A stretch of 64,000 bases of DNA, taken from positions 124,001-188,000 of the forward strand of contig CAJXNP010000005.1 of assembly GCA_913057175.1 (NCBI GenBank). The letters are read 5' to 3'. Shown one piece after another: positions 1 to 64,000 of the stretch. A program made the position numbers and the translations under genes. The stretch comes from an uncultured Cytophagales bacterium. GTDB taxonomy: Bacteria > Bacteroidota > Bacteroidia > Cytophagales > Cyclobacteriaceae. Below the pieces are notes generated by a model. It did not search any database. It was not told the DNA's origin and was given only the letters and a program-made list of their open reading frames with translations. The stretch's first letter is position 1; the number at the start of each line of letters is the position of its first letter.

Positions 1-1
1 C

Positions 2-1486
2 ATTGGTCTTTTGACAGGCATCTCAGGACTTTACTATGGATATGTGAAATTCAAAAAGCAGGCAAATTTATCGGCTGAATTGCTGGCTGGACTTGGAAAT
101 GCTATCGTTTACGCGACTTTTGCGTACGCGAGCTTTTCGAGTGCCATTGAATGGTCCACAAATACGATCATGATATCTATGTTGTCCTTTACCAGTCTTG
201 TCACTTTTATCAGCTACAAATATGATATGCGCAAGCTGGGATTTATCAGCATATTCGGTGGACTGATTACACCTGTTATTCTGAAAGCTCCGGAGGAGCA
301 GGTTTTGGCATTGTTTATTTATGTCTTCATTTTAAATGCTGTTTCTCTTTATTTAAGTGCATCGAAGAGGTGGTCGGAATTGAGCATAATGTCTTTTATA
401 GTTACGGCAGCTATTTACTTGACATATTATATTTACTTTGATCCAATTGACTGGCAAAAGCCTACTTTTTATGCTTCTTCATTTTTTGTTGTGTATTTCG
501 TCGGTTTACTGCTTCCGGGCTTTTTTGACAAACAAAATTTCAATGGACTTAATCTATACCTGGGGTTAATCAATGCCATTAATTTCATTTTTTGGTCTAT
601 TCTAATATTTAGTTCTTTTTCTGTACCGTATGCGACTCCTACTCTATTTGTAGGAATACTATTTGCCTTGGCGGCACTAGTCATATACAGAAAAAGTGGA
701 GAACTGATCCTTCCTTCAATAGCCTATTTCATTCTTAGCATTGTTCTCATCGCCATATCAGGTTCCGACCTGTCGGGGATTTTTACAAAAGGGGGATTCA
801 ATTATTTAATCAATGCGTTTATATGGACGTCCCTTGTTGCAATGGTGTATTTTTCAGCTCATTATCTAAAGTCAACCATAGCCCGGAATATCAGCATGGT
901 GGCATGGGTGTTCGTTCTGATCTACTGGTTTTCTGTCGCCTGGAATGTCGAATGGATTCCTATTTTTGGAGTGAAGTTTATCCCTTTCTTAAATCCTGGC
1001 GCGCTAGTTTGGATGTTTCTTGCCAGCTTAGGATTTATATTTTCAAATAATGTCTTGAAGAAATCAGATTCTGTAGCAGAAAATGAAGAAGCACATCAAT
1101 ACAAATTGATCTCACTAATGATAGCAATTATAAGTCATGTGGTAGTAGGAGGCTTACTGACGATTCAAATCCAGAATTTATGGGATGCTTACCAACTTAA
1201 TTTCATGAAAGTGACAACTGTTTTATCTATTTCGTGGATGGTTTATGCGCTCGGTTTGTTTTTGTGGGGTTCTTACACGAATCAGAAAGCATTTAGATTT
1301 TTGGGTTCAGCGGTGGTGATTTTAACTTCACTAAAAGTATTTATCTTCGACTTGCGGGGAACATCAACCATATACCTGGTTACATTTTTATTTGTTTTGG
1401 GGTTATTGACATTGCTTATTGCGAGGATTGATAGCTACTGGAGAACAAAATATAATGATCCAAAACCAAAAGAACTTGAAGATTAA
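2..1486 (+). CDS. DUF2339-like polytopic membrane protein, 5' end outside window
   Basis: The reading frame is open to the left edge, so the start lies outside the window and only the C-terminal part (about 495 residues) is present. The protein is almost entirely a string of hydrophobic segments separated by short polar loops, about a dozen or more predicted membrane spans. A GGLITPVIL-type turn followed by a long series of helices resembles the DUF2339 family of predicted inner-membrane proteins, whose function is unknown. The C terminus is a short charged tail. No enzymatic motif is visible. The family call is moderate; the membrane topology is directly seen. Confidence 0.6.
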   Translation: MGLLTGISGLYYGYVKFKKQANLSAELLAGLGNAIVYATFAYASFSSAIEWSTNTIMISMLSFTSLVTFISYKYDMRKLGFISIFGGLITPVILKAPEEQVLALFIYVFILNAVSLYLSASKRWSELSIMSFIVTAAIYLTYYIYFDPIDWQKPTFYASSFFVVYFVGLLLPGFFDKQNFNGLNLYLGLINAINFIFWSILIFSSFSVPYATPTLFVGILFALAALVIYRKSGELILPSIAYFILSIVLIAISGSDLSGIFTKGGFNYLINAFIWTSLVAMVYFSAHYLKSTIARNISMVAWVFVLIYWFSVAWNVEWIPIFGVKFIPFLNPGALVWMFLASLGFIFSNNVLKKSDSVAENEEAHQYKLISLMIAIISHVVVGGLLTIQIQNLWDAYQLNFMKVTTVLSISWMVYALGLFLWGSYTNQKAFRFLGSAVVILTSLKVFIFDLRGTSTIYLVTFLFVLGLLTLLIARIDSYWRTKYNDPKPKELED

Positions 1487-1498
1487 TTTTTTTTGACA

Positions 1499-1526
1499 GA
1501 GCTCTGTGAAAATTTCTACAGAGCTC
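1499..1526. terminator. 9-bp hairpin in the gap after the DUF2339 gene (possible weak terminator)
   Basis: GAGCTCTGT (1499-1507) and ACAGAGCTC (1518-1526) form a perfect 9-bp stem with a 10-nt loop. The T-rich run lies upstream of the stem rather than downstream, so it is not a classical Rho-independent terminator for the left gene. It could instead be an RNA stability or processing hairpin. Confidence 0.3.
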
Positions 1527-1569
1527 ACCTTAAAATTATTTGGTAATTATTTTTTATAAAGTTTTACTC

Positions 1570-4500
1570 ATGAAAAAGATACAAAAATGGCTTCCGCTTT
1601 TTTCCACTCAATTCCTGGGAGTCTTAAATGATAATGTTCTCAAGAATGCCATCATTTTTATTGGGCTTTTCTGGCTGGCAAAAGATGATCAACCACTGGT
1701 TATTCCAATAGCATCAGCTTTATTGGTATTGCCATTTTTACTTTTTTCACCTTTAGCAGGCAAATGGTCACAGACGATCTCAAAAAAGAAAATTTTTGAA
1801 ACGGCAAAGTTGCTTGAGATTCCTATTATGATCATAGCATCGATCGGCTTTTTCATGCAATCCATTTATGTGGTAATGCTGGCAATGCTTTTAATGGGAT
1901 TACAAAGTGCGCTTTATTCTCCCTCTAAATATGGCTTGATAAGAGATGTTGGTGGTGTGGAAGAAGTTTCTTTTGGCATTGGGACCATGGAACTACTCAC
2001 TTTTGTAGGAGTACTCCTGGGACAAGTTTCAGCAGGCATAATTTCGGACTTACAAGGTAATTCTGTTTTGGTCACTTGTATTTTCATGATCGTATTGGCT
2101 GTGTTAGGCTGGTTTACAAGCCGAAAGATTAAGGTGGAAGAACCAGTTGCAACAAAGGAAATTCACGATTCGGTAAATCCAATTAAGTTTTTATATGACT
2201 CCTACAAATGGTCAAAAAAGATAAAAGGCCTTAATTACACCATTTTGGGCCTGGGAGGTTTTTGGTTGGTAGCTTCCATGCTTCAAATGAACATCTACCT
2301 TCATGCTCCTGATTTTTACGGAATGAGCAATACTGAGACGTCAATTGTTATGGCGCTTATCGCAATCGGTATAGGTGTAGGTTGTTGGGTTGCGGGGTTA
2401 ATTTCGAAAAACAAGGTCGAGATTGGGATGGTTCCTCTGGGTGGTATCGGGTTAAGTATCTGCCTAACTTTATTTGCCACAGTAAATTTAAATTCTAATC
2501 TTTTCATAATTCTTCTTGTTGTCGCCGCTTTTTTTAGCGGTTTTTATAAGGTACCCCTGAATGCCTGGCTTCAGGAAAGGGTAGAAGGCAGAAAATTGGG
2601 AAATATTCTGGCATACAACAATATGGTGGCCTTTGCTTTTATCCTAATTGCCGCTAGCATCTTCGGATACTTTTCAACACAATTTGATACGAATGTTGTA
2701 TTCGTCGTAATAGCAGTCATTTCCTGGATAATGACACTTATCACCTTGCTGAATATCCCAGCCATGATGATTAGGTTTATGGCTGATACATTGGCAAAAG
2801 TTTATTTTAGATATGAAGTTGTCGGAAAGGAAAATATTCCGAAAAAATCCGGAGCTCTGCTTGTTACCAATCATTTGTCATTGATTGACCCCCTGATGAT
2901 CGTAGCTGTCGTTCCCAGGATGGTTAGGTTTGTAATGGCGCAGGAATTATACGATCATCCATCGATCAATTGGTTGGTTCGACGTTTGAATGTAATTCCA
3001 GTGTCATCCAAGTCTGACAAAGAGCGACTTGAAAAATTCAACCAAATATGTCAAAAAGAAATAAATGAAGGCCACATAGTATGCATATTCCCTGAAGGTC
3101 AGATAAGTCGCATTGGACATCTGTTAGAGTTCAAAAGAGGAATAGAACATATCTCAAATGGAATTAATGCGCCAATTATTCCAATCCAGATCGAAGGTGT
3201 AAAGGGAACGCCATTTTCTTTTGAGACCGGAGAATCTTCGCCTATTAAAAGACTTACATCTTTTCGAAAGCGAATCCATGTGGCAATTGGAAGACCCATT
3301 GACCCTCCGGTAAGTGCTTATTTGATTCGACAGCAAATACAAGAATTGAATGCGGAAACATTTCAAAAGAGAATCGCCAGTCATCATACTTTAACTCATT
3401 TTCTGGACAGGAAGATCAGAAAATTAAAAAGCAACGTGAACATAATTAATGCGAATGGAGGCCACTGGTCGTATTTTAAAATGTTTTCTGAAACAAATAA
3501 GCTCAAGTCAATACTAATTGAAAAAGCAAAGGAAAATGAAATCATTGGGGTTATTCTTCCGAATTCAAGAAATGGACTATTGACCAACATTGCTATTTCT
3601 ATGTCCGGAAAAATCTCAATTAATATACCACCTGATATAAGCGAGGAAGAATTAGATATCATTATCAAAAGTCATGGAATGACCACAATTATTACCGATG
3701 AATCATCGGATTTGAATGAAATATTATCTAACAGACTAAAAGTTTTTTTTATTGAAGAATTACTAAATGCAAATCCATCAAAATTATTTGACAAGATTAA
3801 TCCTTCAGTTAATAATCTAAAAGGTAATAAATCTGATTTGGTTACAATAATTTATGAAAGAGATGAAAAAGAAGTTTTGCAAGTAATCCCGCTTTCCAAT
3901 GAAAATATTTTAGCGACCATCAAAGGATTGATGCAAACACATCAGTTAGGATCAAAAGATAGAATTTTAAGTGTGCTTCCATATAACACATATTATGGAT
4001 ATATCCTCAATATTTGGTTGCCACTTTTGACAGAAATGAAAGTTGTCTTTTGCGATACAAGCATTGATGTGGAATCGGTTGCGCGAAGTATTCTTGATAA
4101 AAAAGCGAATATTCTTTTGGCACATAGCAGTTTGGTTGAGGCTTTGTTTCAGATAGATAGGGGAAAAGTTTGGAAAACTCTTGATTATGTGCTTACCGGA
4201 AAGGAGCCAATATCACAATCTATAAAGGAAAAACTTCAAAACGAATTTGATTTACATATCAGTGAAAGTCTGAGTTTTTCGGATATTGGCACTTTAGTTT
4301 CTGTCAATACACCTGAATACAACTTGGTTGACATCAATGGTCAATCCATAGAACAGCCGGGTTCCAAGGAAGTTAGCTATGGTCGATGTATACCAGGTTT
4401 AGCCGTAAAAACGGTCAATACTAAAAATTTCGATCAGATTCTTGATGCGGATCAACCAGGTATTTTACTAGTTAAAGGAGCCGCAATCAGTCAGCAAAAC

Positions 4501-4599
4501 AGCTTGTCAAACGAAAAATTGTATAAAGGATGGTATGTCACAGGTCAATTGTGTTCTATTGATTCCCATGGATTTATTAGGTTGGTTGATGTTCAATGA
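1570..4599 (+). CDS. MFS transporter / lysophospholipid acyltransferase fusion with degenerate acyl-ACP synthetase-like C terminus (LplT-Aas type)
   Basis: Three regions are fused. Residues 1-415 form a 12-helix MFS transporter of the LplT type. Residues about 420-620 are a PlsC acyltransferase domain with the catalytic NHLSLID motif (NHxxxxD) and the FPEGQIS block. The remaining ~380 residues resemble an AMP-forming acyl-ligase. In E. coli the equivalent proteins import lysophospholipid and re-acylate it (LplT plus Aas). Here the usual Ser/Thr/Gly-rich ATP loop of the ligase is not recognisable, the TGD motif reads TGQ, and the protein stops right after it, so the C-terminal lysine subdomain is missing. 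The ATG at 1570 (MKKIQKW) is preferred over the TTG 30 bases upstream because family members start there. It probably acts in the inner membrane. Ligase activity is doubtful; transport and acyl transfer look intact. Confidence 0.8.
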   Translation: MKKIQKWLPLFSTQFLGVLNDNVLKNAIIFIGLFWLAKDDQPLVIPIASALLVLPFLLFSPLAGKWSQTISKKKIFETAKLLEIPIMIIASIGFFMQSIYVVMLAMLLMGLQSALYSPSKYGLIRDVGGVEEVSFGIGTMELLTFVGVLLGQVSAGIISDLQGNSVLVTCIFMIVLAVLGWFTSRKIKVEEPVATKEIHDSVNPIKFLYDSYKWSKKIKGLNYTILGLGGFWLVASMLQMNIYLHAPDFYGMSNTETSIVMALIAIGIGVGCWVAGLISKNKVEIGMVPLGGIGLSICLTLFATVNLNSNLFIILLVVAAFFSGFYKVPLNAWLQERVEGRKLGNILAYNNMVAFAFILIAASIFGYFSTQFDTNVVFVVIAVISWIMTLITLLNIPAMMIRFMADTLAKVYFRYEVVGKENIPKKSGALLVTNHLSLIDPLMIVAVVPRMVRFVMAQELYDHPSINWLVRRLNVIPVSSKSDKERLEKFNQICQKEINEGHIVCIFPEGQISRIGHLLEFKRGIEHISNGINAPIIPIQIEGVKGTPFSFETGESSPIKRLTSFRKRIHVAIGRPIDPPVSAYLIRQQIQELNAETFQKRIASHHTLTHFLDRKIRKLKSNVNIINANGGHWSYFKMFSETNKLKSILIEKAKENEIIGVILPNSRNGLLTNIAISMSGKISINIPPDISEEELDIIIKSHGMTTIITDESSDLNEILSNRLKVFFIEELLNANPSKLFDKINPSVNNLKGNKSDLVTIIYERDEKEVLQVIPLSNENILATIKGLMQTHQLGSKDRILSVLPYNTYYGYILNIWLPLLTEMKVVFCDTSIDVESVARSILDKKANILLAHSSLVEALFQIDRGKVWKTLDYVLTGKEPISQSIKEKLQNEFDLHISESLSFSDIGTLVSVNTPEYNLVDINGQSIEQPGSKEVSYGRCIPGLAVKTVNTKNFDQILDADQPGILLVKGAAISQQNSLSNEKLYKGWYVTGQLCSIDSHGFIRLVDVQ

Positions 4600-4683
4600 A
4601 ATTTTGCTTAGGGATATTATGTGCTTTTTTAAATCTTAATTTGCTGTAAAATTCTTGATCTACTCTCACATTAATCCTTTTTA

Positions 4684-4728
4684 ATGATAATTATCATCTT
4701 AACGTTTCCTTTTCCTTCCCTAACTTTA
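4684..4728 (+). promoter_or_regulatory. FNR/CRP-like box plus TAnnTTTG-like -7 element upstream of ccoI
   Basis: ATGATAATTATCAT (4684-4697) is a perfect 14-bp palindrome containing the TGAT-N4-ATCA core of the FNR/CRP-family site. TAACTTTA (4721-4728) matches the Bacteroidota -7 consensus TAnnTTTG at all but the last base. The box centre is 34 bp from the -7 centre, i.e. near -41, the class II activator position. A low-oxygen regulator acting on the copper ATPase gene is inferred. A Fur-type reading of the AT-rich palindrome is the alternative. Confidence 0.5.
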
Positions 4729-4744
4729 AGCTTAAATTCAGGCT

Positions 4745-7162
4745 GTGAAGGAAGTGAAAACACTGGAAAAAGTATCTTGCTACCATTGCAACGACATTTG
4801 CTCGGATGAACACCTTGTCTTTGATGAAAAGGATTTTTGTTGCAATGGCTGCAAAACTGTTTATGAGATTTTGAAGGACAATGACCTTTGCACCTATTAC
4901 GATCTGGACAAGAATCCTGGCATCAGCCTGAAAAGTAAAAGCTTTGAGGATAAGTTTGCTTTTCTGGATAATGATGAAATTGTCAAAATGCTCGTCAATT
5001 TCACTGAAAAGCAGAAAAGCCGTATTGTTTTTTATATCCCCGCTATTCACTGTAGCTCATGCATCTGGTTGCTGGAAAACCTCTATAAAATTCATGAGAG
5101 CATCGAAAACAGCAGGGTAAATTTCGTAAGGAAGGAGATTTCTATCGAATACCTGCATGACCAGATCAGTTTGAGGGAACTAGTTGAATTGCTCGCTTCC
5201 ATCGGGTATGAACCTTATATCTCTCTCGAAGATGAGAATAAGAAAAAGCAGCATTCCGTGAACCGGTCGCTCTACATTAAAATAGGAGTTGCGGGATTTG
5301 CATTTGGCAATATCATGTTGCTCAGCTTTCCGGAGTATTTTGGGTTTTCAGGATTAAGCGATGGTTTTGTTCAAAAATTCATTACCACACTAAATTTACT
5401 TCTCAGTATTCCTGTGGTGTTTTATTGTGCTTCAGATTATTTCAAATCTGCTTTTCAAGGTTTAAAGCAACGGTTTGTTAGCATTGATGTGCCAATTAGC
5501 CTGGGTATTTTGGCCTTATTTCTGCGAAGTTTGTATGAAATTATTTTTGATGTAGGACCGGGGTATCTAGATTCGCTGGCAGGATTGGTGTTCTTTCTTT
5601 TGATCGGCCGATGGTTTCAGAATTATACTTACGATGGCCTATCGTTTGAACGTGATTACAAGTCTTATTTTCCATTAGCCATTTCAAAAAAAAAGGAAAA
5701 TAAATGGGAAAGCATTGCTGTAGCGAATCTGAAAAAAGGGGATTGGATAGGTGTGAGAAACCAGGAGGTGATCCCGGCGGATGGAATCTTACTATCTGAA
5801 GAAGCTGAAATAGACTATAGCTTTGTTACCGGCGAGTCTGAACCGGTTCGGAAATTAAAAGGAGATTTGATCTATGCCGGGGGCAGACAAACAGGAAGCC
5901 TGATCGAACTGGAAGTTACCAAACCTGTTTCACAAAGCTACCTGACCCAACTTTGGAATAACGAAGCATTTCAGAAAAAAGAAGAAACCGGAATGCAATC
6001 ACTAGTCAACGTCATAAGTAAATATTTTACGATCGTCATACTGCTGATTGCTGTTGGCGCTTTTGTCTTTTGGTCATTTAAGGATGTAGGCCAAGCATTT
6101 TATGTTTTCACGGCAGTTTTGATTGTCGCATGTCCATGCGCCCTGGCATTGTCAACTCCATTTACATTGGGAAATGTCATGCGGGTGTTTGGCAAGCTGG
6201 GTTTTTATCTCAAGAATGCAGGAGTTATCGAAAAAATGACGGAGGTCACACACGGAGTATTTGACAAGACCGGTACCCTGACCATGGGTAGCGGTGCATC
6301 GGTCCAGTTTGAGGGAGAGTTGAGTGATGTAGAAAAGAAGGCTGTTGCAAGCATTACTGCCAATTCCACGCATCCTCTTAGCCAAAAGATAAAAAGGTAC
6401 CTGAATTCGGGCGGGCAAATCGTTGGCATCAAAAATTACCGTGAAGAAAGCGGCAAGGGAATTTCAGCGGATTTTGATGGAAAGAGGTTTTTGCTCGGAT
6501 CAAAATTATATGTTTTAAATGGCGAAGCAAAATGTTCAAAGGGTGAGGATATCTCAACAAGTGTCTATTTAAAGATTGACGATAATTTGAAAGGCCGATT
6601 TGTCATGAAAAGCCAGTTTCGGGAGAGGCTGGAAAGTGTATTGATCCACCTTGGTAAAAAGTTAAACTTATGCCTGGTATCAGGGGACAATGAATCGGAA
6701 AAGGATCAGTTAAGTGGTATTTTTCCTGAAAACTCATCACTATTATTTAATCGGCAACCCATTCAAAAACTGGAATACATAAAAGGCTTACAGAAAAGTG
6801 GAAATAAAGTCATGATGATCGGTGATGGGCTGAACGATGCGGGAGCATTAAAACAAAGCGATGTCGGTATTTCTGTCATGGAGCGATCGGCGAATTTTAC
6901 ACCCGCATCCGATGCTATTTTATTCTCCGGGAATTTCCGGTTGTTGCATCGTTTGTTTTCGTTTTGCTTTACGGCCAGGAGGATCATTATCGCCAGTTTT
7001 GTTATTTCATTTTTGTACAATATTGTGGGACTTTCTTTCGCGATTACGGGTCACTTATCACCGTTGTTTGCTGCGGTACTTATGCCGTTAAGCAGCATCA
7101 CTGTTGTGGCCTTTGCAACAATTTCTGTCAATTTTATGGCTAAACTCCGCGGATTGGTTTAG
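4745..7162 (+). CDS. ccoI: Copper-transporting P1B-type ATPase for cbb3 oxidase assembly (CcoI/FixI)
   Basis: An 805-residue heavy-metal P-type ATPase. The N terminus carries a Cys-rich metal-binding segment (CYHC at residue 12, then FCCNGC), followed by an HMA-type domain with C103-S-S-C106. Later come the membrane metal site C463-P-C465, the phosphorylation motif DKTGTLT at D507 and the hinge GDGLNDAGAL. Such ATPases move copper out of the cytoplasm, and the FixI/CcoI branch with an N-terminal Cys cluster supplies copper to cbb3 oxidase. The location 1.5 kb before ccoS and the ccoNO operon supports that role. The start is GTG at 4745 or possibly the GTG at 4754; no clear ribosome-binding site is seen. 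An FNR-like box lies upstream. Confidence 0.93.
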   Translation: MKEVKTLEKVSCYHCNDICSDEHLVFDEKDFCCNGCKTVYEILKDNDLCTYYDLDKNPGISLKSKSFEDKFAFLDNDEIVKMLVNFTEKQKSRIVFYIPAIHCSSCIWLLENLYKIHESIENSRVNFVRKEISIEYLHDQISLRELVELLASIGYEPYISLEDENKKKQHSVNRSLYIKIGVAGFAFGNIMLLSFPEYFGFSGLSDGFVQKFITTLNLLLSIPVVFYCASDYFKSAFQGLKQRFVSIDVPISLGILALFLRSLYEIIFDVGPGYLDSLAGLVFFLLIGRWFQNYTYDGLSFERDYKSYFPLAISKKKENKWESIAVANLKKGDWIGVRNQEVIPADGILLSEEAEIDYSFVTGESEPVRKLKGDLIYAGGRQTGSLIELEVTKPVSQSYLTQLWNNEAFQKKEETGMQSLVNVISKYFTIVILLIAVGAFVFWSFKDVGQAFYVFTAVLIVACPCALALSTPFTLGNVMRVFGKLGFYLKNAGVIEKMTEVTHGVFDKTGTLTMGSGASVQFEGELSDVEKKAVASITANSTHPLSQKIKRYLNSGGQIVGIKNYREESGKGISADFDGKRFLLGSKLYVLNGEAKCSKGEDISTSVYLKIDDNLKGRFVMKSQFRERLESVLIHLGKKLNLCLVSGDNESEKDQLSGIFPENSSLLFNRQPIQKLEYIKGLQKSGNKVMMIGDGLNDAGALKQSDVGISVMERSANFTPASDAILFSGNFRLLHRLFSFCFTARRIIIASFVISFLYNIVGLSFAITGHLSPLFAAVLMPLSSITVVAFATISVNFMAKLRGLV

Positions 7163-7252
7163 GAATATTTTAATAACCGATATTGAAATTGTAATTGACA
7201 GGAATTTCGTATTCTCGATAAATAAAATTTCAATTACACCAAATCCACAGCT

Positions 7253-8563
7253 ATGAACCGTAGAGAATTTGTCATTTCATCCTCCCTTGCTTCAGGAGCA
7301 TTATTTGCCCCATTTAGTATTTTTGGAAAAGAACAAAAACTAAATGTTGGAATAGTAGGTACCGGCTGGTGGGGGACAGACCTTCTGATGCCGGCATTAC
7401 TAAAATCTGGTCATTTTGAAATAATCGGCCTGTGCGATGTTGATTCCGCGCATCTTGACAATGCCGCTAAAAAGCTTTCAGAGACCTCATCATTCAAGGC
7501 AAAATTATTCAAGGATTATCGGGATTTGTATGAAATGAAAGGTTTGGATGCTGTAGTCATCGCTACTCCCCCTCACTGGCATGCCCTTCAATTAATTGAT
7601 GCAAGCAAAAAGGGATTGCATGTATTCCTGGAAAAACCGGTCTTTTATGATATCTCGGAGGGTCAGGCGATGCAGCAGGAAGTTGAGCAAAGCGGAATAC
7701 TCGTCCAGGTGGATTTTGAGCGTTTGAGAATGAATTCCTATCAGGAAGTCACAGATTATATCAGTCAGGGGAAGGCTGGAAAAATCTTCCAGGTGGAAGC
7801 TCAGATTAACTTTCACCTGAAAGGGATTGACACGGTTGAAAAGGAAATCCCGGAAACGCTCGATTTTGATGCATGGTGCGGACCAGCACCTGTCGGGCCG
7901 TATTTATGTCCAAAAGATTCCGATTCTACCACTATCAATTGGCGGGCGATGGAAATGTATGGTCGTGGCCATTTATATGATTGGGGCATTCACCACATTC
8001 ATTCCATCAGGAATATTTTAAAATTGGATTTACCTGATTCAGTTACGGCCTTTGGTGGAAATACAAGGTATGTGAATTGCGATACACCTGACTACCTGAA
8101 TGTAAGGTTTGATTTTGGGGACCTGCCTGTTATCTGGAATCATAAAATATGGGGGACGGTTCCTTATACTCCGGAAGTTCAAAATGGAATATTCCTCTAT
8201 GGAGAAAAGGCAACGATTTTTGTGTCGGATGAAGGGTGGATCGTGACTCCGGCGGGAAAAGATCAGGAAAAGGAAAAGCACGGCTTTGAAAGTGCGGTAG
8301 GGAATGATGTCATTGCAATCATTTCAGATCATATGACGGAATTTGCCAATGCTGTGAAGACCGATTCTCCTGAAAATTTGTTAACCGGGTTAAAGGATAG
8401 CTGTCTCACAACCGAGTGTGTGAATTTGGCTGATATTGCTTACCGGACAGGAGAATCCATAGCATTCGATCCTGATGCCTTGAAAATCACAAGCCCATCA
8501 GCAGCCAATTCATATTTAAAAAGGGATTACAGAAAGCCCTATAATCATCCTTTTAAATCTTAG
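7253..8563 (+). CDS. Gfo/Idh/MocA-family oxidoreductase with twin-arginine-like signal
   Basis: A 436-residue protein beginning MNRREFVISSS, a twin-arginine (RR) export signal, then a hydrophobic stretch. The Rossmann nucleotide-binding motif GIVGTGWWG follows at about residue 32, and the EKP motif (HVFLEKPV), containing the conserved lysine of the family, lies at about residue 125. The C-terminal half is the typical alpha/beta dimerisation and substrate domain. Family members oxidise or reduce sugars and related compounds with NAD(P). An exported member suggests periplasmic sugar metabolism, with cofactor bound before Tat export. It sits between ccoI and ccoS but has no known role in oxidase assembly; the substrate cannot be told from sequence. 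Confidence 0.85.
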   Translation: MNRREFVISSSLASGALFAPFSIFGKEQKLNVGIVGTGWWGTDLLMPALLKSGHFEIIGLCDVDSAHLDNAAKKLSETSSFKAKLFKDYRDLYEMKGLDAVVIATPPHWHALQLIDASKKGLHVFLEKPVFYDISEGQAMQQEVEQSGILVQVDFERLRMNSYQEVTDYISQGKAGKIFQVEAQINFHLKGIDTVEKEIPETLDFDAWCGPAPVGPYLCPKDSDSTTINWRAMEMYGRGHLYDWGIHHIHSIRNILKLDLPDSVTAFGGNTRYVNCDTPDYLNVRFDFGDLPVIWNHKIWGTVPYTPEVQNGIFLYGEKATIFVSDEGWIVTPAGKDQEKEKHGFESAVGNDVIAIISDHMTEFANAVKTDSPENLLTGLKDSCLTTECVNLADIAYRTGESIAFDPDALKITSPSAANSYLKRDYRKPYNHPFKS

Positions 8564-8618
8564 CGGATTGAAATTATCCTGTTAATTTTGCTGAAAGCAA
8601 TCAAAAGCATTTTGTAGT

Positions 8619-8837
8619 ATGTCCGTTATTGTCCTTTTGATCATTTTCAGCTTATTGGTAGCCATTATTTTTTTGATCGCTTTTATCTGGTCGGTTAAAA
8701 GCGGGCAATATGAAGATACCTATTCACCCTCTGTTAGGATTCTCTTCGACGAAAAGAAAAGATCAGATAAGAAAGAAAAAACAGATAAGAATTCTCCGTC
8801 TTCGGACGAAAACACAAGCGACAAATCAACTATGTGA
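8619..8837 (+). CDS. ccoS: cbb3-type cytochrome oxidase assembly protein CcoS
   Basis: A 72-residue protein with one N-terminal membrane helix (residues 3-23) followed by W-S-V-K-S-G-Q-Y-E-D, the characteristic CcoS motif just after the helix. The tail is highly charged and Lys/Ser-rich. CcoS is required for insertion of heme and copper cofactors into the catalytic subunit of cbb3 oxidase in the inner membrane. It lies directly before the ccoNO operon, as in most Bacteroidota and Proteobacteria. Confidence 0.93.
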   Translation: MSVIVLLIIFSLLVAIIFLIAFIWSVKSGQYEDTYSPSVRILFDEKKRSDKKEKTDKNSPSSDENTSDKSTM

Positions 8838-8957
8838 TGAAAACTAAATAGAAATAAAATTACAGAAGCTATTTATTTTACAATTCATTACGTCTTCACA
8901 ATTCTTTTTTATATTTTAATTCTCAAGCCCAATACCACAATTTTCTTCTCTTAAAAC

Positions 8958-9001
8958 CTGACGAATATCATTAAATTCAAACTGCATTCAGTTTAATTTT
9001 C
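8958..9001 (+). promoter_or_regulatory. FNR/CRP-like half-conserved box plus -7-like element upstream of ccoNO
   Basis: CTGACGAATATCAT (8958-8971) fits the FNR core TGAT-N4-ATCA with one mismatch (TGAC). TAATTTTC (8994-9001) matches TAnnTTTG except at the last base. Centre-to-centre distance is 33 bp, almost the same as upstream of ccoI. Oxygen-dependent control is inferred from the spacing and the nature of the operon. Confidence 0.45.
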
Positions 9002-9031
9002 GGAATTAGTGAATAACCAAGTAATCCTATT

Positions 9032-11182
9032 ATGCAACTAGAGAAATTTAAGTACGACAATACCATTGTCAAGTATTTTGCCTTTGCTACGACTTTTTGG
9101 GGAATTGTTGGGATGTTGGTCGGGCTGATTGCAGCCATCCTGATGTTTTATCCGAACCTGTTTGGAGGTTTACATGATGGCTGGAATAGTTTTGGTCGCC
9201 TCAGGCCATTGCATACCAACGCTGTCATTTTTGCCTTTGTGGGCAATATGATTTTTGCCGGTGTTTACTACTCCATGCCCCGCTTGTTGAAAACTCCCAT
9301 GTACAGCAAATTTCTGGGATATGTTCATTTCTGGGGATGGCAGCTGATCATTGTTGCTGCGGCGATAACCCTGCCATTGGGTTTTACCACCAGCAAGGAA
9401 TACGCTGAATTGGAATGGCCGATTGACATCATGATTACCCTCGTATGGGTAGTCTTTGGGATCAATATGATCGGTACTGTTCTCATTCGCAGGGAGCGAC
9501 ATATGTATGTGGCAATCTGGTTTTACATCGCTTCCCTGGTCACAGTGGCAGTGCTTCATATTGTCAATTCTATAGAGTTGCCAATTTCCTTTATGAAAAG
9601 CTATTCCTGGTATGCAGGTGTTCAGGATGCATTGGTGCAGTGGTGGTATGGCCACAATGCAGTGGCGTTCTTTTTAACCACACCATTTCTAGGGTTGATG
9701 TATTATTTCCTGCCAAAGGCAGCCAACCGTCCGGTTTATTCCTACAAGCTTTCCATCATTCACTTCTGGTCGTTGATTTTCATTTATATATGGGCGGGTC
9801 CTCACCATTTATTGTACACCTCTCTTCCCGATTGGGCGCAATCACTTGGAGTCGTATTTTCATTTATGCTGATCGCTCCATCATGGGGAGGGATGTTGAA
9901 TGGATTGCTTACCCTGCGTGGTGCATGGGACCGCGTCCGTGAAGATCCGGTATTGAAATTCATGGTTGTAGCTATTACAGCATATGGTATGTCGACTTTT
10001 GAGGGACCGATGCTTTCATTTAAAAATTTTAATGCTGTAGCGCATTTCACGGATTATATCATTGCCCACGTTCACGTCGGAGGACTTGGATGGAATGGCT
10101 TCCTTACATTCGGAATATTGTATTGGATGATCCCGAAAATGTGGAACACCACTCTTCACTCCCGCAAGCTAGCGAACATGCATTTCTGGATCGGTACATT
10201 GGGGATATTATTTTATGCACTGCCATTATATGCCGCATTTTTTGTACAAAGCTCAATGTGGTTCCAGTTCAATGAGTTTGGAAAATTGGAATACAACAAC
10301 TTCCTCGATACGGTCACCCAAATTGTTCCGATGTATGTATTCCGGGCATTTGGTGGGGCTTTATACCTGGCAGGTGCCATTATCATGGTTGTCAATCTCT
10401 GGAAAACCATGGCAAAAGGCAGCTTTCAGGCAGAAGAGGAAGCCGAAGCGCCGAAACTGGAAAAGAAAAAAATATTGGGAGGTCACTGGCATGCTGCCCT
10501 GGAAAGAAAACCGGTATTATTTACCGTTCTTTCCCTGGTGGCTATTTTGATCGGAGGGATTTTCGAAATGGTTCCAACGTTCCTGATCAAATCAAATGTC
10601 CCAACTATTGAGAACGTGAAGCCCTACACACCACTCGAGCTTCATGGCAGGGATATTTACATACGCGAAGGATGTGCGTATTGTCATTCGCAAATGATAC
10701 GACCTTTCCGGGCGGAAGTCTTGCGATACGATCCCAATGACATGGAATATTCCAAGGCTGGTGAGTTTGTTTATGACCACCCGTTTCTGTGGGGTTCCAA
10801 ACGTACAGGTCCGGATCTTCACAGAGTTGGAAAGAAATATGGTCATGACTGGCATTACAATCACATGTATGACCCGACCACGACATCACCGGGTTCATTG
10901 ATGCCAAGTTACCCTTGGTTATATGAGAATAGCTATGACAAGGCTGCTACGGAAGATAAAATATCAGCTATGCGAACACTAGGGGTTCCCTATGAGGAAG
11001 GGTATGAGGCTCAGGCAGTGGCAGATTCAGAAAAACAAGCACAGGAAATAGTTGATCAACTAGCCGCTGGTGAGCCATCTATTCAGTCTCATCCGGATCT
11101 GGAGATCATTGCGTTGATTGCGTATTTACAAAGGCTGGGAACAGATATTAAAGTGGAGGAAAACTTAACTGAAAATAAATAA
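9032..11182 (+). CDS. ccoNO: cbb3-type cytochrome c oxidase, fused subunits I and II (CcoN-CcoO)
   Basis: A 716-residue fusion. Residues 1 to about 475 are the CcoN catalytic subunit: about 12 membrane helices with conserved histidines for the low-spin heme and the heme-copper centre (for example LHTNAV, YGHNAVAFF, HVHVGGLGWNGF). After a charged cytoplasmic linker, residues about 495-716 are CcoO, with a membrane anchor and one heme-c motif C548-A-Y-C-H552 followed by SQMIRP. The complex reduces O2 to water with high affinity and pumps protons. N-O fusion is usual in Bacteroidota. It is followed one base later by ccoQ. The ATG at 9032 starts a family-typical N terminus. Confidence 0.96.
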   Translation: MQLEKFKYDNTIVKYFAFATTFWGIVGMLVGLIAAILMFYPNLFGGLHDGWNSFGRLRPLHTNAVIFAFVGNMIFAGVYYSMPRLLKTPMYSKFLGYVHFWGWQLIIVAAAITLPLGFTTSKEYAELEWPIDIMITLVWVVFGINMIGTVLIRRERHMYVAIWFYIASLVTVAVLHIVNSIELPISFMKSYSWYAGVQDALVQWWYGHNAVAFFLTTPFLGLMYYFLPKAANRPVYSYKLSIIHFWSLIFIYIWAGPHHLLYTSLPDWAQSLGVVFSFMLIAPSWGGMLNGLLTLRGAWDRVREDPVLKFMVVAITAYGMSTFEGPMLSFKNFNAVAHFTDYIIAHVHVGGLGWNGFLTFGILYWMIPKMWNTTLHSRKLANMHFWIGTLGILFYALPLYAAFFVQSSMWFQFNEFGKLEYNNFLDTVTQIVPMYVFRAFGGALYLAGAIIMVVNLWKTMAKGSFQAEEEAEAPKLEKKKILGGHWHAALERKPVLFTVLSLVAILIGGIFEMVPTFLIKSNVPTIENVKPYTPLELHGRDIYIREGCAYCHSQMIRPFRAEVLRYDPNDMEYSKAGEFVYDHPFLWGSKRTGPDLHRVGKKYGHDWHYNHMYDPTTTSPGSLMPSYPWLYENSYDKAATEDKISAMRTLGVPYEEGYEAQAVADSEKQAQEIVDQLAAGEPSIQSHPDLEIIALIAYLQRLGTDIKVEENLTENK

Positions 11183-11183
11183 T

Positions 11184-11369
11184 ATGTTTAAGCACTATTT
11201 TGAGCGCATAGAAAATATTGAAATATGGCCGGTTATCTCGCTGATCATTTTCTTCCTGTTCTTTACAGGTCTGTTGATCTATATTTTCAAAATCGATAAG
11301 AATTTTATCAACAAGATGAAAAATTTACCGCTCGAAGATGATGAAACGGAAGTCCGGTCAAATCCTTAA
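11184..11369 (+). CDS. ccoQ: CcoQ/FixQ-like small subunit of cbb3 oxidase
   Basis: A 61-residue protein with one membrane helix (about residues 14-34) and a charged C-terminal tail. It begins one base after ccoNO and is followed 11 bases later by ccoP. Size, topology and position fit CcoQ (subunit IV), which stabilises the oxidase complex. The sequence itself is too short and variable to prove homology, so the call rests largely on context. Confidence 0.75.
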   Translation: MFKHYFERIENIEIWPVISLIIFFLFFTGLLIYIFKIDKNFINKMKNLPLEDDETEVRSNP

Positions 11370-11380
11370 AATGAAAATCA

Positions 11381-12340
11381 ATGAAAACGATTAATAAAAA
11401 TATAATCTATTTACTCACCATTTTCTTTTTAACGTTCTCAGCTGGTTCCGTGTCGGCTCAAACAGCAGAAGGTAGCGGAACTTCTCAGGAAACTTTGATC
11501 ATGATTGTAATGGGTCTGGTTTTGCTGGTTGCCATTTTGGTGCTAGTAGTAGCTATTTATATGGTAATGGTCATCAAATCCATTCTGAAACGTGAAGAAA
11601 AAATCGCTGCGATGGAAAAAGGTATTAAATACATCGAAGAAGAAAAAGAATCGTGGTGGACCAGGATCAATAATAAACTAAACAGGTCTGTTCCTGTTGA
11701 AGAGGAAAGCGAAGTTTTATTGGATCACGATTATGATGGCATCAAAGAGCTGGACAATCATCTGCCACCATGGTGGAAGGCATTGTTCTATTTTACGGTT
11801 ATTGTTTCGGTGATTTATTTATTTGTTTATCATGTAATTCCAATTTTTCCATTACAAGAAGAGGAATATGCGATGGAATTGGAAAAGGCCGAGGAGCTGC
11901 AGGCAAGTTTGGCAGCCTCGGGTTCAGTTGAAACGATTGATATCAACAATCCTGAGCCAAGCGATGATCCAACTGATATATCCAGTGGACAATCAGTGTT
12001 CAATATTAACTGCCTTTCCTGTCATGCAGCGGATGGAGGCGGAGGTATCGGACCTAATTTAACTGATAATTACTGGCTTCACGGAGGCGATTTCCAAAGC
12101 ATTTTTGATACCGTTCATGAAGGAGTTTCCGGAACGAGTATGATCGCCTGGAAAAACGTGCTTACTCCTGTACAGATCAGGGATGTTTCCAGCTACATCC
12201 AGACATTGGTGGGAACAACACCTGCTAACCCCAAAGCGCCTGAAGGTGAACTATATGAACCGTCTGAGATGTCAGTAGACCAGGTAGAAGCATCAGCAGA
12301 TACGGTGGCTACCGAAACAGATAGTTTACAGACGAATTAA
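11381..12340 (+). CDS. ccoP: cbb3-type cytochrome c oxidase subunit III, monoheme type (CcoP)
   Basis: A 319-residue protein with a cleavable-type N-terminal hydrophobic segment, a second helix (about residues 38-62), a third (about 130-150) and a periplasmic cytochrome c domain. The heme motif is C211-L-S-C-H215, followed by a glycine-rich stretch and N-L-T-D-N-Y-W-L-H-G as in CcoP. Only one CxxCH is present, whereas the classic proteobacterial CcoP has two; single-heme CcoP is common in Bacteroidota. It receives electrons from soluble or membrane cytochromes and passes them to CcoO/CcoN. The C-terminal 40 residues are acidic and low complexity. Confidence 0.92.
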   Translation: MKTINKNIIYLLTIFFLTFSAGSVSAQTAEGSGTSQETLIMIVMGLVLLVAILVLVVAIYMVMVIKSILKREEKIAAMEKGIKYIEEEKESWWTRINNKLNRSVPVEEESEVLLDHDYDGIKELDNHLPPWWKALFYFTVIVSVIYLFVYHVIPIFPLQEEEYAMELEKAEELQASLAASGSVETIDINNPEPSDDPTDISSGQSVFNINCLSCHAADGGGGIGPNLTDNYWLHGGDFQSIFDTVHEGVSGTSMIAWKNVLTPVQIRDVSSYIQTLVGTTPANPKAPEGELYEPSEMSVDQVEASADTVATETDSLQTN

Positions 12341-12362
12341 AATAGAAGCAAAGGTAGAGTGA

Positions 12363-13769
12363 ATGGAGAACTTATATCAGTTTGATGAAGAGTTCAGAGA
12401 TAGTATTGCTACGGTTGATGAGTCCGGAAAGAGGATCTGGGTTTATCCTAAAAAACCAAAAGGGAGCTTCCATACAAGGAGGGTGATTGTAGCAATTATT
12501 TTACTTGTTTTACTACTTGGTGGGCCATTTATTAAAATTGGTGGTCATCCATTCATGCTGATCAATGTATTTGAGCGGAGGTTTATCTTTTTTGGCATAC
12601 CATTCTGGCCACAGGATTTTTATATTCTCGCTCTGATGATGATTGCTTTCGTTGTCTTCATTGTCCTGTTTACGGTAGTATTTGGAAGGGCCTGGTGTGG
12701 ATGGGCATGTCCGCAAACCATTTTTATGGAAATGGTTTTTCGAAAGATCGAATACTGGATAGAAGGTGGGGCAATTCAGCAGCGGCGACTCGATCAGCAA
12801 AAATGGGATTCCAAAAAAATGTTTAAAAAGACATTAAAGCATCTTGTTTTCCTGTTAATAGCTATTGTAATTGCCCATACAGTGATGGCTTACCTGATTG
12901 GGATTGATGAAATGAAGGAGGTGATCACTCAACCACCATCAGAACATTTGGCAGGATTTATCGGACTGGTGTCATTTACAGGCATCTTTTACTTTGTTTT
13001 TGCCTATCTGCGCGAGCAAGTCTGCATTGGTATTTGCCCTTATGGAAGACTACAGGGAGTTTTTTTGGGGAATGATTCCATTGCAGTGATGTATGATTGG
13101 TTGCGTGGAGAGAAACGTGGTAAACTTAAAAGGAATAATGAATTTAATGAAAAGCAGGGCGACTGCATCGACTGTAAAATGTGTGTACATGTTTGCCCGA
13201 CAGGAATTGACATTCGGAATGGAACCCAACTTGAATGTGTGAATTGTACTGCCTGCATTGATGCCTGCGATGAGATCATGACAAAGGTCAATAAGCCAAA
13301 AGGTTTGATCAGGTATGCATCCATTAACAGTGTGAAAGAGGGTCGGAAAAAATTATTGACCAGTCGGGTATTTGGATATTCGACCGTTCTTGCCGTGCTT
13401 GTTACCATAATTGTTGTTTTATTAATCACAAGGACAGATGTGCAAACAACTATATTAAGGCAGCCGGGTATGCTGTATCAGCTTAGGGAAAATGACCGGA
13501 TCAGTAATATTTATGATGTCAACTATGTGAATAAAACCTACAATGATGTGAAGGTAGAGCTGAAAGTTGCAGGAATTGATGGAGCGACCATTCAGCAGGT
13601 TGGAAATATTACAGATATTATTCCGGCTTCTGAAAAAATTAAATCCAATTATTTTATTGAATTACCAAAGTCAGCGATAAAAGGTAGAAATACCGATATT
13701 GATATTGAGGTTTACATCAATGGAGAATTGGTTGAAACGGAAAAAACGAATTTTATCGGACCATTTTAA
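12363..13769 (+). CDS. ccoG: cbb3 oxidase accessory 4Fe-4S protein CcoG (FixG/RdxA)
   Basis: A 468-residue membrane protein with about five helices. Polyferredoxin signatures are visible: CGWACPQTIFMEMVFRKIE, CIGICPYGR, then CxxCxxC-type motifs CIDCKMCVHVCP and CVNCTACIDACD in a cytoplasmic loop. A C-terminal immunoglobulin-like periplasmic domain follows the last helix, as in FixG. CcoG takes part in cbb3 biogenesis, probably by reducing Cu(II) for CcoN. It is in the operon 22 bases after ccoP and 12 bases before fixH. Confidence 0.95.
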   Translation: MENLYQFDEEFRDSIATVDESGKRIWVYPKKPKGSFHTRRVIVAIILLVLLLGGPFIKIGGHPFMLINVFERRFIFFGIPFWPQDFYILALMMIAFVVFIVLFTVVFGRAWCGWACPQTIFMEMVFRKIEYWIEGGAIQQRRLDQQKWDSKKMFKKTLKHLVFLLIAIVIAHTVMAYLIGIDEMKEVITQPPSEHLAGFIGLVSFTGIFYFVFAYLREQVCIGICPYGRLQGVFLGNDSIAVMYDWLRGEKRGKLKRNNEFNEKQGDCIDCKMCVHVCPTGIDIRNGTQLECVNCTACIDACDEIMTKVNKPKGLIRYASINSVKEGRKKLLTSRVFGYSTVLAVLVTIIVVLLITRTDVQTTILRQPGMLYQLRENDRISNIYDVNYVNKTYNDVKVELKVAGIDGATIQQVGNITDIIPASEKIKSNYFIELPKSAIKGRNTDIDIEVYINGELVETEKTNFIGPF

Positions 13770-13781
13770 ATTAAAAGTAAG

Positions 13782-14216
13782 ATGAACTGGGGTTGGAAAA
13801 TCGCGATCACTTATTCACTTTTTGCCATTGGCACTCTGACGGTGGTTTTCATTTCATCCATGAAAAAGGTCAATCTGGTGGAAGAAGATTACTATGAGAA
13901 AGAAATTAAATTCCAGGATCAGATTGACCGGATCAAAAATGCGAGAGAATTAAGTGATGATTTCAGCATTCAGTTTGATGCGCTATCTGGGAATTTACAA
14001 ATCCGATATTCCGGTGGAGAAGCGTTGAATGGAAATATTCATCTTTATCGACCCTCTGATTCAGACCTCGATATGAATATCCCGCTGAATCTCGATCAAA
14101 ATGGAAAGCAAGTTATGGATACGCAAATGCTCCTGAAAGGACTTTGGGTGGTAAAGATATCGTGGGAAGCTACTGGTAAGAGTTATTATAAAAGCGAACA
14201 GATCAATATTCAATGA
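13782..14216 (+). CDS. fixH: FixH-family protein
   Basis: A 144-residue protein with one N-terminal membrane helix, a conserved EEDYYEKEIKFQDQID segment just after it (the Bacteroidota FixH hallmark) and a small beta-rich periplasmic domain. FixH is needed for cbb3 oxidase assembly, working with the FixI/CcoI copper ATPase. The stop codon overlaps the next start by four bases (ATGA), indicating translational coupling. Confidence 0.9.
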   Translation: MNWGWKIAITYSLFAIGTLTVVFISSMKKVNLVEEDYYEKEIKFQDQIDRIKNARELSDDFSIQFDALSGNLQIRYSGGEALNGNIHLYRPSDSDLDMNIPLNLDQNGKQVMDTQMLLKGLWVVKISWEATGKSYYKSEQINIQ

Positions 14217-14908
14217 TACTCTGGACCGCATTTCTTTTGGGACTATTAGGCAGCCTTCATTGTCTGGGGATGTGCGGCCCCATTGTTTTTGCATTGCCAA
14301 CATTTAGCCGATCCTTTCCAAAAGTGTTGACATCCAGGATCCTGTATAATTCAGGGCGTATTTTAACATACGGGTTCCTCGGAGTTTTAATTGGCTTAAT
14401 AGGTGAGGGGATTTCTTTCGCGGGAATTCAGCAAAAACTTTCCATCGTTGCAGGGGCATTGATCATTTTTGTAGCCTTGTTTTCCAATCAGGCATTTGTC
14501 TCTAAGCTTCATTTTCAGTTAAATGGATTTAACAGGCTGATTAAAGAAAAACTAGGGGATTTTATTCGCAGAAAAACAGTTTTTTCTTCCTTCCTGGTTG
14601 GCCTGGCAAATGGATTTCTGCCATGTGGCTTGGTTTACCTGGCTATGGGAGGGGCATTGGCTGCCGGCAGTTGGTCTCAGAGTATGCTTTACATGATAAT
14701 CTTTGGATCGGGAACGCTGTTTGCCATGCTGGCATTGGGACTTGCAGGCAATTATTTGGGTTTAAGAGTGAAGGCTTCCTTTAACCGGATCATTCCCTAC
14801 GTTGCAGTTTTTCTGGGAATATTATTAATCGTCAGGGGATTGAACCTGGGTATTCCATACCTCAGTCCGGAAATCCATTCCGGTGTGGATGTTGAGGTTT
14901 GTCACTGA
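14213..14908 (+). CDS. TauE/SafE-family membrane protein, last gene of the cbb3 operon
   Basis: A 231-residue polytopic protein with about six helices. The first helix contains the GSLHCLGMCGPI signature and a later helix reads GLANGFLPCGLVYLAM, the paired Cys/Pro motifs of the SafE-type (DsbD/CcdA-like) group. Homologues regularly close cbb3 operons and are annotated as sulfite exporter TauE/SafE or as cytochrome c biogenesis/copper-handling proteins. Copper or thiol-electron transfer during oxidase assembly is more likely here than sulfite export, judging from context. It overlaps fixH by four bases. Confidence 0.85.
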   Translation: MILWTAFLLGLLGSLHCLGMCGPIVFALPTFSRSFPKVLTSRILYNSGRILTYGFLGVLIGLIGEGISFAGIQQKLSIVAGALIIFVALFSNQAFVSKLHFQLNGFNRLIKEKLGDFIRRKTVFSSFLVGLANGFLPCGLVYLAMGGALAAGSWSQSMLYMIIFGSGTLFAMLALGLAGNYLGLRVKASFNRIIPYVAVFLGILLIVRGLNLGIPYLSPEIHSGVDVEVCH

Positions 14909-14955
14909 AAAAACAAGCCATTCTTATAGTAATTCTGAACTAAACCTTTTAAATT

Positions 14956-14971
14956 GTAACTTTTAAGTTAC
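14956..14971. promoter_or_regulatory. Palindromic operator candidate of the HigBA operon
   Basis: GTAACTT-TT-AAGTTAC is a perfect 16-base palindrome lying about 20 bases before the toxin start. Toxin-antitoxin operons are normally autorepressed by the helix-turn-helix antitoxin binding such a site, so this is the obvious candidate operator. Binding is inferred. Confidence 0.55.
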
Positions 14972-14989
14972 TATCAAAGTATATATTTT

Positions 14990-15337
14990 TTGAACAAGGT
15001 AAGAGAAATAATTGCTTATGAAGATCATTTTGAGAATTTCTTAAAAAAGCAAAGCAAAAAAGTTCAGGACAAAATTTATAAGATATTAGAGGCAATTGAA
15101 ACTCTTGAACGTGTTCCTGAAAATTATTTAAAACATATATCCGGAACCGATGGCTTGTATGAAGCCAGAATTAGGTTAGGCAGTAATATATGGAGGGTGT
15201 TTTGTTTTTTTGATGGGAATAAATTGGTCATTTTACTGAATGGGTTTCAGAAAAAGACACAGAAAACTCCAAAAAATGAAATAGAAAAAGCGAAGAAATT
15301 AATGAATGAATACTATCAGGAAAAGCGAAGAAGATGA
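14990..15337 (+). CDS. higB: HigB/RelE-superfamily toxin (phage Gp49-like)
   Basis: A 115-residue basic protein. The pattern LYEARIRLGSNIWRVFCFFDGNKLVILLNGFQKKTQKTP is typical of the HigB/Gp49 branch of RelE-like ribosome-dependent mRNA interferases: substrate contacts from the Arg residues, then the F-x-K-K-T-x-K-T-P motif. The start is taken as TTG at 14990 because no in-frame ATG fits the family N terminus. The stop overlaps the antitoxin start by four bases (ATGA). Toxin-first order is typical of higBA. Confidence 0.88.
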   Translation: MNKVREIIAYEDHFENFLKKQSKKVQDKIYKILEAIETLERVPENYLKHISGTDGLYEARIRLGSNIWRVFCFFDGNKLVILLNGFQKKTQKTPKNEIEKAKKLMNEYYQEKRRR

Positions 15338-15624
15338 AAACAAAAAGTTGGTCAGAAATCAAGGATAATGTTTATGGAAAAAAGGGCTCGAAAAGAAGGG
15401 ATGCTTTAGATAGGGAATTTTCCAGCTTAAAAATTGGGCTATTGCTTAAAAAAGCCAGGGAAGAAAAGAATTTAACCCAAGAACAGCTCGGTGAGTTGGT
15501 CAATAAGAAGAGGACATATATTTCAAGAGTTGAAAATGATGGGAGCAACCTCACTTTAAAAACACTTTATGAAATTGTTGAGAAAGGGCTTGGGGGCAAG
15601 GTGAAGATTTCTATTGAGCTATAA
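15334..15624 (+). CDS. higA: HigA/XRE-family antitoxin
   Basis: A 96-residue protein whose C-terminal 60 residues form an HTH_3/XRE DNA-binding domain (LLLKKAREEKNLTQEQLGEL, then the recognition helix KKRTYISRVENDGSNLTLKTL). The N-terminal ~35 residues are charged and presumably bind and neutralise HigB. It starts inside the toxin stop codon and probably represses its own operon through the palindrome at 14956-14971. Confidence 0.9.
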   Translation: MKTKSWSEIKDNVYGKKGSKRRDALDREFSSLKIGLLLKKAREEKNLTQEQLGELVNKKRTYISRVENDGSNLTLKTLYEIVEKGLGGKVKISIEL

Positions 15625-15680
15625 GGACAATGATTAGGTTAGCTTACCATTCAATTAAACCCAAAATTGTCATTAGATAA

Positions 15681-15757
15681 TCCCTGCCTCGTCGGCAGAC
15701 GGGCTTCCTCGCTCAAAACCCTACGCACCCCCGCTGTTTTGACGGGCCTGCGCTCAT
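15681..15757. repeat. GC-rich block with hairpin and partial direct repeat (possible dispersed repeat)
   Basis: About 77 bases are conspicuously GC-rich in an AT-rich intergenic region. They contain a small hairpin CTGCC-TCGTC-GGCAG (15684-15698) and two related segments, GACGGGCTTCCTCGCTC and GACGGGCCTGCGCTC. No gene is visible. The composition suggests a REP-like or otherwise mobile short repeat, but copy number is unknown. Confidence 0.4.
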
Positions 15758-15771
15758 TTTTTTAGTAATTT

Positions 15772-16251
15772 CTAAACAAACCGATTTGGCGCCACCTCAG
15801 TAAAATAATATTTGGTATTCTCGTGTACATTTTCGGTTTCAAGCAATTCCGCAATACTTAAAAACCTGGTCTCATCATGCTGATGATCTGTATGATTATC
15901 TGTTTTGATATCATCAAGGTTTAATTCTATACCCAATGTCATATAATGGGTGCCAAAACCCGGGTCTTCAAAGAAGTTGTCTTTGTAAATGTGATTAAAG
16001 ATCCCTAAAAATTTGTATGCAAAATCCGGGTTAAGCTTTCCTATTTCAGCCTTGCAGATCCTATGGATGGCATCTGAAAAAGATTCATTTTTACGGATTC
16101 TTCCTCCGGGGACAAACCAAAATCCCCTGGCCGGTTCATTTTTTCTTTTCCCAATCAGGACTTCATTTCGCTCATTCCGAACAATCAGGTCTATAGCCGG
16201 CAGGATTCCATTTTTAATAAGGTTGAGAAAATCTTCATCTGACAAATGCAT
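15772..16251 (-). CDS. Nudix hydrolase, GDP-mannose mannosyl hydrolase type
   Basis: A protein of about 159 residues starting MHLSDEDFLNLIKNG, with an in-frame ATG 30 bases upstream as the alternative start. The Nudix box reads GGRIRKNESFSDAIHRICKAEIG. The usual REUXEE glutamates are altered in exactly the way seen in GDP-mannose mannosyl hydrolases (E. coli Gmm/NudD), which cut the glycosidic rather than the phosphoanhydride bond. LIGKRKNEPARGFWFVPGG just before the box is also shared with Gmm. It would regulate GDP-sugar pools for surface polysaccharides. The family is clear, the substrate inferred. It is a single gene on the minus strand. Confidence 0.82.
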   Translation of the reverse strand: MHLSDEDFLNLIKNGILPAIDLIVRNERNEVLIGKRKNEPARGFWFVPGGRIRKNESFSDAIHRICKAEIGKLNPDFAYKFLGIFNHIYKDNFFEDPGFGTHYMTLGIELNLDDIKTDNHTDHQHDETRFLSIAELLETENVHENTKYYFTEVAPNRFV

Positions 16252-16522
16252 GCTGTTATTTTGTTTAATTTCTTTGATCAATTGTTTGAAAATTGGACCT
16301 TTTTCTTTGGAATTTATTTGTCATTTGATCAATTGTTGTTTGAAGTTTAATAATACTATACCAACCCCCCTCAAATTGGCCGAATTTTATTAGGTGGCAA
16401 GATTATGAAATCCCACATAAAAATTACAATGCTTAACATAAATAAAAACCTCATTCTTTCAGATAACTGTCGTTTTTAAATAATTTAGTTAACAAACACG
16501 CTCATCATCCAATTCTAAAACT

Positions 16523-17410
16523 ATGGAAACTGTCAATATTTTTTGGGACCCGGCTGGAATTACCCTTGATCAGACTTATAAGAAAGCGCATGCCGGAACA
16601 CCCGCCGACGGTGACACCCCTTATGTCAAAATGTCCATACGCATGCTGAGTATTGACACACCGGAAACCAACTACCCAACCATTGGAAAACCTTCGAACA
16701 CGGATGAAGAACTGCAGGAACTGGCTGAGTGGCTAAAAAACGGTACCATAAAAATTGATTCGGGTTTGGCAGCGCACCTGATCCCCAAACTCGAAACCGG
16801 GACGGCAGGCACACTCCAGCAATCACATGGTGAAAAAGCTAAAATAGCTTTCAATCATTTGCTGGAAACCAGATTGACTCGTCCCAGCGGCAGAAAGCGC
16901 CAATTATTTATTCGAACAGCCGATCAACCTTTTGATTCATATGGAAGGCTTTTAGCCTATTTGTCACCAAGCTATTCCACACAGGAGTTGTCCGAAATCA
17001 GTTTTGAAGACCGCTTTACTTTCAATCTCAATATGGTTGACAATGGCTGGGCAGCCACGTTGATTATTTATCCAAGTATTCCCAAACATTTTGATTTGAC
17101 TTTAATGAGGGAAAAAGCAAGAGATGCCGTGATCGGGAAAAAAGGCGTGTGGGCAGATGAATTAATGCTGACCGGTTATGAATGGAGAATGTGTGTGAAA
17201 CTTCATAAACAGGCAAAAAGGCTGTTAGCCGGATCGGTTAAATACATTAAACAGGAAGACTGGGTCGCCAGGTATTGTTTAGACATGACCACCCGAAAGA
17301 TCTATTATCCTGATCGGTATTACCAAGTGGATCCTTACAACAGAATATTCGCATGGGATTATGATGTCAGGGCTGCTGTGGCAGATTTAAATTTGATGAG
17401 TGGGGAATAG
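16523..17410 (+). CDS. Staphylococcal nuclease (SNase)-like protein
   Basis: A 295-residue protein with the SNase fold signatures. ADGDTPYVKMSIRMLSIDTPE carries the R and D-x-P-E of the active site, DSYGRLLAYL contains the second catalytic arginine, and DNGWAA and KKGVW are conserved structural motifs. It has no recognisable signal peptide, which is unusual for this mainly secreted family, and an insertion of about 60 residues between the first and second motifs. The C-terminal ~80 residues are an extra region of unknown fold. Probable Ca-dependent nuclease; cytoplasmic or non-classically exported. Confidence 0.78.
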   Translation: METVNIFWDPAGITLDQTYKKAHAGTPADGDTPYVKMSIRMLSIDTPETNYPTIGKPSNTDEELQELAEWLKNGTIKIDSGLAAHLIPKLETGTAGTLQQSHGEKAKIAFNHLLETRLTRPSGRKRQLFIRTADQPFDSYGRLLAYLSPSYSTQELSEISFEDRFTFNLNMVDNGWAATLIIYPSIPKHFDLTLMREKARDAVIGKKGVWADELMLTGYEWRMCVKLHKQAKRLLAGSVKYIKQEDWVARYCLDMTTRKIYYPDRYYQVDPYNRIFAWDYDVRAAVADLNLMSGE

Positions 17411-17543
17411 GTGGACTGTATCATTTTTCTATTACCAGGTGGAATTTTTAAGTGAATATTGATTAGTTTTCCGTCATAAATATTTAAAATAATCGGATTC
17501 TCCAGGCGTTTTTAGACCAGGATATTAAATTGGATCAACTACT

Positions 17544-18218
17544 ATGAAAACAACTACAGATAAGATGCTATTCAAAGGCATCTGTTATGCACTTCTAATT
17601 TTTTCACTTGCATCATGCTATCCTAAAGGACCTGAATTCTATGAAGACCTCGATCTTACGATAACAGATTACGACGAGGATTATGACTTTGGAGCTCAGC
17701 ATTTTTACTACCTCGAAGATTCGGTTGGGATCGATACCAATATTGAAGATTTTGATGAAACAGTACTGGAAGAATTTATTGATGATTTATTGGATCAGAT
17801 TGAAAGTAACCTGGAAAATAGGGGATATGTCAGAATTGATAGCAGTGAAATTGAAAATGCGAATTTTGTGGTGGGTGTGAATATAGTGGCTAGCCAAAAT
17901 ACCGGTGCAGGCTGGGTGCCCGGTCCACCGTGGTATCCCTGGTATCCGCCAGGATGGTGGGGTCCTGGTTGGGGAGGTTACTACCCTCCATATTGGGGAG
18001 GTGGTTATTATGCATATAGCTATACTACCGGGTCCGTCTTCATTAATTGGTGGGATCCACAACTTGCAGCTGTCCAGACGGAAGATAGTCAGCCGTTACA
18101 TTGGATGGCCTTATTTAATGGACTGCTTTCAGAAAATAGCGGTAACAATGAAGCCAGGATCAGATCAAGCATTAATCAGGCATTTATCCAATCTCCGTAC
18201 ATCCAAAGCAATAATTAA
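17544..18218 (+). CDS. DUF4136 lipoprotein with Trp/Tyr/Gly/Pro-rich insert
   Basis: A 224-residue protein with a lipoprotein signal (LIFSLASC, lipidated Cys near residue 27). The N-terminal half matches the DUF4136 pattern: YDEDYDFGAQHFYYL, then ENRGYVRIDSSEIENANFVV. Around residues 128-160 there is a striking W/Y/P/G-rich stretch (WYPWYPPGWWGPGWGGYYPP) before the C-terminal part of the domain ends in SINQAFIQSPY. Function of the family is unknown; an envelope location is expected. It is coupled to the following gene (TAATG overlap). Confidence 0.8.
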   Translation: MKTTTDKMLFKGICYALLIFSLASCYPKGPEFYEDLDLTITDYDEDYDFGAQHFYYLEDSVGIDTNIEDFDETVLEEFIDDLLDQIESNLENRGYVRIDSSEIENANFVVGVNIVASQNTGAGWVPGPPWYPWYPPGWWGPGWGGYYPPYWGGGYYAYSYTTGSVFINWWDPQLAAVQTEDSQPLHWMALFNGLLSENSGNNEARIRSSINQAFIQSPYIQSNN

Positions 18219-18817
18219 TGGAAATCATGAAGAAGGTATTATATACAGGCATTTTTATAATCCTGATGAGTTCAGGGGTTCAGGCGCAAAATATGTTCGG
18301 GATCAATTATAACATCGGGCTTCCGACTGGTTCAACGAATGATTTTATAGGAAAACCCAGCTTTAGAGGATTTGGGATCGATTACAGGGCTTTTTTGACA
18401 GATTATGTTTCGATTGGTGTTTCCGGAGATTGGCAGGTATTTTATGAGGAGTTGCCCGCTCAAACATGGGAAGATGGTACGCGGACCACTTATGGCAAAC
18501 AATATCGCTACATCAATACCTTTCCCATTTTATTAAATGGACATTACTATTTCAATGAAATTGGGAATCCACGATTCTATATTGGGGCAGGAATCGGTGC
18601 AACTGTTGTTGATCAAAGGACAGACGTGGGCCTTTATTCCATAGAACCTGATGATACATGGAGGTTTGGATTCGCTCCTGAAATTGGGTTATTGTTGCCC
18701 CTCGGTTATACCACTTCTTTTAATATTTCAGCAAGATATCAATATGCGCTTAAATCCGGTGATTCAGATGCAATGTCATATCTACTGATCAAAGTAGGGT
18801 TTTCATTTTTGAATTAG
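18218..18817 (+). CDS. Outer-membrane beta-barrel protein
   Basis: A 199-residue protein with an N-terminal signal peptide ending VQAQN and a series of short amphipathic beta strands with alternating aromatic residues, ending in a hydrophobic strand KVGFSFLN. This fits a small 8-stranded porin-like/OmpA-type barrel. The start overlaps the stop of the DUF4136 lipoprotein gene (TAATG); a second ATG at 18227 gives a cleaner signal peptide (MKKVLYTGIF). The two genes probably form an envelope-protein operon. No further function can be named. Confidence 0.75.
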   Translation: MEIMKKVLYTGIFIILMSSGVQAQNMFGINYNIGLPTGSTNDFIGKPSFRGFGIDYRAFLTDYVSIGVSGDWQVFYEELPAQTWEDGTRTTYGKQYRYINTFPILLNGHYYFNEIGNPRFYIGAGIGATVVDQRTDVGLYSIEPDDTWRFGFAPEIGLLLPLGYTTSFNISARYQYALKSGDSDAMSYLLIKVGFSFLN

Positions 18818-18839
18818 ATAGAATAAGGTCAATGTGAGG

Positions 18840-18871
18840 AAAATAGCTTTTGAAAAGAAAGAGCTATTTTT
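18840..18871. terminator. Bidirectional Rho-independent terminator between convergent genes
   Basis: AAAATAGCT (18840-18848) pairs with AGCTATTTT (18862-18870), a 9-bp stem with A- and T-rich flanks on both sides. It lies between the beta-barrel gene (plus strand) and the AI-2E transporter gene (minus strand), so it can serve both. Confidence 0.75.
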
Positions 18872-18877
18872 AGGCAT

Positions 18878-19945
18878 TTAATCTGCAACATCCCCTTTTT
18901 CCGATAACAAAATGGCAACATACTTTGATTCAGGAAACTGCGCAAAGATGATGGCCAACATTGCTGTTATCGGTACAGCTAAAATCATTCCGATGATTCC
19001 CCATAAATATCCCCACAGTGCTAAAGCAATAAGTACTGTTAATGGACTGAGGTTCAGGTTTTTCCCCATCAGTTTGGGTTCAACTACATTGGCCATGATA
19101 ATTTGAACAGCTTCCACAGAGATAAATACATACAGAAAGTAACTGAAGTCTCCAAATTGAAATACAGCCATAATGGATGGGAAAAGTGTGGCAAAAAAAG
19201 ACCCCACAAAAGGAATATAGTTGAGAATGAAAATCAGGAAAGCCCAGAATACGGGAAAATCCACGCCAAAAAGGATGAGTACAATGTAACAGATGATAGC
19301 CAACAGCAGGCTTACAATAGTCTTGGACATAAAGTACTTCCGAATGGAGTCATTGATACGGTATGCCACATGAACCATTTCCCGGAATTTATGAGTTGGT
19401 TCAGGAAAGATCGTACGGATCTTTTTTGTAAAGACAAATTCTTCCAGAAGCATGAAGATCAGGTAGATTAGAATGATAAAAGTATGGCCAATTGCAGAGG
19501 TAAAGGAATTTGCAAATACCCCCGCAAGTTTAGGTACATCGATTTCTTTAATCCACTTATCTATGTTTTTTTTGACATCAGGATTAAGAAAGTATTTACT
19601 AACAAAATTGGAAAGATTCTGTACTTTCTCGTGATATTCTGGTGCATTTTCAGCCATTGCCCTGGCATTTAGTATAATAATTTCTACCTGAAAAAACAGA
19701 AAGCTTAAAATCATGATAATTGCAATAGTACCTCTGATAAAAGAAGGCATTGCTTTTCCATTAATTTTGATTTTACCCAGCGCATGTCTCAATTCCTTTA
19801 TCAAAATCCAGATAAAAAAAGCAATAAATAAAGGCTTGAGTATGGTTTCAAAGTAAAGCAAAAAGGCAATGATTAAACCAAGTAAAAGCCCCCAAACAAC
19901 GGCTTTGACGAGTTTGGGCTTTACGATGTCTGCATATTGGTCCAT
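18878..19945 (-). CDS. AI-2E family transporter (PerM/TqsA-like permease)
   Basis: A 355-residue membrane protein with an N-terminal helix pair, a soluble middle region (about residues 95-165) and a C-terminal block of five or more helices. The hallmark segment FILNYIPFVGSFFATLFPSI and the GxxLNLSPLTVLIALALWGYLWGIIGMILAVPITA region are conserved in the AI-2E/PerM family. Members export small molecules, including autoinducer-2 in some species, or act in Na+/H+ antiport; the substrate here is unknown. Transcribed alone, ending at a shared terminator. Confidence 0.9.
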   Translation of the reverse strand: MDQYADIVKPKLVKAVVWGLLLGLIIAFLLYFETILKPLFIAFFIWILIKELRHALGKIKINGKAMPSFIRGTIAIIMILSFLFFQVEIIILNARAMAENAPEYHEKVQNLSNFVSKYFLNPDVKKNIDKWIKEIDVPKLAGVFANSFTSAIGHTFIILIYLIFMLLEEFVFTKKIRTIFPEPTHKFREMVHVAYRINDSIRKYFMSKTIVSLLLAIICYIVLILFGVDFPVFWAFLIFILNYIPFVGSFFATLFPSIMAVFQFGDFSYFLYVFISVEAVQIIMANVVEPKLMGKNLNLSPLTVLIALALWGYLWGIIGMILAVPITAMLAIIFAQFPESKYVAILLSEKGDVAD

Positions 19946-20049
19946 GATTAGAAATAAAGAGTTATAAAAAGTAGAATGATTCAGGTAATAATATTAAAAA
20001 TAAGGGTTTCTTTTAGATTGGCAATAACTTGAAAAATAAACCTCGACTT

Positions 20050-20750
<701 letters not shown>

Positions 20751-20762
20751 TTAAAAAAGAAA

Positions 20763-20787
20763 AAAGCTACCTCAAAAAAGTAGCTTT
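20763..20787 (-). terminator. Rho-independent terminator downstream of tRNA-Val
   Basis: AAAGCTAC (20763-20770) and GTAGCTTT (20780-20787) form an 8-bp stem. Read on the minus strand it is followed by a long T-rich run and lies 10 bases after the 3' end of tRNA-Val. Confidence 0.75.
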
Positions 20788-20797
20788 AATTTTGGAG

Positions 20798-20872
20798 TGG
20801 GCGCTGAGGGATTCGAACCCCCGACCCCCTCGGTGTAAACGAGGTGCTCTGAACCAGCTGAGCTAAGCGCCC
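20798..20872 (-). tRNA. tRNA-Val (anticodon UAC)
   Basis: On the minus strand a complete cloverleaf is visible: acceptor GGGCGCT/AGCGCCC with discriminator A, D-arm AGCTCAGCTGGTT-AGAGC type, anticodon stem CCTCG/CGAGG enclosing loop TTTACAC (anticodon TAC), and T-arm GGTTCGAATCC. The 3' CCA is not encoded. Length is 75 nt. Confidence 0.97.
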
Positions 20873-21084
20873 TTATTGTATCTCAATGATTACTTTTAAC
20901 CATCGGCCGATTTGGGACTGCAAATGTAGAAGAAGATTTTTTTTCTACAAACTTTTTTTTCATAAATGTTGATGGTACGATTTATGCCACAAAATGACCA
21001 TGTATAATAATTCTAGTATTTCTATCATTATCTATTTGAATTGAATTTTACATGTCAGAATTTAGTGCGGACATCCTGGTGAAG

Positions 21085-23571
21085 ATGAAGGAAAAATTTT
21101 TTAGATATTTAAAGATCGGGCTTTATTCGCTCCTTGCTATTTTTTTATTGACTGTCATTGGTGGGAGTATATTCACCTATTTCTACAAGGATAAAATCAT
21201 CTCCTATTTCGTCTCTAAGGCCAATGAACGATTGATCGTTCCTGTAGAAATCAAAAAAATGGATGTTTCTTTTTTTCAGAAATTTCCATATACCAGCATT
21301 GTGTTGGATGAAATTTCAATCTCTTCCCCCGAAGGATTCCAGACAAAACAACTGGCACAAATTCCCAAGGCATATTTGACACTCAATCCATTTAAGGTCA
21401 TTCAAGGTAAATATGAAATTGATGAATTCATCCTTGAAAGTGGCCAGGTCAATATCGAGATAAATGAGGAAGGCGAAGGAAATCATATGATCGTGAAGAA
21501 AAGAGAGGAGGAGGCGAGGGAAATCGAATCCAGGATTACACTCATTACCAAAAATGTTGAAGTAGCCTATGTGGATCGTCGCTCGGACAAAGATCTTGGA
21601 TTTCTGTTACAGGATGTAAAAGGAAACGTAGGCATTAAAGGCCGTAAGTATCTGACGAATGTCTATGGTGGTTTGGTGGTCAGGCACATTACACTTGGCG
21701 AATTGGTGTATTTTCGGGACAAGGAAATAGAGCTGGATGCTTTGCTCAACATCGATGATGAGGCTAAATTTCTGACAATTGAAAATGGTGATCTGAAGAT
21801 TGGATCTGGAAAATTTAATGTGATTGGTGATGTTTCCTACTCATCGCCAACTAAAGTTGATCTGGCGGTTGAAGGAGTTGAGACGAATGCCCAGACATTG
21901 ATTAGTTTGTTGCCCGACGAATACTCAAGCCCTTTGAAAGGATATAAAAGCAAAGGAGAGGTCTATTTCTCAGGAACAGTCATTGGGGAATTCTCAGATA
22001 ATTTTTACCCAAATTCCAAATTGACATTTGGTGCAAGGAATGCCGAATTTTATCATCCTGACTACAAAAAATCCCTGGAAAACATTGATTTGACTGGCAA
22101 AATTGAAACCGGAACGCGAAAGGACTTTTCACAAGCCAGCTTATCTCTTCAGGGAGTGAAATTTGTGCTGGATGGTCATCCCATCGCGGGTGCATTGGAA
22201 TTGAAAAACTTTGATTTTCCGTATATCGATTGTTCCGTGAAGGGCAAACTGGATTTGGATGCTTTTACACAATCATTCCCTAAATCCATGATCGAGAAGG
22301 CATATGGAGAGGTTGATATGGATATCACTTTTTCCGGAAGCACGAAAACCAACAATGGCCTGAATGCTTTTAAGACAAGGGGAGATGTTGTTTTGCACAA
22401 TGTTAGCTTTATTTTAAAAGGCGAACGTTTGCCATTTAACAGTTTCAATGGTTCATTTATGTTTAGGGAAAATGACCTTGCTATTTCCGAATTTTCAGGG
22501 AAGGTGGGAAAGAGTGATTTTCTTCTGGATGGGTTTTTTAAGAACATTTCATCATTTGTCAGAAAAGAAAACAAGACGATCAGGATCGAAGCTGATTTAC
22601 GATCCACTTACCTGGATTTTGATGAGTTACTGCAAAGTAATTTTGCCTCACAAGATACTGTTGATCAAAACGGGCATCGGTACACCTTTCATATTTCGCC
22701 GAAAATTGATCTCAATTTTAATTGTAAGGTGGATGGCCTTCGGTTCAAGCGCTTTTATGCCGAGGATATTTCCGGAAATTTAAAAGTGATCGATCAGATT
22801 GCACGATTCAATAAAGTTAGGTTAAAGACTATGGGTGGAGGACTGGCTTTTGATGGTACAGTTGATAATCGCCTGAATGAAGTCGTGGAAATTGCCTGTT
22901 CTGCAGATCTGAGTAGAATCTACATCGACAGCGTATTTTACGTTTTCAAGAATTTTAAACAAACCTGGTTGATCGATAAAAACTTAAGAGGACAGATCAA
23001 TTCATCCGTCAACACCTATATTTTACTGGATAATCACCTCAAATTTTATTCGGATGATTTTACAGCAGACATTTCGGCTTCAATCATCAATGGCGAGTTG
23101 CTCAATTTTGAGCCGATGCAGCGTTTGTCAAAATATGTAGAAGAAGAGAGCCTTGCTCACCTGCGGTTTTCAGAAGTCCGCAATGATATTGAGATAAGAA
23201 ATAAGACGATTTACATCCCTAAAATGCTGGTCAGCTCAAGTATTACCAACATCATGGTTAGCGGTACCCATACCTTTGATCAGAAGATTGATTATCATGT
23301 AGCCGTTCCGCTATCGAGTTTTCTTCGACTGAAAAAGTTAAATGATCAACAAATCGCCACTCGATCAGATGGCAGCCATCTCCTTCTAAGGATTGCTGGT
23401 ACAACGTCTGATTACACCATTAGATACGATACGGAAGAAGTTAAGAAGAAAATCGCCCGGGATATCCGTGATGAAGGCCAGGAGCTGAAAGAAGTATTCA
23501 AAAACAAAGGCAAGGAAAAAGAAGCCATCGTCGTGGAAGAAGATGATTACTTTGAGTTTGATAAGGAATAG
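21085..23571 (+). CDS. AsmA-family protein
   Basis: About 828 residues with an N-terminal membrane anchor (residues about 8-32) followed by a very long beta-rich region. The start of the mature part (VPVEIKKMDVSFFQKFPYTSIVLDEISISSP) and the C-terminal part with repeated strands and SGTHTFDQKIDYHVAVPLS match the AsmA/AsmA_2 domains. AsmA-like proteins are related to the VPS13/TamB bridge-like proteins that move phospholipids between membranes, so a periplasmic envelope-lipid role is likely. The last ~40 residues are charged and predicted disordered. An ATG at 21052 would add 11 residues before the anchor; 21085 is preferred because the Lys-rich anchor start is typical. Confidence 0.85.
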   Translation: MKEKFFRYLKIGLYSLLAIFLLTVIGGSIFTYFYKDKIISYFVSKANERLIVPVEIKKMDVSFFQKFPYTSIVLDEISISSPEGFQTKQLAQIPKAYLTLNPFKVIQGKYEIDEFILESGQVNIEINEEGEGNHMIVKKREEEAREIESRITLITKNVEVAYVDRRSDKDLGFLLQDVKGNVGIKGRKYLTNVYGGLVVRHITLGELVYFRDKEIELDALLNIDDEAKFLTIENGDLKIGSGKFNVIGDVSYSSPTKVDLAVEGVETNAQTLISLLPDEYSSPLKGYKSKGEVYFSGTVIGEFSDNFYPNSKLTFGARNAEFYHPDYKKSLENIDLTGKIETGTRKDFSQASLSLQGVKFVLDGHPIAGALELKNFDFPYIDCSVKGKLDLDAFTQSFPKSMIEKAYGEVDMDITFSGSTKTNNGLNAFKTRGDVVLHNVSFILKGERLPFNSFNGSFMFRENDLAISEFSGKVGKSDFLLDGFFKNISSFVRKENKTIRIEADLRSTYLDFDELLQSNFASQDTVDQNGHRYTFHISPKIDLNFNCKVDGLRFKRFYAEDISGNLKVIDQIARFNKVRLKTMGGGLAFDGTVDNRLNEVVEIACSADLSRIYIDSVFYVFKNFKQTWLIDKNLRGQINSSVNTYILLDNHLKFYSDDFTADISASIINGELLNFEPMQRLSKYVEEESLAHLRFSEVRNDIEIRNKTIYIPKMLVSSSITNIMVSGTHTFDQKIDYHVAVPLSSFLRLKKLNDQQIATRSDGSHLLLRIAGTTSDYTIRYDTEEVKKKIARDIRDEGQELKEVFKNKGKEKEAIVVEEDDYFEFDKE

Positions 23572-23898
23572 AGTAGAGGGATTCTTAGGGTGATTTCATC
23601 TAATCCAACAAATCTTTAGTTATGGTTACGGGTTGCGAGATGCGGGTTTGTGCGGTGGACAAGGTCAGACCGATAAGGGAATTTCAAAGTCCGCCATTCC
23701 AAAAGGACATCATGATTTAGACATTTGACTCAATTTGCCAAAATTCCGTCAGCTCCCTGACGCAATTTATATGAATTCAGTCAGTCTGATAAAAAATTGG
23801 AGAAAGCCTGCATCTTTAAAGTAATTATAATTTTCAATCAACATGTGATGTAAAAACCTTATTGGAGAATTTTCCGCTAAGAATCTCAGTTTCAGCCA
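23572..23898. other. Intergenic region with hairpin and GGGTTGCG-type low-complexity stretch
   Basis: No convincing gene. A G-rich, repetitive-looking segment lies near 23622-23660 (GGTTACGGGTTGCGAGATGC pattern). A strong imperfect hairpin follows, AAATTCCGTCAG (23741-23752) with CTGACGCAATTT (23757-23768), loop CTCC, one mismatch. It lies downstream of both convergent neighbours and could serve as a transcription end. Confidence 0.4.
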
Positions 23899-25143
23899 TC
23901 ACCTCGGATCCATCAATTTTCCTGAAAACAAGATTGTATTGCTGTGATTTTCCCGAATAAAAAAGACAAATGGTCTGTTAATATGTATTTGTGCCGGCTC
24001 CTGCGGCATGCTGGTTAGTTCCACGCCGACAATCGTCGCTGCGGCAGCCTCAGAACCTTCCTCGTTTACCTCCAGAAATGATTGGTGCAGGACTTTGCTG
24101 ATAAACAAGTTCAGGTTTTCAACAAAAAGATTGGATAGGTCTGACCCTCCATCTTTAAGTCCCATTTCCTCAAGGATTGGCAACAGTTCTTCTTTGTATT
24201 CCAGTTTGAATTTGGGAAGAAAAACCTGAGTCTCATAGCTGGTAGTATCTTTTAAAAAGTTAGCAAACGATTCAGCTGTCAGGTTGCTTGCCAATTCATT
24301 TACCTGACTGGATTCGTCTGGTAATAAAATGGTGAAATAAAATTGTCCATTACCGTATGGGAGATCGATTAAACGGACACCATTGGAGTAATTATGTTTT
24401 ATTCTCACACCTTCTGAAAACATGGTTTCTGCCTGTATCGTAGAGCCATCCATTAAATAGAAAGGTCGGTTCTGGGTTTCACCTTTTTCAAACTGGTGTT
24501 TCCATTTCGCTTTGAAATAAATGGCGTTGATCAGGTACATCACTGCATCCTCTGATACCTCATCCAGCATATTTTTGATCTTTCCATTGGTAGCATCTTC
24601 TATCCAATTATTGATATCATCTTTTAATTTTGGATCGTTAAAATTTGCCCCAAATATCTCTGCCTTGTAGTATTCGTTGAGCACCGTTTCAAATTCCGGT
24701 TTGATGTGATATTCATTTTTATACCAGTTGGAGTTGGCAACATTCAGATTAACCGTCTTATCGAGATTGAAAAGAAACTCGACAAGATCGGCATATCCAT
24801 GGTTGATTTCTTCAAGTTCCATCGAGCCAAAGCCGAGGGTTTCCTTCATGGCTTCAAGTGTTTCGCCATTGGCTCCGTTTAGTGTCATGGAAAGTGCGGT
24901 GGTGATGCTGAAAGGGGAGATAAAAATATTATCATTTTGATGTTTCTGGTTGATCCGGCTCAATAATTCAAAGGAAAACTGGTTGGAGTTTTCGATAATT
25001 TCTGATTCAGTTGGTGTGATGGACCTGAGATTGGGCACATTGTCCGGATCTGGCGAGTCTGAATTTTGACAAGCAGTAAAAAAAATCGCTATGGATGCGA
25101 TTATTCCTAATAAGATGATGCTAATTTTTATGGATTTTTTCAT
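23899..25143 (-). CDS. Serpin-family lipoprotein (serine protease inhibitor)
   Basis: About 414 residues with a lipoprotein signal (FFTAC, Cys near residue 25) and a full serpin domain: NIFISPFSITTALSMTLNGANGET near the start and the C-terminal HINRPFVFFIRENHSNTILFSGKLMDP signature. The reactive-centre hinge reads NEEGSEAAAAT, the short-side-chain pattern of inhibitory serpins. Aligning by hinge spacing places the scissile bond around V-E-L-T-S-M, pointing to a chymotrypsin/elastase-like target (inferred). Anchored to the envelope, it may protect against proteases of predators, hosts or neighbours. The start is ATG at 25143; an ATG 30 bases upstream is less likely because it would precede the signal with polar residues. 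Confidence 0.93.
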   Translation of the reverse strand: MKKSIKISIILLGIIASIAIFFTACQNSDSPDPDNVPNLRSITPTESEIIENSNQFSFELLSRINQKHQNDNIFISPFSITTALSMTLNGANGETLEAMKETLGFGSMELEEINHGYADLVEFLFNLDKTVNLNVANSNWYKNEYHIKPEFETVLNEYYKAEIFGANFNDPKLKDDINNWIEDATNGKIKNMLDEVSEDAVMYLINAIYFKAKWKHQFEKGETQNRPFYLMDGSTIQAETMFSEGVRIKHNYSNGVRLIDLPYGNGQFYFTILLPDESSQVNELASNLTAESFANFLKDTTSYETQVFLPKFKLEYKEELLPILEEMGLKDGGSDLSNLFVENLNLFISKVLHQSFLEVNEEGSEAAAATIVGVELTSMPQEPAQIHINRPFVFFIRENHSNTILFSGKLMDPR

Positions 25144-25252
25144 TTTTGAATTGATTGTTCCATTATAGGACACGGAGCAAATTCGTAGCGTTGGAAGGTA
25201 ATTAAATTTTAGTAAGCAGGATTCAGACTGCTATGAAACTTAAAACAAGCAG

Positions 25253-26023
25253 ATGAAACGATTTTTTAATCGCATTTATTCAATTTACGGCTTCGGCGTA
25301 TTTGCCTTTCTGTTTATCATTCTGCTGCCATTTTTTCTTTTTTTTATTCTGATTGATGATAAACATCCGATGCTTTTCAAGCTGAATCGCCTGTGGGCGC
25401 TTTTGTTTTTTGGTTTGATATTTATTCCAATAGAAGTTGTCTATGAAGAGCCTATTTTTAAGAAGGGCCAATATATCTTTTGTGCCAATCATTTTTCATA
25501 CCTGGATATTCCCATCCTTGGATATTTAAATTTCAATGCAGCATTTATCGGTAAAAGCTCGCTTGCAAAAATCCCGATCTTTGGCTTCATGTTTCGAAAA
25601 ATACATATTGCCGTAGATCGGGAGCGACTGAGGGGAAGGTCTGAGGCACTGAAGAAAGCCCTGGATGTTTTGGGAAAAGGTACGAGTTTGATCTTTTTTC
25701 CGGAAGGAGGGATCGTTTCTAAAAATCCACCGGCTATGGGAAGGTTCAAAGATGGAGCATTCCGGGCAGCTGTTGAGAAACAAATTCCCGTTGTACCTGT
25801 AACAATTCCATTTAATTGGATAATTTTGCCAGACGACAAGCAGTTTTTGCTTAATTGGAGAAAGGCTAAAATTATAGTTCATAAACCAATAAAAACAGAA
25901 ACGACAGATTCCAAAGCGGTTGAATATGTAAAGGAGAAAACCTATGAGGTGATCAACAATGAACTAAAAAAATATTTTCCGGAAGAAGAATTTAAAAAAG
26001 TTACAGAGAAAAATGAAAGTTGA
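25253..26023 (+). CDS. plsC: 1-acyl-sn-glycerol-3-phosphate acyltransferase (PlsC family)
   Basis: A 256-residue protein with an N-terminal membrane hairpin (residues about 10-65) and the PlsC motifs: NHFSYLD (NHxxxxD catalytic dyad) at about residue 80, DRERLRGRSEAL, FFPEGGI at about 150 and VPVTI at about 183. It esterifies lysophosphatidic acid to phosphatidic acid at the inner membrane in glycerophospholipid synthesis. Its 3' end overlaps gatC by 11 bases, suggesting one transcript. It is a second acyltransferase beside the fusion protein at 1570. Confidence 0.9.
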   Translation: MKRFFNRIYSIYGFGVFAFLFIILLPFFLFFILIDDKHPMLFKLNRLWALLFFGLIFIPIEVVYEEPIFKKGQYIFCANHFSYLDIPILGYLNFNAAFIGKSSLAKIPIFGFMFRKIHIAVDRERLRGRSEALKKALDVLGKGTSLIFFPEGGIVSKNPPAMGRFKDGAFRAAVEKQIPVVPVTIPFNWIILPDDKQFLLNWRKAKIIVHKPIKTETTDSKAVEYVKEKTYEVINNELKKYFPEEEFKKVTEKNES

Positions 26024-26303
26024 TAAACATACAGTCAGGAAATTAGCTCATTTATCACGATTGGAATTGAGGGAGGAAGATGAAGATAACATGATCAAAG
26101 ATCTGAACGAAATTCTGACATGGGTAGAGCAATTAAATGAGGTAGATACGGAAGGTGTAGAACCACTTACCAACATGTCACATGAAGTCAATGTGTTCAG
26201 AGAGGATCAGGTTGGTGAGCACCTTGATCATGAAAAAGCGCTGAAAAATGCTCCTAAAAAAGACGAGGATTTTTTCAGGGTACCGAAATTCCTGAATCAA
26301 TAA
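26013..26303 (+). CDS. gatC: Asp-tRNA(Asn)/Glu-tRNA(Gln) amidotransferase subunit C (GatC)
   Basis: A 96-residue protein matching GatC along its length: starts MKVDKHTVRKLAHLSRLELREEDE, then ILTWVEQLNEVDTEGVEPLTNM and a C-terminal DEDFFRVPKFL. GatC holds GatA and GatB together in the complex that converts misacylated Glu-tRNA(Gln) or Asp-tRNA(Asn). The start codon lies inside the plsC gene. gatA and gatB are not in the window. Confidence 0.95.
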   Translation: MKVDKHTVRKLAHLSRLELREEDEDNMIKDLNEILTWVEQLNEVDTEGVEPLTNMSHEVNVFREDQVGEHLDHEKALKNAPKKDEDFFRVPKFLNQ

Positions 26304-26323
26304 CTCATCAAAGCGCCCATTAA

Positions 26324-29300
26324 ATGTTTGACAAATTAGATTTTTGGGCTACCTGGCCGAAGCGACAAAAATATTCCCTCTTTTTTCTTCTTGCCGTTTT
26401 AGTGGTTTCCATCTTCTATCTTTTCATTTCCTATTACTCTGGTGGGGCTTTTGTGCTAGATTGGGAAACTCAAACCATTTCAACTCCGATCAGGATCCTC
26501 TACGACAGGTATTATTCCGGCTTATTTGAATTTCCCATCTTTGCTGATAATCAGGTGATGAATAAGATTCTTGTTCCGGGGGAACTTTCTTATAACACAT
26601 TAGCTTCTTATGCATTCCTTCTTGTTTTTTTTGCTGCTGTTTTATTTCTGTACGCTTTAGCGACAACGCTCTCAAGATTTTACTTTATAATCGCTTCTGT
26701 TTTTTTCGCTTTGATCCTGGTATCCTTTCGATTTGAAAATCTTTTGATATTTGGATTTTATGGTAAGGAAGCTTATGCAGGTATCTTGCTATTGTTTTTT
26801 GGATCTGCATATTATTTGCATTCATTTAGGGAAGAAGTCGGGATAGCTCATAGATACATTACATTCTTATGTATTGGATTTCTGGTAGCCTTGTTAATTG
26901 TATTTTTCTCGCAGGTAGAAAGTCCGTTTTTGTACCTGATCACATACAATATTGTTTCTCCACTCATTTTTTCTGTCATCTTCATTTTAATGTTGGGCTT
27001 CGAAGTGGTGCGAGGATTCCTCCAAATTATTTCACAAACCGGAAGTGGTGAGGGAAAAAACAACCTGTTCCATTTTATGTTTATCTCAATCATCTACCTC
27101 CTGGTACTGGTTTTTATTTTTCTCTATAATCAAAACTACATTTCCTGGAAGTTGATCTTTGTTGATGCAGTGTGGATCTTACTGGTAGCAGCCATTTTCG
27201 GATTTTGGGGATTCAGGAACAAGGAAGAGATTTACTCATACCTTTTTCAGTTTCGACCGGTAGGGGCTTATGTCTATCTTACGCTCGCTATCATTTGCTT
27301 CTCTTCCTTTGCTTTCTTCTTTGTCACGGCCAACGACCCCTATGTCGAGATTTTAGAAGATGTTGTGATCATGAGTCAGTTAAGTTTTGGCTTTTTATTT
27401 TTTATCTATGTCATCGCCAATTTTTTCCCGGCTATGATGGAAGGACATCCGGTTCATAAGGTCATTTACAACCCCAAATTCATGCCTTATTTCTCGGCAA
27501 AAATGGGCGCTTTTGTGGGGTTTGCGGCTTTGTTTTTTGTCATGAATATGGCCCCGTACTATCGTGCGTTTTCAGGGTATTATATCAGTTTGGCACAATT
27601 GTTTAAACTCGAAGGTAAAAATCTATTGGCTGAGGAGTACTTCAAACTTTCAAATGTATACGGACAGCAAACCCATATGGGGAACTATGCTTTGGCAGAG
27701 GTCGCTGAAAATAATGGAGACAATCTGGAAAGGGATAAGTACCTCGCACGTGCTATCAATGTCCACCCAACTGAATTTGCCTATGCTAAATTTGCCAATA
27801 CCTATTACAATAAGAGTAAATATTTTGATGAGGTCTTTACACTTAAAAATGGAGTGAATCAATTTCCTGAAAGTGGTCCGCTCAATAATAACCTGGGTTT
27901 TGCGCTTTCCAGAACAAGCATTGTTGATACAGCGCTATTTTATTTGGATAAGGCCAGCATGAAAGGAATTTCCAAAATTCCTGCCCAAACCAATACCTTA
28001 GCTATTTATGCTAGCAAAAGACTTCCTGTTAAAAGAGATAGCCTCGTTCAATTTATCAATGAAGAAGCTGACATTGGGATCCTGAATAATTTAATGGTGA
28101 TATCAAATTTCAATCAATGGAAAACCAACATTGACATGGATGTAAATTTTGAGGTAGGGATATCGATGGACGACCTGATATTTAATTACAATTTGTTGTT
28201 TCATGATCCGCTGAAGGCAGATTCAACGGCCTGGAAGGATTTCAGGGATTTTTATCAGAAAGCCGCCATCACCTCATTTCAAACGGAAATGGATTATGCA
28301 TTTGCACTGGCCTATGCTAAATCCAATCGAAGCATTGCAGCCCTTCGCATTTTAAAACCTTTGTCAGATCGTGATAATTTTGGCTATTCCAAATATGATA
28401 TTCTTTTGGCCCAGATTTATATGAAATTTGGTTCACCAAAACAGGCTGTTGAGAAATTTGATCAGACAGCAAGGTTTTATGGGTTTGAGATGAGTATTCA
28501 ACATGCTCTTGCTCTTATGGAGGCTGAAAAATTTGAAGAAGCTGAGTCTGTTCTTAAGGGTTGGGAAGAATCAGATCAGGAGGTTCCGGATATTGTCCAT
28601 GAATTACTCGCTTTGTTGCGAATAAAAACCATTGATGAGATCCTTAATCTTAATGATTACTCTAAATACAATTACCAGCGCTATCGAGGAACCCAACTTT
28701 CTCTTAATCAACATGAGGGGATCATTATTAGCATGGAGGATGAGGGATTTCAGTATGCCGCCTATGTTGATTTACTTAAACGCTTGATAAAAGAAGAAAA
28801 CTATCCGGAAGCAAGGGATATCATCCAAAAAATCAATCCCAATAGTTTTATTAATCCTCATTTGAGGATAAGATACCTCCAACTTCTTGCCAGGTATTAT
28901 TTGTACGAAGATCACTATGAAAACATGGAGCAGTTTCTGGAGAGATACGAAGGAGATAAGAATGAATTAGGAGCTGTTTATAATTTACTTATGGCTCAAA
29001 AACTCGAGAAGGATGGGGCGTATGATCGTGCAAAAGTTGTCTACGATGAACTAGGCACATACGATGCTTTTTGTGAAGAATGTATTATTAATTCAGCTAA
29101 TTTCTTTGCTGAAATGCGCTCGGATGAATTGAAAGGGTACAACATTTTACTATCAGCCATTGAAATAAATCCATACTCCTTAAAATTGAATAAAGCATAT
29201 GCACAATCAGCCATCGGGCTGGGTTTGGAAAACTATGCAATAGATGTTTTGGCGAAAATGTCAGAGGTTTTAGATGGAGACGATTACCAAAAATTTGAGG

Positions 29301-29347
29301 AATTTGTCTACACGACAATAGACAAAAACAGATCAGAATGGGAATAA
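26324..29347 (+). CDS. Large polytopic membrane protein with TPR-like C-terminal half, unknown function
   Basis: A 1007-residue protein. Residues 1-425 contain about ten hydrophobic segments with short loops. Residues about 430-1007 are helical and soluble, with TPR-like repeats (LFKLEGKNLLAEEYFKLSNVYGQQ, YALAEVAENNGDNLERDKYLARAI, AVEKFDQTARFYGF, AYDRAKVVYDELG). Similar membrane-plus-TPR giants are common in Bacteroidota without assigned function; roles in envelope transport or gliding-type complexes are speculation. It follows gatC by 20 bases and may share its transcript. No catalytic motif is visible. Confidence 0.7.
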   Translation: MFDKLDFWATWPKRQKYSLFFLLAVLVVSIFYLFISYYSGGAFVLDWETQTISTPIRILYDRYYSGLFEFPIFADNQVMNKILVPGELSYNTLASYAFLLVFFAAVLFLYALATTLSRFYFIIASVFFALILVSFRFENLLIFGFYGKEAYAGILLLFFGSAYYLHSFREEVGIAHRYITFLCIGFLVALLIVFFSQVESPFLYLITYNIVSPLIFSVIFILMLGFEVVRGFLQIISQTGSGEGKNNLFHFMFISIIYLLVLVFIFLYNQNYISWKLIFVDAVWILLVAAIFGFWGFRNKEEIYSYLFQFRPVGAYVYLTLAIICFSSFAFFFVTANDPYVEILEDVVIMSQLSFGFLFFIYVIANFFPAMMEGHPVHKVIYNPKFMPYFSAKMGAFVGFAALFFVMNMAPYYRAFSGYYISLAQLFKLEGKNLLAEEYFKLSNVYGQQTHMGNYALAEVAENNGDNLERDKYLARAINVHPTEFAYAKFANTYYNKSKYFDEVFTLKNGVNQFPESGPLNNNLGFALSRTSIVDTALFYLDKASMKGISKIPAQTNTLAIYASKRLPVKRDSLVQFINEEADIGILNNLMVISNFNQWKTNIDMDVNFEVGISMDDLIFNYNLLFHDPLKADSTAWKDFRDFYQKAAITSFQTEMDYAFALAYAKSNRSIAALRILKPLSDRDNFGYSKYDILLAQIYMKFGSPKQAVEKFDQTARFYGFEMSIQHALALMEAEKFEEAESVLKGWEESDQEVPDIVHELLALLRIKTIDEILNLNDYSKYNYQRYRGTQLSLNQHEGIIISMEDEGFQYAAYVDLLKRLIKEENYPEARDIIQKINPNSFINPHLRIRYLQLLARYYLYEDHYENMEQFLERYEGDKNELGAVYNLLMAQKLEKDGAYDRAKVVYDELGTYDAFCEECIINSANFFAEMRSDELKGYNILLSAIEINPYSLKLNKAYAQSAIGLGLENYAIDVLAKMSEVLDGDDYQKFEEFVYTTIDKNRSEWE

Positions 29348-29536
29348 GTATTCCTTCGTTTTGGAAAATTCATTTAGATTAAAATTAGTTCAACAATATA
29401 TACCTTTTAAAAAGTCATATTTCCATACAAAAAAATAATTTGACTTACATCCTTCAGCAAGCGTCATGAAAATAGAGTAACATTGCAGCCATAAATTCGG
29501 TTCATTAAAACTTTTAAATCAACCAATTTTTAGAAA

Positions 29537-31918
29537 ATGAATCTAACCACTTTGATCAGACAATCTGTCCTTATTTTATGTTGTCAGTTGATTTTCGCAA
29601 CAGCGCATTCTGAAGTTGAGAATTTTACCATCAGCGGGTATGTGAGAGATGCAGCAACCGGTGAAGAACTAATTGGAGTAACCGTCTACGTCGATGAAAT
29701 TTCAAACGGTACAACGACCAATCACTATGGATTTTACTCGCTGACTCTTCCACCGGGCACTTACAATATTTCTTATCGGTATATCGGTTATCAGACTTTG
29801 AAGAAAGAAGTGTTGATAGCTAATGGAAATATGGAATTAAATGTTGAGTTGGAGGAAGATGTTTCCGAGCTGGAAGAGGTTGTTATTACAGGGGAGAGAG
29901 AGGATGAAAATGTAATAGGGATCTCTATGAGTACAGTCGAGGTAAATGTAGCTCAAATGAAGAAACTACCTTCCCTTTGGGGTGAGCCGGATATCATCAA
30001 AAATATCCAAATGCAACCTGGAGTTATTTCTGCCGGGGAAGGCACTTCCGCCTATTTCGTTAGGGGGGGAGCGGCAGATCAGAATCTGATCCTCATTGAT
30101 GAAGCTCCCGTTTATGATCCATCCCATTTATTTGGCATGTTTTCGGTTTTTAATTCTGATGTGATCAAGGATGCAGAGCTCTTTAAAGGGGGTATTCCTG
30201 CACAGTATGGAGGCCGATTGTCATCGATTCTGGAAGTCCGGACAAAAGATGGCAACAACCAGGATTTCTCAATGACCGGAGGAATTGGTACCCTTGCCAG
30301 CCGGATCATGCTGGAGGGTCCTATTAAGAAAAATGTCAGCTCATACATTTTATCAGCCAGAAGGTCTTATGTAGATGTTTTTCAAAGAATGTCGGGAAAC
30401 CCTGATGTGCGCGAAAACCTGGTTTATTTCTATGACATCAATGCAAAACTAAACTGGAAAGGTTCCAATAAAAATCGTTATTTCCTGGCCGGTTATTTTG
30501 GAAGGGATAATTTCTCCTTCGGTGATGATGCCGGATTTGACTGGGGTAATGCAACCCTCACTTTCAGGTGGAACCACCTTTTTAATGAAAAGCTGTTTTC
30601 CAATACTTCAGTCATTTTCAGTAATTTCGACTACAAGCTTTTCATCGATGATGAAGCCCAGGGCTTTGACTGGACTTCCAATCTGCAACAATTGCAAACT
30701 AAGTTTGATTTTTCCTACTTTTTCAACCCCCGAAATGAGTTGAAATTTGGATATCAGATATCCTACCAAAGAATGTCTCCCGCCAAGCTGGAGCCAAATA
30801 ATGATGAATCGATCTATCAAACATTGGAATTGGAAAAAATCTATGGTTTTGATAATGGATTATATGTGGATATGGAGCAGTCTGTCACTGATCGACTTAC
30901 CTTAAGGTATGGTGTTCGATACAGCTTGTTTCTGAATGTTGGCGAAACCGAGATCAGGGAGTATGAAGACCAGACAGACAATATTTCTCCTGAATATACC
31001 ACCAGACAATACGATAAATTTGAGTTGATCAAGAGCTTTAACAATATTGAACCAAGGTTTTCAGCAAGGTACATTGTAAATCCGTCTACGTCATTAAAAG
31101 TTTCTTACAACAGGATGGCGCAGAACATGCACTTGATCTCAAACAGTACCGTCCCTGTTCCATTTAATACCTGGCAATTGAGTTCTCCCTATCTGAATAG
31201 TCAAAAAGCTGACCAGGTTGCTGGTGGAATATTCAAAAACTTTATGGGAAACATGTTTGAGTTTTCTGCTGAAGCCTATTATAAATGGATGTATGATCTT
31301 CCTGTCATTGCAGATAATGCCAACATATTTTTTAATTATGATCTGCCCACAGAATTCCGTCCGGGGGATGCAACCTCTTATGGATTGGAGCTTTTTCTTT
31401 TGAAAACAAAGGGGGCATTGCAAGGTTCTGCAAGCTATACGTGGTCGAAAACAGAATATGACGTTCCCGGTGTTAATCAAGACAATCCTTTCCCTGCGAA
31501 TTATGATCGCAGAAATAATGTAAATATCGCAGCTATTTATGACCTGAATGAAAAGCTCAGCTTCGGTATGAACTGGGTGTATGGAACAGGCCGGCCATTG
31601 ACCATACCTACCGGGAAATACAATTTTGATGGCTACAATGTGGATTTGATTGCTGAAAGGAATGGCTACCGGATGCCGGATTTTCACCGTTTGGATATTT
31701 CTTTAACGTTGACTCCATGGAAAAATAAGAATCGCAAATGGCAAAGCAGCTGGGTGTTTTCAGTGTATAATGTCTACAACAGAAAGAATCCATTTACCAT
31801 TTATACAAGGTTGTTGCAGGACGATGATGGAAATATCATTGATCCAACGAGAAAGGAAGCCAGGATGGTTTACCTGTTCCCTGTCATGCCATCAGTTACC
31901 TACAATTTTCACTTTTAA
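29537..31918 (+). CDS. TonB-dependent outer-membrane receptor with carboxypeptidase-like regulatory domain
   Basis: A 793-residue protein with a signal peptide, then a CarboxypepD_reg-like beta-sandwich (residues about 32-115: ISGYVRDAATGEELIGVTVYVDE ... FYSLTLPPGTYNISYRYIGY). After this come a plug domain (VEVNVAQMKKLPSLWGEPDIIKNIQMQPGV, with YFVRGGAADQNLILIDEAPVYDPSH) and a 22-strand-type barrel ending in VTYNFHF with a terminal Phe. It imports an unknown ligand using energy from TonB-ExbB-ExbD. A DUF4249 lipoprotein follows 10 bases later; this pairing is recurrent in Bacteroidota and resembles SusC/SusD-type partnerships. It is shorter than true SusC proteins. Confidence 0.93.
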   Translation: MNLTTLIRQSVLILCCQLIFATAHSEVENFTISGYVRDAATGEELIGVTVYVDEISNGTTTNHYGFYSLTLPPGTYNISYRYIGYQTLKKEVLIANGNMELNVELEEDVSELEEVVITGEREDENVIGISMSTVEVNVAQMKKLPSLWGEPDIIKNIQMQPGVISAGEGTSAYFVRGGAADQNLILIDEAPVYDPSHLFGMFSVFNSDVIKDAELFKGGIPAQYGGRLSSILEVRTKDGNNQDFSMTGGIGTLASRIMLEGPIKKNVSSYILSARRSYVDVFQRMSGNPDVRENLVYFYDINAKLNWKGSNKNRYFLAGYFGRDNFSFGDDAGFDWGNATLTFRWNHLFNEKLFSNTSVIFSNFDYKLFIDDEAQGFDWTSNLQQLQTKFDFSYFFNPRNELKFGYQISYQRMSPAKLEPNNDESIYQTLELEKIYGFDNGLYVDMEQSVTDRLTLRYGVRYSLFLNVGETEIREYEDQTDNISPEYTTRQYDKFELIKSFNNIEPRFSARYIVNPSTSLKVSYNRMAQNMHLISNSTVPVPFNTWQLSSPYLNSQKADQVAGGIFKNFMGNMFEFSAEAYYKWMYDLPVIADNANIFFNYDLPTEFRPGDATSYGLELFLLKTKGALQGSASYTWSKTEYDVPGVNQDNPFPANYDRRNNVNIAAIYDLNEKLSFGMNWVYGTGRPLTIPTGKYNFDGYNVDLIAERNGYRMPDFHRLDISLTLTPWKNKNRKWQSSWVFSVYNVYNRKNPFTIYTRLLQDDDGNIIDPTRKEARMVYLFPVMPSVTYNFHF

Positions 31919-31928
31919 TTAGATAAAT

Positions 31929-32774
31929 ATGAAAAACTTAATATATCTGTCATTATTTGTTTTTGTAATGAGCGGTTGCGAGGAAACCATCGAGCTGGAT
32001 ATCGAGCAAACCCAACCCATTTATGTTGTCGAGGGCCTGGTGACCAACCAGATGAAAAACCATTATGTAAAGCTGACCAAAAATGTCGGCTTTTACGATG
32101 AGGTAAAGGTACCACCGGTAACAAACGCTACTATAGTTGTTAGCGATAATTCTGGGAATTCCTACCCTTTTCAGTACAATTCAGAGGATTCGATTTATTA
32201 CTCCATGGATGAATTTGAGGGTATAGTTGACAGGGTCTACAGCTTGAATATCCTGATTGATGATGATCAGATTACGGCTTCAGATACACTCAAACAGGTT
32301 TCTCCGATAGAAGCGGTCCTTTGGGAAATAGATGAAGACGAAAGGGAAAATCCGGATAAGGAAGGCTATTTTTATGAAATCACACTCACCGCGAAGGAGC
32401 CCAAAGAAACGGTAGATTACTATCTTTTTCATTTCTACAGGAATGATACCATCCAAAGGTTTGATTCCGAGACAGGCGTTTTCTTTGCCGATGATGTGCT
32501 GGTGAAAGAAGAGATAGATAATTTTCCCGCTCCGGTATATTATAAAGAGGACGATACAGCCCGGTTTGTCATGATGAGCATCACGAGATTTGGTTATGAA
32601 TTTTACAATGGCCTTAGTTTGCTTCTTAACAATGACGGCGGAATGTTCAGCTCCATACCAGCCAACCCTTATACAAATTTAGAGGGAACAATAGCCACCG
32701 GTTTTTTCCAACTGTCCTCAGTTGATGAAATAACAATTGTAGTTGGTGATCCTGAATTTGAAAGGAGGGATTAG
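31929..32774 (+). CDS. DUF4249 lipoprotein, partner of the TonB receptor
   Basis: A 281-residue protein with a short lipoprotein signal (FVMSGCEE, Cys near residue 17) followed by the DUF4249 start EETIELDIEQTQPIYVVEGLVTNQMKNHYVKLTKN. The rest is beta-rich, with a C-terminal TGFFQLSSVDE segment typical of the family. DUF4249 proteins accompany TonB-dependent receptors and are probably surface-exposed ligand-binding or lid proteins. Position 10 bases after the receptor indicates co-transcription. Confidence 0.88.
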   Translation: MKNLIYLSLFVFVMSGCEETIELDIEQTQPIYVVEGLVTNQMKNHYVKLTKNVGFYDEVKVPPVTNATIVVSDNSGNSYPFQYNSEDSIYYSMDEFEGIVDRVYSLNILIDDDQITASDTLKQVSPIEAVLWEIDEDERENPDKEGYFYEITLTAKEPKETVDYYLFHFYRNDTIQRFDSETGVFFADDVLVKEEIDNFPAPVYYKEDDTARFVMMSITRFGYEFYNGLSLLLNNDGGMFSSIPANPYTNLEGTIATGFFQLSSVDEITIVVGDPEFERRD

Positions 32775-32797
32775 GTAGCATTCTTTATCATAAAACT

Positions 32798-32805
32798 TAT
32801 TTTTG
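32798..32805 (+). promoter_or_regulatory. TAnnTTTG -7 element before the DUF983 gene
   Basis: TATTTTTG is a perfect match to the Bacteroidota -7 consensus TAnnTTTG and ends 4 bases before the ATG at 32810. If used, the mRNA would start at about the start codon (leaderless), or translation would begin at the in-frame ATG at 32855. No matching -33 TTTG is seen. Confidence 0.35.
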
Positions 32806-32809
32806 CAAA

Positions 32810-33229
32810 ATGAACAGTGGAAGAAAGAGTAATGTGATTAAAGGTGTATTGCAGATGAAATGTCCCTCCTGTGGAGAAGGTGATTTGTTTGAGTATCCAA
32901 TGCATAGGATTGACAAGGTTTTGAAGATGCACGATGCTTGTCCAATATGCAATCAGGACTACCGACAAGAACCGGGTTTTTATTTTGGAGCCATGTATTT
33001 CAGCTATGGCATCACCATTGGTGTGATGGTGTTATTTGGCGTGGGTTATAATATTTTATTTGATCCTGATGAATATTATCAAACTATTCTCTCGGTATTG
33101 GTTCCCGCAATTTTAATTGTGCCATTTAATTACCGAATTTCCAGGACACTGATGCTGTATATTTTTGGCAGGATCAGAAAAGCTCCGAAAAGTCAGGATC
33201 TTGTGGAATCGAAAGAATTTTCTTCCTAG
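32810..33229 (+). CDS. DUF983 zinc-ribbon membrane protein
   Basis: A 139-residue protein with two CxxC pairs near the N terminus (CPSCGEGDLFEYP and CPICNQDYRQEPGFYFGA), the zinc-ribbon motif of DUF983, followed by two membrane helices and a short basic tail. The function of the family is unknown. An exact TAnnTTTG -7 element lies just upstream, so initiation may be leaderless or at the ATG at 32855. Confidence 0.88.
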   Translation: MNSGRKSNVIKGVLQMKCPSCGEGDLFEYPMHRIDKVLKMHDACPICNQDYRQEPGFYFGAMYFSYGITIGVMVLFGVGYNILFDPDEYYQTILSVLVPAILIVPFNYRISRTLMLYIFGRIRKAPKSQDLVESKEFSS

Positions 33230-33365
33230 ATCAAACATTTTCCAAAAATCGTGGGAAATTCTTTAACGAAATTACCATAAACGCAAATACACGAAATGTT
33301 GCTTTTAATTAAATACCATTCCAAGTATCTTCGCAGTCCAATTTAATACTGGCATATCACACAGA

Positions 33366-34196
33366 ATGAAGAAAAAAGTAAAAGTAGGAAACCTGACTCT
33401 GTCAGATGAGCAGTTTTTCCTGATTTCAGGGCCTTGTGTAATCGAGGAAGAAAAGATCATGATGCAGGCCGCTGAGAAACTTAAAAGCGTATCGGAGAAA
33501 TATCAATTGCCTGTTGTCTACAAATCTTCTTTCATGAAGGATAACCGAAGCTCCGTGGATTACTACATGGGACCCGGCTTGGAAGAAGGGCTGAAAATGC
33601 TGGAAAAGATCAAAAAGGATTTTGGTTTCCCAATCTTGTCAGATGTTCATTATCCTGAGCAGGTTGAAGCTGCAGCCGAGGTACTGGATATCATTCAAAT
33701 CCCCGCATACTTATGCATGCAAACCACCCTGGTAGTGGCTGCGGCAAAAGCTGGTAAATGTGTTAATTTGAAGCACGGCCAGTTTCTGGCACCGGAAAAT
33801 ATGATTAAACCCGTTCAAAAAATTGAATCTCAGGGCAATTACGATATTCTTTTAACAGAGAGAGGCTTTACTTTCGGATACAATGATCTCGTTGTTGATC
33901 CAAGAAGTTTTCATCACATGAATGAAACAGGTTATCCTGTAATTTTTGATATCACACATTCTATCAGAAAATATGGCATTCCTAGTGCTGACCCGAGTGG
34001 AGGGGCCAGGCATTACATTCCTACTCTTTCGAGGTCGGGAGTAGCAGCAGGTGTAGATGGAATATTTGTGGAGATCCACCCAGACCCTTCTAAAGCATTG
34101 TGCGATGCCGCCAGCCAGCTTCCGATGGATCAGTTGGAAGACTTTTTAGAACCCCTCATAGAAATTCACAACATCGAAAAGAAATACAGAAATTAA
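33366..34196 (+). CDS. kdsA: 3-deoxy-D-manno-octulosonate 8-phosphate synthase (KdsA), metal-dependent class
   Basis: A 276-residue enzyme condensing arabinose 5-phosphate with phosphoenolpyruvate to Kdo-8-phosphate, for lipopolysaccharide or capsule. Characteristic blocks: FLISGPCVIE, KSSFMKDNRSS, IIQIPAYLCMQTTLVVAAAKAG, LKHGQFLAPENM, TERGFTFGYNDLVVD, FDITHS, SGGARHY and VEIHPDPSKALCDAASQLP. The Cys in GPCVIE, the His in THS, the Glu in EIHP and the Asp in LCDAA match the four metal ligands of the Aquifex-type class II enzymes. It is first in a three-gene operon with an unusual transaldolase-CBS fusion (2-base gap) and a KdsC-like phosphatase. Confidence 0.97.
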   Translation: MKKKVKVGNLTLSDEQFFLISGPCVIEEEKIMMQAAEKLKSVSEKYQLPVVYKSSFMKDNRSSVDYYMGPGLEEGLKMLEKIKKDFGFPILSDVHYPEQVEAAAEVLDIIQIPAYLCMQTTLVVAAAKAGKCVNLKHGQFLAPENMIKPVQKIESQGNYDILLTERGFTFGYNDLVVDPRSFHHMNETGYPVIFDITHSIRKYGIPSADPSGGARHYIPTLSRSGVAAGVDGIFVEIHPDPSKALCDAASQLPMDQLEDFLEPLIEIHNIEKKYRN

Positions 34197-34197
34197 C

Positions 34198-35205
34198 ATG
34201 GAATTATATCTAGATTCAGCAAATCTGAAAGAAATTGAAGAAGCATTTCAGCTTGGTTTTCTCACAGGCCTTACGACCACTCCGACATTCATGCGACGGG
34301 ATGGTATCACGGATATTGATAAAGCGATTTTAAAACTGGCTGAAATTGTTCCGGTCCTTCAGGTTGAGGCACTCGGTCAGAAAGCCGAGGAAATCACCAA
34401 AGAAGTTGACCGACTTTTGGCTTTAGGCCTGGATAAGAAAAAAACAGTATTTAAAATTCCGATTTCCCTGGAGGGTGCAAAAGCGTGTAAGCAACTCGTT
34501 GACAAAGGAATATTGGTCAACCTTCATCTGGTTTATACCATCCAACAAGCCTATATCGGACTAGCCGCTGGGGCAACGTATGTCTGCCCGCTTGTAGGAA
34601 GACTACAGGATCAGGGGCATGATGCATTGGGGCTGGTCGAGCAGTGTGTGGAGGCAGTGGAAAAGTACGGATACGATTCAAAGATCATGTTTTCTTCTGT
34701 TCGTCATGCAGAGCACGTTAGGAATGCATTGGATATTGGAGTGCATACGATTACCGTTCCATGGAAAGTCCTTCAACAATTAACCCAAAATCACTTCACC
34801 GATTTAGGTACACAGCAATTCTTCCAGGATACCAAATTGATGACGGTAAAAGTAAAAGATGTTTTACGCAGGGAGGCATCCATTATCAATATGAATAAAA
34901 CCATTACCGATGCGCTGGTTGTCATGACCAAATCCAAACTTGGAGCAGCTACAATTGTTGATGATAATAATTCGATCAAAGGAGTGTTTACAGATGGAGA
35001 CTTGCGGCGATTATTGGAATCGGAAGGGGACCACATCATGGATAAAAAATTATCTGAACTGGATCTGCATTACCCTGTAACTGTTGAGGCGGACGCCCTT
35101 CTTTACGATGCTTCGACCATTTTCAAAGAGAAGAAATTTGACAATATTGTTGTGGTGGATAATAATCAGCCCGTTGGCATACTTGATATTCAGGATTTGA
35201 TTTAA
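34198..35205 (+). CDS. Transaldolase/fructose-6-phosphate aldolase-like domain fused to a KdsD-type CBS pair
   Basis: A 335-residue two-part protein. Residues 1-220 align with the small transaldolase/FSA family: MELYLDSANLKEIEEA (Asp6), GLTTTPT, the Schiff-base lysine K86 in VFKIPISLEG, YVCPLVGRLQDQG with Arg135, FSSVRHAEHV and TVPWKVLQQL. Residues about 225-335 are two CBS domains whose linker KLGAATIVDDNNSIKGVFTDGDLRRLL is nearly identical in style to the CBS pair of arabinose-5-phosphate isomerase (KdsD/KpsF), but there is no SIS isomerase domain. Odd active-site changes: the conserved TTNP reads TTTP (Asn to Thr28), and Leu132 stands where FSA has its Tyr. It sits between kdsA and a kdsC-like gene, so a role in making or gating arabinose 5-phosphate is inferred, not shown. 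Confidence 0.9.
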   Translation: MELYLDSANLKEIEEAFQLGFLTGLTTTPTFMRRDGITDIDKAILKLAEIVPVLQVEALGQKAEEITKEVDRLLALGLDKKKTVFKIPISLEGAKACKQLVDKGILVNLHLVYTIQQAYIGLAAGATYVCPLVGRLQDQGHDALGLVEQCVEAVEKYGYDSKIMFSSVRHAEHVRNALDIGVHTITVPWKVLQQLTQNHFTDLGTQQFFQDTKLMTVKVKDVLRREASIINMNKTITDALVVMTKSKLGAATIVDDNNSIKGVFTDGDLRRLLESEGDHIMDKKLSELDLHYPVTVEADALLYDASTIFKEKKFDNIVVVDNNQPVGILDIQDLI

Positions 35206-35207
35206 TT

Positions 35208-35888
35208 ATGCTTGATCTGGAAAAAATCTTTATTGGCAGAGGGGGAGAGTTCTTATCTCCCCCTTCTGTTTTAAAAAACAAACTGGAAAAGATCAAGGCC
35301 ATCATATTTGATTGGGATGGTGTGTTTAATGATGGGGTGAAAGATTCCAATTTTTCATCCAGTTTTGCTGAGGGAGATGCCATGGGTACCAACCTTATGC
35401 GGTTTGGGTTTTACCTGAAAAAAGGTTTTGTGCCCAATACTTCCATTTTTACCGGAGCACTGAATGATATTTCAAAATACCTCGCTACACGGGAGCACTT
35501 TGATTTTCTCATTTATAAATGCATCAATAAAGGAGCTGCATTTGAAGACTATTTGGTGAAGAATAATCTAAAACCTGAAGAGGTCGCTTTTTGTTTTGAT
35601 GATGTGCTGGATCTGGCAATGGCAAAAAGGTGTGGCTTGCGTTTTTACATCCGTACGGCTGGGCGACCAATGTTTGACGACTATGTTATCCGACACAATT
35701 TGTTTGATTACAAGACCGGCCGGACCGGTTCGGAAGGTGGGGTGCGAGAAGTTGCTGAATTGGTTCTCGGACTATTCGACAATTATGATGAAGTGGTACA
35801 TCATCGCCTGGAATTTTCCGATACCTACAGAAAATATTGGGAAACCAGAAATCAGAGGATGACCGAGATAGTCGAATGGAAGAACTGA
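35208..35888 (+). CDS. KdsC-like HAD-family phosphatase
   Basis: A 226-residue protein with HAD motif I as FDWDGVFNDG (D-x-D nucleophile pair) at about residue 32, a KdsC-style central region (TGALNDISKYLATREHFDFLIYKCINKGAAFEDYL), motif IV as FCFDDVLDLAMAKRCGL and the KdsC-type tail GRTGSEGGVREVAELVL. KdsC removes phosphate from Kdo-8-phosphate. It is longer than typical KdsC (about 180 residues) because of ~28 extra N-terminal and ~25 extra C-terminal residues. It begins 2 bases after the transaldolase-CBS gene and converges with the next gene so closely that the two stop codons abut (35886-35891). Confidence 0.82.
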   Translation: MLDLEKIFIGRGGEFLSPPSVLKNKLEKIKAIIFDWDGVFNDGVKDSNFSSSFAEGDAMGTNLMRFGFYLKKGFVPNTSIFTGALNDISKYLATREHFDFLIYKCINKGAAFEDYLVKNNLKPEEVAFCFDDVLDLAMAKRCGLRFYIRTAGRPMFDDYVIRHNLFDYKTGRTGSEGGVREVAELVLGLFDNYDEVVHHRLEFSDTYRKYWETRNQRMTEIVEWKN

Positions 35889-36755
35889 TCAATCAGCGCA
35901 TTTGTCAGATTCCATCGAGAAGTATTGGATCCCGTTAATAAATAGTTTTCCATCATTCATTTTCAGATCGACGATCAACGGGCTCAGCTTATTGAAGTAA
36001 AGATATAATTTGGCGGTTGGACCGATCCCCTGGACTTCCCATTCACCCGAGTTGCTGCCCATATAAGGACTGTCTTCATGTTCGACAATTCCTTTTGTTT
36101 TAAGTTTGGAGCGGAACTTTCCGTCCTGACATAAATGAACCTGATTGTTTCGCCTGTAACCCGGATCATGCGTCCATTTTACCAGCATGGTATTTTGTAA
36201 ATAAGGAAGCCAGTCAAAATCCGCATATCTGGAAGTTAATTTTGGTTCGGTAAATTCTGAAGCATCACTAAAAGCAATTAAATCTTTCTTGTATTTGTTA
36301 ATATCTTTATCTGAAGCGACCAATAAGTTGATCGCGCATACACCCCATTCTCCACATTTTGCCTCAATATAACCACCAGGGTGATTGGTACTGCCGGTAA
36401 CCTTAATGTCACCGACCAGCCATCCATTTCTTTCAACTGGCTCATTTTCCATTTCCAGGAAGATTCCTTCAGAAAACTCCATTTTACTTTTCCATCTTTT
36501 TTTGATTTCTTCAATCGAATCTTTTGTGACCACAGTGATAATCTGGGCATTGGAATTATCTCCAGGAATAAGTAAAAAAGCTTCAGTTCCCTGGGGCATT
36601 AACCCCATCCATTTTGCCGGTATCACGGATGAAAGCCCAGCTACAGGACCGTAAACTTTTTGGCCACTTTGATAGATAACACCCTGTTCCACTCTTTCCT
36701 GAGCGAAAGATGAAAAAGTGACAATAATGAATAAGGCAGCTAATATTTTGTTCAT
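35889..36755 (-). CDS. Secreted protein of unknown function
   Basis: A 288-residue protein with a clear signal peptide (cleavage near SFAQ) and no recognised domain. Residues about 20-180 are a mixed alpha/beta region (GLSSVIPAKWMGLMPQGTEAFLLIPGD). The C-terminal ~100 residues resemble a small beta-barrel module found at the end of other Bacteroidota secreted proteins (VHLCQDGKFRSKLKTKG, SGEWEVQGIGPTAKLYLYF). Five Cys in the mature part suggest disulfides. A single gene convergent with the Kdo operon. Confidence 0.7.
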   Translation of the reverse strand: MNKILAALFIIVTFSSFAQERVEQGVIYQSGQKVYGPVAGLSSVIPAKWMGLMPQGTEAFLLIPGDNSNAQIITVVTKDSIEEIKKRWKSKMEFSEGIFLEMENEPVERNGWLVGDIKVTGSTNHPGGYIEAKCGEWGVCAINLLVASDKDINKYKKDLIAFSDASEFTEPKLTSRYADFDWLPYLQNTMLVKWTHDPGYRRNNQVHLCQDGKFRSKLKTKGIVEHEDSPYMGSNSGEWEVQGIGPTAKLYLYFNKLSPLIVDLKMNDGKLFINGIQYFSMESDKCAD

Positions 36756-36840
36756 AATGCATTTCTGGTTAACCGGTTCAAATTAATAAATATTCTTGAA
36801 CGTATAATTTAAACGTTGCGAAATAAAAAAGTATCATAAT

Positions 36841-36885
36841 CTGATTTACGTCATTTTTATTCCTCATGCTGTGTACTAATTTTTG
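36841..36885 (+). promoter_or_regulatory. FNR/CRP-like box and -7-like element upstream of the polysulfide reductase operon
   Basis: CTGATTTACGTCAT (36841-36854) keeps the TGAT-N4-NTCA core of an FNR/CRP site (one mismatch, GTCA for ATCA). TAATTTTTG (36877-36885) resembles TAnnTTTG with one extra T. Box centre to -7 centre is about 33 bp, the same geometry as at ccoI and ccoNO. Anaerobic or low-oxygen activation is inferred. Confidence 0.45.
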
Positions 36886-36983
36886 GGTGCAATTGAGAAG
36901 AAATGCACCAGTTTTCAGAGGAGAACATTGTAAAGTTTTAAATGACATATGAAAACATACTCATATTTATTAGTAATCATATA

Positions 36984-39221
36984 ATGAAATCAACCAGAAG
37001 AGACTTTATCAAGATTGCGGCTGTTGGAGCGGGAGGGCTGGCGACTTCCGGAGGATTATTCAGTTGGGCTCGAGCCAATTTCTTTGAGGAGGTACCCAAT
37101 GCTCCTGGTATGACCAGAACTCCAACTTATTGTGAAATATGTTTCTGGAAATGTGCAGGATGGGTCTATAAAAATGAAAAGGGAGAAATTCAGAAAATCA
37201 TTGGAAATGACGAAGATCCTCATTGCAATGGCCGATTATGTCCACGAGGTACGGGAGGGGTAGGGATGTATTACGATGAAGATCGTCTTAAAACCCCGCT
37301 GGTTCGGCGTACGGTGAATGGGAAACAGGTATTTGAGCCAGCCAGCTGGGATGAAGCTTTGGATGTGGTAGCTCAAAATCTCAAAAAAGTCGCCAAAGAA
37401 CACGGTCCGGAATGTGTTGCTCTTTTCACCCATGGTTCCGGAGGTAAATTTTTCGGAGATCTTTTGAAAGCATTTGGATCGGAAAATATAACCGCCCCAT
37501 CATTTGCCCAATGCAGAGGCCCGAGGGAAGTCGCTTTTTTATCAACATTTGGAGAGATCATTGCCTCCCCTGAAAGAACTGACATCAGGGATACGAGATG
37601 CCTGGTACTGATAGGTTCTCACATCGGTGAAAATATGCATAATGGTCAGGTGCAGGAAATGTCCGATGCAATTGATAATGGAGCAACGATTATAACAGTT
37701 GATCCCAGGTATTCCACTGCAGCAAGTAAATCAAAATATTGGCTTCCCATAAAGCCTTCTACTGATATAGCTCTTCTATTGGCCTGGATCAATGTGATCA
37801 TCAATGAGGAATGGTATGATAAAAAGTATGTTGAAAAATATTGCTATGGATTGGAGGAATTGAAAAACCATGTTAAAACCTTCACACCTGAATGGGCTTA
37901 TGGTATCACCACTATTCGCCCCGATGTCATTTATGAAACAGCTCGCGAAATGGCGAATGCTTCTCCCGCGGTGATCATACATCCTGGCAGACATGTAACC
38001 TGGTATGGGGATGATACCCAGCGATTGAGGGCTGTGGCTATTTTAAATGCTTTACTGGGCTCATGGGGCAGAAGGGGAGGTTTTTATTCACCAGAGAAGA
38101 AAGATCTTCCTTCCTATCCCCATCCGGAGTTTCCAAAGCCCAAAAGAACGTGGCGGGATGCGCATCCAGGAAAATACAATCTGGCACTGGAAGTCGTGTC
38201 CAATGACATATGCGATTCCACCATTCCATCGCCTGACCGGGCATGTAATTTTAAAGCGTGGATCGTAAATGGCACCAACCTGATCTTTACGCTTCCCGAT
38301 CAGAAAAAGACCCTGGAAGCTATTCAAAGTCTTGAATTCATGGTAGTTATCGATACGATGCCGATGGAAATTACAGGGTACGCCGATGTGGTCCTTCCGG
38401 AATGCACCTACCTGGAACGATATGATTATTGCCGTACAGATCAGCACAGAGAACCCAACATAGCCTTGCGTATGCCTGCTGCCGAACCTAAATATGACAG
38501 CAAGCCAGCTTGGTGGATAGCCAAAAAACTGGCTTCTAAACTGGACCTGGATGAATATTTCAAATGGAACGATATCGAGGAACTACTTGACTGGCAATTG
38601 AAAAAAGTAGGAACCTCACTGGAGGAAATGAAGAAAGTTGGAGTTAAGAAATTCCCACGGGAATATGATGATCTGTATTTCTACGACGATCAGGAAATTC
38701 AGTTCAATACCAATACAGGTAAAATTGAATTGTACTCAACTGACCTGGCAGCTGAGGGATTTGTTCCCATGCCGGTCTACACTCCACATGAAGAGCCTCA
38801 AACAGGATTCTACCGATTGAATTACGGCAGAAGCCCGGTCCATACTTTCAGTCGCACGGCAAACAACCCAAATCTGACAGATCTCATGGACGAAAACGTA
38901 TTGTGGGTCAATCCAAAAGTGGCGAAAGAATGGAGTCTGAAAGCTGGTCAGAAGATATGGTTAGAAAACCAGGATGGTGTTTTGTCAACATTTCCCATCA
39001 AGGTTCGCATCACAGAGAGGATCCGATTTGACTCGGTTTACATGGTCCATGGATTCGGACATGCCGAAAAACGATTAACCCGATCCTATGGAAAGGGAGT
39101 GAGCGATACAGAATTAATCACAAATGTGAAGACCGATCCCATCATGGGGGGAACAGGGATGAGGAGCAATTTTGTCACATTCCATGTAGAAGATCCACAT
39201 AGAAAGGAGGTTGAGTCATGA
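36984..39221 (+). CDS. psrA: Polysulfide/thiosulfate reductase-type molybdopterin catalytic subunit (PsrA/PhsA-like)
   Basis: A protein of about 745 residues starting at the ATG at 36984 because MKSTRRDFIKIAA is a textbook Tat signal; an ORF start 42 bases upstream lacks this. A 4Fe-4S site reads C50-x2-C53-x3-C57-x28-C86 followed by PRG. The putative molybdenum ligand is C177 in SFAQCRGPREV. Long blocks such as DARNPR-like VDPRYSTAASKSKYWLPIKPSTD and VVIDTMPMEITGYADVVLPECTYLERYD match the molybdopterin family's Psr/Phs branch. It reduces polysulfide, thiosulfate or tetrathionate outside the cytoplasmic membrane; the exact substrate is not decidable. It overlaps psrB by four bases. Confidence 0.85.
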   Translation: MKSTRRDFIKIAAVGAGGLATSGGLFSWARANFFEEVPNAPGMTRTPTYCEICFWKCAGWVYKNEKGEIQKIIGNDEDPHCNGRLCPRGTGGVGMYYDEDRLKTPLVRRTVNGKQVFEPASWDEALDVVAQNLKKVAKEHGPECVALFTHGSGGKFFGDLLKAFGSENITAPSFAQCRGPREVAFLSTFGEIIASPERTDIRDTRCLVLIGSHIGENMHNGQVQEMSDAIDNGATIITVDPRYSTAASKSKYWLPIKPSTDIALLLAWINVIINEEWYDKKYVEKYCYGLEELKNHVKTFTPEWAYGITTIRPDVIYETAREMANASPAVIIHPGRHVTWYGDDTQRLRAVAILNALLGSWGRRGGFYSPEKKDLPSYPHPEFPKPKRTWRDAHPGKYNLALEVVSNDICDSTIPSPDRACNFKAWIVNGTNLIFTLPDQKKTLEAIQSLEFMVVIDTMPMEITGYADVVLPECTYLERYDYCRTDQHREPNIALRMPAAEPKYDSKPAWWIAKKLASKLDLDEYFKWNDIEELLDWQLKKVGTSLEEMKKVGVKKFPREYDDLYFYDDQEIQFNTNTGKIELYSTDLAAEGFVPMPVYTPHEEPQTGFYRLNYGRSPVHTFSRTANNPNLTDLMDENVLWVNPKVAKEWSLKAGQKIWLENQDGVLSTFPIKVRITERIRFDSVYMVHGFGHAEKRLTRSYGKGVSDTELITNVKTDPIMGGTGMRSNFVTFHVEDPHRKEVES

Positions 39222-39751
39222 GATATGCGATGGCAGTTGATACGAAAAAATGTGTAGGGTGTAGCGATTGCGTAGTGGCTTGCCAGACGGAGAACAATGT
39301 TCCTATTGGTTATTGCAGGGACTGGATAGTCGAAGTAGTGGATGGCACCTACCCACAATTGGAATTAGAAATCAGGTCCGAAAGATGCAATCATTGTGCG
39401 AATTCTCCATGTGTACGATGTTGCCCGACAGGTGCAAGTCATTACAGTGATGGAGGTATTGTGCTGGTTACTCATGACGAGTGCATTGGTTGCGGAGCTT
39501 GTATTGCTTCCTGTCCTTACGATGCCCGATATCCGCATCCGGATGGATATGTTGACAAATGTACTTTCTGCATTCATCGGGTAAGGGAGGGACAACAACC
39601 AGCTTGTGTGGAAGTCTGCCCAACCAAATGCCTCTATTTTGGCGATCTGGAAGATCCGGAAAGCGATGTTTCGAAAGTGCTGAAAAAACGAAAATACAAA
39701 ACCCTGATCCCCGAAGCGGGAACAGACCCTCAGTTATATTTTCTCATTTGA
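39218..39751 (+). CDS. psrB: 4Fe-4S ferredoxin-type electron transfer subunit (PsrB/PhsB-like)
   Basis: A 177-residue protein with four cysteine clusters in the order expected for this family: CVGCSDCVVAC, CNHCANSPCVRCCP, CIGCGACIASCP and CTFCIHRVREGQQPACVEVCP. It carries electrons from the membrane quinol oxidase (PsrC) to the molybdopterin subunit. It starts inside the stop of psrA (ATGA overlap) and is followed 14 bases later by psrC. Confidence 0.93.
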   Translation: MRYAMAVDTKKCVGCSDCVVACQTENNVPIGYCRDWIVEVVDGTYPQLELEIRSERCNHCANSPCVRCCPTGASHYSDGGIVLVTHDECIGCGACIASCPYDARYPHPDGYVDKCTFCIHRVREGQQPACVEVCPTKCLYFGDLEDPESDVSKVLKKRKYKTLIPEAGTDPQLYFLI

Positions 39752-39765
39752 TAAAGTTTTGAATT

Positions 39766-40707
39766 ATGAAAGAGGAACTAATTGTTAGCGGAAGATTGAA
39801 TGAATACATTGATCCAAATTTACATATCTGGGGATGGGAAATACCTTTATATTTATTTTTAGGTGGCTTGGCTGCGGGTATTTTGTTTTTTGCGGCACTA
39901 TTTTATTTGCAGGGTAAAGAAAATGAATATAAGGCAGCTGTAAAATGGGCTCCTTTGCTTACCCCCATATTTTTGATTCTTGGATTGACTGCATTATTTC
40001 TGGACTTGCATCATAAACCGTATTTCTGGCAATTATATACCAATATCAAATTTCAATCTCCTATGTCGTGGGGAGCCTGGACATTGATGGTGGTGACTCC
40101 TTTGTCGATTATCTGGAGTGCAACTTATATTCGTGAGGTATTTCCCAAATGGGATTGGAAATATCGATGGCTGTATCAGCTTGAAGAGTTTTTCCAAAGT
40201 AAAAGAACTGAAATGGCCTGGATACTGGTGGTGTTTTCGGTCATTCTGGGTATTTACACAGGTATTCTGTTAAGCGCTTTTAACGCACGTCCTCTTTGGA
40301 ATACCTCTATTTTAGGGCCACTATTCCTGGCATCCGGTTTGTCTGCCGGTGCTGCACTAATCATGATGATGAGCAAGAATAAATTGGAAAGAAAACTTTT
40401 CAGCAAACTGGATCTTATCCTGATTACTCTCGAATTGTTTTTTATTGTTCATTTATTCATGGGCTTTTTGGCAAGCACCCAGGTACAAATTGAAGCTGCA
40501 GAATTGTTTCTTGGAGGCCCTTATACATTACCATTCTGGATCTTTGTGGTCTTTATCGGGATGATCATACCCGCATTCCTGGAATGGTGGGAATTGAAAG
40601 GGCACCATATTCCTGCTTATCTGCCGGCAATGCTTATCCTGTTTGGAAACATCATGTTGAGGTTTTTGATCACGTATGCGGGACAGGCCAGCAGATATTT
40701 GTATTAA
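39766..40707 (+). CDS. psrC: NrfD/PsrC-family membrane subunit
   Basis: A 313-residue polytopic protein with about eight helices and the NrfD-type pattern: GWEIPLYLFLGGLAAGILFFAAL near the start, HHKPYFWQLYTNIKFQSPMSWGAW in the middle and LEWWELKGHHIPAYLPAMLILFGNIMLRFLITYAGQ at the end. It oxidises quinol in the inner membrane and passes electrons to PsrB. A 162-base gap containing a strong hairpin separates it from the next genes, yet all point the same way. Confidence 0.93.
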   Translation: MKEELIVSGRLNEYIDPNLHIWGWEIPLYLFLGGLAAGILFFAALFYLQGKENEYKAAVKWAPLLTPIFLILGLTALFLDLHHKPYFWQLYTNIKFQSPMSWGAWTLMVVTPLSIIWSATYIREVFPKWDWKYRWLYQLEEFFQSKRTEMAWILVVFSVILGIYTGILLSAFNARPLWNTSILGPLFLASGLSAGAALIMMMSKNKLERKLFSKLDLILITLELFFIVHLFMGFLASTQVQIEAAELFLGGPYTLPFWIFVVFIGMIIPAFLEWWELKGHHIPAYLPAMLILFGNIMLRFLITYAGQASRYLY

Positions 40708-40784
40708 TAGGAATGAGAAGTAGAATTAGATTGTTCAATATATAATAGTGATTAGTTATAGGTTGGTTAATGGTTGATTAATTA

Positions 40785-40835
40785 TTTGAGATGGAAATCC
40801 CGGTGTGGTGAATAACCATATCGGGAAATCTCAAA
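40785..40835 (+). other. Structured hairpin between psrC and the YeeE/YedE genes
   Basis: TTTGAGAT (40785-40792) pairs with ATCTCAAA (40828-40835), and TCCCG (40798-40802) pairs with CGGGA (40822-40826). The result is a two-storey stem with an internal bulge and a 19-nt loop that can itself form GGT/ACC pairs. It lacks a T-run for simple termination on the plus strand. It may be an mRNA processing/stability element or attenuator that sets the ratio of reductase to transporter. Confidence 0.5.
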
Positions 40836-40869
40836 GACTAGACCTTTAAATAAAAAATTCGATAAGAAA

Positions 40870-41385
40870 ATGATCAAAAAGAGAAAATACATGAATCCGT
40901 ACCTGGCAGGGGTTCTTTTGGGATTAGTTCTCCTGGCTTCCTTTTACCTGACAGGAAGAGGACTTGGTGCCAGTGGTGCGATGAAAAGTGTGGTTGTTTC
41001 GGGAGTAGAAAAAATTGCTCCGTCACACGTCAGTAATTCCGGGTTTTATTCAAAATATGTTTCTGAGGAAGCCAGCCCACTCAAAACCTGGTTGGTATTG
41101 GAAGTTTTTGGAGTATTGATTGGAGGATTTATTTCCGGAGCGATATCAGGCAGATTGGGTTTGAAAGTAGAGCGATCACCCAAAATAACGAACAGACGAA
41201 GATTGATCTTTGCGGCGATTGGTGGAGCTCTGTTTGGTTTTGGTTCACAACTAGGCAGGGGCTGTACCAGCGGAGCGGCATTGAGCGGTATGGCGGTACT
41301 TTCCGTCGCTGGATTTGTGACAATGATGGCCATTTTTGGGACAGCTTTTGCCCTTGCATATTTCTTTAGAAAAAACTGGATTTAA
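40870..41385 (+). CDS. YeeE/YedE-family sulfur transporter, N-terminal half
   Basis: A 171-residue membrane protein with about four helices. GGALFGFGSQLGRGCTSGAALSGMAVLSVAGF is the repeat unit of the YeeE/YedE (DUF395) family with its conserved Cys. E. coli YeeE homologues (TsuA) import thiosulfate. The full-length transporter has two such halves; in this operon they are separate genes (this one and 41396-41998). Sulfur compound uptake beside a polysulfide reductase makes functional sense. Confidence 0.85.
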   Translation: MIKKRKYMNPYLAGVLLGLVLLASFYLTGRGLGASGAMKSVVVSGVEKIAPSHVSNSGFYSKYVSEEASPLKTWLVLEVFGVLIGGFISGAISGRLGLKVERSPKITNRRRLIFAAIGGALFGFGSQLGRGCTSGAALSGMAVLSVAGFVTMMAIFGTAFALAYFFRKNWI

Positions 41386-41395
41386 AATCAAAGAT

Positions 41396-41998
41396 ATGGG
41401 ACCCATTATACCGGTATTCGGAATTTCAGAAGAGCTTAATTTATTGATCGCATTTATCATAGGTTTAGGATTTGGATTTGCTTTGGAGCAAGCCGGATTT
41501 TCCAGTAGTAGAAAGCTGGCAGGTATGTTTTATGGTTATGATATCACAGTTTTAAAGGTGTTTTTTACAGCAGCTATCACTGCGATGCTGGGCTTGATTT
41601 TTCTCAATTATCTGGAAATGATTGATATGGGCATTATATATGTCAATCAATACTACATTCAATCGGCCATAGTTGGCGGTGTAATTATGGGGGCAGGATT
41701 CATCGTTGGGGGTTTTTGCCCGGGAACCAGTGTTTGTGCCGCGGCAATAGGTAAAATTGATGCCATGGTTTTTATCGGAGGAAGTTTGTTAGGAATTATT
41801 TTTTTTGGAGAGACCTATTCTTGGTGGGAAGAATTATACAATAAAAATTTCATAGGCTCGCCAAAGCTTTCCAACACCTTAAATTTAAAAGATGGTGTGC
41901 TGGCTCTGCTGGTGGTTGTCATGGCGGTGATCATGTTTTGGTTGGGCGAAAAAGCCGAAAAACGATTTAATAGGGATGATATTATAAAAGAAATTTAA
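41396..41998 (+). CDS. YeeE/YedE-family sulfur transporter, C-terminal half
   Basis: About 200 residues with about five helices. The hallmark GFALEQAGFSSSRKLAGMFYGYD is near the start, and GAGFIVGGFCPGTSVCAAAIGKIDAMVF carries the second conserved cysteine pair. The chosen ATG at 41396 (MGPIIPVFG) lies 10 bases after the stop of the first half; an upstream TTG start would overlap it. Together the two proteins should assemble into one thiosulfate/sulfur-compound transporter. Confidence 0.85.
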   Translation: MGPIIPVFGISEELNLLIAFIIGLGFGFALEQAGFSSSRKLAGMFYGYDITVLKVFFTAAITAMLGLIFLNYLEMIDMGIIYVNQYYIQSAIVGGVIMGAGFIVGGFCPGTSVCAAAIGKIDAMVFIGGSLLGIIFFGETYSWWEELYNKNFIGSPKLSNTLNLKDGVLALLVVVMAVIMFWLGEKAEKRFNRDDIIKEI

Positions 41999-42008
41999 AT
42001 AGAGAAAA

Positions 42009-42623
42009 ATGAAATCAAGGGTATTATTGACAATTGTTATCGTTTCACTTTCCGCCATCGCTGCGATTCTTCCTCAAAAAAAGAATTCATCTGTACAGCT
42101 GAGTGCTGATGAAGTTTTGCAGGGAATTAACCTTGGAACGTATAAAATTTCATCCGATCAATTAACCGAGGTGATTATCAATCAGGATCCTTCCTATATG
42201 TTGATTGATTTGCGATCGGCAAGTGAATTTGAAGACTATCATTTTCCCGGGGCCATCAACATTCCATTTGATAGTTTATTCACAGAAAACTGGATCATGT
42301 ACATCGATCAGGATTTGAGGAATAACATTTTTTATTCCAACGGTGGTTCATTGGCGGGTCAGGCACTGGTTCTAACTCGTCAGAGAGGTTTCAAAAACAA
42401 CTTTGTATTAGAGGGCGGATTGAATGAATATTTCGATAAAGTTGTTAATGCTGAAGAACCACCAGGAATTGCTGACGCTCAGGAGCACAAAATTTATCAA
42501 AGGCGAAAAGCAGCACAGCAATATTTTAAAGGAGGCGAGGCATTACCTGAAAATGATACAGAAATTATGATCAAGCCCATTCCAGTCAGGAAGAAAAAAA
42601 TGGTTCAGGGAGGTTGTAGTTAA
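42009..42623 (+). CDS. Membrane-anchored rhodanese-like protein lacking the catalytic Cys; lone Cys at the C terminus
   Basis: A 204-residue protein with an N-terminal signal anchor and a rhodanese domain (MLIDLRSASEFEDYHFPGAINIPFD, then VLEGGLNEYFD). Where the rhodanese persulfide-carrying Cys should follow the central strand, the sequence reads FYSNGGSLAGQ: Ser110 instead of Cys. The only Cys of the protein is C203, next to the end, in a Lys-rich tail ending QGGCS, a GGC-type tail that could carry sulfur or a metal. Co-transcribed with the YeeE/YedE genes and a second rhodanese paralogue. Confidence 0.85.
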   Translation: MKSRVLLTIVIVSLSAIAAILPQKKNSSVQLSADEVLQGINLGTYKISSDQLTEVIINQDPSYMLIDLRSASEFEDYHFPGAINIPFDSLFTENWIMYIDQDLRNNIFYSNGGSLAGQALVLTRQRGFKNNFVLEGGLNEYFDKVVNAEEPPGIADAQEHKIYQRRKAAQQYFKGGEALPENDTEIMIKPIPVRKKKMVQGGCS

Positions 42624-42634
42624 ACATTGGAAAA

Positions 42635-43165
42635 ATGAAAGAAAAGAAATTTCTCATCATCATAGGCTCAATTGTTTTTGCAATAGCAGTAGGTTTGGTC
42701 GGACTTTCCTTTAAACTAAAAAGCAGAAACCAGATTAAACTCAGCGCTGTTGAGGTGCATCAAATGATTACCGGGAAAGAACATTATTTTGATCCTAACC
42801 AGTTATCCGAAATTATCGATCAGAGCGATTCTGATGTGCTTCTCATTGATATCCGAACCCCGGATCAATTTATTAACTATCACATCGTCGGCGCGATCAA
42901 CATTCCATATCAAAGAATCTTAGATAAAGAATACGAAGAGATTCTCGATGATGATCGGACTAAAATCCTTTATTCAGCCGATGAAGTCAAAAGCGCTGAG
43001 GTTTGGACCATTCTCCGACAATTAGGTTACGAAAATATCTTCGTTCTTCAGGGAGGGTTGAATTTTTGGATGTCGAAAATCGAAAAGAAGGATATATTCG
43101 GACCGGTCACTCTTGATGATGAAAAAGCCCGGTTTGATTTCAAAAAAGAAATCAATCCCCAATAA
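42635..43165 (+). CDS. Second rhodanese-like protein, entirely without cysteine
   Basis: A 176-residue paralogue of the preceding protein: signal anchor (residues 6-26), the shared LSAVEVHQMITG...DPNQLSEIIDQ region and the rhodanese core (VLLIDIRTPDQFINYHIVGAINIPY, FVLQGGLNFW). The catalytic position is YSADEVKSAE (Ser114), and the protein has no cysteine at all, so it cannot be a sulfurtransferase by the usual mechanism. It probably acts as a binding or scaffold domain, or pairs with the C-terminal Cys of its neighbour. It arose by tandem duplication. Confidence 0.85.
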   Translation: MKEKKFLIIIGSIVFAIAVGLVGLSFKLKSRNQIKLSAVEVHQMITGKEHYFDPNQLSEIIDQSDSDVLLIDIRTPDQFINYHIVGAINIPYQRILDKEYEEILDDDRTKILYSADEVKSAEVWTILRQLGYENIFVLQGGLNFWMSKIEKKDIFGPVTLDDEKARFDFKKEINPQ

Positions 43166-43167
43166 GT

Positions 43168-43340
43168 TCAGTAAACCTCAGGCACCCAGTTTTGCTCATT
43201 CACAGGAGGGCGAACATAGCTTTCATCCACATTTAATAGAGGCAATTCAATTTTATCTCCCGGCGTTTTTTATTCAGGAAGTATTCCAGTATTTCCCTTA
43301 AAAGAAAAAGACCCAGAAAACGATTTACGCGCTTTACCAT
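43168..43340 (-). pseudogene. Possible small protein gene split by a frameshift at an A6 tract
   Basis: On the minus strand an ATG at 43340 opens a 35-residue basic frame (MVKRVNRFLGLFLLREILEY...) that ends at 43233. One base at the A6 tract (T6 at 43266-43271 on the plus strand) would switch into a second frame that continues protein-like (TPGDKIELPLLNVDESYVRP...) to a stop at 43168, giving 57 residues in all. The end abuts the convergent rhodanese stop. Either a sequencing/assembly error, a recent frameshift or programmed slippage; a chance ORF cannot be excluded. Confidence 0.35.
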
Positions 43341-43628
43341 TTTCTCTCTTTTCTTAAGGGGTACTTTATGTGTTAATTTGTCGTCAAGTTTTCAATGTAA
43401 TTTGCAAGATCATCCCCTTAAAATATTGCATGCCAGGCGATGCGAAAAAGAACGCCAGATGTGGTCATGAGTCAGTGATTTAGGTAGTTGTGTGAAATTT
43501 TGCATGGGAAACGGACTATTGTAAATATAAAAAATTTCTTTGTGAAATCATTGGAATAATACCGTGGTTTTGGAGGTTAATTTGAAATCTAATAATTTAC
43601 TTATAACTTTTAGAAAACTCTGCTAACC
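43341..43628. other. Non-coding gap upstream of the DyP/catalase operon
   Basis: AT-rich with no convincing gene. It shares GTCATGAGTC and GTGATTTAGGT with the hairpin-rich region near 47670-47716, which may mark relics of the same repeat. No clear -33/-7 pair for the operon was identified. Confidence 0.3.
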
Positions 43629-44954
43629 ATGACAACCACACACAATGGCTTAGCCATATCTGCGCGTATAAAAGAAGGCCATCATGAAGCACTGATAAAA
43701 ACATTGTCACAGATCAATGATCAAGGTGCAGCCCATAATGAAATTTATTCTTTCGGGGATTCTAAAACCACACATTTCGCTACGCTTGCCATTTTACCGG
43801 AGGAGAGAACGCTGTCGGGAAAATCACTCCCATCTCGATTTCTGTTTTTAACCAGCTATACGGGTGACAGAAAAAAGCATGTGCGCGAACTTGCCGAAAA
43901 CAACCCGGAAGGCCTGGCAGAGATATTCAAACATTGCGAGGGATTTCCATCGACGATTACCCCCGGTTCCATCTATCGGTATATGCGAAAATATACAACG
44001 ATCAATACATTTTACACTGGCTTTCAATATGTGACCTACGAAGATGTAGGAAAAGAATACGAGCTTCGGGAAGCCATCGAAAACTATTTGGATGAAGCTT
44101 GTAATGAGCCGGGATTTAAGAACAAATCAGCTTTAGAAATAAGAAAGAGCATCCAGGATGTTGTCAAAAGTGACCCAGGCTTGTCATGGTCGACAAAACC
44201 ATACAAACGTAGCCTTCGCAGCTATTTAAAATTATTGGGTCCATTGTACATTTTAGGAGTCATCTTAGGCGTTTCCTTGATTTGCTGTGTGCTGGTGTTT
44301 TTTTGGGCCAATGTTTTCACATGGATAGGTACTATGATATTTCTTTCATTTGTAGGGATACTTGTGGTTCCGCTGGTATTACTTAGGATCAATGAAAGCA
44401 GGCCGTTCGAATCCGTAGCGAAACCGACTGACAAGCGCATTTATGATATTGTTTCCCGGGAAAAATATCCCATAAAAAATGAAATGACCGTGGCCGGGCC
44501 TTTAAAGCGCGGCTGGATCAGACCAGTATTTTTGTTCATTATCCTGAGGTTGGTTTGGTTTGTACGGGCTTTCGCCTATATCCCTACTGTTCACACTGCA
44601 AGATGGTTTCAGGTGGATGGAGGAAAGAGAATCGTGTTCATCGCTTATTTTGACAATACCTCCGAAGCCTATGCACACGATTTTGTTGATTCGGATAAAA
44701 GGATAAGGAACCTGAATTTGATTTTCGGGAATGGGCATGGATTTCCTCCAACCAAATGGGCAGTTATAGGTGGAGGCCGTGACAGGGAGAAGTACATTAC
44801 TGCGGTACGCGCCCAACAGAAGATCACCAATGTTTGGTATTATACACATTGTCATGTTGGCATATTAAATATCAATAACAACCGGGCAATACGAAAAGGC
44901 CTGTGGGGAGATATGTCTGAAAATGAGGCCAGGCAGTGGCTTTTATTGTTCTGA
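43629..44954 (+). CDS. Unknown membrane protein heading a DyP-peroxidase/catalase operon
   Basis: A 441-residue protein. Residues 1-200 are soluble (GLAISARIKEGHHEALIKTLSQIN, FATLAILPEE), resembling the alpha+beta ferredoxin-like fold used by DyP peroxidases and chlorite dismutases. Residues about 205-255 form two membrane helices, with another hydrophobic segment near 298-318. Residues about 325-441 are again alpha/beta (RIVFIAYFDNTSEAYAHDFVD ... VRAQQKITNVWYYTHCHVGILN). No heme ligand motif is proven. Close linkage to a peroxidase and a catalase-like gene suggests a membrane partner for heme-based peroxide or lipid chemistry. Confidence 0.65.
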   Translation: MTTTHNGLAISARIKEGHHEALIKTLSQINDQGAAHNEIYSFGDSKTTHFATLAILPEERTLSGKSLPSRFLFLTSYTGDRKKHVRELAENNPEGLAEIFKHCEGFPSTITPGSIYRYMRKYTTINTFYTGFQYVTYEDVGKEYELREAIENYLDEACNEPGFKNKSALEIRKSIQDVVKSDPGLSWSTKPYKRSLRSYLKLLGPLYILGVILGVSLICCVLVFFWANVFTWIGTMIFLSFVGILVVPLVLLRINESRPFESVAKPTDKRIYDIVSREKYPIKNEMTVAGPLKRGWIRPVFLFIILRLVWFVRAFAYIPTVHTARWFQVDGGKRIVFIAYFDNTSEAYAHDFVDSDKRIRNLNLIFGNGHGFPPTKWAVIGGGRDREKYITAVRAQQKITNVWYYTHCHVGILNINNNRAIRKGLWGDMSENEARQWLLLF

Positions 44955-44974
44955 AATACAAACCAAATATCCCA

Positions 44975-46417
44975 ATGCAATTACTAGAAAAAGAAGACAT
45001 TCAGGGGCTCATTGTTCGTGGTTATAGTAATTTTCCCGAAGCAAGTTTTGTTTTGTGTGGGATCACAAACCCGGCAAAGGCCAAAAAATATTTCGCTCGT
45101 TTGGCAGAAAGGATCACTCCGGCCAGCCAAAAGCCAGACAAACGTGCAATTCACATCGCATTTTCCAACGAAGGTATCAAATTGTTAAACTTATCTTCCT
45201 CAGCCTACGCGACTTTTAGCCGACAATTCAAGGAAGGCATGACAGAAAAAAACCGACAGCTTGTTCTGGGGGATATTGAATACAATGCACCTGAACATTG
45301 GGAATGGGGCGGTACACGAAGTGAACAGATCCATTTCATTTTAATGATCTATGCGAAAGATAAAACTGTACTGAACCTGGTAATGGAAGGGGAGAAGAAC
45401 AACTTTGATCAGACAGGAATAAAAGAAATAAAAACGCTGGATTCTTTTGCATTACCCGAGCAAAAAGAACATTTCGGATTCCGGGATGGAATATCCCAAC
45501 CTAATATTGAAGAGCTGGGGAAAGACAATAATGCGCCAGAGTGGAATGTACTGCCATCGGGCGAGTTTATATTGGGGTATAAAAATGTTTATGATCAATA
45601 CCCTGAGTCTCCCTTTGTTTCACGTAACGAAGATCCAGAAAATTTACTTCCTGCTTCCACATTGTATGATAAAAAGAAAGATTTGGGTAGAAATGGTAGC
45701 TACCTTATTTTTCGTCAATTGAGCCAGGATGTACATGCATTCTGGAAATACCTTATGGAAAATAGCAATGAAAAAGATGACCCAACAGAGGCGGCAATTT
45801 GCCTGGGAGCTAAAATGGTTGGCCGGTGGCCTGACGGGACTCCTTTGATCAAATCACCTGATGAACCCAATGATAAGTTTACGACCGATAATCAATTCGG
45901 ATATTGGAAAGAAGATTTTCACGGATTGAAGTGCCCGGTAGGATCGCACATCCGCAGGTCGAATCCGCGTGATTGGTTGCTCACTGAAAAGACACACGAA
46001 GAATCAATGCAGATGATCAGGAAACACCGAATACTGAGACGCGGAAGAGCTTACGGGCTGCCGATGACAGATACCCTGGATCCTGAAAAGATCATGAAAG
46101 CAGAAAATGACACGGAAGCGCGTGGCCTGCATTTTATCTGTTTTTCCGGGGATATTATCCGTCAATTCGAGTTCATCCAGAATGCATGGATACGCTTCCC
46201 GAAATTCGGCGGGCTTTACGATGATTCGGATCCGTTGATTGGTACGCATTATCAAAAGAATGGCATAAAAACCGATGCTTTTACCGTACCGGCAGAACCG
46301 GTGAGGCGGCGTTACAAAAATCTACCTGAATTTACCACTTTACGAGGGGGGGGATATTTCTTTTTTCCGGGAATTCGGGCTCTGAGATATTTGGCATCAC
46401 TACCCAATCCGTCATGA
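44975..46417 (+). CDS. DyP-type peroxidase
   Basis: About 480 residues. HFGFRDGISQPN contains the GxxDG motif with the catalytic Asp171, and GSHIRRSNPRD carries the proximal heme ligand His325 and the conserved Arg332. Both are hallmarks of dye-decolorising peroxidases. The protein is longer than bacterial DyPs of class A/B (about 300-400), more like the larger class with inserts. The ATG at 44975 (MQLLEKEDIQ) is preferred over a GTG at 44936 that would overlap the upstream gene. No export signal. The stop overlaps the catalase-like start by four bases. Confidence 0.9.
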   Translation: MQLLEKEDIQGLIVRGYSNFPEASFVLCGITNPAKAKKYFARLAERITPASQKPDKRAIHIAFSNEGIKLLNLSSSAYATFSRQFKEGMTEKNRQLVLGDIEYNAPEHWEWGGTRSEQIHFILMIYAKDKTVLNLVMEGEKNNFDQTGIKEIKTLDSFALPEQKEHFGFRDGISQPNIEELGKDNNAPEWNVLPSGEFILGYKNVYDQYPESPFVSRNEDPENLLPASTLYDKKKDLGRNGSYLIFRQLSQDVHAFWKYLMENSNEKDDPTEAAICLGAKMVGRWPDGTPLIKSPDEPNDKFTTDNQFGYWKEDFHGLKCPVGSHIRRSNPRDWLLTEKTHEESMQMIRKHRILRRGRAYGLPMTDTLDPEKIMKAENDTEARGLHFICFSGDIIRQFEFIQNAWIRFPKFGGLYDDSDPLIGTHYQKNGIKTDAFTVPAEPVRRRYKNLPEFTTLRGGGYFFFPGIRALRYLASLPNPS

Positions 46418-47406
46418 TCGATTTGAAACTTGGCCAGGAACATATTCCGCCTAAGGAAGAACAGCACATCGAAGAAATGGTTGAATTGTTGCGGTCTAAT
46501 TTAATTAGAAAATATGCGGCTGGGGAAACATTACGTCATTTTCATCCCAAAATGCATGGCTGTTTGCAAGCAAAATTTGTTATAAAAGAGGATCTTCCAC
46601 GTCATTTGAAAAAAGGACTTTTCGCGCAAGCGGGTACTTACGATGCCTGGATCCGGTACTCCAATGCTCCTCCTAAGATCCAGGATGACAGGAAAGCTTC
46701 AGGAAGAGGCGTGGCAATTAAGGTGTTGAATGTTTCAGGAGAATCATTGTTACCCGATCCCATTGGTGTTTCTACCCAAGACTTTGTTATGACCACTAGC
46801 CCTGTATTATCTGCAGGCCATGCGGCTAATTACAGAAAGGCTTTGATCGCACTTGTGAAAGGATTTCCTCACAACTTGTCTTACATTTTATGGCCGGACA
46901 ATTGGCGAAGGCTGGCGCTTACGATAAGATTTATGAAAAAGCACCGGAACCTTCTAAATGTCGACTATTTTTCGGGAGGTCCTTTTCGCTTTGGTGATGA
47001 AAGTACAGCCGTTAAATTTAAAGTGAGTCCAGTCAAAAATCGAATATTGCCGACTAGTGGTAAACCTTCAGTACCGTACTTTCTGAAGGAGAGGCTTATT
47101 CAGGACTTGAAAGATAAGGGAGTAGAGTTTGAAATGTTTGTTCAGTTTCAGAAAGACCCCAAAAAGGAGCCCATCGAAGATACCTCGCAGATCTGGAAAA
47201 CGCCTTTTGAGAAAGTAGCAACTATCCATATCCTAAAACAAGAATTTAATACCCAGGAGCGCATGATGTTTGCTGAGAATTTGAGTTTTTCCCCCTGGCA
47301 TGGTTTGAAGGCCCATCGTCCATTGGGGGGGATCAACAGGGCGCGTAAAGCCGTTTATGACGAATTGGCAAAATTCAGGAGGGAACGGAATGGTGTTACA
47401 GGTTAG
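46414..47406 (+). CDS. Catalase-family (small, heme-dependent peroxidase-like) protein
   Basis: A 330-residue member of the catalase-like superfamily that lacks the C-terminal catalase domain. The N-terminal segment HFHPKMHGCLQAKFVI carries the distal histidine, IRYSNAPP...GRGVAIKVLN corresponds to the heme-pocket region and the end reads FSPWHGLKAHRPLGGINRARKAVYDELAKFR, a signature of catalase-related peroxidases. True catalase activity is not assured; such proteins often act as organic peroxidases. It is translationally coupled to the DyP gene (ATGA overlap). Confidence 0.85.
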   Translation: MIDLKLGQEHIPPKEEQHIEEMVELLRSNLIRKYAAGETLRHFHPKMHGCLQAKFVIKEDLPRHLKKGLFAQAGTYDAWIRYSNAPPKIQDDRKASGRGVAIKVLNVSGESLLPDPIGVSTQDFVMTTSPVLSAGHAANYRKALIALVKGFPHNLSYILWPDNWRRLALTIRFMKKHRNLLNVDYFSGGPFRFGDESTAVKFKVSPVKNRILPTSGKPSVPYFLKERLIQDLKDKGVEFEMFVQFQKDPKKEPIEDTSQIWKTPFEKVATIHILKQEFNTQERMMFAENLSFSPWHGLKAHRPLGGINRARKAVYDELAKFRRERNGVTG

Positions 47407-47540
47407 TTCTTGGATTTTGGTGAACTTTCGATATTTTGTTGTGAACTTCAGGAAGTTGGGGACTTGTTTTTTATATGACATTGAAAATTTTAGCCAGTTA
47501 AAATCAAACTATTATTCCAGAAGTGCAAAAAAATGGGCTG

Positions 47541-47656
47541 GATGACTAAACTAGTCATCTAACCTTTTAACCAGGAAAATTTATAAAATTTTCCGCCCTG
47601 ACGCTTCAGTCAGTATTTGCAACCCGATGGGTCAGACAATATAACGGATGTCTGAC
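47541..47656. repeat. Tandem hairpins downstream of the DyP/catalase operon
   Basis: Three inverted repeats in 116 bases: GATGACTA/TAGTCATC (47541-47559, 3-nt loop), GGAAAATTT/AAATTTTCC (47574-47594, 3-nt loop) and GTCAGACA/TGTCTGAC (47631-47656, 10-nt loop). The first two may terminate the upstream operon; the cluster as a whole is unusually palindromic. Confidence 0.5.
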
Positions 47657-47682
47657 TCTAATAAAATCGTCATGAGTCGACG

Positions 47683-47780
47683 TTTAGCAAAATCCTGTCT
47701 GCGAGTGATTTAGGTTTGTTTTTACTTTTACTGAAAATGATAATCATTCCTCAATTTTGAGGAATAAAGATTTTGCTAAA
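47683..47780. repeat. 98-bp nested palindromic element with a Fur-like core
   Basis: Outer arms TTTAGCAAAATC (47683-47694) and GATTTTGCTAAA (47769-47780) are perfect 12-bp inverted repeats. Nested inside are the perfect 13-bp palindrome AATGATAATCATT (47736-47748), matching the core of the Fur box, and a 9-bp hairpin ATTCCTCAA/TTGAGGAAT (47746-47765). No gene starts directly downstream on either strand, so this may be a mobile relic or a regulatory region left from a lost transporter gene. Confidence 0.45.
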
Positions 47781-47936
47781 GTCAGGGTTAACCTCCTACG
47801 AGTCTGATACAACTATCGGAGTCACCAGTCCTGACATAACTTATTGAATAACAGCATTTTAAATAAATTTTCGTCATTATTTACGTTTTTCAAATGAATA
47901 AAGCAGGTTAATCTCCTCGAAATACCGTGAACAAAA

Positions 47937-47957
47937 AAGGAGGCATTGTGCCTCCTT
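47937..47957 (-). terminator. Rho-independent terminator downstream of the SusD-like remnant
   Basis: AAGGAGGC (47937-47944) and GCCTCCTT (47950-47957) form a perfect stem with loop ATTGT; on the minus strand it is followed by six Ts. It lies 25 bases after the end of the SusD-like fragment, so the original gene kept its terminator. Confidence 0.8.
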
Positions 47958-47981
47958 AGTTATGATCTGAAAAATAAGATA

Positions 47982-48245
47982 CTATCCTCCTCCGGCTGCC
48001 GGATATCCAGGATTTAACGCATACACGCCCAATGTCCTGTCTATCTGATCTTGAGGAATGTGACGAAGCACGTGATGATCCTGAATATTAGATGCAGCTT
48101 CAGCATTGTACAATCGCACTCTTTCAACCAATTTACCTGTTCTCCTGTTGTGTGCACTAATTATTGAAAGTTTTGCAAGATCCTTTATTAGTAGTTCTGG
48201 GGTCGTATTTTGTGTTATATTTGGGTGTCCCAATACACAAAACAA
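47982..48245 (-). pseudogene. C-terminal remnant of a RagB/SusD-family lipoprotein gene
   Basis: An 87-residue frame without a proper start (TTG at 48245; the frame is closed by a stop about 20 bases upstream). Its last ~45 residues, HHVLRHIPQDQIDRTLGVYALNPGY, resemble the invariant C terminus of SusD-like proteins (xxLxPIPQxEIDxNPxLxQNPGY). The ~450 N-terminal residues, signal peptide and SusC partner are absent, so this is a deletion remnant. A terminator is preserved downstream. The 290 bases to the kinase gene hold nothing else recognisable. Confidence 0.5.
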
Positions 48246-48535
48246 GTGAATGGCGATTGAATCGAACTAAAAATTCCGGATTCCGTACCAGTCTGGCCAA
48301 ACCCTATGTTTTAGTAACAATAAATTCCTTTGGTTTATATTTTTTCAATAAAAAGGTGATGAAATTTAAAACTGTATAAAAATGCTTATCAACTAACTTA
48401 AAGAAATCCAAAATGATAAAATTTCTCGTAACCAAAGGATTTGCATTTATTCCTAAAATTTTCAAACCAAGCTTCATTGTTCAATTTTTCTTCTGGAGAA
48501 TATTGATATGAATTTCACCAACGATGCGGTAAAAA

Positions 48536-50578
48536 TCAATTTTTGGGCAGTGTAAATATAAATTCCGAACCTTCACCAACGGTGCTGTTCACCCAGATGA
48601 AACCGTCATTATTCTCTATGAATTCCTTGCAAAGGACCAGTCCCAACCCTGTTCCTAATTCCTTATTGGTTCCGGGAGTTGTATGCTTGTTTCCGATCTT
48701 AAAAAGTTTGTCCATTACTTCTTGAGTCATGCCGACTCCATTATCCTTTACTTTCACTTCCACTACATCCTTCCATTCATTTACCGAGATTTCAATGACT
48801 CCATGTGGGTGGGTAAACTTAATGGCATTGGATATAAGGTTTCGAATCACGGTTTCAATGGTATTTCTATCGGCATAAGCTTTACTCTCCATATTTCCTG
48901 CCAGTTTGATTTCAATATCTTTATTCTGAGCCTGGTGTTGAAGCAATTGAACACTACGGGAAACCAATTTGCCCATATTGAGATTTTCAGCTTTAAGCTC
49001 AATATTATTTGTCTGCGTTCGTGCCCAGGTAAGTAGATTCTCCAAAAGGGAATGCAGGTTTTTGATAGAAATGTCAAGATCAGACGCCAGGTTTTTAATC
49101 TCCTCTTCAGAAAGTTTTGAGGAATGATTTTTCAATAAATTTAAAAAGGAAGTAAGAGAATTGACTGGACCTTTCAAATCGTGACCAATAATGGAAAAGA
49201 ATTTATCTTTGGTGTCATTCAGGTTTTTCAGGTCCTCATTTTGTCTCGCAATTTGCTTATTGACAATTTCAAGCTGCTGATTAACCTTTTTCTTCTCTCG
49301 GTTGCTGCGAAAAATAATGATCCCGAAACCAAATAGCAGTAGTGCAATGATGATCAATGCAACGTTGAACCTTCGTTCTTTTTCAAACTGTAAATTTTTG
49401 TTATCAAGGCGTTCCTGTTGCAGCCTCAGTTCATTATCTTTTTGTTCGATATCAAATTTGGCCTGCTGTTCTGCGATTTGTCTTTCACTTTCTTCGGCAA
49501 AGATCAGTTCCGTAATGGAAACATATAAATCGCGAAATTCCGTTGCTTTTTGAATATCACCCAGGTTGGAGTATGCAATATAAGATTGGTTGTAGCATCT
49601 TCGGATAATCCGTTTGGCATTAACATCTTCAGCTACTTTCCGGCATTCAGAAAGATATTTCAAGGCAGTGAGGTATTCTCCGTTTTTGTTATAATTCAAG
49701 CCTAAAAAAAGGAGACACTCTGCTATACCCTTAATATCACCAAGGTATTCTCTTAGGACAATTGATTTTTCAATGGCGTCAATTGCCTCAAGTGGCCTGT
49801 TAAAGGTGGAATGAAAATGAGACAGGATGATCAATGCCCTGCTTAGCTCCTGATGGTTACCGTTTTTTTCCAGAATGTTTAATGCAATATTCAGATGTTC
49901 AGCAGCTAGGTCTTCATTAGCAACAGTCAGGTAGTATTCTGCCATTGCTAATCTTACACTGGCCGATTCAAGAGTTAAATCATGAAGTTTACAGATTTTG
50001 AGGGCCGATTTTAGTTCTTCGATCGACTCATTCAAAAGATCAATATTTAAGAATGACTTTGATTTGGATATTTTAATGAGTGTGACTTGTTGATAATCTT
50101 TGATGGCTGTGGCAAGTATCTCTGCACGTGTGAGATAATCGATGCTCTTCGAAAAGTTACCCACCTCTTCGTAGATATTGGCAATGGTGACAAAGTTTAG
50201 AATTGTTTCTTCATTAAATTTTTCCGGTTCACTGATCCTTAAAGCATCGAAGCAATAGTTCAAGGCGCTGTCATAGTCAGCCAGTAAGTATTGCAGGGCA
50301 ATGCCAACATTTCTCATGGACCTTGATTCACTTCTTCTGTTATTTAATTGCCTTGATAGCCTCAGTCCCTGCTGAGCTCTTTGGAGTGCTTCCTTTGGGT
50401 GATTTCGGGCATAGTGTTCAGAAAGCTGATTGAAGATCAGCAGTCGTTGATCATCATCTACGAGGATCAATTTTACTTCCAGACTGTCGGCAAAATGGTC
50501 TGCATATGTTTGGGAAAGGACTCCATTCCCTGTGATGGTTAAAAGGAAAAAAGTAATGAAGAAGATCCCGTTTTTCAT
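48536..50578 (-). CDS. TPR-containing sensor histidine kinase
   Basis: About 680 residues starting MKNGIFFI at 50578, with a signal peptide; an ATG 30 bases upstream is less suitable. Residues about 40-370 form eight or more TPR repeats in the periplasm, followed by a coiled coil, a membrane helix (about residues 404-424), a second coiled coil and a HisKA/HATPase pair. The phospho-acceptor is in FFSIIGHDLKGP, with N-box NLISNAIKFTHPHG, G1 DNGVGM and G2 GTGLGL. This periplasmic-TPR kinase architecture is common in Bacteroidota. No response regulator is adjacent; the stimulus is unknown. Confidence 0.92.
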   Translation of the reverse strand: MKNGIFFITFFLLTITGNGVLSQTYADHFADSLEVKLILVDDDQRLLIFNQLSEHYARNHPKEALQRAQQGLRLSRQLNNRRSESRSMRNVGIALQYLLADYDSALNYCFDALRISEPEKFNEETILNFVTIANIYEEVGNFSKSIDYLTRAEILATAIKDYQQVTLIKISKSKSFLNIDLLNESIEELKSALKICKLHDLTLESASVRLAMAEYYLTVANEDLAAEHLNIALNILEKNGNHQELSRALIILSHFHSTFNRPLEAIDAIEKSIVLREYLGDIKGIAECLLFLGLNYNKNGEYLTALKYLSECRKVAEDVNAKRIIRRCYNQSYIAYSNLGDIQKATEFRDLYVSITELIFAEESERQIAEQQAKFDIEQKDNELRLQQERLDNKNLQFEKERRFNVALIIIALLLFGFGIIIFRSNREKKKVNQQLEIVNKQIARQNEDLKNLNDTKDKFFSIIGHDLKGPVNSLTSFLNLLKNHSSKLSEEEIKNLASDLDISIKNLHSLLENLLTWARTQTNNIELKAENLNMGKLVSRSVQLLQHQAQNKDIEIKLAGNMESKAYADRNTIETVIRNLISNAIKFTHPHGVIEISVNEWKDVVEVKVKDNGVGMTQEVMDKLFKIGNKHTTPGTNKELGTGLGLVLCKEFIENNDGFIWVNSTVGEGSEFIFTLPKN

Positions 50579-50616
50579 GTGAGTGAAAAAGTAGCATTTT
50601 AAGCACAATATTGCTA

Positions 50617-50776
50617 GTGTTTAGTTAAGTATGCTGTGCTGTAAAAGTCACAGTTATTTTTGTTCCAGACAACGCAAAAAATATGAGCGTAGCCATAGTT
50701 ACGTAAATATTTTTTAAGGCAGTATGGAGCAAAAAGAACAAGAATTGGTACGGCTAAAGTATGCTTAACTAAACAC
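50617..50776. repeat. 160-bp fold-back (MITE-like) element
   Basis: GTGTTTAGTTAAGTATGCT (50617-50635) and the inverse AGTATGCTTAACTAAACAC (50758-50776) are 19-bp terminal inverted repeats with two mismatches. The arms stay related inwards: TTTTTGTTCCAGAC matches the inverse of the right arm (TTTTTGCTCCATAC), then AAAAAATAT/ATATTTTTT and CGTA/TACG at the centre. The whole segment is therefore one long imperfect palindrome with no coding capacity. No clear target-site duplication is seen. It sits between the kinase gene and greA. Confidence 0.6.
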
Positions 50777-50991
50777 CAATAACGAACAATTGAAATACAA
50801 AGCATAATTTTTGAAATAAATAATAAAAAGCTAACTTTGTCATTCATTTCCTATTGATCATTCCAATCCGCTACAGGTTTTGGTCGATAGGAAATCTTTT
50901 TTTATAACGCACAAAGAAATAATCAAATAAATATTAAGGCAACGGTTTTTTCATGCAAGGCCGTTCTTTTTATTTATGTAAAACTAATAAT

Positions 50992-51465
50992 ATGAGTGAA
51001 GTATCTTATTACACAGAAGAAGGCTTACAAAAACTAAAAGATGAGTTAAGAGAACTCAAATCAAAAGGCCGGCAGGATATAGCCCGTCAGATAGCTGAAG
51101 CAAGAGACAAAGGTGACCTGAGTGAAAACGCAGAGTATGATGCAGCAAAAGATGCTCAGGGTTTACTGGAATTGAAAATTTCGAAACTGGAAACACTGGT
51201 TGGGAATGCCAGAATAATAAAAGAAGACCAGGTGGACACTTCCAAAGTTTCCATCCTTTCTACCGTTAAGATTAAGAATGTAAAAAACGGAGCCAACATG
51301 AAGTACACATTGGTTTCTGAAGAAGAGGCTGATCTTAAGACAGGAAAAATTTCTGTAAAATCGCCGATTGGACAAGGTTTATTGGGTAAGAAGGTTGGTG
51401 AGCTGGCCAAAGTTCAGGCGCCAGCTGGTGAAATTGAATTTGAAATTCTAGATATTAGTATCTGA
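50992..51465 (+). CDS. greA: Transcription elongation factor GreA
   Basis: 157 residues from the ATG at 50992 (MSEVSYYTEEGLQKLKDELREL), the normal GreA length; an upstream ATG at 50953 would add 13 unrelated residues. The acidic tip motif RDKGDLSENAEYDAAKDAQGLLE and the C-terminal SPIGQGLLGKKVGELAKVQAPAGEIEFEILDI are characteristic. GreA releases backtracked RNA polymerase by stimulating transcript cleavage. A HIT-family gene follows 6 bases downstream. Confidence 0.98.
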   Translation: MSEVSYYTEEGLQKLKDELRELKSKGRQDIARQIAEARDKGDLSENAEYDAAKDAQGLLELKISKLETLVGNARIIKEDQVDTSKVSILSTVKIKNVKNGANMKYTLVSEEEADLKTGKISVKSPIGQGLLGKKVGELAKVQAPAGEIEFEILDISI

Positions 51466-51471
51466 TAGCGA

Positions 51472-51873
51472 ATGAGCAGTATTTTCACCAAAATCATCAA
51501 CAGGGAAATTCCGGGCTTTATTGTTGCAGAAGACGATAGCAATATAGCCTTTCTGGATATCAATCCCGTTACGAAGGGACATACTCTTGTAGTGCCAAAA
51601 AAGGAGGTTGATTACCTGTTTGATCTGGACGATGAAAATTATACCTCATTACATTTATTTGCCAAAAAAGTAGCTCTTGCCGTCAAGGAAGTTATCTCCT
51701 GCAAGAGGATCAGCACAGCCGTAGTCGGACTGGAAGTCCCACACGTGCACATCCACCTGATCCCTCTCAACAGCATGAAAGAATTCAGCTTTGCCAATCC
51801 AAAACTGGAATTGTCCAAAGAAGAATTGAGTGAGATAGCCGACAACATCAACAAGGCCTTTCAGGAATTATAG
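51472..51873 (+). CDS. HIT-family nucleotide-binding hydrolase
   Basis: A 133-residue protein with the N-terminal SIFTKIINREIPGFIVAEDD, the strand GHTLVVPKKEVDYLFDLDDE and the catalytic histidine triad VPHVHIHLIPL. HIT proteins hydrolyse nucleoside phosphoramidates and related compounds. Linkage behind greA is conserved in Bacteroidota. Confidence 0.96.
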   Translation: MSSIFTKIINREIPGFIVAEDDSNIAFLDINPVTKGHTLVVPKKEVDYLFDLDDENYTSLHLFAKKVALAVKEVISCKRISTAVVGLEVPHVHIHLIPLNSMKEFSFANPKLELSKEELSEIADNINKAFQEL

Positions 51874-52061
51874 GATCTGCTGATTCGTTGGTTGATTGCG
51901 ATCAATCCAAAAAAACTGTGAGTCAGTGTTCATAAAAGTTCCAAAGAACAAGAGATCAAATAACAAGTAAATCACAAAAGTGAGAATTCAATATCCAAAT
52001 GTTTGATAATCTGATCATTGCATATTGTCATTTATTTGTTTTGAGGTGTAGTGCTCATATC

Positions 52062-52700
52062 TTGAAATTCCTGTTGCCACTCACTATTTTGCTGAATTCT
52101 TGTGGAACAACACAACAAGACGGTTGGAAACTTGCGTCAGAATTTCATGAGAACTATGCGAACGAATTTATTCATAATGAGGAACTCCTAAAATACATCT
52201 ATAACCCAAGAGCTCATTTTTATTTCAACACACACGATGAAGCTCCAACTTTCAGGGCCTTAATCCATGACACGACAGAACTAAGAGTAATTATCTTTGA
52301 AAACCAAGATCGATTTATCCAAGAATTTAAACTTGAACTGGATACCTTTCCATCATTTGGCGAGGCAACTGTCAGGAGGGAAAACGGAGAACTCAAACTA
52401 GTGGTGGACGACTCCCTTGAGATTGAAATACTTAACTTCGAAAAAGACCCACTTACACATTTTAAAAAACTCAGGAAGTTAATTAACAAATACGGAATTG
52501 TAACTTATGGTAAACTTCGAATAGGTGGAATTATTGAGGTTTATATTACAGCAAACGACTATCTGTTGTACTTTCCCGCAAACTACAAGATAGAAGAACC
52601 GCAGTTTGACGAACGCTGGCGGAAGAAACAAAAAAAAGGAAAGCAACTTGACCAAAACTGGTTTTACTACCACTCAGATAAACCGTTGGATTTCGGATAA
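52062..52700 (+). CDS. Hypothetical lipoprotein
   Basis: About 212 residues. A TTG at 52062 gives a compact lipoprotein signal MKFLLPLTILLNSC (lipidated Cys15); the ATG at 51999 would add 21 residues and a poor signal, so TTG is chosen. The mature part is acidic to neutral, with no domain I recognise (RALIHDTTELRVIIFENQDRFIQEFKLELD, GIVTYGKLRIGGIIEVYITANDYLLYFP). Codon use looks richer in C-ending codons than its neighbours, which hints at acquisition by transfer, but this was judged by eye. Confidence 0.6.
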   Translation: MKFLLPLTILLNSCGTTQQDGWKLASEFHENYANEFIHNEELLKYIYNPRAHFYFNTHDEAPTFRALIHDTTELRVIIFENQDRFIQEFKLELDTFPSFGEATVRRENGELKLVVDDSLEIEILNFEKDPLTHFKKLRKLINKYGIVTYGKLRIGGIIEVYITANDYLLYFPANYKIEEPQFDERWRKKQKKGKQLDQNWFYYHSDKPLDFG

Positions 52701-52713
52701 TACGCTAAACAAC

Positions 52714-52736
52714 AAACGCTATAGATGAATGCGTTT
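52714..52736 (+). terminator. Probable terminator after the hypothetical lipoprotein gene
   Basis: AAACGC (52714-52719) and GCGTTT (52731-52736) form a short stem with an 11-nt loop followed by TTATT. Weak but well placed. Confidence 0.4.
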
Positions 52737-52864
52737 TATTGGTCAGTCGGTGACGCCATATCACTGATTACCGAAAACGGATTACTTTCTTTTACCCTTC
52801 AGCTTTCACCTTTGAGCTTGTTCCTTTCTCCTGAATCAAACCTGCACAAATCATATGAACCAAA

Positions 52865-53428
52865 TTACTTTATTATCCTCCCCGGATGATCATTTATGAA
52901 TGATTTCCAGCTTTTATTGGAGGAAAGCAGGGTGCTTTTATTAAAGTGATGGCAAAGAGCTACTGCAAGGGCATCTGTAGCGTCGTAAAACTTTGGTGTT
53001 TCTGTAAATTTCAGGAGGGATTGAAGCATGCTGGCGACCTGTTCCTTGCTGGCATTTCCATTTCCGGTTACAGACTGCTTGACCTTTTTTGGGGCGTACT
53101 CTGTTATAGGTATTTCCCTCGATAGCGCTGCTGACATGGCAACTCCCTGGGCCCTTCCGAGTTTGAGCATACTTTGAACATTCTTTCCATAAAATGGAGC
53201 TTCAATTGCAACCTCATCAGGGCCGAAATCATCGATAAGACTTACGATTCGCTCGAATATTTTTTTCAGCTTTAATTGATGGGTAGAATATTTACTCAAA
53301 TGGATCACGCCATACTGCAAAAGTTTGATGGAATTTCCTGAGGTGAGAATAACACCATACCCCATGACACTGGTTCCGGGATCCATTCCCAGGATGATTG
53401 TTTCCTTATTTGCAATCGTTTTAGCCAA
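52865..53428 (-). CDS. ruvC: Crossover junction endodeoxyribonuclease RuvC
   Basis: A 187-residue protein with RuvC signatures: [16 protein letters not shown] (first catalytic Asp), [29 protein letters not shown] (catalytic Glu), [25 protein letters not shown] and [13 protein letters not shown] (final catalytic Asp residues). It resolves Holliday junctions during recombination. The gene stands alone; ruvA and ruvB are not in the window. It is divergent from the glycosyltransferase gene. Confidence 0.97.
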
Positions 53429-53491
53429 AAATCAGATGTTTTTACAATAATAAGCATGATAATTATTTAATTCAGGGGATAATTAATAATT

Positions 53492-54613
53492 ATGCTGCTT
53501 TCTTTTTACGGTGTTTTGACTTTGTTCTACGTAGTCTTCGTTTTCATTCTCCAAAAGGGATGGAGGGGATGGCCACAAATAGAAGATGCGGTTGAACCAT
53601 CTTTGTTCGTTACGGTGATCATTGTAGTGCGCAATGAAGAAAATTACATTGAGAAACTACTAAAGGATCTTGAACGGCAGGATTACCCCGGAGAGTCTTT
53701 CGAAGTTTTGATCATAGATGATGAAAGTCAGGATAAGACTTATGATGTAATCGATAAGTTTTCAACAAAGTCAGATCTGGACCTTTCTTTATTTCAATTA
53801 ATGACAAGGAGATCTTCACCAAAAAAAGAAGCAATCACCTTTGGAGTCAGCCAGGCAAAAGGAGAATTGATCATGGTGACAGATGGGGATTGTCGGGTAG
53901 GACGATCATGGATCAGTACATTTGCCCGTCATGTTGAAAATAAAAAATCCAAATTTATTTCAGGTCCGGTCACTTTTGAGCAGGACAAAAAGTTTTTCAC
54001 CAAATTTCAGACAATTGAATTTTCCAGCCTGATCGGTTCGGGAGCGGCTGTTTTGTATTATAAACAGCCTGTTATGTGCAACGGGGCAAACCTGGGTTTT
54101 TCGAAGAAGGTTTTTCAGGAATTAAATGGATTTGAAGGAAATGAGAACCTGGTTTCTGGTGATGATATTTTCCTGATGAGAAAGATATTCAAGGGATATC
54201 CGGGTGATGTTCGTTTTTTAAAAAACAAAGAGGCCATTGTTCATACCTATCCGGAAAATACGGTTTTGGGATTTTTGAATCAGCGGATCAGATGGGCAGG
54301 AAAATGGAAATATGTGGGTGGATGGGTGAATAGGTTGCTACCCATTGCCATATTTGCTTTCCACTTCATGACTCTTTTTCTTTATATAAAGCTGATCCTG
54401 AACCAGATCAATGTGCCGGCATTTTTGGCTATACTGTTCTTGAAGTTTTTAGCAGAATATTTCTTTCTGAAAGATGTAATGAAGTTCCTCAGTAAAAAGT
54501 CCGGTATTTTTATTTACATGTTTTCATCTTTGATTTATCCGTTTTATGCGGTATATGTCGGTATGGCTGCTAACTTTGCCGGATATACATGGAAAGGAAG
54601 AAAATATAAGTAA
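53492..54613 (+). CDS. Membrane glycosyltransferase, family 2
   Basis: A 373-residue protein with an N-terminal helix, a GT2 domain (VTVIIVVRNEENYIEKLLKDL; LIIDDESQDKT; VTDGDCRVGRSW as DxD; GDDIFLMRK) and the QRIRWAGKW motif (QxxRW), then three C-terminal membrane helices. It resembles processive or polyprenyl-linked glycosyltransferases that make exopolysaccharide or lipid-linked glycans. A tightly linked set of genes of mixed function follows. Confidence 0.9.
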   Translation: MLLSFYGVLTLFYVVFVFILQKGWRGWPQIEDAVEPSLFVTVIIVVRNEENYIEKLLKDLERQDYPGESFEVLIIDDESQDKTYDVIDKFSTKSDLDLSLFQLMTRRSSPKKEAITFGVSQAKGELIMVTDGDCRVGRSWISTFARHVENKKSKFISGPVTFEQDKKFFTKFQTIEFSSLIGSGAAVLYYKQPVMCNGANLGFSKKVFQELNGFEGNENLVSGDDIFLMRKIFKGYPGDVRFLKNKEAIVHTYPENTVLGFLNQRIRWAGKWKYVGGWVNRLLPIAIFAFHFMTLFLYIKLILNQINVPAFLAILFLKFLAEYFFLKDVMKFLSKKSGIFIYMFSSLIYPFYAVYVGMAANFAGYTWKGRKYK

Positions 54614-54616
54614 ACG

Positions 54617-54874
54617 ATGACGGATATTGAATACGATGTCATAGATGAGTTGTACTTTGTTCAGCCTTATTCTCACCTCAAAGATGAATTGGATCTAGAG
54701 GATAACATTTTGCTGGAAGTTCTTGAGAAATTGCTTTTCAGGGGTTTTGTAAAGTGTTTTCGCAATCAGGATGATGAGCTTCCCATGGAGGAAGTTGATT
54801 TAAAAAGTAATTTCAGACACTATTATTATTTGGCGACCAAAAAAGGATTAATGGCTCATAATGCTGGCGATTAA
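54617..54874 (+). CDS. Small protein with winged-helix-like pattern, unknown function
   Basis: An 85-residue acidic protein. SHLKDELDLEDNILLEVLEKLLFRGFVKCF followed by YYYLATKKGLMAHN has the helix-helix-strand order of a small winged-helix domain with a beta wing. DNA binding is not supported by a basic recognition helix, so a protein-interaction or degenerate regulator role is equally possible. It starts 3 bases after the glycosyltransferase and overlaps the ABC permease gene by 14 bases, so it is translationally linked to both. Confidence 0.65.
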   Translation: MTDIEYDVIDELYFVQPYSHLKDELDLEDNILLEVLEKLLFRGFVKCFRNQDDELPMEEVDLKSNFRHYYYLATKKGLMAHNAGD

Positions 54875-56075
54875 GGAATTTAAGGGCCCTGTTAAGAGCT
54901 GGTCGGTCAAAATCAGCGCATCCATCATTTTTTTGTCCATTATCATTTCCATCCTGGGCTACCTGATCTGCGTGGATAAAACTCCAAATGCCAATGATGG
55001 ATTGGTAGAAATTGGAAAACAACTCCCGGGTTATTCTGTGAAGGTATTGCGGATCAGAAAGAACTATAATCAGGAGGGGGAAAATTTTTTCAAAGAAATC
55101 TTAAATGGTCAGATGAGTGATTATTCTGTCATACCAATAAAAGATGTGAAAATTGAGGGGATAAAGCTAACTGCTGAAGTTGTCGGGAAAGAGGATTACT
55201 TCAAAGAGTATAACCTGTTGGATGTAGTTTTTCCGGTTTTGAAAGGTCCTATTCAAAAGGGTGATGAGGATTTTTACATAGAAAAAGATGGGCTTTATAC
55301 CTTTAAAACGATTGATGGGGAAGAAGTCGAAATGATCCACGCAGAGGTTATAGATATTCTCGAAAAGGAAAATATTGTCGAAAGGTCATTTATCCTTGGA
55401 ACCGACCGTTTTGGGAGGGATCTTTACAGCAGGCTGGTACTGGGAACCAGGATATCGGTATTTATAGGTTTTGCAGCTGTAATTATTAGCTTATTTGTAG
55501 GATTATTGCTTGGCACGCTATCAGGATATTATGGTGGATTGATTGATAACATCGTCATGTGGCTGATGAGTGTGGTATGGTCTGTACCGGGAATAATGCT
55601 GGTAATTGCGGTGAGCATGGTTTTGGGAAGTAAGGGAATCTGGGTGACTTTTATTGCAGTTGGCTTGACCACCTGGGTGGAAGCAGCAAGAGTGATCAGG
55701 GGACAGGTGATGACCTTAAAAGAAATGCAATTTATTGAAGCAGCCCGGGCTTATGGATTAAGGAACTTCAGCATAATTTTTAAACACATCATTCCAAATA
55801 TTTATAGCTCATTAATAGTAGTAGCAACTGCAATTTACGCAGTTTCAATTTTATTAGAAGCGGGGCTGAGTTTCTTAGGATTAAGTGTGCAACCCCCAAC
55901 CCCCTCATGGGGAAATATGGTCTACGAAGGATATCAGGTATTAGGCACAAAAAACAGCTGGCACTTAATATTATTTCCCGGTTTGGCAATTATTATTATG
56001 GTACTTTCATTTAATTTGTTGGGGATTGGTTTGCAAAAAGCCACCAATCCACAAAAACAAACGAGCAACATTTAA
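54861..56075 (+). CDS. ABC transporter permease (DppC/OppC type) with a large periplasmic insert
   Basis: A 404-residue protein. After the first membrane helix (about residues 17-37) there is a soluble region of about 140 residues before the BPD_transp_1 domain (helices from residue about 190), which contains the EAA loop EAARAYGLRNFSIIFKHIIPN. Sequence style matches the dipeptide/oligopeptide/nickel permeases (LGTDRFGRDLYSRLVLGTRIS is a DppC hallmark). No ATPase, second permease or binding protein is adjacent, so it is an orphan subunit in this window. The stop overlaps the next start by one base (TAATG). Confidence 0.88.
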   Translation: MLAIKEFKGPVKSWSVKISASIIFLSIIISILGYLICVDKTPNANDGLVEIGKQLPGYSVKVLRIRKNYNQEGENFFKEILNGQMSDYSVIPIKDVKIEGIKLTAEVVGKEDYFKEYNLLDVVFPVLKGPIQKGDEDFYIEKDGLYTFKTIDGEEVEMIHAEVIDILEKENIVERSFILGTDRFGRDLYSRLVLGTRISVFIGFAAVIISLFVGLLLGTLSGYYGGLIDNIVMWLMSVVWSVPGIMLVIAVSMVLGSKGIWVTFIAVGLTTWVEAARVIRGQVMTLKEMQFIEAARAYGLRNFSIIFKHIIPNIYSSLIVVATAIYAVSILLEAGLSFLGLSVQPPTPSWGNMVYEGYQVLGTKNSWHLILFPGLAIIIMVLSFNLLGIGLQKATNPQKQTSNI

Positions 56076-57292
56076 TGGCTTCGCAGGAATTAAAGACCAA
56101 ATACGATATAAAAGAACTTGAACTCCAATCATTGCTGGAGATCACCCAGGCGATCAATAATAATCTGTCCGAAGATGCCTTGTACAAGATCTACAATTTC
56201 ACAATCAGGGCTAATCTGAATATCCATAAGCTTGCTTTGTATGTGAAGGATGACAAGTGGTATTGTAAGACGCACTTTGGTACGAAACAGGATTTTGCCA
56301 GCGTTCCCTTTGACGAAAGCTACCTGGAGTACAAAAATGTTCATTTGATTGACTGCTCATCCGAAAATCCATTTTGTGAATTTGAAGTGGTGATTCCTAT
56401 CGCACATAAAGATAGAAAACTGGCTTACGTTTTTGTTGGTGGGCAAAACAGTGACAATTCCGAAAAGGTCAATACAAATTTTGTCCAGGCATTGAGCAAT
56501 ATTATCATTGTGGCGATTGAAAATAAAAAGCTTGCCAGAAGGGAAATGCAACAGGAGATGATCCGTAAGGAGTTGGAACTGGCCAGCAATCTTCAGCAAT
56601 TTCTCTTCCCGAAGGAATTGCCATATACCAAAAATTTGAAATGCGCGGCTTTTTATCAACCTCACCATTCGATTGGGGGTGATTACTATGATTTCATCCA
56701 AATAAATGAAGATCAGTTCCTGTTTTGCATAGCTGATGTATCCGGAAAGGGAATCCCTGCAGCTATGTTAATGTCCAATTTTCAGGCATCGCTTCGCACG
56801 ATGGTTCGACAAACCACACTTTTGCAAGAGATCATCAAGGAATTGAATTACCAGATCATGCACAATGCAAAAGGGCAGCATTTTATCACCTTTTTTATTG
56901 GTATCTATGATAAAACCCTCAGCCGGCTTAAGTATGTTAACTCCGGGCATAACCCGCCAATACTGATCACCGGTGATGGAGATTATCAATTGCTGGAGGA
57001 GGGATCGACTATTCTTGGCGCATTTGATGAGCTACCTTTTTTGGAAGTTGGTGTCATCGAAGACCTGAAGGAGTTTTTCTTTTTCTCCTACACGGATGGT
57101 TTGATTGAGATCACAAATGCTGAAAATGAAGAATTTGGTGAGGAGAGAGTGAAAAAGCTAATCACTCGTCACTATAACTATGACTTAAAGGAACTTAATC
57201 AGCTGGTTATCGGAGAAATGAATACGTTTAAGGGTGATAAACCCTACAAAGATGATGTAACGTTGTTTTGTACCCGCGTAAAAAACGATTAG
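56075..57292 (+). CDS. PP2C-type phosphatase of the SpoIIE/RsbU family with GAF-like N-terminal domain
   Basis: A 405-residue protein. Residues about 20-180 resemble a GAF sensor domain (LLEITQAINNNLSEDALYKIYNFTIRANLNIHKLALYV). The C-terminal SpoIIE domain has the metal-binding motif HHSIGGDYYDFIQINEDQFLFCIADVSGKGIPAAM, NSGHNPPIL and a final YKDDVTLFCTRV. Such phosphatases control partner-switching or two-component outputs in response to a signal sensed by the GAF domain. The ATG overlaps the permease stop. Confidence 0.92.
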   Translation: MASQELKTKYDIKELELQSLLEITQAINNNLSEDALYKIYNFTIRANLNIHKLALYVKDDKWYCKTHFGTKQDFASVPFDESYLEYKNVHLIDCSSENPFCEFEVVIPIAHKDRKLAYVFVGGQNSDNSEKVNTNFVQALSNIIIVAIENKKLARREMQQEMIRKELELASNLQQFLFPKELPYTKNLKCAAFYQPHHSIGGDYYDFIQINEDQFLFCIADVSGKGIPAAMLMSNFQASLRTMVRQTTLLQEIIKELNYQIMHNAKGQHFITFFIGIYDKTLSRLKYVNSGHNPPILITGDGDYQLLEEGSTILGAFDELPFLEVGVIEDLKEFFFFSYTDGLIEITNAENEEFGEERVKKLITRHYNYDLKELNQLVIGEMNTFKGDKPYKDDVTLFCTRVKND

Positions 57293-57296
57293 TCCT

Positions 57297-57950
57297 TTGA
57301 AATTTTTTAAAACTCCAGCTCTTATCAAGCTTGCTTTTAGGGAATGTATCTGGAAAATACCTGCCAAAGAAAAGGTTATTTACCTGACATTCGATGATGG
57401 TCCCCAGCCCGGGTTGACTGAGTATATTCTGGAAACACTTAAAAAATATCAGGCAAAAGCTACATTTTTTTGTGTGGGTGAAAACATTACCAAATATCCG
57501 GATTTGGCTCAATTGATCTTAGATGAAGGTCATGAAATAGCGAATCACACTTTTAATCATCTGCAAGGATGGAAAACTTCATTAGAGGATTATTTCAAGA
57601 ATATAGATTTCTTTGAATCGTCTGCTGCGGAGCAACTTCAGGATTTTAAGTCAACGAAATTATTCAGGCCTCCACACGGGCAACTGACCCTGAAACAAAA
57701 AAACAGGTTGAAAAAGTTAGGCTTTCATATTGTGATGTGGGATATTCTTAGTTATGATTTTGTTAAGGATTTAGACAGGGAACATGCCTTAAAGCAGATA
57801 ACAAGGAGCACTTCCAGGGGGTCGATAGCATTATTTCACGATAATTATAAAGCTGAAAATAACCTGAAGTATTTATTGCCAGAATATTTAGATTATTTTG
57901 CAGAAAAAAATTACCGGTTTGCGAAAGTTGGTGATGGGCTGCTGAATTGA
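57297..57950 (+). CDS. Polysaccharide deacetylase (NodB/PgdA family)
   Basis: A 217-residue protein starting at TTG 57297, four bases after the previous stop; no ATG fits. The NodB core is complete: TFDDGPQPGLT (metal-binding Asp), the NHTFNHLQ motif (HxxxH), RPPHGQLT and WDILSYDF. It deacetylates peptidoglycan or other N-acetylated polysaccharide. No clear signal peptide, only a short hydrophobic stretch at residues about 8-20, so it may be anchored or cytoplasmic. Confidence 0.9.
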   Translation: MKFFKTPALIKLAFRECIWKIPAKEKVIYLTFDDGPQPGLTEYILETLKKYQAKATFFCVGENITKYPDLAQLILDEGHEIANHTFNHLQGWKTSLEDYFKNIDFFESSAAEQLQDFKSTKLFRPPHGQLTLKQKNRLKKLGFHIVMWDILSYDFVKDLDREHALKQITRSTSRGSIALFHDNYKAENNLKYLLPEYLDYFAEKNYRFAKVGDGLLN

Positions 57951-57980
57951 TGTTGTACAGCGATCTACAAAAATTTTACA

Positions 57981-58745
57981 ATGCTTATTGACACACATGC
58001 GCATATTTTTTCCGATCATTTCGAAAATGATTTAGACGAAGTCATTGCTCGCAGCAAAGAAGCAGGCATTAAAAAATTATTTATGCCAAATATTGACAGC
58101 GAGTCGGTCGAATCAATGATTGCCCTGGAAGAGAGATTTCCAGGTTATTGTTATTCCATGATTGGTTTACATCCGTGTTCAGTAAAAGGAAATCACCATG
58201 ATGAACTAAAAGTTGTGGAAAAATGGCTGGAAAGACGAAAGTTTTCTGCTATTGGAGAAATGGGAACCGATCTTTATTGGGACAAAACATATATTAAAGA
58301 GCAAAAAAACGCCTTTAATTATCAGGTTGACCTGGCTTTGGAACACGATCTTCCCATTGTGATCCATTGCAGGGAGTCGATTGATTTGACCATTGATTTA
58401 GTGAAAAATAAGCAAAATGGTTCATTGAGTGGGATTTTCCATTGCTTTACGGGAGATATTGAGCAAGCTCGTAAAATAATTGACCTTGGATTTTACCTGG
58501 GGATCGGTGGTGTTCTGACATTTAAAAATAGTGGATTGGACAAGGTGATTAAGGATATTGACCTCCAATATCTTGTTCTTGAAACAGATAGCCCTTATTT
58601 AGCGCCGACGCCAAAGAGAGGCAAACGCAACGAGCCTTCGTACCTCAAATTTATTCTGCGAAGATTAGCAGATTTATATGAGGTAAGTGAGGACTCGGTT
58701 GAGAAAATTACAGGCGAAAATGCTTTAAATCTTTATAGGCAATGA
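57981..58745 (+). CDS. TatD-family metal-dependent hydrolase
   Basis: A 254-residue TIM-barrel hydrolase: MLIDTHAHIFSDHF (HxH), YSMIGLHPCSV, IGEMGTDLYWD (Glu ligand), VIHCRES, GIFHCFTGD and LETDSPYLAPTPKRGKRNEPSY. TatD proteins are Mg-dependent nucleases and deacylases involved in DNA repair and quality control. The last codons overlap the ansA start by four bases. Confidence 0.95.
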   Translation: MLIDTHAHIFSDHFENDLDEVIARSKEAGIKKLFMPNIDSESVESMIALEERFPGYCYSMIGLHPCSVKGNHHDELKVVEKWLERRKFSAIGEMGTDLYWDKTYIKEQKNAFNYQVDLALEHDLPIVIHCRESIDLTIDLVKNKQNGSLSGIFHCFTGDIEQARKIIDLGFYLGIGGVLTFKNSGLDKVIKDIDLQYLVLETDSPYLAPTPKRGKRNEPSYLKFILRRLADLYEVSEDSVEKITGENALNLYRQ

Positions 58746-59818
58746 ACAGTCGTTACAGGATTATTGAGATTACCAATCCGAACATTAAGAAATCTCGGGC
58801 AAATGTGCTCATTATCTATATGGGGGGTACACTTGGGATGGTTCACGATGAGACGGGGACTTTAGTAGCATTTAAATTTAACAGGATTGTTAAGTACATT
58901 CCGTCGCTCAGGGCGCTTGACATAAAGATTACGGTCATTTCATTTCCACAGCCCATTGATTCTTCCAATGTGAAAATTCAGGATTGGAAAAATCTGGGAT
59001 ATATCATTCATGAAAATTATCATCATTACGATGGGTTTGTAGTCTTGCATGGCACAGATACCATGTCTTTTACAGCTTCGGCTATCAGTTTCATGTTGCA
59101 AGGTATAAATAAGCCTGTGATTTTCACCGGGGCTCAGTTACCTATCTCAGCTGTGAGGTCTGATGCCCGTGCCAATTTAGTAACGGCATTGGAAATTTCT
59201 GCCGCGAAAGAAAATGGTATTCCTGTCGTTCCCGAGGTTTGCATTTATTTTGATTATCAACTAATGCGGGCCAACAGGACATTCAAAAAAAGGAGTGCTC
59301 AGTTTGCTGCTTTTGGAAGTGAGAATTACCCGATCATGGCAAAGGCAGGGATAAGCATTACTTACCATAAAGCAGTGATAAAGAAATATGATAAGGATGA
59401 GAAATTAACCTATTCGGATAAATTTGATCCGAATGTAATCGCCCTTAAATTATTTCCGGCACTTCGGGAAGACTATGTCAGACACATGGTCAACACTCCA
59501 AATCTTAAGGGCTTGATTCTTGAATCATACGGCTCCGGAAATGCTCCGACGGAAGATTGGTTTTTAAATTGCCTGAAAGAAGCTATCGACAAAGGGATCA
59601 TAGTTTACAATGTTTCTCAATTGATTGGTGGAGTTGTGATGCACGGAAGGTACGAAACGAGCAAGTATCTGGAAGATATCGGTGTTGTTTCAGGAAGTGA
59701 TATAACCTTTGAAGCCGCTCTTTCTAAAATGATGTTTTTGTTTGGAAATGAGACAGATAAGGAGATAATTAAAAGCAAATTATCTACCTCATTATGCGGC
59801 GAAATGACCATTTTATAG
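58742..59818 (+). CDS. ansA: Type I L-asparaginase (AnsA)
   Basis: A 358-residue enzyme with the two catalytic threonine regions, MGGTLGM near residue 30 and VLHGTDTMSFTASAISFMLQGINKPVIFTGAQLPI near residue 100, and the type I asparaginase pattern thereafter (YGSGNAPTE; GGVVMHGRYETSKYLEDIGVVSG). It hydrolyses asparagine to aspartate and ammonia in the cytoplasm. Coupled to tatD by ATGA. The tRNA-Ser gene follows about 85 bases later. Confidence 0.95.
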   Translation: MNSRYRIIEITNPNIKKSRANVLIIYMGGTLGMVHDETGTLVAFKFNRIVKYIPSLRALDIKITVISFPQPIDSSNVKIQDWKNLGYIIHENYHHYDGFVVLHGTDTMSFTASAISFMLQGINKPVIFTGAQLPISAVRSDARANLVTALEISAAKENGIPVVPEVCIYFDYQLMRANRTFKKRSAQFAAFGSENYPIMAKAGISITYHKAVIKKYDKDEKLTYSDKFDPNVIALKLFPALREDYVRHMVNTPNLKGLILESYGSGNAPTEDWFLNCLKEAIDKGIIVYNVSQLIGGVVMHGRYETSKYLEDIGVVSGSDITFEAALSKMMFLFGNETDKEIIKSKLSTSLCGEMTIL

Positions 59819-59902
59819 CTATTTAAAAAAAGTTTTTAAAATTTGCATAAAGCGTTTTTTATTGATTTATTTGTTCCTCTCTAATTATAAGGCGACTTTA
59901 TT

Positions 59903-59993
59903 GGAGAGGTGACCGAGTGGTCGAAGGTGCTCGCCTGGAAAGTGAGTGTGCCCCACAAGGGTACCGTGGGTTCGAATCCCACTCTCTCCGCCA
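59903..59993 (+). tRNA. tRNA-Ser (anticodon GGA)
   Basis: A class II tRNA with a long variable arm: acceptor GGAGAGG...TCTCTCC, D-arm GACCGAGTGGTCGAAGGTGC, anticodon loop CTGGAAA (anticodon GGA at 59937-59939), variable arm GTGTGCCCCACAAGGGTACC, T-arm GGTTCGAATCC, discriminator G and encoded CCA. It reads UCC/UCU serine codons. Length 91 with CCA. Confidence 0.97.
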
Positions 59994-60054
59994 CTATAAT
60001 TTGAAATTTTTATTTTATAACTTAACCTGAACTATAGGATTCAAAAACTGAATT

Positions 60055-60885
60055 ATGAAAAAGTTATTTGTATCATTTATGATTGTAGGGGCATGTACCC
60101 TTGGATTATCATTCGACATTTCTGCACAAAATGAAGCGACAGAAGACACCTTGGCCACAGATGATTCTGCGGAGGTTATGGATGAACCTGTTGAAGAAAC
60201 TTTTGTGGAGGAAGTAGAAACAACAGAGGACGAAGTTGTTGAAGAAAGTCAGACGTTTCACCAGGTCATCAAAGAGAAGTTTATCGAAGGTGGACCTGGG
60301 TTTATGTCAGTTGTACTTATTTGTTTGATTCTTGGATTGGCAATTGCCATTGAAAGGATTATTACATTAAACCTTGCAACAACAAACACAAAAAAATTAT
60401 TAACCAACGTCGATGAAGCAATTTCACGAGACGGTGTGGATGGCGCCATTGAGGTTTGCAAAAACACAAGAGGCCCGGTAGCTTCTATTTTTACCCAGGG
60501 ATTGATGAGAATGTCCGAAGGGGTAGAAATGGTAGAAAAATCAATTATTTCCTATGGTTCAGTTGAAATGGGACGATTGGAAAGAGGATTGGTCTGGATA
60601 TCGCTGTTTATTTCAATTGCTCCGATGCTTGGTTTCATGGGTACGGTAATTGGTATGATCAATGCATTTGATGCGATTGCAGCGGCTGGTGAGATTTCAC
60701 CACAAATTGTGGCAGACGGTATTAAGGTTGCACTTTTAACAACTGTTGCTGGTTTGATTGTAGCGGTAATTCTTCAGTTATTTTACAATTACCTGGTATC
60801 CAAAATAGATTCATTAGTAAATCAAATGGAAGATGCTTCCATTTCATTAATTGACGTACTTATAAAGCACAACTTAAGTAAATAA
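60055..60885 (+). CDS. exbB: MotA/TolQ/ExbB proton channel protein
   Basis: A 276-residue protein with a cleavable-type signal, a very acidic periplasmic segment (residues about 25-65, runs of Glu), a helix at about 84-104, a cytoplasmic region and the ExbB core (LERGLVWISLFISIAPMLGFMGTVIGMINAFDAI, then VALLTTVAGLIVAVILQLFYN). It forms the proton channel that energises TonB. The acidic extension is typical of Bacteroidota members. It heads a four-gene cluster with two ExbD genes. Confidence 0.92.
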   Translation: MKKLFVSFMIVGACTLGLSFDISAQNEATEDTLATDDSAEVMDEPVEETFVEEVETTEDEVVEESQTFHQVIKEKFIEGGPGFMSVVLICLILGLAIAIERIITLNLATTNTKKLLTNVDEAISRDGVDGAIEVCKNTRGPVASIFTQGLMRMSEGVEMVEKSIISYGSVEMGRLERGLVWISLFISIAPMLGFMGTVIGMINAFDAIAAAGEISPQIVADGIKVALLTTVAGLIVAVILQLFYNYLVSKIDSLVNQMEDASISLIDVLIKHNLSK

Positions 60886-60896
60886 AATTAGCGAAC

Positions 60897-61223
60897 ATGG
60901 AAGGATTAGTAAATGCAATATTGTATTTCTCTTATCTCCTCATAGGTGTTGCGATCATTGCTGTTATCGTTTTACCATTGATAAAAGCCATTGATGATCC
61001 GCAAACCTTAGTAAAAATGGGAGTTGGAGTATTAGCCCTGGGAGTATTATTTCTAATTGCCTGGGGAATATCAGGTAGTGAAGTAACCGAAACATATGCT
61101 AAGTACAATGTAGGGCCGGATTTATCAAAAATTGTCGGCGGTACACTTACTTTAACATATTTGCTTTTGGTTGTCTCTATCGTTGGAATAGTTTATACAG
61201 AATTGGTAAAATTATTTAAGTAA
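60897..61223 (+). CDS. Small three-helix membrane protein in the exb cluster
   Basis: A 108-residue protein with about three hydrophobic segments (residues about 7-30, 42-60 and 80-105) and short loops (IKAIDDPQTLVKMGVGVLALGVLFLIAWGISGSEVTETYAKYNVGPDLSKIVGG). No known motif. Conserved location between exbB and exbD in Bacteroidota clusters suggests an accessory role in the ExbB-ExbD machine. Confidence 0.8.
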   Translation: MEGLVNAILYFSYLLIGVAIIAVIVLPLIKAIDDPQTLVKMGVGVLALGVLFLIAWGISGSEVTETYAKYNVGPDLSKIVGGTLTLTYLLLVVSIVGIVYTELVKLFK

Positions 61224-61225
61224 TC

Positions 61226-61858
61226 ATGGCAAGGAGTAAAAGAGGAGAAGCTGGTGTAAATTCTGCCCCAATGGCGGATATAGCGTTTTTGCTGTTAATA
61301 TTCTTCTTGGTTACAACTACCATTGCAACTAACAAGGGATTGATGCTCCAGTTGCCTCCAAAACCAGATCCAAATCAACCTCCTCCTGATATAAACAAAA
61401 ACAAAAGAAATATTTTCACTGTTCTTGTTAATTCCCAGGATAGGTTATTGGTAGAAGAGCAACCATTGAATGATGTTACAGAATTACGATCAATGGTGAA
61501 GGATTTTGTACTAAATTTTGGTAAGCCAGACGCTGATTCCAGAGCCTTATACAATTCATTACCCAACTCTATGAAATCCCAGGTTTTAAGAGATCCAAAT
61601 TCATCTGATCATCCAGGTGAAGCCGTCGTATCGTTTAAAACAGACAGGGGTACGAGCTATGAAATGTACACAGCTGTTTTGGATGAATTGCAGGGTGCAT
61701 ATTATGAAATATATGGGGATAGAGTTGGTATTTCTGCTGATGAATTCCGTGATCTGGATAGAAAAAATCCGGAAGACTTAGCAAAATATGAAGAAGCAAG
61801 AGAAGGCATTCCAATGGCGATTTCCATTGCAGAACCATCTAAAGTAGGAGGAGAATAA
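61226..61858 (+). CDS. exbD: ExbD/TolR-family protein, larger paralogue
   Basis: A 210-residue protein: short cytoplasmic segment, one membrane helix (MADIAFLLLIFFLVTTTIA, with the essential Asp in the helix), then a periplasmic region of about 165 residues that includes a Pro-rich linker (LPPKPDPNQPPPDINK). It is longer than the usual ~130-150-residue ExbD because of inserted helices after SLPNSMKS. It couples proton flow through ExbB to TonB. Confidence 0.9.
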   Translation: MARSKRGEAGVNSAPMADIAFLLLIFFLVTTTIATNKGLMLQLPPKPDPNQPPPDINKNKRNIFTVLVNSQDRLLVEEQPLNDVTELRSMVKDFVLNFGKPDADSRALYNSLPNSMKSQVLRDPNSSDHPGEAVVSFKTDRGTSYEMYTAVLDELQGAYYEIYGDRVGISADEFRDLDRKNPEDLAKYEEAREGIPMAISIAEPSKVGGE

Positions 61859-61859
61859 T

Positions 61860-62324
61860 ATGTCAAAATTTAAGAAAAAAACAGCGACAAGTCAGGAGAT
61901 TCCAACATCGGCATTACCTGATATTATCTTTATGCTTTTGTTTTTCTTCATGGTAACAACTGTATTAAGGGAAACCGAAATAAAAGTAGAGCAAACGCTG
62001 CCGAAGGCTACACAATTGAGAAAATTGGAGAAAAAATCTTTGGTAAGTCATTTGTACATTGGAAAACCTAAGCAGCCTGAAGTATATGGTACTGAACCTA
62101 AAATTCAGGCAAATGATGTTTTCATCAATCCGGACGATGTGGTTTTGTGGGTTAACCAGGAAAAGGACAAACTTTTCGAGGATGAAAGAGACCAGATCAC
62201 TATATCATTGAAAGTTGATGTGGAAACTAAAATGGGAATCATAAGTGATGTACAACAGGAATTGAGAGAAGCAAACGCAAGAAAGATTCTGTATGCTTCC
62301 ATCAAGAGTGTTGACAGAGAATAA
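61860..62324 (+). CDS. exbD: ExbD/TolR-family protein, second paralogue
   Basis: A 154-residue protein beginning 1 base after the first ExbD. The membrane helix (LPDIIFMLLFFFMVTTVL) carries the essential Asp near its start, and the periplasmic domain ends GIISDVQQELREANARKILYASIKSVDRE. Two different ExbDs per cluster are typical for Bacteroidota and may form heterodimers in the ExbB pore. Confidence 0.92.
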   Translation: MSKFKKKTATSQEIPTSALPDIIFMLLFFFMVTTVLRETEIKVEQTLPKATQLRKLEKKSLVSHLYIGKPKQPEVYGTEPKIQANDVFINPDDVVLWVNQEKDKLFEDERDQITISLKVDVETKMGIISDVQQELREANARKILYASIKSVDRE

Positions 62325-62352
62325 GAATTACAAAATAACTTTATAGATTAGG

Positions 62353-62385
62353 AAACCTTCTCATTTATTGAGAAGGTTTTTTTTT
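62353..62385 (+). terminator. Strong Rho-independent terminator of the exb cluster
   Basis: AAACCTTCTC (62353-62362) and GAGAAGGTTT (62370-62379) form a 10-bp stem with loop ATTTATT, followed by a run of nine Ts. It ends the ExbB-ExbD operon just before the UMF1 transporter gene. Confidence 0.9.
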
Positions 62386-62400
62386 ACTTATTTTTAAAGG

Positions 62401-63720
62401 ATGGAGAAGAACCTCAGGAAAGTAGTGAATTCGTGGTGCATGTACGACTGGGCAAATTCCGTGTATTCGCTGGTCATAAGTTCAACCATTTTTCCGGTAT
62501 ATTATGAAGAAGTCACAAAAAACGTTTTGCCTGGATCAAAAGTTAATTTTTTTGGACTTGAAATAGTCAATACGGTTTTATATTCATATTCTCTTTCTCT
62601 TTCATTTTTACTAGTTGCATTTATTACCCCACTGCTTTCAGGAATTGCTGATTATGGAGGAAAGCGGAAAACCTTCATGAAGTTCTTTACATATCTTGGA
62701 GGTTTTTCTTGCATTGCTCTTTACTTTTTTAATGGGAATAATGTTGAATGGGGAATAGTCTTTTCATCATTAGCATGCATTGGCTATGCTGGTAGCCTTG
62801 TGTTTTATAATTCATTTTTACCGGTTATTTCCACTCCCGATAAATTTGACATTTATAGTGCTAAGGGGTATTCCCTTGGGTACATCGGCAGTGTACTTCT
62901 TATGGTTTTTAACTTGATAACAATAGAATTTCCTCAACTTTTTGGTTTTGCCGATGGTTCAACAGCAGTGAAAGTATCTTTCATCCTGGTGGGAGTCTGG
63001 TGGATCGGCTTTGCACAAATACCGTTTAAATATCTCCCCAATAATAAAAGAGCAGGCATTGATGAGACACATATTATTAGCAAAGGTTATAAGGAATTGG
63101 TAAAAGTTTGGCATGTAGTCAAAAAACACTTTGTCTTGAAGAATTTTCTCATTGCCTTTTTCTTCTATAATACAGGTGTTCAGACGGTTATGTACCTTGC
63201 TGCTTTGTTTGGCAGCAAAGAACTTGGACTTCCCGGCAGTAAACTTATCCTCACAATTCTGATCATTCAATTGGTTGCAATATTAGGTTCCTACATTTTT
63301 GCCAAATTTTCCGAATGGAAGGGAAATAAAATTTCATTATTGACCATGGTCTTTATCTGGATATTTATTTGCCTTTTTGCTTATTACCTGAGGACGGAAA
63401 ATCAATTTTATTTTTTGGCCGTCATCGTTGGTTTGGTGATGGGAGGAATTCAGGCACTATCCAGGGCCACCTATTCGAAACTCATTCCCATCAATACAAT
63501 TGACCACACTTCATTTTTTAGTTTTTATGATGTTTTGGATAAAGTCTCAATAGTTGTGGGAACGTTTTCCTATGGTTTGATCGAACAATTAACCGGGGGC
63601 ATGAGAAACAGCACCATTGCATTAGGGCTATACTTTTTAGTGGGGATGGGATTCCTTTTCCTGATACGAGTGCCACTTAAAGAGGAATTCAAACTAGCCA
63701 AAAAACCGATTAGTAATTGA
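62401..63720 (+). CDS. MFS transporter of the UMF1 (Atg22-like) family
   Basis: A 439-residue protein with 12 helices. The start WCMYDWANSVYSLVISSTIFPVYY is the UMF1 signature, and the DYGGKRKTFMKFF loop between helices 2 and 3 corresponds to MFS motif A. Bacteroidota UMF1 members have unknown substrates; homologues in fungi export amino acids from the vacuole. It lies 16 bases after the terminator and 4 bases before a convergent permease gene. Confidence 0.9.
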   Translation: MEKNLRKVVNSWCMYDWANSVYSLVISSTIFPVYYEEVTKNVLPGSKVNFFGLEIVNTVLYSYSLSLSFLLVAFITPLLSGIADYGGKRKTFMKFFTYLGGFSCIALYFFNGNNVEWGIVFSSLACIGYAGSLVFYNSFLPVISTPDKFDIYSAKGYSLGYIGSVLLMVFNLITIEFPQLFGFADGSTAVKVSFILVGVWWIGFAQIPFKYLPNNKRAGIDETHIISKGYKELVKVWHVVKKHFVLKNFLIAFFFYNTGVQTVMYLAALFGSKELGLPGSKLILTILIIQLVAILGSYIFAKFSEWKGNKISLLTMVFIWIFICLFAYYLRTENQFYFLAVIVGLVMGGIQALSRATYSKLIPINTIDHTSFFSFYDVLDKVSIVVGTFSYGLIEQLTGGMRNSTIALGLYFLVGMGFLFLIRVPLKEEFKLAKKPISN

Positions 63721-63723
63721 TTC

Positions 63724-64000
63724 CTATAATAAAACACTTTGGTATAGCAATACAATGACTGTTGTGGCGACACCTAAATAGACAAAATTGACCGGCAAGC
63801 CAATTCTAAAGAAATCTTTAAAGGTGTATCCTCCCGGGCCGTAAACAATTAAGTTGGTTTGATAGCTGATCGGTGTCATGAATGCAGCTGAAGCGGCATA
63901 TGCCAGGCCAAGGTAGAAAGGGAAACCATCAATTTGCAATTTATTGCTCAATTCAAATGCGATTGGGAAAGCTATGGAAACGGCTCCTACATTCCCTATT
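63724..64000 (-). CDS. SLC13/DASS-type permease, 3' end of gene (5' part outside window)
   Basis: The frame is open to the right edge, so only the C-terminal ~92 residues are present. NVGAVSIAFPIAFEL followed by AASAAFMTPISYQTNLIVYGPGGYTFKDFFRIGLPVNFVYLGVAT matches the last helices of SLC13/DASS and TrkA-C-type anion permeases (SYQTN with the SNT-like loop). The substrate (sulfate, dicarboxylate) cannot be said. It converges on the UMF1 gene. Confidence 0.85.
   Translation of the reverse strand, partial: IGNVGAVSIAFPIAFELSNKLQIDGFPFYLGLAYAASAAFMTPISYQTNLIVYGPGGYTFKDFFRIGLPVNFVYLGVATTVIVLLYQSVLL

Follow-up and report, generated by a model that had tools for sequence, protein, structure and literature searches.

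A transaldolase–CBS fusion that appears to take the place of KdsD in Kdo operons of Bacteroidota

Introduction

Kdo is an essential sugar of lipopolysaccharide and an antibacterial target, and the step that leads into its synthesis is considered to be the formation of arabinose 5-phosphate (A5P) by KdsD. In a stretch of 64,000 nucleotides from an uncultured Cytophagales bacterium (hereafter the window), a gene lying between kdsA and a kdsC-like gene encodes a transaldolase-type barrel joined to a CBS pair of the KdsD type. What does such a protein do in a Kdo operon? The initial annotation of this locus, made from the letters of the DNA, suggested that the fusion replaces KdsD, either by aldol chemistry or by making another sugar phosphate for a variant of Kdo, with feedback through the CBS pair. 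We examined this proposal in the window's genome, in genomes of the order and the phylum, and in homologous loci. The reading that we favour, with a probability of about 0.6, is that the fusion would be the A5P source, by aldol addition, of a Kdo pathway that lost KdsD.

Domain structure and neighbourhood of the fusion

The operon has the following features:

33366–34196, + strand: kdsA, KDNRS subtype of 3-deoxy-8-phosphooctulonate synthase, 276 aa (TIGR01362)
34198–35205, + strand: whole TAL–CBS fusion gene, 335 aa, proposed A5P-forming enzyme
34198–34842, + strand: transaldolase/FSA-type barrel, about residues 1–215 of the fusion (PF00923, TIGR00875, Foldseek)
34453–34455, + strand: codon of the Schiff-base lysine K86 of the fusion
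34843–35202, + strand: KdsD-type CBS pair, about residues 216–335 of the fusion (TIGR00393, structural matches)
35208–35888, + strand: kdsC', divergent HAD phosphatase in the place of KdsC, 226 aa (PRK09484, PDB relatives)

The barrel belongs to Pfam TAL_FSA (PF00923; residues 3–216, E 1.6e-33, 116.7 bits against a gathering score of 27). It scored 160 bits with TIGR00875, the fructose-6-phosphate aldolase (FSA) equivalog, below the curated cut-off of 245.95, and its top structural relatives in Foldseek were TalC-type transaldolases (TM (target) about 0.9). Pfam CBS matched two stretches of the fusion (E 1e-15). The kpsF profile TIGR00393 was matched at positions 153–267 of 268 only (E 1.8e-21, 76.9 bits against a cut-off of 203.7), on the CBS side, and the KdsD model PRK10892 also matched this part (3e-17). 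An AlphaFold model of the full chain reached a mean pLDDT of 86.8 with a pTM of 0.59, so the domains are sound but their mutual arrangement is not. A frame or assembly artefact was rejected, since 55 genomes of the order have the fusion.

Most of what the initial annotation had read in this region held up. The SIS domain is absent from the fusion, the CBS pair is of the KdsD type and carries FTDGDLRR, and the barrel residues Lys86, Asp6 and Arg135 are present and kept in all 106 alignable fusion homologues (the alignment has 107 rows, one being a short fragment gapped at D6, K86 and R135). Two bases (35206–35207) separate the fusion from the kdsC-like gene, as had been noted; the gap on the kdsA side, also given as two bases, is a single base (34197).

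The fusion and KdsD are almost mutually exclusive across genomes

The initial annotation had called for a genome-wide search for a SIS–CBS kdsD. We found no SIS protein of the KdsD kind in the window's genome (98.7% complete) with PF01380 and TIGR00393. The four PF01380 matches comprised two in one 621-aa frame, which we read as GlmS-like, one GmhA and one MurQ, and the sole TIGR00393 match at E ≤ 1e-15 was the fusion's own CBS pair; a KdsD hidden elsewhere in this genome was thus set aside. KdsB is encoded on a separate contig (C2:228311–229012; 223.6 bits against a cut-off of 155.2), and a Kdo-type pathway is therefore expected to run in this bacterium.

One further frame of this genome, 385 aa long and with a canonical KdsC domain, was considered as a Kdo phosphatase and rejected: it is fused to a cytidylyltransferase-like part, scores above the cut-off for KDN-9-phosphatase and has a NeuB-like gene adjoining it (L309:4071–6107, on contig C11). 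The genome probably makes a nonulosonic acid too, from this locus. Positions 36942–43165 of the window probably form a redox cluster for sulfur compounds, in which genes for a molybdopterin oxidoreductase with Fe-S and membrane subunits precede Sulf_transp and two rhodanese-like genes (assigned by Pfam for two genes and by eye for the others).

We searched each of 148 genomes of the order for the fusion, KdsD and KdsA. The fusion was found in 55 (in 53 of them the match covers 312 residues or more; in G082 the alignment runs over residues 1–270, and in G136 the fusion is divided between two contigs), KdsD above its cut-off in 71, and KdsA in 121 at E ≤ 1e-50 (119 above the cut-off). Among the 121 genomes with KdsA, 51 had the fusion only, 67 had KdsD only, two had both and one had neither, a mutual exclusion with a Fisher p of 1.6e-30 when genomes are treated as independent. 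The 27 genomes without KdsA comprised 23 with neither source, two with the fusion (G082 and G110, 75% and 72% complete) and two with KdsD (G011 and G107). These last four count against the fusion as an A5P source, as does the KdsA-bearing genome with neither, G133, a fragmented draft with 6% contamination. Both states occur inside 7 of the 19 families of the order, so the exclusion does not go back to a single old split.

The same picture extends to a phylum sample of 296 genomes (292 of them at least 90% complete), in which five had the fusion and none of these had KdsD; KdsD was present in 212 (E ≤ 1e-40) and KdsA in 218, and three KdsA-bearing genomes, read by eye, had neither source (G170, G338 and G409). 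With just five fusions, this sample adds breadth, not numbers.

Three small genomes of family f8 (G007, G026 and G042; 1.5–1.6 Mb, 87–93% complete) have KdsB and KdsC above cut-off, but in none of them did a match for KdsA, KdsD or the fusion pass the thresholds applied; they appear to hold a partial CMP-ulosonate pathway.

Mutual exclusion, swaps within families and operon context strongly support the idea, already put forward in the initial annotation, that the fusion replaces KdsD. Judged from gene content and gene order, it appears to take KdsD's place in genomes and operons.

The barrel keeps the catalytic residues and changes the donor site

We compared the 106 fusions with 25 TalC-like proteins of the order. 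D6, E57, K86, N108, R135 and S167 are kept (D6, E57, K86, R135 and S167 each in 106/106 fusions), whereas N28T, T110H, F132L and A166S are found in all 106 and S130C in 105. We take positions 28, 110, 130, 132 and 166 to lie around the donor site of the FSA/TalC family, and their change means that the donor or the reaction course of the fusion is probably altered. The fusion therefore shares with FSA/TalC (TIGR00875, PF00923) the barrel fold and the kept residues, but differs in its added CBS pair, its donor-site residues and its score below the equivalog cut-off.

The chemistry of the family covers both the synthesis and the cleavage of A5P. E. coli FSA forms A5P from glycolaldehyde and glyceraldehyde 3-phosphate in a measured reaction (PMC6298115, PMC9947464, PMC6900487); FsaA cleaves A5P with a Km of 0.65 mM and a kcat of 3.6 per s (PMC6900487), FsaA/B are reported to favour glycolaldehyde as donor and glyceraldehyde 3-phosphate as acceptor (PMC6298115), and FsaA has been used in vivo (PMC9947464). 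Synthetic A5P-aldolase pathways that use FsaA and KdsD of E. coli share this aldolase step, but they are engineered for C2 assimilation or production and not for Kdo (PMC9947464, PMC6298115, PMC6900487).

By analogy, K86 of the fusion would form a Schiff base with glycolaldehyde as a two-carbon donor, which would then be added to glyceraldehyde 3-phosphate with the stereochemistry of FSA to yield A5P (fructose 6-phosphate minus C1). Two observations speak against this aldol reading. No glycolaldehyde-making gene common to the fusion operons was seen, whether from gene clusters or by eye, and the remodelled donor site means that donor and reaction may differ.

The same observations fit a fusion acting as a C2 epimerase, converting ribose 5-phosphate to A5P by retro-aldol/aldol chemistry or by C2 deprotonation of a C1 Schiff base, with closure on the opposite face. 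Such a reaction would require no free glycolaldehyde, and H110, present in every alignable fusion, would be an extra acid–base residue. To our knowledge no member of the FSA/transaldolase family is an epimerase, and the argument is made from residues only. A transaldolase fold can nevertheless make both epimers, since TalB F178Y gives ribose 5-phosphate as a by-product and FsaA does not (PMC9947464). We favour aldol synthesis of A5P and consider epimerisation of ribose 5-phosphate the nearest rival, if an unlikely one.

A distinct KdsA and phosphatase accompany the fusion

The KdsA of the window is a clear KDO8P synthase (TIGR01362, 340 bits against a cut-off of 314) of a subtype marked by D59, M118, H137, R201 and Y203. 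It has KDNRS in place of the KANRS motif and M118 in place of the arginine for the A5P phosphate, as do all 52 sequences of the subtype. The 52 KDNRS sequences separate fully from 31 standard ones, all of which have A in place of the D of KDNRS; the KDNR motif itself defined the two groups, so that position 59 separates by construction, while the remaining positions played no part in the grouping. They include M118, R201 and Y203, where 31/31 standard sequences have R, Q and P, and C246 for S. The standard set was drawn from the pool of the 67 KdsD-only genomes, with one sequence from G069, which has both states. A tree of 34 of the 83 sequences gave two groups on either side of one dividing branch with a support of 100/100.

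KDNRS KdsA was present in 48/48 fusion genomes examined; 53 carry KdsA, and the motif count leaves out G034, G077, G102, G118 and G145. Outside fusion genomes it was found in four, namely G029, G059 and G120, all with KdsD, and G133 with neither source. In the phylum sample, a KDNRS-type model scored 530–544 bits in six genomes (the five with fusions and G029), all others reaching 328 or less. The two genomes of the order with both fusion and KdsD, G069 and G096, have two KdsA each, one per type, and two phosphatase types. Both gene sets are present in G069, each KdsA adjoining its own partner. In G096, KdsD and the standard KdsA share a contig, separated by about 5.6 kb; with 7% contamination, this genome could be a mixture.

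M118 aligns with R106 of Aquifex aeolicus KdsA, which we take to be the residue that binds the A5P phosphate, so this arginine is lost in the subtype. The ligands of the metal-dependent enzyme (C24, H198, E236 and D247) are invariant in an 18-row alignment; their A. aeolicus counterparts are presumably C11, H185, E222 and D233.

The phosphatase differs as well. The kdsC' product falls far below the cut-offs of PRK09484 (48.7 bits against 208) and TIGR01670 (37 bits against 106.95), and its nearest PDB chains are YrbI/KdsC-type phosphatases. A standalone canonical KdsC was found in 5 of 53 fusion-only genomes of the order against 61 of 69 KdsD-only genomes. KdsB shows no such change: at equal thresholds, it has 0 group-specific positions (20 sequences against 20), compared with 23 in KdsA (52 against 31). 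A KdsB signature tracking the fusion was thus rejected, and the free sugar is probably unchanged. The KdsB tree was poorly resolved and swap counts were not drawn from it. We conclude that the fusion, the KDNRS KdsA and their phosphatase appear to travel together as a module, with no matching change in KdsB. The KdsA subtype, the exchanged phosphatase and the Kdo8N genes of relatives go beyond the initial annotation.

Natural mixtures point to A5P as the shared intermediate

An enzyme suite this distinct could serve another product. The loss of the R106 equivalent and the change from KANRS to KDNRS would also fit an acceptor other than A5P, which counts against the aldolase reading. Together with the replaced phosphatase and the changed donor site of the fusion, they suggest a third explanation, in which the fusion makes another aldose phosphate, and the KDNRS KdsA and kdsC' form an ulosonic acid other than Kdo, or a Kdo precursor with different phosphorylation.

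Parts of the two modules are combined in a few lineages. G029 (a one-contig genome) and G059, of genus g33, have KDNRS KdsA, kdsC', KdnA/B and a standard KdsD with no fusion, and the TalC copies detected in them at E ≤ 1e-10 carry the ordinary TTNP motif. In genus g25, G020 and G079 have a kdsC' 37–38% identical to that of the window together with a KANRT KdsA and KdsD. KDNRS KdsA also occurs together with KdsD in G120, a draft genome (94% complete, 4% contaminated). Such genomes should fail if the intermediates of the modules differed, and the intermediates therefore look interchangeable. The mixtures are few, and this weakens the A5P reading, yet they indicate that the fusion most likely supplies A5P and that kdsC' takes Kdo8P.

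These mixtures, the unchanged KdsB and the presence of Kdo8N-type KdnA/KdnB in some of the same operons make a different sugar phosphate improbable, more so than the epimerase. Of the two routes offered in the initial annotation, the one through a sugar phosphate for a Kdo variant has accordingly become less likely, on the strength of the mixtures and KdsB.

Operon context and Kdo8N genes

The initial annotation had also proposed surveying homologues for a kdsA neighbourhood. We examined 80 named loci out of at least 549 relatives; 76/80 were Bacteroidota by title, and the other four included Azovibrio, Saccharibacteria and Proteobacteria. Within these 80, kdsA was within reach in 42 and was of the KDNRS type in 42/42, a kdsC' relative was found in 57, and kdsB, kdnB and kdnA had 17, 13 and 13 matches. 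One kdnA match (L181, 27% identity) is probably another aminotransferase.

A WaaA-like gene was found in five of the 80 loci (L214, L221, L223, L229 and L241), and that of L229 was confirmed by Pfam Glycos_transf_N. Four of the 80 (L214, L221, L229 and L241) have the full waaA–kdnA–kdnB–kdsA–fusion–kdsC'–kdsB set, some with intervening ORFs; no kdsC' match was found in L223. Leaving the fusion's own role aside, A5P formation is the one Kdo/Kdo8N step for which the gene sets of these four loci have no enzyme.

The KdnA relatives scored 431 bits against 5k8b (8-amino-3,8-dideoxy-manno-octulosonate transaminase), the next named enzymes reaching 179. The KdnB relatives scored 429 bits against 5k8c (Kdo 8-oxidase), with the next named enzyme at 91 except for 3rf7 (Fe-ADH) at 422. 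We take 5k8b and 5k8c to be the KdnA and KdnB of the Shewanella Kdo8N pathway, acting on Kdo. Among the 55 fusion genomes of the order, kdnA was present in 39 and kdnB in 40. Many fusion genomes and some operons thus share KdnA- and KdnB-like genes with the Shewanella pathway, but the window's genome differs, as neither had a match there at E ≤ 1e-60. KdnA, KdsB and KdnB relatives are also clustered in G119, of the same family as the window's genome (C4:138378–141374; KdnA/B at 47–48% identity), which has KdsD and a KANRT KdsA, so that Kdo8N-like genes occur there without the fusion module.

For L221–L223, L228, L229 and L241 we considered whether a further enzyme lies between kdsA and the fusion, and rejected this because the intervening ORFs differ; by eye, they encode PIN/antitoxin-like or small helical proteins. 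PIN-domain-like ORFs lie at L222:9312–9982, L223:9309–9976 and L228:9565–9981, with a small antitoxin-like partner in L222 and L223 (by eye), and small helical ORFs, which by eye may be of the four-helix-bundle S23 type, at L221:9504–9866 and L229:9513–9884.

It would suit the fold and the Schiff-base lysine if the fusion were an ordinary transaldolase with a CBS pair, in the operon by chance, with A5P coming from another isomerase, but this is highly improbable given a separate TalC-like gene (N at position 28) in at least 15 fusion genomes, the tie between the fusion and KdsD absence, and the uniform KdsA type beside it.

The CBS pair resembles that of A5P isomerases

Compared with solved chains by sequence, the CBS pair was closest to 4o9k, 3fna and 3k2v, all CBS pairs of A5P isomerases, and when folds were compared with Foldseek the top six rows were likewise all of this kind. 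On re-alignment, 4o9k led (Z 18.2, rmsd 1.8, 121 aligned), tied with 3k2v at 17.5; we take 4o9k to have been solved with CMP-Kdo. In a comparison of 90 fusion and 33 KdsD rows, which were pre-selected by motif (90/107 fusions and 33/34 KdsD kept) so that motif counts are biased, 13 of 28 KdsD-conserved columns are kept in fusions; of the remainder, seven differ within the CBS pair, mostly by similar residues, and eight precede it and are absent from the fusion. Without pre-selection, all 106 fusions have F264, D266, G267 and R270, D268 is present in 90 and R271 in 97, which leaves a minority of fusions with an altered FTDGDLRR. Nine of the fusions (L195, L201, L203, L216, L231, L232, L234, L242 and L244) have FTDG(S/G)LRK instead, perhaps reflecting another or a lost CBS ligand. 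The fusion thus shares with KdsD/KpsF/GutQ (TIGR00393) a CBS pair with FTDGDLRR and, apparently, the slot in the Kdo pathway, but has no SIS catalytic domain and differs in fold and chemistry. By analogy with these isomerases, feedback on the fusion by CMP-Kdo or CMP-Kdo8N is plausible.

Discussion

We propose that A5P made by the fusion would be condensed with PEP to Kdo8P by the subtype KdsA, that kdsC' would dephosphorylate Kdo8P, and that KdsB would then make CMP-Kdo. In about 40 of the 55 fusion genomes of the order, the window's genome not among them, KdnB/KdnA-type enzymes would lead on to 8-amino-Kdo. The KdsD-type CBS pair would sense the CMP-activated end product and throttle the fusion.

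More broadly, and at slightly less than even odds, Bacteroidota may have a phylum-wide second route to Kdo, formed by an A5P synthase with a transaldolase fold and CBS regulation, a co-adapted KdsA and their own phosphatase, a module that would have swapped repeatedly with KdsD–KdsA–KdsC. The barrel would then perhaps catalyse a new type of reaction, either as a ribose 5-phosphate C2 epimerase working by aldol chemistry or as an aldolase specialised for glycolaldehyde. Its fold, the CBS pair and the A5P-aldolase reaction in the laboratory are already known. We found no description of the substitution of KdsD by the fusion, the module swap or the KdsA subtype in the titles and abstract openings of the open-licence papers searched.

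If our reading is right, species of Bacteroidota, probably in the hundreds (at least 549 related loci), make A5P by a non-orthologous aldolase-type enzyme, and models of the Kdo pathway in such bacteria either lack the first step or have it wrong. The FSA-type A5P chemistry of synthetic biology would gain a natural role, and a testable function would be given to a common gene whose sequence by itself says aldolase only. Inhibitors of KdsD would miss the bacteria that carry the fusion.
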